Shown here: positions 1 to 16,105 of the stretch, piece after piece
Layout: every line of letters begins with the position of its first letter
How positions within the stretch are numbered: the stretch's first letter is position 1
Assembly: GCA_030628225.1 (NCBI GenBank)
Contig: DAOVRJ010000021.1
Location: forward strand, 1-16,105
Length of the DNA: 16,105 nt
DNA from: Candidatus Zixiibacteriota bacterium
Lineage (GTDB): Bacteria > SM23-81
Direction of reading: 5' to 3'
The notes under the pieces: generated by a model
Database searches by the model: none
What the model was told of the DNA's origin: nothing
Seen by the model: the letters and a program-made list of their open reading frames with translations, nothing else
Translations under genes and position numbers: made by a program

Positions 1-140
1 AACGTCCGCTGATCCGCAAAACCCTTACGACTCAATATCAACGTTATCGCCGCCGTCAACGTCGTCTTCCCATGATCCACATGCCCTATCGTCCCCACAT
101 TAATATGCGGCTTCGTCCGCTTAAACTTCTCCTTCGGCAT
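1..140 (-). CDS. tuf: Elongation factor Tu, second copy, 5' fragment cut by the window edge
   Basis: This is the start of a second EF-Tu gene, downstream of fusA as in the classical str operon. Only 46 whole codons are present (MPKEKFKR through the Thr of ADQRT). They include the first GTP-binding loop, GHVDHGKT, at residues 19-26. The ATG is at 140-138, preceded by a strong purine ribosome-binding site (GAGGGGGAG, 148-156) seven bases upstream. The fragment is identical base for base to the start of the complete tuf at the other end of the window, including one base 5' of the ATG; beyond that base the right-hand copy lies outside the window. The reading frame is open at the edge, so truncation is a contig-end effect and not a pseudogene. 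In the cell, EF-Tu-GTP delivers aminoacyl-tRNA to the ribosomal A site. Confidence 0.93.
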
Positions 141-141
141 C
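1..141. repeat. Direct terminal repeat, left copy
   Basis: Positions 1-141 are identical to 15965-16105 in the same orientation, without a mismatch in my base-by-base comparison. The repeat is made of the first 140 bases of a tuf gene plus one base upstream of its start codon. The exact length of 141 is also a k-mer size used by common metagenome assemblers, which suggests that the contig begins and ends on the same assembly-graph node. Confidence 0.97.
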
Positions 142-147
142 GCTCTA

Positions 148-156
148 CTCCCCCTC
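148..156 (-). promoter_or_regulatory. Ribosome-binding site of the downstream tuf copy
   Basis: The minus strand reads GAGGGGGAG seven bases before the tuf ATG. It sits in the 49-bp gap (141-189) after the fusA stop codon. I see no convincing promoter or terminator in this gap, so this tuf copy is probably co-transcribed with fusA. Confidence 0.7.
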
Positions 157-189
157 GTCAAAACCTCTAGCTTCTTTGTATTCTCTTCT

Positions 190-2262
190 CTAATACCCGC
201 GAATTTTCACAATTAACGCCTTGGCTATGTTTTGAGGAATGGGAGCATAGCTGGCGAAAAGCATGGTGTGCACAGCTCTCCCCTGAGTCAACGACCTAAG
301 AGCAGTAGCATATCCGAACATCTCGTTCAGCGCAACTGTGGCTGCCACTACCCGGGCATCGGCCCGATGGCTAACACCCTCTATTTTCCCCCGACGCGAA
401 TTCAGGTCTGACAACACATCCCCCATATATTCCTCGGGGACAACCACCTCAACGTTCATAACAGGCTCTAACAAAATTGGACCTGCTTTGGAAGCTCCAT
501 CCCTGAAAGCCATAGCTGCGGCGATCCGAAAGGCCATCTCTGAAGAATCCACCTCATGATAAGAACCGTCGAGCAAAGTGACCTTGATGTTGTCCATGGG
601 ATAACCGGCTATCACGCCATTTTCCATGGATTCTTTCACACCTTTCTCCACGGAGGAGATGAACTCCCTGGGAACTGATCCGCGGACGACGGCATTCTCG
701 AATTCGAACCCCTGACTGGGTTCCAATCTCAAGATAACGTGGCCGTATTGACCTCTTCCCCCCGTTTGCTTAATGAACTTGCCCTCACTTTTCACTGTCT
801 CAGTGATGGTCTCCTTATAAGAGACCTGCGGCTTACCCACCTTCGCCCCTACTTTAAATTCCCGGAACATCCGCTCCACCAACACCTCTAAATGTAACTC
901 TCCCATCCCAGAAATAATGGTCTGGCCGGTATTCTCATCGGTGCGTACTTGAAAGGTGGGATCTTCATGCGCTAGTTTAGCCAGTGCCTCTTGCAACTTA
1001 TCCTGGTCAATCGTCGTTCGTGGCTCTATGGCCACTGAGATGACTGGGTTGGGAAAGGTCATTTTCTCCAAGAGGATAGGGTGCTTAGGGTCACAAAGGG
1101 TGTCTCCAGTACTAGTCTCACGAAGACCGATGGCCGCTGCTATGTCGCCAGTGTAAATCTCCTGCCGATCTTCCCTTTTGTTGGCGTGCATCTGCAAGAT
1201 CCGGTTCACTCTCTGCTTTTTCTCCTTAGTGGCATTCATGATCTGTGTTCTCACCTTGAGACTTCCCGAATAGACCCTGAAGAATGTAAGGTGGCCCACA
1301 TGAGGATCCGTCATCACCTTAAAAGCCAAAGCCGAAAATGGCGCTTGATCATCCGCTTGGCGTTCTTCCTTATGATGCGTAAAGGGATTCTCTCCAATCA
1401 ACGGCGGCACATCCAAGGGAGATGGCAGGTAATCGATGATAGCATCCATCAACCGCTGCACACCTTTGTTCCGAAATGCCGCCCCACACAAAACTGGAAC
1501 AACCGCGTTGTCCAAAGTGGCTTTTCTTATAGCTGTTTGAATCTCTTGGGGTGTTATTTCCTTACCATCAAGGAACTTAGCCATAAGATGATCATCATGC
1601 TCAACTATAGCCTCCAGAAGCTTCTCACGACGATCCTTCGTTTCTGAGATAAGATCCCGGGGAATGGGAAGCTCGTCGAAGGTAACTCCCAAACTCTCTT
1701 TGTGGTAGACAATGCTGGTCATATTCACCAAATCTATCAGGCCGGTGAACAGCTCACCTGTTCCCAGTGGCACCTGTATGGGCAGGGGGTTTGCACCCAG
1801 TCTGTTTTCCATCATGCTGACCACTTTATCGAAATCAGCCCCTACCCGATCCATTTTGTTGACAAAGGCTATTCGGGGAACTCGATATTTATCCGCCTGT
1901 CTCCAAACAGCCTCTGATTGCGGTTCCACACCCCCTACAGCACAAAAAATGGCCACTGCACCATCCAGCACACGCAAGGAGCGCTCCACCTCTACTGTGA
2001 AGTCCACATGTCCCGGAGTATCAATAATATTAACACGATGATCCCGCCAGAAGATGCTGGTTGCCGCTGAGGTGATGGTGATGCCCCGCTCTCTTTCCTG
2101 GTCCATCCAATCCATTACGGCGGAGCCATCATGAACCTCACCCATCCGGTGGACCTTACCGGTATAATATAGTATTCGCTCTGTTGTGGTTGTCTTGCCG
2201 GCATCGATATGAGCCATGATGCCGATATTTCTGGTCCGCTCCAGCGGATACTTCCTGCCCAT
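190..2262 (-). CDS. fusA: Elongation factor G
   Basis: EF-G is the GTPase that drives mRNA-tRNA translocation and, with RRF, ribosome recycling in the cytoplasm. The protein begins [12 protein letters not shown] and is 690 residues, the usual bacterial length. The GTPase domain carries AHIDAGKT (17-24), DTPGH (81-85) and NKMD (135-138). Domains II (about 300-400), III, IV (about 480-605) and the C-terminal domain V follow without a break, and the sequence ends IVKIRGY. An in-frame GTG at 2319 would add 19 hydrophobic residues with no family counterpart. The ATG at 2262 is preferred because it begins at the conserved N-terminus and has AAGGTGGGGG six bases upstream. It lies third in the rpsL-rpsG-fusA-tuf operon, after a 140-bp gap and before the second tuf. 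This is a canonical fusA-type EF-G with mixed codon use, unlike tuf beside it. Confidence 0.97.
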
Positions 2263-2402
2263 GAAAAACCCCCACCTTGCAACGAAGAAGAAAACTAATC
2301 GGAAGTAAAACAGACTCACCGCTATCCGGTGGAGGCTTGAGTTACTGTCCAGTCACGAGGATTAGGGTACAAGAAAAACTAACGACCCCCCACTTGTATA
2401 TG
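2263..2402 (-). other. rpsG-fusA intergenic leader (140 bp) with short inverted repeats
   Basis: This is the longest gap in the window and holds no recognisable gene. On the minus strand it contains TACAAG/CTTGTA arms (2393-2398 and 2368-2373) around a 19-base loop, and a 5-bp CACCG/CGGTG stem (2327-2331 and 2317-2321) with a 5-base loop. A G-rich element, GTGGGGGGT (2385-2393), resembles the fusA ribosome-binding site at 2269-2278. I see no good -35/-10 pair and no stem followed by a T run. It may act as a translational leader for EF-G, but that is inference only. Confidence 0.4.
2269..2278 (-). promoter_or_regulatory. fusA ribosome-binding site (decides the start)
   Basis: The minus strand reads AAGGTGGGGG six bases before the ATG at 2262. 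It supports the start MGRKYPL and argues against the longer in-frame GTG start at 2319. Confidence 0.75.
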
Positions 2403-2873
2403 TTACCAGCGATAATGAGCAAAAGCCTTGTTGGCCTCTGCCATCTTGTGGGTATCCTCTTTCTTTTTTGCCGAAGCCCCCTCGTTTTTGGAGGCCGACA
2501 TCAATTCAGCGGCGAGGCGTTCTGCCATCGTATGTTCCGGCCGTTGCTTGGCATACCGTATAACCCAGCGAATAGCCAGTGCAGTCCGGCGATTAGCCCT
2601 AACCTCCACGGGAACCTGATAAGTCGCTCCACCCACCCGCCGAGATTTCACCTCTATAACCGGCTTAATATTGTTAACAGCCTTCTGAAAGATGGGTAAA
2701 CCCGGCTGACCCATTTTCTGTTCTATTATCTCCAGAGATTGGTACATGATCCTCTCAGCCAAGCTACGTTTGCCCTTTCTCATCAAACCACTTATAAACA
2801 AACTCAGCAGCGTGTTATCGTACTTCGGATCGGGCAACATCTCTCTGGCACTGGCCTTTCTCCTTCTGGACAT
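2403..2873 (-). CDS. rpsG: 30S ribosomal protein S7
   Basis: S7 nucleates assembly of the 30S head by binding 16S rRNA and contacts tRNA at the E site. The protein is 156 residues, the standard bacterial length, and begins [20 protein letters not shown]. The conserved blocks [12 protein letters not shown] and RRTALAIRW, near the middle, and the terminal NKAFAHYRW are all present. The ATG at 2873 has a purine-rich GGGAGTGGAAG stretch just upstream. It follows rpsL by 18 bp, a gap that holds little beyond this ribosome-binding site. In E. coli, S7 represses its own operon by binding the rpsL-rpsG junction; the short gap here leaves little space for that structure outside the coding sequence. 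Confidence 0.97.
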
Positions 2874-2891
2874 CTTCCACTCCCGTTCCTA

Positions 2892-3287
2892 TCAGTCTCC
2901 AGCAGATCCAACTCGTTTCTTGGGCCTCTTCGTGCCATATTTAGATCGGCTCTGAGTTCGATCCTGGACCCCGCTGGCATCCAATGTGCCTCGAATAACG
3001 TGATACCTCACTCCCGGCAAATCCTTAATTCGCCCCCCCCTGATGAGCACAATAGAGTGCTCCTGCAAATTGTGACCCTCTCCAGGAATATAGGCGGTGA
3101 CTTCCATGGAGTTTGTCAATCTCACCCGGGCCACCTTTCTAAGGGCCGAATTAGGTTTTTTCGGCGTTGAGGTATAAACTCGTGTACATACACCCCTCTT
3201 CTGAGGAGAACCCTTTAAGGCCGGAGCGCCTGTTTTAGATTTGAGGTTCTTTCTCCCTCGACGGATAAGCTGATTTATGGTCGGCAA
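2892..3287 (-). CDS. rpsL: 30S ribosomal protein S12
   Basis: S12 lies at the decoding centre and controls accuracy of codon reading. The 131-residue protein begins [13 protein letters not shown]. It has [11 protein letters not shown] with lysines 43 and 44, and [13 protein letters not shown] with lysine 88 and aspartate 89. These are the sites known in other bacteria for streptomycin resistance mutations and for beta-methylthiolation of the aspartate; here they have the ordinary sensitive-type residues. The start is TTG at 3287, chosen because it gives the canonical N-terminus and lies six bases after GGAGG. The stop TGA is followed immediately by TAG. It is the first gene of the str operon and has its own predicted promoter in the gap after rpoC. 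Confidence 0.97.
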
Positions 3288-3328
3288 ATTACTCCTCCGA
3301 GTATTAAACTAGATAAAAATCAAAATTG

Positions 3329-3342
3329 TTATAAGCTTATAA
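3329..3342. repeat. 14-bp perfect palindrome at the predicted str transcription start
   Basis: TTATAAGCTTATAA is its own reverse complement. It overlaps the downstream half of the predicted -10 box and the likely start site. It could be an operator, or simply AT-rich promoter DNA. Being all A-T except for its central GC, it is a poor candidate for an intrinsic terminator of rpoC. Confidence 0.5.
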
Positions 3343-3368
3343 TATATCAATTATTTTCTGTTTGTCAA
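3339..3368 (-). promoter_or_regulatory. Predicted sigma70-type promoter of the str operon
   Basis: On the minus strand a perfect -35 box TTGACA (3363-3368) is followed after 18 bp by TATTAT (3339-3344), which matches TATAAT at five of six positions. The -35 box starts eight bases after the rpoC stop codon. The gap (3288-3376) is strongly AT-rich compared with the surrounding genes. Transcription would begin near 3332, giving an rpsL leader of about 45 bases. It would allow rpsL-rpsG-fusA-tuf to be expressed independently of rpoBC. Confidence 0.75.
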
Positions 3369-3376
3369 GAAAAAAC

Positions 3377-6300
3377 TTACTCTTCACCCACCAGCGGTTC
3401 ACTATTTTTGCCGTCGACGCTTTTTTGCAACTCCTCCTGTCCTATCCCTTCCTGGACAGCTTCCTGCTCCTCATCAATCTGAATTTTGATTCTACGATAA
3501 TTAGCGAACCCTGTTCCCGCAGGGATAAGATGACCCATAATCACATTTTCCTTCAAGCCCAGTAGTTTGTCTTTTCGACCGTGGATAGCAGCTTCAGTCA
3601 GTACACGAGTTGTCTCCTGAAATGATGCTGCAGAAATGAAACTCTCGGTGCTCAGCGACGCCTTGGTAATACCCAGAAGCATCGTTTGGAAAGTGGCTGG
3701 TTCGCCACCGGTGGCGATGATCTTCTCATTTTCATCTTGGAAGCGAATTTTATCCACCTGCTGACTTTCCAGAAAGATAGTGTCTCCCGGATCCTCCACC
3801 CTTACTTTCTGAAGCATCTGGCGCACTATCACCTCGATATGTTTGTCATTGATCCTGACTCCCTGAAGGCGATACACCTCCTGAATTTCGTTTACCAGAT
3901 ACTCTTGAACGGCCCCGGGGCCTTTGATGTTCAGGATATCATGGGGGTTAATGGGACCTTCGCACAGCCGTTCACCTGACTGAACCCGATCCCGATCTCG
4001 TACTCTGAGATGCTTCCCGTGAGGGATTAAGTATTCCCTGTCCTCGTTCTCACCATGGACGATCAACTTTTGAGCCCCGCGGATGATGCCGGAGAATTCC
4101 ACAATCCCGTCGATTTCGCTTACCACGGCCGGATCGCGCGGCTTCCTGGCCTCAAAAAGCTCTGCTACTCGAGGAAGGCCTCCAGTGATGTCCCGTGTTT
4201 TACTGATCTCTCTGGGAATTTTAACTATAGCATCGCCGGCATGAATCTCTTGGCCATCATGAACCAAAAGGTGCGCTCCCGTTGGAATAGCATAATTTAC
4301 TAACTCTTTCCCTTTACCACCCACGATCACAATTGTGGGATGAAGCGCTTTATCCCGATCCTCCACAATCACCCTTTGACGCAGACCCGTGGTCTCGTCC
4401 AGCTCCTCTCGCAGGCTGACCTCCTCCACAATATCTTGGTATTTCGCCTTGCCAGATTGTTCCGTCAGAATGGTATTGCTGTAAGGGTCCCATTCAAAAA
4501 TGGTTTGACCTTCCTCCACCTTATCTTTATCCCGAACGTGAAATACTGCGCCATAGGGTATGGTATAGCGTGCTCGGGTGTGACCTTCGTCGTCGATGAG
4601 ATCGATTTTCCCGTTTCGTCCCAAAACCACCCACTCTCCGTTCTTTCTCTGAACCATCTTCAGATTATGCGACTTGATGCTTCCAGAGCTTTTCACGCTC
4701 ACTTTAGATTGTGCGGCAATGCGGGCAGCGGTGCCACCGATGTGGAATGTCCTCAAAGTCAGCTGAGTGCCGGGCTCGCCGATGCTCTGGGCGGCCATAA
4801 CACCAGCTGCCTCACCTAACTCCACCATATTGCCTGTGGCTAAGTTTCTGCCATAACACCTTGCACAAACTCCTCGGCGAGATTCGCAGGTGAGGACGGA
4901 ACGAATGCGCACTTTCTCGATGCCACTCTCTTCGATAATCTGTGCAGGTCCCTCGGTGATCTCCTTCCCTGCTTGACAGATCACCTCGTCGCTGATGGGA
5001 TCGATCACGTCCTCCAGGGCTACCCTTCCCAAGATGCGGTCCGAAAGGGTTTCTATGACCTCTTCTCCCTCTTTCAGCGCTCCTATGTCCTGACCTCGGA
5101 TGGTCCCGCAATCTTTTATGGTGATGATGACATCTTGGGCAACATCCACCAGACGGCGCGTAAGATATCCAGCATCAGCCGTTTTCAATGCTGTATCGGC
5201 CAGACCTTTTCTGGCCCCATGTGTGGAGATAAAGTACTCCAGGACAGACAGCCCCTCACGGAAGTTAGAGGTAATGGGTGACTCGATAATCTCGCCCACC
5301 TGGCCGGTAATTCGCTTCTGTGGTTTGGCCATCAGACCCCTCATGCCAGCCAGCTGACGAATCTGCTCCTTGCTGCCCCTGGCTCCAGAATCTGCCATCA
5401 TATAAACCGGATTGAACCCCTTCTTTGACTTGCTGAGCTGTTCGAACATCACCTCGGCCACATCGCTGGTGGTGTGGGTCCATGTGTCGATCACTTTGTT
5501 GTACCGTTCACCATCGGTGATCAGTCCCCGTTCGTATTGCTCTTGAATTTTGGTCACGGCCCGTCGGGCTTTTTCCAAAAGCCCCTTCTTTTCCTTGGGA
5601 ATGATCAGATCATCAATGCCCACGGTAATTCCAGCTAGAGTAGCGTAATTAAAACCAATGCGCTTGAGCTCATCCAGAAAAATAGCTGTTTTGCGCATAC
5701 CTATGATGCGGTATGCCTTAGAAACCAACTCCTCCAGCTTTTTCTTGTCCAACAACTCATTGAAAAAACCGACCTCATCAGGCACAATCTGGTTGAAAAT
5801 CACCCTTCCTGTGGTCGTTTCCTCTGATTTTCCATTAATGCGTACTTTGATTTTAGCCTGGAGACCGAGCTTGCCAGAATCGTAGGCTATGGCTACCTCG
5901 TCGCAGCTAGAGAAGAGTTTCCCCTCCCCCTCCTGTCCCGGGCAGGGTTTTGAAAGGTAATAGCAGCCCAGCACCATATCCTGGCTGGGTATGGCTAATG
6001 GACGACCGTGTGCAGGTGAAAGGATATTATTCGCAGAGAGCATCAAGACGGAGGCCTCTAACTGTGCCTCGTACGAAAGGGGCACATGAACGGCCATCTG
6101 GTCCCCATCGAAATCTGCGTTGAATGCCGCACAGACCAGGGGATGTATCCGGATGGCTTTCCCCTCCACTAGAACAGGCTGGAAGGCTTGAATCCCCAGT
6201 CGGTGCAGGGTTGGTGCTCGGTTCAGAAACACCGGATGGTTCTGAATAATCTCCTCCAGTATGTCCCAGACCTCAGGACGTTCCCTCTCCACTAGTCTCT

Positions 6301-7483
6301 TGGCACTCTTCACTGTCTGTACAAACCCTTTCTCTTCCAACTTTCTTATAATAAAAGGCTTAAAAAGCTCCAAGGCCATAGTTTTGGGCAAACCGCACTG
6401 GTGGAGTTTGAGTTCCGGACCAACCACGATCACCGAACGCCCCGAATAATCCACCCGTTTGCCCAACAGATTCTGTCGAAAGCGACCCTGTTTGCCCCTA
6501 AGCAGGTCGCTGAGAGATTTCAAAGGCCTCTTACCCTCTCCGCGAACCGAGTAAGATCTCCGTCCGTTATCGAGAAGGGCGTCCACTGCCTCCTGGAGCA
6601 TTCTCTTCTCGTTGCGCAAAATTACCTCGGGTGCCTTGATCTCGATAAGCTTCTTTAGCCGATTATTCCGATTGATCACACGCCTATAAAGATCGTTAAG
6701 ATCAGAGGTGGCAAAACGCCCACCTTCCAGAGGAACCAGCGGACGAAGATCGGGCGGGATAACCGGAATAACGCTGAGGATCATCCACTCGGGTTGATTC
6801 TCCGATTGACGAAAAGCCTCCACTACTCTAAGCCTTTTTAGAGCTTCCTTTTTCCGCTGAACAGAGGTTTCCACCTTAACATTGGTGCGAAGTTCAGCTG
6901 AGAGATCCTCTACATTCACCTCCCGGAGTAACTCACGAATGGCCTCGGCTCCCATGCTGGCTCGAAACTCTTGACCTTCCTCTTCTAACTTCAGATACTT
7001 CTCCTCGGAAAGGAGATCCTTTTTACGCAGGTTAGTTTCTCCGGGATCAATTATTACATAAGATTCATAGTACAACACCCGCTCCAGATCCCGAATGGAC
7101 ATCTCTAAAAGATGCCCTATGCGCGAGGGTAACGATTTCAGGAACCAAATATGGGACACAGGAACGGCTAACTCGATATGGCCAAGGCGCTCTCGACGGA
7201 CCTTCGACTGAGTCACCTCTACACCACAGCGATCGCAGATGACACCCCGATAGCGAATTCGCTTATACTTTCCGCAGCTACACTCCCAATCTTTTACCGG
7301 CCCAAAGATGCGCTCACAAAACAGGCCATCCTTCTCCGGCTTAAAGGTCCTATAATTGATGGTCTCTGGCTTTGTTACCTCTCCATAAGACCAGCTTCTA
7401 ATCACCTCTGGCGAGGCCAATTTCACCTGGATGGCCTCAAAAGTCACCAACTTATTTCTTTCCTGCCACATGGACGCTGGCAC
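3377..7483 (-). CDS. rpoC: DNA-directed RNA polymerase subunit beta'
   Basis: Beta' forms half of the polymerase active-site cleft. The product is 1368 residues. The first zinc site is C68, C70, C83, C86 (zipper/clamp region). The catalytic magnesium loop NADFDGD is at 455-461 with aspartates 457, 459 and 461. The second zinc site is C792, C866, C873, C876. The trigger loop starts near 895 ([21 protein letters not shown]) and resumes at about 1095 ([19 protein letters not shown]). An insert of about 175 residues in between is the SI3 position. The tail after about 1335 is acidic. The start is GTG at 7483 with AAGGGGG eight bases upstream; an ATG four codons further in (7471) is possible. It follows rpoB by 37 bp. 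All key residues are intact. Confidence 0.98.
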
Positions 7484-7491
7484 CTAATACG

Positions 7492-7498
7492 CCCCCTT
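7492..7498 (-). promoter_or_regulatory. rpoC ribosome-binding site
   Basis: The minus strand reads AAGGGGG eight bases before the GTG at 7483, inside the 37-bp rpoB-rpoC gap. It favours the GTG start over the ATG four codons downstream, though the two cannot be separated with certainty. Confidence 0.55.
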
Positions 7499-7520
7499 AT
7501 AAAACATCACGGTCAATGAT

Positions 7521-10500
7521 CTATTCCTTATGTCGCTCCTCAAGATGCACATCTAGACAAAGGCTCTGCAGTTCCTTGACCAACACATTAAAGGACTCCG
7601 GAATTCCCGGCTCAGGTGGATTCTCACCTTTAACGATGGCCTCGTAAGTTCGGGATCGACCAGTCACATCATCGGATTTGACGGTGAGCATCTCCTGAAG
7701 AGCGTAAGCCGCCCCGTATGCTTCCAGGGCCCAGACCTCCATCTCTCCAAAGCGCTGACCCCCAAATTGGGCTTTCCCACCCAGAGGTTGCTGGGTAACC
7801 AAAGAGTAGGGACCTATCGATCTAGCGTGGATCTTGTCATCGACCAGATGAGAGAGCTTCATCATATAGATATATCCTACGGTGATCTTCTGGCCGAAGG
7901 GCAATCCGGTTAGACCATCGAACAGGTTTATTTGCCCGGACTCAGGGAGATCAGCCTCTTTCAAAATTTCCTTTATCTCCCCTAAAGATGCGCCATCGAA
8001 AACAGGGCTCTTAAAACGAACCCCTAGCTTTTCTGCAGCCCACCCCAGGTGGGTTTCCAATATTTGCCCCACGTTCATCCTTGAGGGGACACCCAATGGG
8101 TTGAGAACGATCTCTACAGGCGTGCCGTCGGGAAGATGCGGCAAATCCTCCTCGGGCACGATCTTGGCCACAACACCCTTGTTGCCGTGCCTTCCAGCCA
8201 TTTTATCGCCCACGGAGAGCTTTCTCTTCATGGCCACACTAACTTTAACCAACTGCAGCACTCCAGGGGGCAGCATGTCGCCACGAATAACTTTCTCTTT
8301 TTCGTTCTCCAACTTGGTTTTTATGTCATGAACTCGACGTGTGGACGCCTCCAGTACCTTGAAGATCTTTTCGTTAACGGACTCCTTTTTGGTCCAACCA
8401 TCTCCCCACATAAAAGTGCTAAAAATTATCTCATCGAGCAACTTGGCAGTGAACTTCCGACCCGCCCGAATGATCACCGAACCATCCCTTTCGCTGCGTA
8501 TGGTCCTGGCCAGCTGGTCCTTGAGAAGCTCCTTAATTTTGTCATCTCGGATGCGCTTGACTCGATCAATATGTTTTTGCGCTTCCTTCTCCAGATTTAG
8601 AATTTCTTTCCTCTCTATTCTCTTGCTCTCCGGGCTTCTCTCTTTTCTAGAAAAGACTTTAGTATCTATAACAATGCCCTTCATTCCCGGAGTTGCTTTT
8701 AAAGAGGCATCACGCACATCTCCTGCTTTCTCGCCGAATATAGCTCGCAACAACCTTTCCTCGGGCGACAGTTCCGTCTCTCCCTTGGGGGTAACCTTGC
8801 CCACAAGGATATCCCCAGCCTCCACCTCAGCACCAATGCGAATAACACCTCTCTCATCCAGATTTTTTAGCGCATCTTCACTGACGTTTGGTATTTCTCG
8901 GGTGATCTCCTCCTCCCCTCTCTTAGTCTCTCTCACCTGGAGCTCAAATTCCTGGATGTGAACGGAGGTAAACCGGTCTTCCCGAACCAGTCGCTCGCTG
9001 ATGATAATGGCATCTTCAAAATTATACCCATGCCACGGCATGAAAGCCACCAGCACATTGACTCCCAAAGAAATTTCTCCGTGATCGGTTGCCGGACCAT
9101 CTATAATAACCTGTTCCTCTTCAACATGATCTCCCACACGGACAAGCGGCCTTTGATTTAAACAAGTGTCCTGGTTAGATCGTCTGAACTTGGTGAGGAA
9201 TTCCTCGTCGAGCCCGAATAGCTCCCGGGAGAGGTCATCTTTTCCTCTCATCTGGTCGGGGTAGATGGATATTTTCTCTGCCGTAACGCTCTCTACTGAG
9301 CCCGCGCGCCGCGCGACAACCACCGCTCCTGAATCTCTGGCCGCGCGAGTTTCCATGCCAGTGCCTACCAGTGGAGCCTCGGTTATCAACAGGGGCACGG
9401 CCTGCCTTTGCATATTAGAACCCATCAGTGCACGGTTGGCATCATCATGTTCCAAGAAGGGTATCAATGAGGCAGCCGCGCTGACCAGCTGCTTCGGTGA
9501 TACGTCCATGTAGTCCACTTTTAGTGGAGGAACCAGGGGGAAATCTCCCCGGCTGCGGGACATAACCAGCTTCTTCAAGAATTTCCCGTTCTCATCCAGA
9601 GGTGCGTTGGCCTGAGCGATAATGTATTTGTCTTCCCTGTCGGCGGTAAGATACTCAATTTGGTCCGTGACCCGGCCTTTGACCACTTTTCGGTATGGGG
9701 TTTCGATGAACCCCAGTTTGTTAACCCGAGCGTATGTAGACAGCGAGGCGATAAGACCGATGTTGGGACCTTCTGGGGTCTCGATGGGACAGATACGACC
9801 ATAGTGGGTGTGATGAACATCCCGAACCTCGAAACCGGCACGCTCTCGAGTGAGACCGCCAGGACCCAGGGCACTTAACCTTCTCTTGTGGGTCAAAGCT
9901 GCCAGGGGATTGGTCTGATCCATGAACTGGGACAGCTGACTGCTCCCGAAAAAGGCTCCGATAACGGCGGAGACGGTTCGGGCATTGACCAACTCGTGTG
10001 GGCTGATGGATTCCGCATCCCACAGACTCATTCTTTCCTTAATGGTCCGGGCCATTCGAGTAAGGCCAACCCGGAACTGATCCGAAAGAAGCTCTCCTAC
10101 AGAACGCACCCTTCGATTTCCCAGGTGGTCGATATCGTCCACAAAGCCCTCGCCGTTACGCAGACAAAGTAGATAGTCTACGATTTCGATGAAGTCCTCT
10201 TTGGTCAGTATGGTAGTATCATCGGGAATATCAAGGCTCAGCCTCTTGTTCAACCGATATCTGCCCACCCTGCCTAAATTGTACCTTTTGGGGTTAAAAA
10301 ACAGTCTGTCCAATAGAGCTTGCGCCGAGCTCTGATTTGGCGGATCACCGGGACGCAGAAGATTGTAGATCTTATAAAGGGCCTCTTGCTTGGAGCTGGT
10401 AGTATCTTTCTTCATCGTGTTTCGCAACACCCCGGCGTCTCGAGACAGACCCTCAGCCACCACTGTAACCTCGGTGACCTTAATTTGACGCAGGCTCTTA

Positions 10501-11327
10501 AGATGTTCTTCAGTGATCTCCTCGTTGCTGTCGACGATCACCTCGCCGGTGCTTATATCCACGACAGGTACTACACAGATCATGCCCAGCAACCCCTTGT
10601 TTGTTTTAACCGATTTGACTTTGTAAAACAGACTCAGCAGATTCTCATCGGTTGGATAACCCAGAGCTCTCAGGAGAATGGTAACTGGAATTTTCCGTCG
10701 CCTATCAATGTGGACGAACATCAGGTCATTGACGTCCATGGTAAATTCCACCCAGGATCCACGGTAGGGGATGATGCGTGCTGAATAGAGTCGCTTGCCA
10801 TTTGGATGAATCTCCTCGGCGAAGAAGATGCCCGGTGATCTGTGTAGCTGGCTGACGATGACCCTTTCCGCGCCATTGATCACAAAGGTTCCCGCCTTGG
10901 TGATTAATGGAAGATCCCCCAGATAAACCTCCTGTTCCATGACGTCTCGAACCGGTTTCCTCTCCCCCTTATCCCCCTTCTCATAGATAACCAACTGAAG
11001 TGTGGCCTTAAGGGAACCAGCGTAGGTCATGTCTCGTTCCTGACATTCACGGACCGTATACTTCGGCTCGCCCACGTCGAATTTGACGAACTTCAGTCTG
11101 TAGTTTCCGTGGATGTCTGAAATCCCCTCGTCTTTCTCTTTCGTTTTGAGAAAGGTGTCTTCAAAGACCTCATGAAGTCCCTCTCTCTTCCTCTTCTCGG
11201 GCGGCACATCCTTTTGCAGAAAACTCTCAAAGGATTTTAACTGGATGTCCAAGAGATTCGGAATGTCAATGATGGAGGGAATCTTGGAAAAACTCCGCAT
11301 CTTCATCTTTCTGATCTCACTGTGCAC
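7521..11327 (-). CDS. rpoB: DNA-directed RNA polymerase subunit beta
   Basis: Beta forms the other half of the polymerase cleft and the rifampicin pocket. The product is 1268 residues. The rifampicin region [12 protein letters not shown]...[17 protein letters not shown] spans about 460-495. Q467, D470, H480, R483 and S485 match E. coli Q513, D516, H526, R529 and S531, so the site looks wild type. Further blocks are the [13 protein letters not shown] motif (about 514-526), [13 protein letters not shown] (about 768-780), [25 protein letters not shown] (about 843-867), [12 protein letters not shown] (1040-1051) and [33 protein letters not shown] near the end. A charged insert, about 905-1010, precedes the GDKMAGRHG block. 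The start is GTG at 11327, 11 bases after AAGGAG; ATG codons at residues 8 and 10 are weaker alternatives. Only 21 bp separate it from rplL. Confidence 0.98.
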
Positions 11328-11338
11328 TGAGCAACACG

Positions 11339-11344
11339 CTCCTT
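11339..11344 (-). promoter_or_regulatory. rpoB ribosome-binding site
   Basis: AAGGAG lies 11 bases before the GTG at 11327, a slightly long spacing, and almost touches the rplL stop. No promoter, attenuator or RNase-type hairpin fits in this 21-bp gap. Confidence 0.55.
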
Positions 11345-11348
11345 CGAC

Positions 11349-11756
11349 CTACTTGATTTCTATAGTGGCTCCGACCTCTTCCAGCTGAGCCTTCGCCTCT
11401 TCCGCCTCCTCCTTGGACACGGCTTCCTTGACAGGCTTCGGAGCAGTATCCACCACCTCTTTAGCCTCTTTGAGGCCCAAACCGGTGAGAGCCCTAACCA
11501 CCTTAATCACCTGGATCTTCTTATCACCAATTCCGGAGAGAATCACGTCGAATTCTGTTTTCTCCTCGGCAGCTTCGGCAGCAGCACCTCCACCCTCGGC
11601 AGCTGCCGGTGCCATAGCCTGAGCCATAATCGGTGCCGCCGCTGTCACTCCAAACTTCTCCTCCAGCTGCTTAACTAAATCTGCCAGCTCGAGGACCGTC
11701 ATCTTCTCAATACCCTCGATGACCTTTTCGGCGTTGCTCTTTTTCGTTGTTGCCAT
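11349..11756 (-). CDS. rplL: 50S ribosomal protein L7/L12
   Basis: L7/L12 is the multi-copy stalk protein that recruits and stimulates the translational GTPases EF-Tu and EF-G. The 135-residue protein has the three usual parts. The N-terminal dimerisation helices ([19 protein letters not shown], about 19-37) bind L10. An Ala/Gly/Glu hinge covers about 38-66. The globular C-terminal domain ([36 protein letters not shown]...) binds factors. It is a little longer than the common 120-128 residues because of the hinge and a longer N-terminus. The ATG at 11756 has a very strong ribosome-binding site, GGAGGTGAA, six bases upstream, fitting its need for several copies per ribosome. It follows rplJ by 26 bp. 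Confidence 0.97.
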
Positions 11757-11762
11757 AAAACC

Positions 11763-11771
11763 TTCACCTCC
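11763..11771 (-). promoter_or_regulatory. Strong rplL ribosome-binding site
   Basis: GGAGGTGAA, six bases before the rplL ATG, is the longest match to the anti-Shine-Dalgarno sequence among the genes checked in this window. It plausibly provides the excess of L7/L12 over L10 needed for the stalk. Confidence 0.65.
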
Positions 11772-11782
11772 ATAAAGGGTTC

Positions 11783-12538
11783 TTAGTTTTCTTGCTGTTT
11801 CTCATTATCCGGTTCAGTCTCTTCCGGCTGATCTTCAGTTTGCTCCTGGGATTCAGCTGACTTCGCCTTATCACTATCAGTTTTCTCCTCCGCAGGTTTC
11901 TCCTCAGAGGGCTTCTCATCCACGCCTCTCGTCTCCGCCGGCTCAGGCTTTACCTCCACAGCCGGTTTCTGCGCTTCTTCCTTCACCTCCTCAGCCTTCT
12001 CCTCAAGAACCACCTTCTCACTTTCACCCTTTTTCCTTGAGATAGCTTCAATAAGGCTGACAAAGTTTCTCAGCAGACTGGCGAGAACCATCACGGTCTG
12101 AGTAATAGGTGCTTTCATACCGCTGACCATCTGAGTCAGTAACTCCTCGCGGGACGGGATATTTTTCAGCCGACCCATGGCCTCTTGTTCAAAGAGCTGA
12201 CCTTCAAAGAGGATCGCCTTAATAGATGGTTTTCCCGTCTTTTGCGCAAAGCGACTTAGTAGCTTAGCTGGCAACGCAGGATCCTCGAACCCAAAGGCTA
12301 TGGCGGTTGGACCAATAAGATATGGCTTTAAACCCTCGTATCCAGCCTTATCTACCGCCAGACTGGCCAGCGTATTTTTAACAACCAGGTACTCCACCGA
12401 ATTTTCGCGCAGGAGAAACCTCAGCTCGTTAATGGACTCCACATCCAGCCCAGTAAAATCAGTAAGGTAAAGGCTCTGGGTGCGTTTTATCTTTTCTGCA
12501 ATTTCATCGACAACAGCAACTTTTTCTGGGCGAGCCAT
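11783..12538 (-). CDS. rplJ: 50S ribosomal protein L10 with long acidic C-terminal tail
   Basis: L10 anchors L7/L12 dimers to 23S rRNA at the base of the stalk. Residues 1 to about 168 are a standard L10: [29 protein letters not shown] at the N-terminus, then [22 protein letters not shown], and a C-terminal helix with [14 protein letters not shown] that would carry L7/L12. The protein then continues for about 83 residues of Glu/Lys/Pro/Ala/Gln-rich sequence with about 29 acidic residues and no aromatic residue or cysteine. This makes 251 residues instead of the usual 165-175. The frame stays open and codon use looks like the rest of the gene, so it is probably translated. The ATG at 12538 follows GGGAG with an eight-base spacing. 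The 22-bp gap before it leaves no room for an L10-type leader. Confidence 0.95.
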
Positions 12539-12560
12539 ATCTTTAACTCCCGGTACAGGC

Positions 12561-13262
12561 TTATTTTACAAGTTTCAATAGCTCATTAATGTCCAGTTTA
12601 ATTCCCGGACCCATGGTTGAGGAAACGACGATGCTGCGTAAATATTGCCCTTTTGCCGCAGAGGGTTTTGCCTTCAAAACAGCCTGAAAAAAAACGGTGG
12701 CATTAGCCATCAATTTTTCCACTTCGAAAGACTTCTTTCCGATGGGAACGTGAAGAATTCCAGTTTTGTCAACGCGATACTCAATCTTACCCGCTTTTAC
12801 TTCCTTGACCGCCTTCTCCACTTCAAAGGTCACCGTGCCGCTCTTGGGGTTCGGCATCAATCCTCTAGGCCCCAGAATCCGGCCCAGCTTTCCCACCATC
12901 CCCATCATATCCGGGGTCGCAATAACCACATCCACATCGGTCCATCCCTGAGAGATTTTTTCCACATACTCCTCTGAGCCATAATAATCTGCCCCGGCGA
13001 GCTCCGCCTCTTTTTCCTTCTCCCCCTTGGCCAAAACGAGAACCTTAACCTTCTTACCAGTCCCGTGAGGTAAAATAACCGTTCCCCTCACTACCTGATC
13101 AGCATGCTTAGGGTCCACGCCGAGACGGATAGATAGTTCGATCGTCTCATCGAACTTCGCTGCAGCCATGTCTTTAATCAATCTCAAGGCCTCTTGGAGG
13201 GAGTACTTCTGGGCTCGATCAATTCCCCCTAGCGACTCTGTGTACTTCTTTCCGTGTTTCAT
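12561..13262 (-). CDS. rplA: 50S ribosomal protein L1
   Basis: L1 forms the mobile stalk next to the E site and helps release deacylated tRNA. In E. coli it also represses the L11-L1 mRNA. The protein, from the ATG at 13262, begins [10 protein letters not shown] and is 233 residues, the family norm. Conserved stretches are [34 protein letters not shown], the [19 protein letters not shown] block in the RNA-binding region, and the terminal [12 protein letters not shown]. An in-frame TTG at 13280 would add six residues but would lie two codons from the rplK stop without a ribosome-binding site. The ATG has GGGGAAGGG five bases upstream. It is 20 bp from rplK. Confidence 0.97.
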
Positions 13263-13267
13263 CTGTA

Positions 13268-13276
13268 CCCTTCCCC
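13268..13276 (-). promoter_or_regulatory. rplA ribosome-binding site (decides the start)
   Basis: GGGGAAGGG lies five bases before the ATG at 13262. It supports the start MKHGKKY over the TTG six codons upstream. Confidence 0.6.
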
Positions 13277-13282
13277 ACAAGA

Positions 13283-13708
13283 TCAGTTAACTATCTCAAT
13301 TCCCATGCTGCGCGCTGTGCCAGCAATCATTCTCATGGCAGCTTCGACATCTGCTGCGTTCAGATCTGGTTTCTTCAATTCAGCTATTTCTCTCAACTGC
13401 TGCTGGGTTACTTTTCCGACCTTCTCCCGATTGGGCTCTCCCGAAGCCTTCTCCAGACCAGCGGCTTTTTTCAATAAAACGGCGGCAGGCGGCGTTTTTG
13501 TTATGAACGAAAAGGTTCTGTCTGCATAAACGCTTATTACCACGGGGATTATCAAACCCTCCTGCTTCTTGGTTCGGGAGTTGAATGACTTACAAAATTC
13601 CATGATGTTCACCCCATGCTGCCCTAAAGCTGGACCCACGGGAGGAGCCGGGCTGGCTTTGCCCGCGGGAATTTGCAACTTGATGGTTCCCATAATTTTC
13701 TTAGCCAT
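13283..13708 (-). CDS. rplK: 50S ribosomal protein L11
   Basis: L11 binds the GTPase-associated centre of 23S rRNA and, in many bacteria, is needed for stringent-response sensing by RelA. The 141-residue protein has the full family length. It begins [43 protein letters not shown]; the proline-rich N-terminal part is the thiostrepton-sensitive region and is unaltered. The C-terminal RNA-binding domain ends in [16 protein letters not shown]. The ATG at 13708 has a weak ribosome-binding site (AGGTTGA). It sits 33 bp after nusG and 20 bp before rplA. Confidence 0.97.
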
Positions 13709-13741
13709 TATTCAACCTGCTTCTTGAGATGTACTTGATGT

Positions 13742-14272
13742 TTAGAGACTTTTAACCTGTAGAAAATCAAGCTCCACCGGCGTAGAACGTCCAAATATGC
13801 TCACCATAACCTTTAATTTCTCTCGCTCTACGTTTACCTCGTTAACAACACCCGAGAAATCGTTGAAAGGTCCATCAATCACTTTAACGGCATCACCGGC
13901 ACGAAAGGGAACCTCGGCGGATTTCTTGGATCTTCCGTGTTCCATCTGGCCTTGGATTCGCTGAACCTCCTTTTCACTAAGCGGCTGCGGGTACGCTCCA
14001 GAGCTCACAAAGCTGGTAACTCCGGGGGTCGAAGTTACCAGAGCCATGGTGTCGCGCGTAAGTTCCATCTGGATAAGGAGGTAGCTGGGCAGAAATTTCC
14101 GGTCAGAAACTATTCGTTTCCCACCTTTCATTTCCACCACTTCCTCTATGGGAACTAATACCTCAGCGATCTTATCCTCAAACCCCTGGTTTAATATTGC
14201 GTTTTCCAGGTATCGTTTGACTTTTTTCTCATGTCCTGAGTAAGTATGAACGACATACCACTTCTTTTCCAC
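13742..14272 (-). CDS. nusG: Transcription termination/antitermination factor NusG
   Basis: NusG binds the beta' clamp and beta lobe to keep RNA polymerase processive. Its KOW domain contacts Rho or ribosomal protein S10, coupling transcription to translation or termination. The 176-residue protein has the NGN domain at about 4-100 (KWYVVHTYSGHEKKVKRYLENAI, LPSYLLIQMELTRDTMALVTSTPGVTSFV) and the KOW domain at about 122-170 (FRAGDAVKVIDGPFNDFSGVVNEVN). The start is GTG at 14272 with GAGGT about eight bases upstream. It follows secE by 44 bp, the standard secE-nusG pair found in most bacteria. Confidence 0.97.
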   Translation of the reverse strand: MEKKWYVVHTYSGHEKKVKRYLENAILNQGFEDKIAEVLVPIEEVVEMKGGKRIVSDRKFLPSYLLIQMELTRDTMALVTSTPGVTSFVSSGAYPQPLSEKEVQRIQGQMEHGRSKKSAEVPFRAGDAVKVIDGPFNDFSGVVNEVNVEREKLKVMVSIFGRSTPVELDFLQVKSL

Positions 14273-14316
14273 TATTGGTTACCTCAGGTGGACGCTAATT
14301 CACAGGTCCTAATTTT

Positions 14317-14505
14317 TTATCTGATAATACGACCGAAAAGACTGGAGAGAATAAAGTCGAGGAAGCCCACGTAGACGGCCACAATCAGGGAAAGAACAAC
14401 TACGATAACAGTTGAGCCAATTAATTCCCCTCTATTCGGCCAGGTCACCTTCATTAGCTCAACCTTAACCTCTTTCAGAAACTGAAAAAACTTGCCCAAG
14501 CTCAT
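14317..14505 (-). CDS. secE: Preprotein translocase subunit SecE (short, single-span form)
   Basis: SecE clamps the SecY channel of the inner-membrane Sec translocon. From the ATG at 14505 the protein is 62 residues. An amphipathic helix (FFQFLKEVKVELMKVTWPNRGEL, including the KVTWP hallmark) is followed by one membrane span (STVIVVVLSLIVAVYVGFLDFIL) and a short basic tail. This is the single-span form common outside the Enterobacteria, where SecE has two extra N-terminal spans. A longer frame back to a TTG at 14583 reaches within a few bases of the tRNA gene and adds residues with no family likeness. The ATG has GGAG seven bases upstream. Confidence 0.95.
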   Translation of the reverse strand: MSLGKFFQFLKEVKVELMKVTWPNRGELIGSTVIVVVLSLIVAVYVGFLDFILSSLFGRIIR

Positions 14506-14512
14506 AAAAAAA

Positions 14513-14516
14513 CTCC
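14513..14516 (-). promoter_or_regulatory. secE ribosome-binding site (decides the start)
   Basis: GGAG lies seven bases before the ATG at 14505. It supports the 62-residue SecE over the 88-residue upstream extension. The rest of the 82-bp gap between tRNA-Trp and secE shows no clear promoter or hairpin. Confidence 0.6.
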
Positions 14517-14587
14517 GCTCTTTTAGGAAGTGTCTCGCTAAAAACCCCTTTTCTTCTTGGGTAACACGTCCAGTGCAAAACAAAATA

Positions 14588-14664
14588 TGGCAGGCCTGGA
14601 GGGATTCGAACCCCCAACACCCGGATTTGGAGTCCAGTGCTCTAGCCGTTAGAGCTACAGGCCT
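14588..14664 (-). tRNA. trnW: tRNA-Trp (anticodon CCA), CCA end encoded
   Basis: The minus strand folds into a full cloverleaf. The acceptor stem is AGGCCTG/CAGGCCT. The D stem is GCTC/GAGC, the anticodon stem CTGGA/TCCGG holds loop CTCCAAA (anticodon CCA, codon UGG), and the variable loop is GTGTT. The T arm is GGGGG-TTCGAAT-CCCTC. The discriminator base is G, the known identity element for bacterial tRNA-Trp, followed by an encoded CCA. The gene sits between rpmG and secE, the order rpmG-trnW-secE being common in bacteria, and is probably cut from the tuf-secE transcript. Confidence 0.97.
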
Positions 14665-14708
14665 GTGATGTAATTTTCCTAAAATAGATCTCTGAGAGTT
14701 GGAAAAAC

Positions 14709-14858
14709 CTAACGAGTTTCCCGGTGAGATGTGTGCTTGTCACAGAATCTACAGTATTTAGTGTATTCCACCCTGTCCGGGTGCTGGCGCTTGTTTTTCT
14801 TCGTGGTGTAATTTCGCCTTTTGCATTTTGTACACGCTAGAATAACCAGTTCTCGCAT
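14709..14858 (-). CDS. rpmG: 50S ribosomal protein L33, zinc-binding form
   Basis: This 49-residue gene is easily missed because of its size. The product begins [19 protein letters not shown] and ends KHTSHRETR. Cysteines 9, 12, 36 and 39 form two CxxC pairs, the zinc-ribbon (C+) type of L33. The family is a small 50S protein near the E site; C+ forms are replaced by cysteine-free paralogues under zinc limitation in several bacteria. The ATG at 14858 follows GAGGTGA with eight bases of spacing, and the TAG stop is at 14711-14709. It lies 40 bp after tuf and 44 bp before tRNA-Trp. Codon use is mixed, unlike the tuf gene just upstream. Confidence 0.96.
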
Positions 14859-14898
14859 TTTTCCGTTCACCTCAGATTTATTCTACCCCAGTGTCTAT

Positions 14899-16104
14899 TT
14901 ATTCGATGATCTCGGAGACGACGCCGGCACCGACTGTGCGACCGCCCTCACGTATGGCAAACCGCAACTCCTTCTCCATCGCTATGGGCGTGATCAACTC
15001 CACCTCCAACCGCGTATTGTCACCAGGCATCACCATCTCCACACCATCCGGCAACTTCACCGTCCCGGTCACATCCGTAGTCCGAAAATAAAACTGCGGC
15101 CGATAACCATTGAAAAACGGCGTGTGACGACCACCCTCCTCCTTGGTCAACACATACATCTCACCCTTAAACTTCGTATGCGGCGTAATACTACCCGGCT
15201 TGGCCAACACCATCCCCCGCTCCAACGAATCCTTGTCCACACCACGCAACAACACACCAACATTATCACCCGCCTGACCCTGATCCAATAACTTACGAAA
15301 CATCTCCACCCCGGTCACCACCGTCTTACGCGTCTCCCGCATACCCACTATCTCCACCTCTTCACCCACACGAATAATACCACGCTCCACACGCCCCGTA
15401 CCCACCGTCCCACGACCCGTTATCGTAAACACATCCTCCACCGGCAACAAAAAAGGCTTGTCTATATCACGCTCCGGCAACGGTATATACGTGTCTACCG
15501 CATCCAATAACTCATATATACTCTTAAACGCCTCACTATCCTTCACATCCGGCTTCAACGCCTCCGTCATCGCCTGCAACGCACTACCACACACCACCGG
15601 TATCTCATCACCAGGAAACTCATACTTGCTCAATAACTCCCGAACCTCCAACTCCACCAACTCCAATAACTCCGGATCATCCACCTGATCTACCTTGTTC
15701 AAATACACCACTATCGACGGCACATTCACCTGCCGTGCCAACAAAATATGCTCCCGCGTCTGCGGCATCGGCCCATCAGCCGCACTCACCACCAATATCG
15801 CACCATCCATCTGCGCCGCACCGGTAATCATATTCTTCACATAATCCGCATGACCAGGACAATCCACATGCGCATAATGACGCTTCTCCGTCTCATACTC
15901 CACATGCGCCACCGCTATCGTCAAACCACGCTCCCGCTCCTCAGGCGCATTGTCTATACTATCAAACGTCCGCTGATCCGCAAAACCCTTACGACTCAAT
16001 ATCAACGTTATCGCCGCCGTCAACGTCGTCTTCCCATGATCCACATGCCCTATCGTCCCCACATTAATATGCGGCTTCGTCCGCTTAAACTTCTCCTTCG
16101 GCAT
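14899..16104 (-). CDS. tuf: Elongation factor Tu, complete copy
   Basis: EF-Tu-GTP carries aminoacyl-tRNA to the ribosome. The 401-residue protein is full length. It has P-loop GHVDHGKT (19-26), switch I RERGLTI with T62, DCPGH (81-85), NKVD (136-139) and SAL (174-176), then domains II and III ending [10 protein letters not shown]. The ATG at 16104 is one base from the window edge, so its ribosome-binding site is not visible. Codon use is striking: in codons 1-368 only 14 end in C, no leucine is CTN, and isoleucine is ATA 13, ATT 6, ATC 0. In codons 369-401, 13 of 33 end in C. No other gene here looks like this. It heads the rpmG-trnW-secE-nusG cluster. The first 140 bases recur at the left edge as a second tuf copy. 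Confidence 0.97.
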
Positions 16105-16105
16105 C
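15965..16105. repeat. Direct terminal repeat, right copy
   Basis: This is identical to positions 1-141. It covers the first 140 bases of the complete tuf plus one upstream base. On the left copy, the sequence continues into the fusA-tuf gap beyond this base; here the window ends. Confidence 0.97.

Follow-up and report, generated by a model that had tools for sequence, protein, structure and literature searches.

Over most of its length, the tuf gene of a Candidatus Zixiibacteriota bacterium, which encodes the most abundant protein of translation, EF-Tu, is written in synonymous codons that are mostly rare in its own genome (GCG, ACG, ATA, TTG, AGT, CGT), and shortly before its stop codon it returns to C-ending, host-like codons. 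The same kind of regime, limited to the body of tuf, is found independently in many other bacterial lineages and is associated with the presence of a second tuf copy. We propose that it reflects a bias that goes with conversion between tufA and tufB over the tract they share, a reading which we regard as plausible though somewhat short of probable.

RESULTS

Gene layout and identity of tuf

The window, i.e. the whole stretch of DNA that was analysed (16,105 nucleotides), is the entire contig C124 of a draft genome of 2.34 Mb in 306 contigs. On the minus strand the gene order is tuf, tRNA-Trp, secE, nusG, rplK, rplA, rplJ, rplL, rpoB, rpoC, rpsL, rpsG and fusA, followed by 46 codons of a second tuf (Table 1). 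The GTP_EFTU domain (PF00009, E 1.9e-65), the open frame of 401 aa and the tRNA-Trp/secE context identify the product as EF-Tu, which is 69–81% identical to tuf from many phyla. The two ends of the contig (positions 1–141 and 15965–16105) are identical over exactly 141 nt, which, judging from the sequence, probably represents the k-mer overlap of the assembler. Since the ends are identical, tuf sequence is present both after fusA and before trpT–secE. A second copy after fusA is thus implied; its start is identical over the 141 nt, and its remainder is absent from the assembly. The window's tuf is the organism's own gene for EF-Tu and one of a pair. An earlier note on this DNA had described the codon style as starting at the ATG in both copies; the fragment at the left edge gives no independent read-out of the style of that copy.

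Table 1. Features of the window considered in the analysis
Feature	Positions	Strand	Remarks
tuf, whole gene	14899-16104	-	401-aa open frame
tuf body, codons 1-386	14947..16104	-	G/T-ending four-codon boxes, ATA, TTG/TTA, AGT, NNT; from codon counts and best split after codon 386
tuf tail, codons 387-401 and stop	14899..14946	-	host-like C-ending codons; read from sequence
Second tuf copy (tufA), first 46 codons	1..140	-	downstream of fusA, truncated by contig edge
fusA	190..2262	-	codon reference neighbour, mixed codons
rpsG, rpsL, rpoC, rpoB, rplL, rplJ, rplA, rplK, nusG	2403..14272	-	codon reference neighbours, mixed codons
tRNA-Trp (CCA)	14588..14664	-	between tuf and secE, usual tufB context

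Contigs L250 and L176 show the same end identity, over 151 nt, and such assemblies are probably broken by the tuf repeat at the k-mer length of the assembler. Elsewhere in the window's genome (G000), GroEL is split across two contig ends (L281 and L282, on contigs C41 and C286), rpsJ is truncated at the start of contig C150, and the tufA–S10 junction is absent from the stretches read.

Codon choice in the body of tuf

Codons 1–368 of tuf include 14 C-ending codons, as compared with 91 ± 8 expected for the same protein written with the codon usage of the neighbours; the lowest count among 2000 draws from that usage was 62. Third bases at four-fold degenerate sites (A/C/G/T) amount to 3/5/116/44 in these codons and to 365/560/557/529 in the other genes of the window (chi-square p about 1e-31). 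Leucine is encoded in the gene by TTG (28) or TTA (4) and never by CTN, phenylalanine by TTT 13 times and by TTC once, tyrosine by TAT in 10 of 10 cases and histidine by CAT nine times and by CAC once, while the isoleucines of codons 1–368 are ATA (13) or ATT (6), with no ATC. Our recount thus reproduces every figure for C-ending, Leu, Phe, Tyr, His and Ile codons in the earlier note, and the codon counts of the remaining window genes, all of mixed usage, confirm the contrast that it drew between tuf and its neighbours.

Recurrence of the style in other bacteria

The survey compared tuf with its neighbouring genes at 136 loci from 111 family-level groups, a tuf body being called styled on the four-fold G difference between it and its neighbours together with an ATA criterion. 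The G difference is most often near zero, and 29 loci form a shoulder above +0.2. A styled body was found at 32 of the 136 loci, representing 26 of the 111 groups; the loci were sampled by similarity to the window's tuf, with relatives chosen by the tool, and this share of about a quarter is no census. The style requires 10 changes on a tree of 78 taxa. An assembly artefact is excluded, as the same regime occurs in the complete genome G039.

The common direction is towards G-ending codons in four-codon boxes, usually accompanied, outside GC-rich genomes, by AUA, UUR and AGY. In the mean of 14 styled lineages, the codons that rise are GCG, ACG, CCG, GGG, GTA, TTG, TTA, ATA, AGT, AGC, GAG and AAG, those ending in C or U fall in most four-codon boxes, and the two-fold NNY codons show no common direction. 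In GC-rich styled lineages, G replaces C in the four-codon boxes (reaching 0.94 in L320), while isoleucine is ATC and C is retained in NNY codons. For this reason 'C-avoiding' describes the window only, and 'G-ending wherever G is possible' fits the phenomenon. A pure bias in base composition is excluded, since UUR leucine codons are up even where the NNU share is down (L219, L318, L324) and four-fold C disappears while two-fold C stays (L227, four-fold C 0.01 versus 41% C in two-fold NNY codons). The styled bodies also obey a context rule, in that two-fold pyrimidine codons tend to be NNC before A and more often NNU otherwise (31 of 32); the rule is much weaker in neighbouring genes and absent from unstyled tuf. 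As a separate observation, the rpo and ribosomal genes of L176 (Deltaproteobacteria bacterium S146_84) use ATA for 79% of Ile and AGR for about 77% of Arg, which is uncommon in a bacterium whose base composition is mixed.

Reversal of the bias near the 3′ end

By maximum likelihood, the window's tuf is best split after codon 386, and the codons beyond are C-rich (they include CGC, GTC, GCC, GGC, GTC, GTC, TCC, ATC and ATC); from codon 383 on, four-fold C is 0.69 and four-fold G 0.00. In the styled set as a whole, the bias weakens beyond about codon 371 and has turned round near codon 385. The best split falls at codons 368–396 in 31 of the 32 (median 384.5), usually 5 to 33 codons ahead of the stop codon (median 16–17). 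Four-fold G in the styled tails is 0.25 versus 0.26 in the neighbours, where the body would predict 0.53, and four-fold C is 0.42 versus 0.31 (z about 4.5). At the start of the gene, only about five codons carry the style weakly. The switch was looked for in the unstyled tuf genes of the survey, single or duplicated, and none was found. The tail is an internal control: without the regime of the body, the gene resembles a normal C-optimised gene. This return to C-optimised codons argues against the body codons being simply the best ones for translation.

Association with a second tuf copy

A second tuf copy, or a contig-end fragment of one, is present in 26 of the 32 styled genomes; as for the other six, no second copy was seen in four drafts and two named contigs could not be judged. 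None of the eight near-complete genomes with a single tuf is styled. A second copy is found in at least 18 unstyled genomes as well, so that two copies are at most necessary and duplication is insufficient. The association of copy number with style (26/0 versus 18/8) gives a Fisher p of 0.004, which becomes non-significant (p 0.19) once styled drafts in which no second copy was seen are put in the single-copy class. In drafts that have a single full tuf hit, a further tuf fragment at equal E-value is visible for 9 of 20 styled genomes, as compared with 3 of 45 unstyled ones (p 0.0006). Over the 3′ part seen, identity between the two copies is 99% in the relative G001 and 97% in the relative G003; in G003 the differences lie mainly within the last 45 nt of the sequenced part. 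The copies of G039 differ in the body and not in the tail. One further second copy (G153:C1:103105-104290) is read in two frames, which change near query codon 355 through either a frameshift or an assembly error.

Expression level and origin of tuf

On a tuf-versus-genome codon likelihood, tuf (z = 8.1) is the lone outlier among the 287 ORFs of more than 150 codons in its genome, and it is again the lone outlier in sampled stretches of two further genomes, including the complete G039 (three genomes in total). For ribosomal proteins, fusA, rpoB and rpoC, z stays within about 0 to 2. Since GroEL and the ribosomal proteins of the same genome lack the style, it does not represent how this genome writes highly expressed genes in general, and the preference is not one common to other abundant proteins; an expression gradient within the genome was discarded as well. 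These data agree with the alternative raised in the earlier note, namely that something special acts on tuf alone. Classical adaptation to high expression would imply that NNG, ATA and UUR codons are optimal in these slow growers and that tuf alone is expressed enough to reveal them. The ribosomal proteins of G000, at z 1–2, and a large surface-like ORF, rplU and rplI of G039, all shifted slightly towards the tuf style, would fit this proposal, but it is largely contradicted by the two pieces of GroEL (z −0.1 and −0.4), by rplL (1.4) and by the tail of tuf itself, which runs the opposite way, and we consider it improbable. The surface-like ORF of G039 (780 aa, L256:3-2342) has the codon usage nearest to tuf after tuf itself (ATA for 33 of 50 Ile; AGY 25, TCN 6). 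The earlier note had suggested instead that tuf was transferred from a lineage with other codon preferences and that both copies were then converted. The abrupt contrast of tuf with every neighbour would be consistent with such a transfer, as would the synonymous codons in common with other styled lineages, which are slightly above chance (z up to 4.6). However, the EF-Tu protein tree groups the window's tuf with KSB1 and Calditrichota, in concordance with rpoB, the best matches of which among named genomes are from Zixibacteria (66%), followed by KSB1 and Calditrichales. Relatives also share the trait: the C-terminal part of tuf from a genome of the same family is 98% identical and written in the same way, and in another family of the phylum a related, purine-ending style occurs. 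The regime is, moreover, present in 26 family-level groups, and the style requires 10 changes on the tree. The synonymous sharing among styled lineages is mostly due to codon usage and next-base context (identity 0.491 observed, 0.482 expected from these two). On this sequence evidence the window's tuf is neither a foreign gene nor a recent transfer, and horizontal transfer appears extremely improbable as the source of the style. The refuting conditions set in the earlier note come out divided: close relatives have the style, which speaks against a foreign gene, but GroEL and the ribosomal proteins of the genome do not. Inter-phylum recombination tracts were considered as well and rejected; a few shared runs do beat the permutations (e.g. 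77 nt between L304 and L309), but overall sharing is near expectation.

DISCUSSION

Concerted evolution of tufA and tufB by gene conversion is established (Lathe and Bork 2001, as cited in PMC6053082) and extends over 29 orders in PMC6053082, where it is remarked that conversion can spread optimised codons. In such systems the two tuf copies are kept near-identical within the coding sequence only, and conversion falls sharply toward the 3′ end of the gene; a codon regime, a base bias or a 3′ codon switch was not found described for them. In mismatch-repair-deficient Salmonella, the rate of tufA/tufB conversion per generation is about 1e-3 at nt 362, 2e-3 at nt 679 and 2e-5 at nt 1126 of 1185 (PMC5485169), i.e. 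about 100-fold rarer at nt 1126 than in mid-gene, with the authors' caution that the last value comes from a different assay. The 3′ edge of the style is similarly far from the stop codon. We favour conversion on account of the switch in the tail, the link with a second copy and this 3′ drop in Salmonella; the hint in the earlier note that conversion between the copies matters thereby gains support. The synonymous sites under the regime would be confined to the stretch common to both copies and homogenised by gene conversion, which would either cause the style or permit it. Heteroduplex repair or repair synthesis might favour coding-strand purines, and G most of all; alternatively, conversion might spread synonymous changes to both copies in the body and not at the 3′ edge. 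That the style would reveal an undescribed strand-asymmetric bias accompanying conversion of duplicated bacterial genes, which rewrites synonymous sites against host preference and halts at the edge of homology, is possible but rather doubtful.

Among the genes scored the style is restricted to tuf, and it is recurrent, associated with a second copy and ends before the stop codon, all of which speaks for conversion. Biased conversion would require a directional base bias limited to converted tracts; the bias seen is limited to the tuf body and fades near its 3′ edge, but the asymmetry of G over C does not follow from such a scheme. From biased conversion of the ordinary kind one would expect neither a distinction between G and C on the coding strand nor a preference for AUA, and its GC-biased form gives neither the AUA/UUR preferences nor the NNC-before-A rule. 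Against conversion there are also the divergence of the G039 copies in the body and not in the tail, the short extent of the 5′ weakness, and the rise of UUR leucine codons despite falling NNU, which looks codon-level rather than base-level. The codon identities are better explained by the main rival, selection for under-used isoacceptor tRNAs, in which tuf would be written for tRNAs left idle by the other proteins (in four-codon boxes the C34/U34 readers, and also the AUA reader, Leu-UUR and Ser-AGY). Synthesis of EF-Tu could then continue once the bulk tRNAs run short, a behaviour that follows from selective-charging theory for amino-acid starvation. The rarity in the genome of most codons preferred by tuf, a tRNA gene set which in the anticodon listing is broad and single-copy with many C34 isoacceptors, and the codon-level behaviour (four-fold C nearly gone while NNY C is kept, UUR up regardless of NNU, a strong context rule) would all suit this view. 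In the theory of Elf and colleagues (PMC1183508), moreover, UUG and UUA, the leucine codons preferred in tuf, are predicted to be less sensitive than CUN to leucine limitation, although it accounts for neither a reverting tail nor a dependence on a second tuf copy. Selection for idle tRNAs likewise does not predict the reversion of the tail to C-ending codons beyond the level of the neighbours, gives no reason for the link with a second copy, and is at odds with GroEL and ribosomal proteins lacking the pattern and with the use of ATC, not ATA, in GC-rich styled genomes; we regard it as a serious candidate but unlikely to be correct. Selection at the mRNA level (avoidance of structure or of Rho loading on C-rich RNA, purine loading, an overlapping or antisense frame) could be suggested by the composition of the window's tuf body (C 14%, G 39%) and by L051, L219 and L222, which fold less stably than their neighbour-codon versions. 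Avoidance of structure was nevertheless rejected, because the fold energy in the window equals that of neighbour-codon versions (−31.5 versus −31.0), and L232 is more stable. C-avoidance or Rho resistance was rejected because GC-rich styled lineages keep C in NNY codons, and purine loading is a poor fit to a gene that uses GGT and CGT over GGG/GGA and AGR. Off-frame and antisense stops are near their permuted expectation, so that overlapping or antisense ORFs and hidden-stop effects were rejected too; the large antisense ORFs are probably a by-product of G-ending codons. Altogether, an mRNA-level cause seems very improbable.

Thermophiles prefer AGR, AUA and purine-ending codons genome-wide. 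Styled tuf genes resemble them in AUA and, in several lineages, in AGG and purine-ending codons, but here the preference is confined to tuf. The codons of tuf affect fitness in Salmonella, one of the fast growers in which the gene is codon-optimised (PMC4786093). The likeness to the window's tuf lies in a strong gene-wide synonymous bias in the same gene; however, Salmonella tuf uses its genome's optimal, highly expressed codons, whereas the window's tuf uses mostly genome-rare ones in its body and looks optimised in the tail only. A codon regime confined to a converted tuf body was not found described in the open-access papers searched, which is weak evidence of novelty.

The gene encoding EF-Tu is a widely used phylogenetic marker, and both gene conversion and codon optimisation in bacteria have been modelled on it. 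If the body of tuf is written against the host's preference in many lineages, and its last stretch in line with it, predictors of codon adaptation or growth rate may go astray when they rely on tuf as their standard of high expression. Within a single gene, the switch near the 3′ end also provides a natural test of whether base composition in bacteria is biased by conversion itself, or of how cells shield EF-Tu synthesis from competition for tRNAs. If a strand-asymmetric conversion bias holds true, tuf would bear a visible record of conversion inside one gene, repeated in many bacterial lineages.
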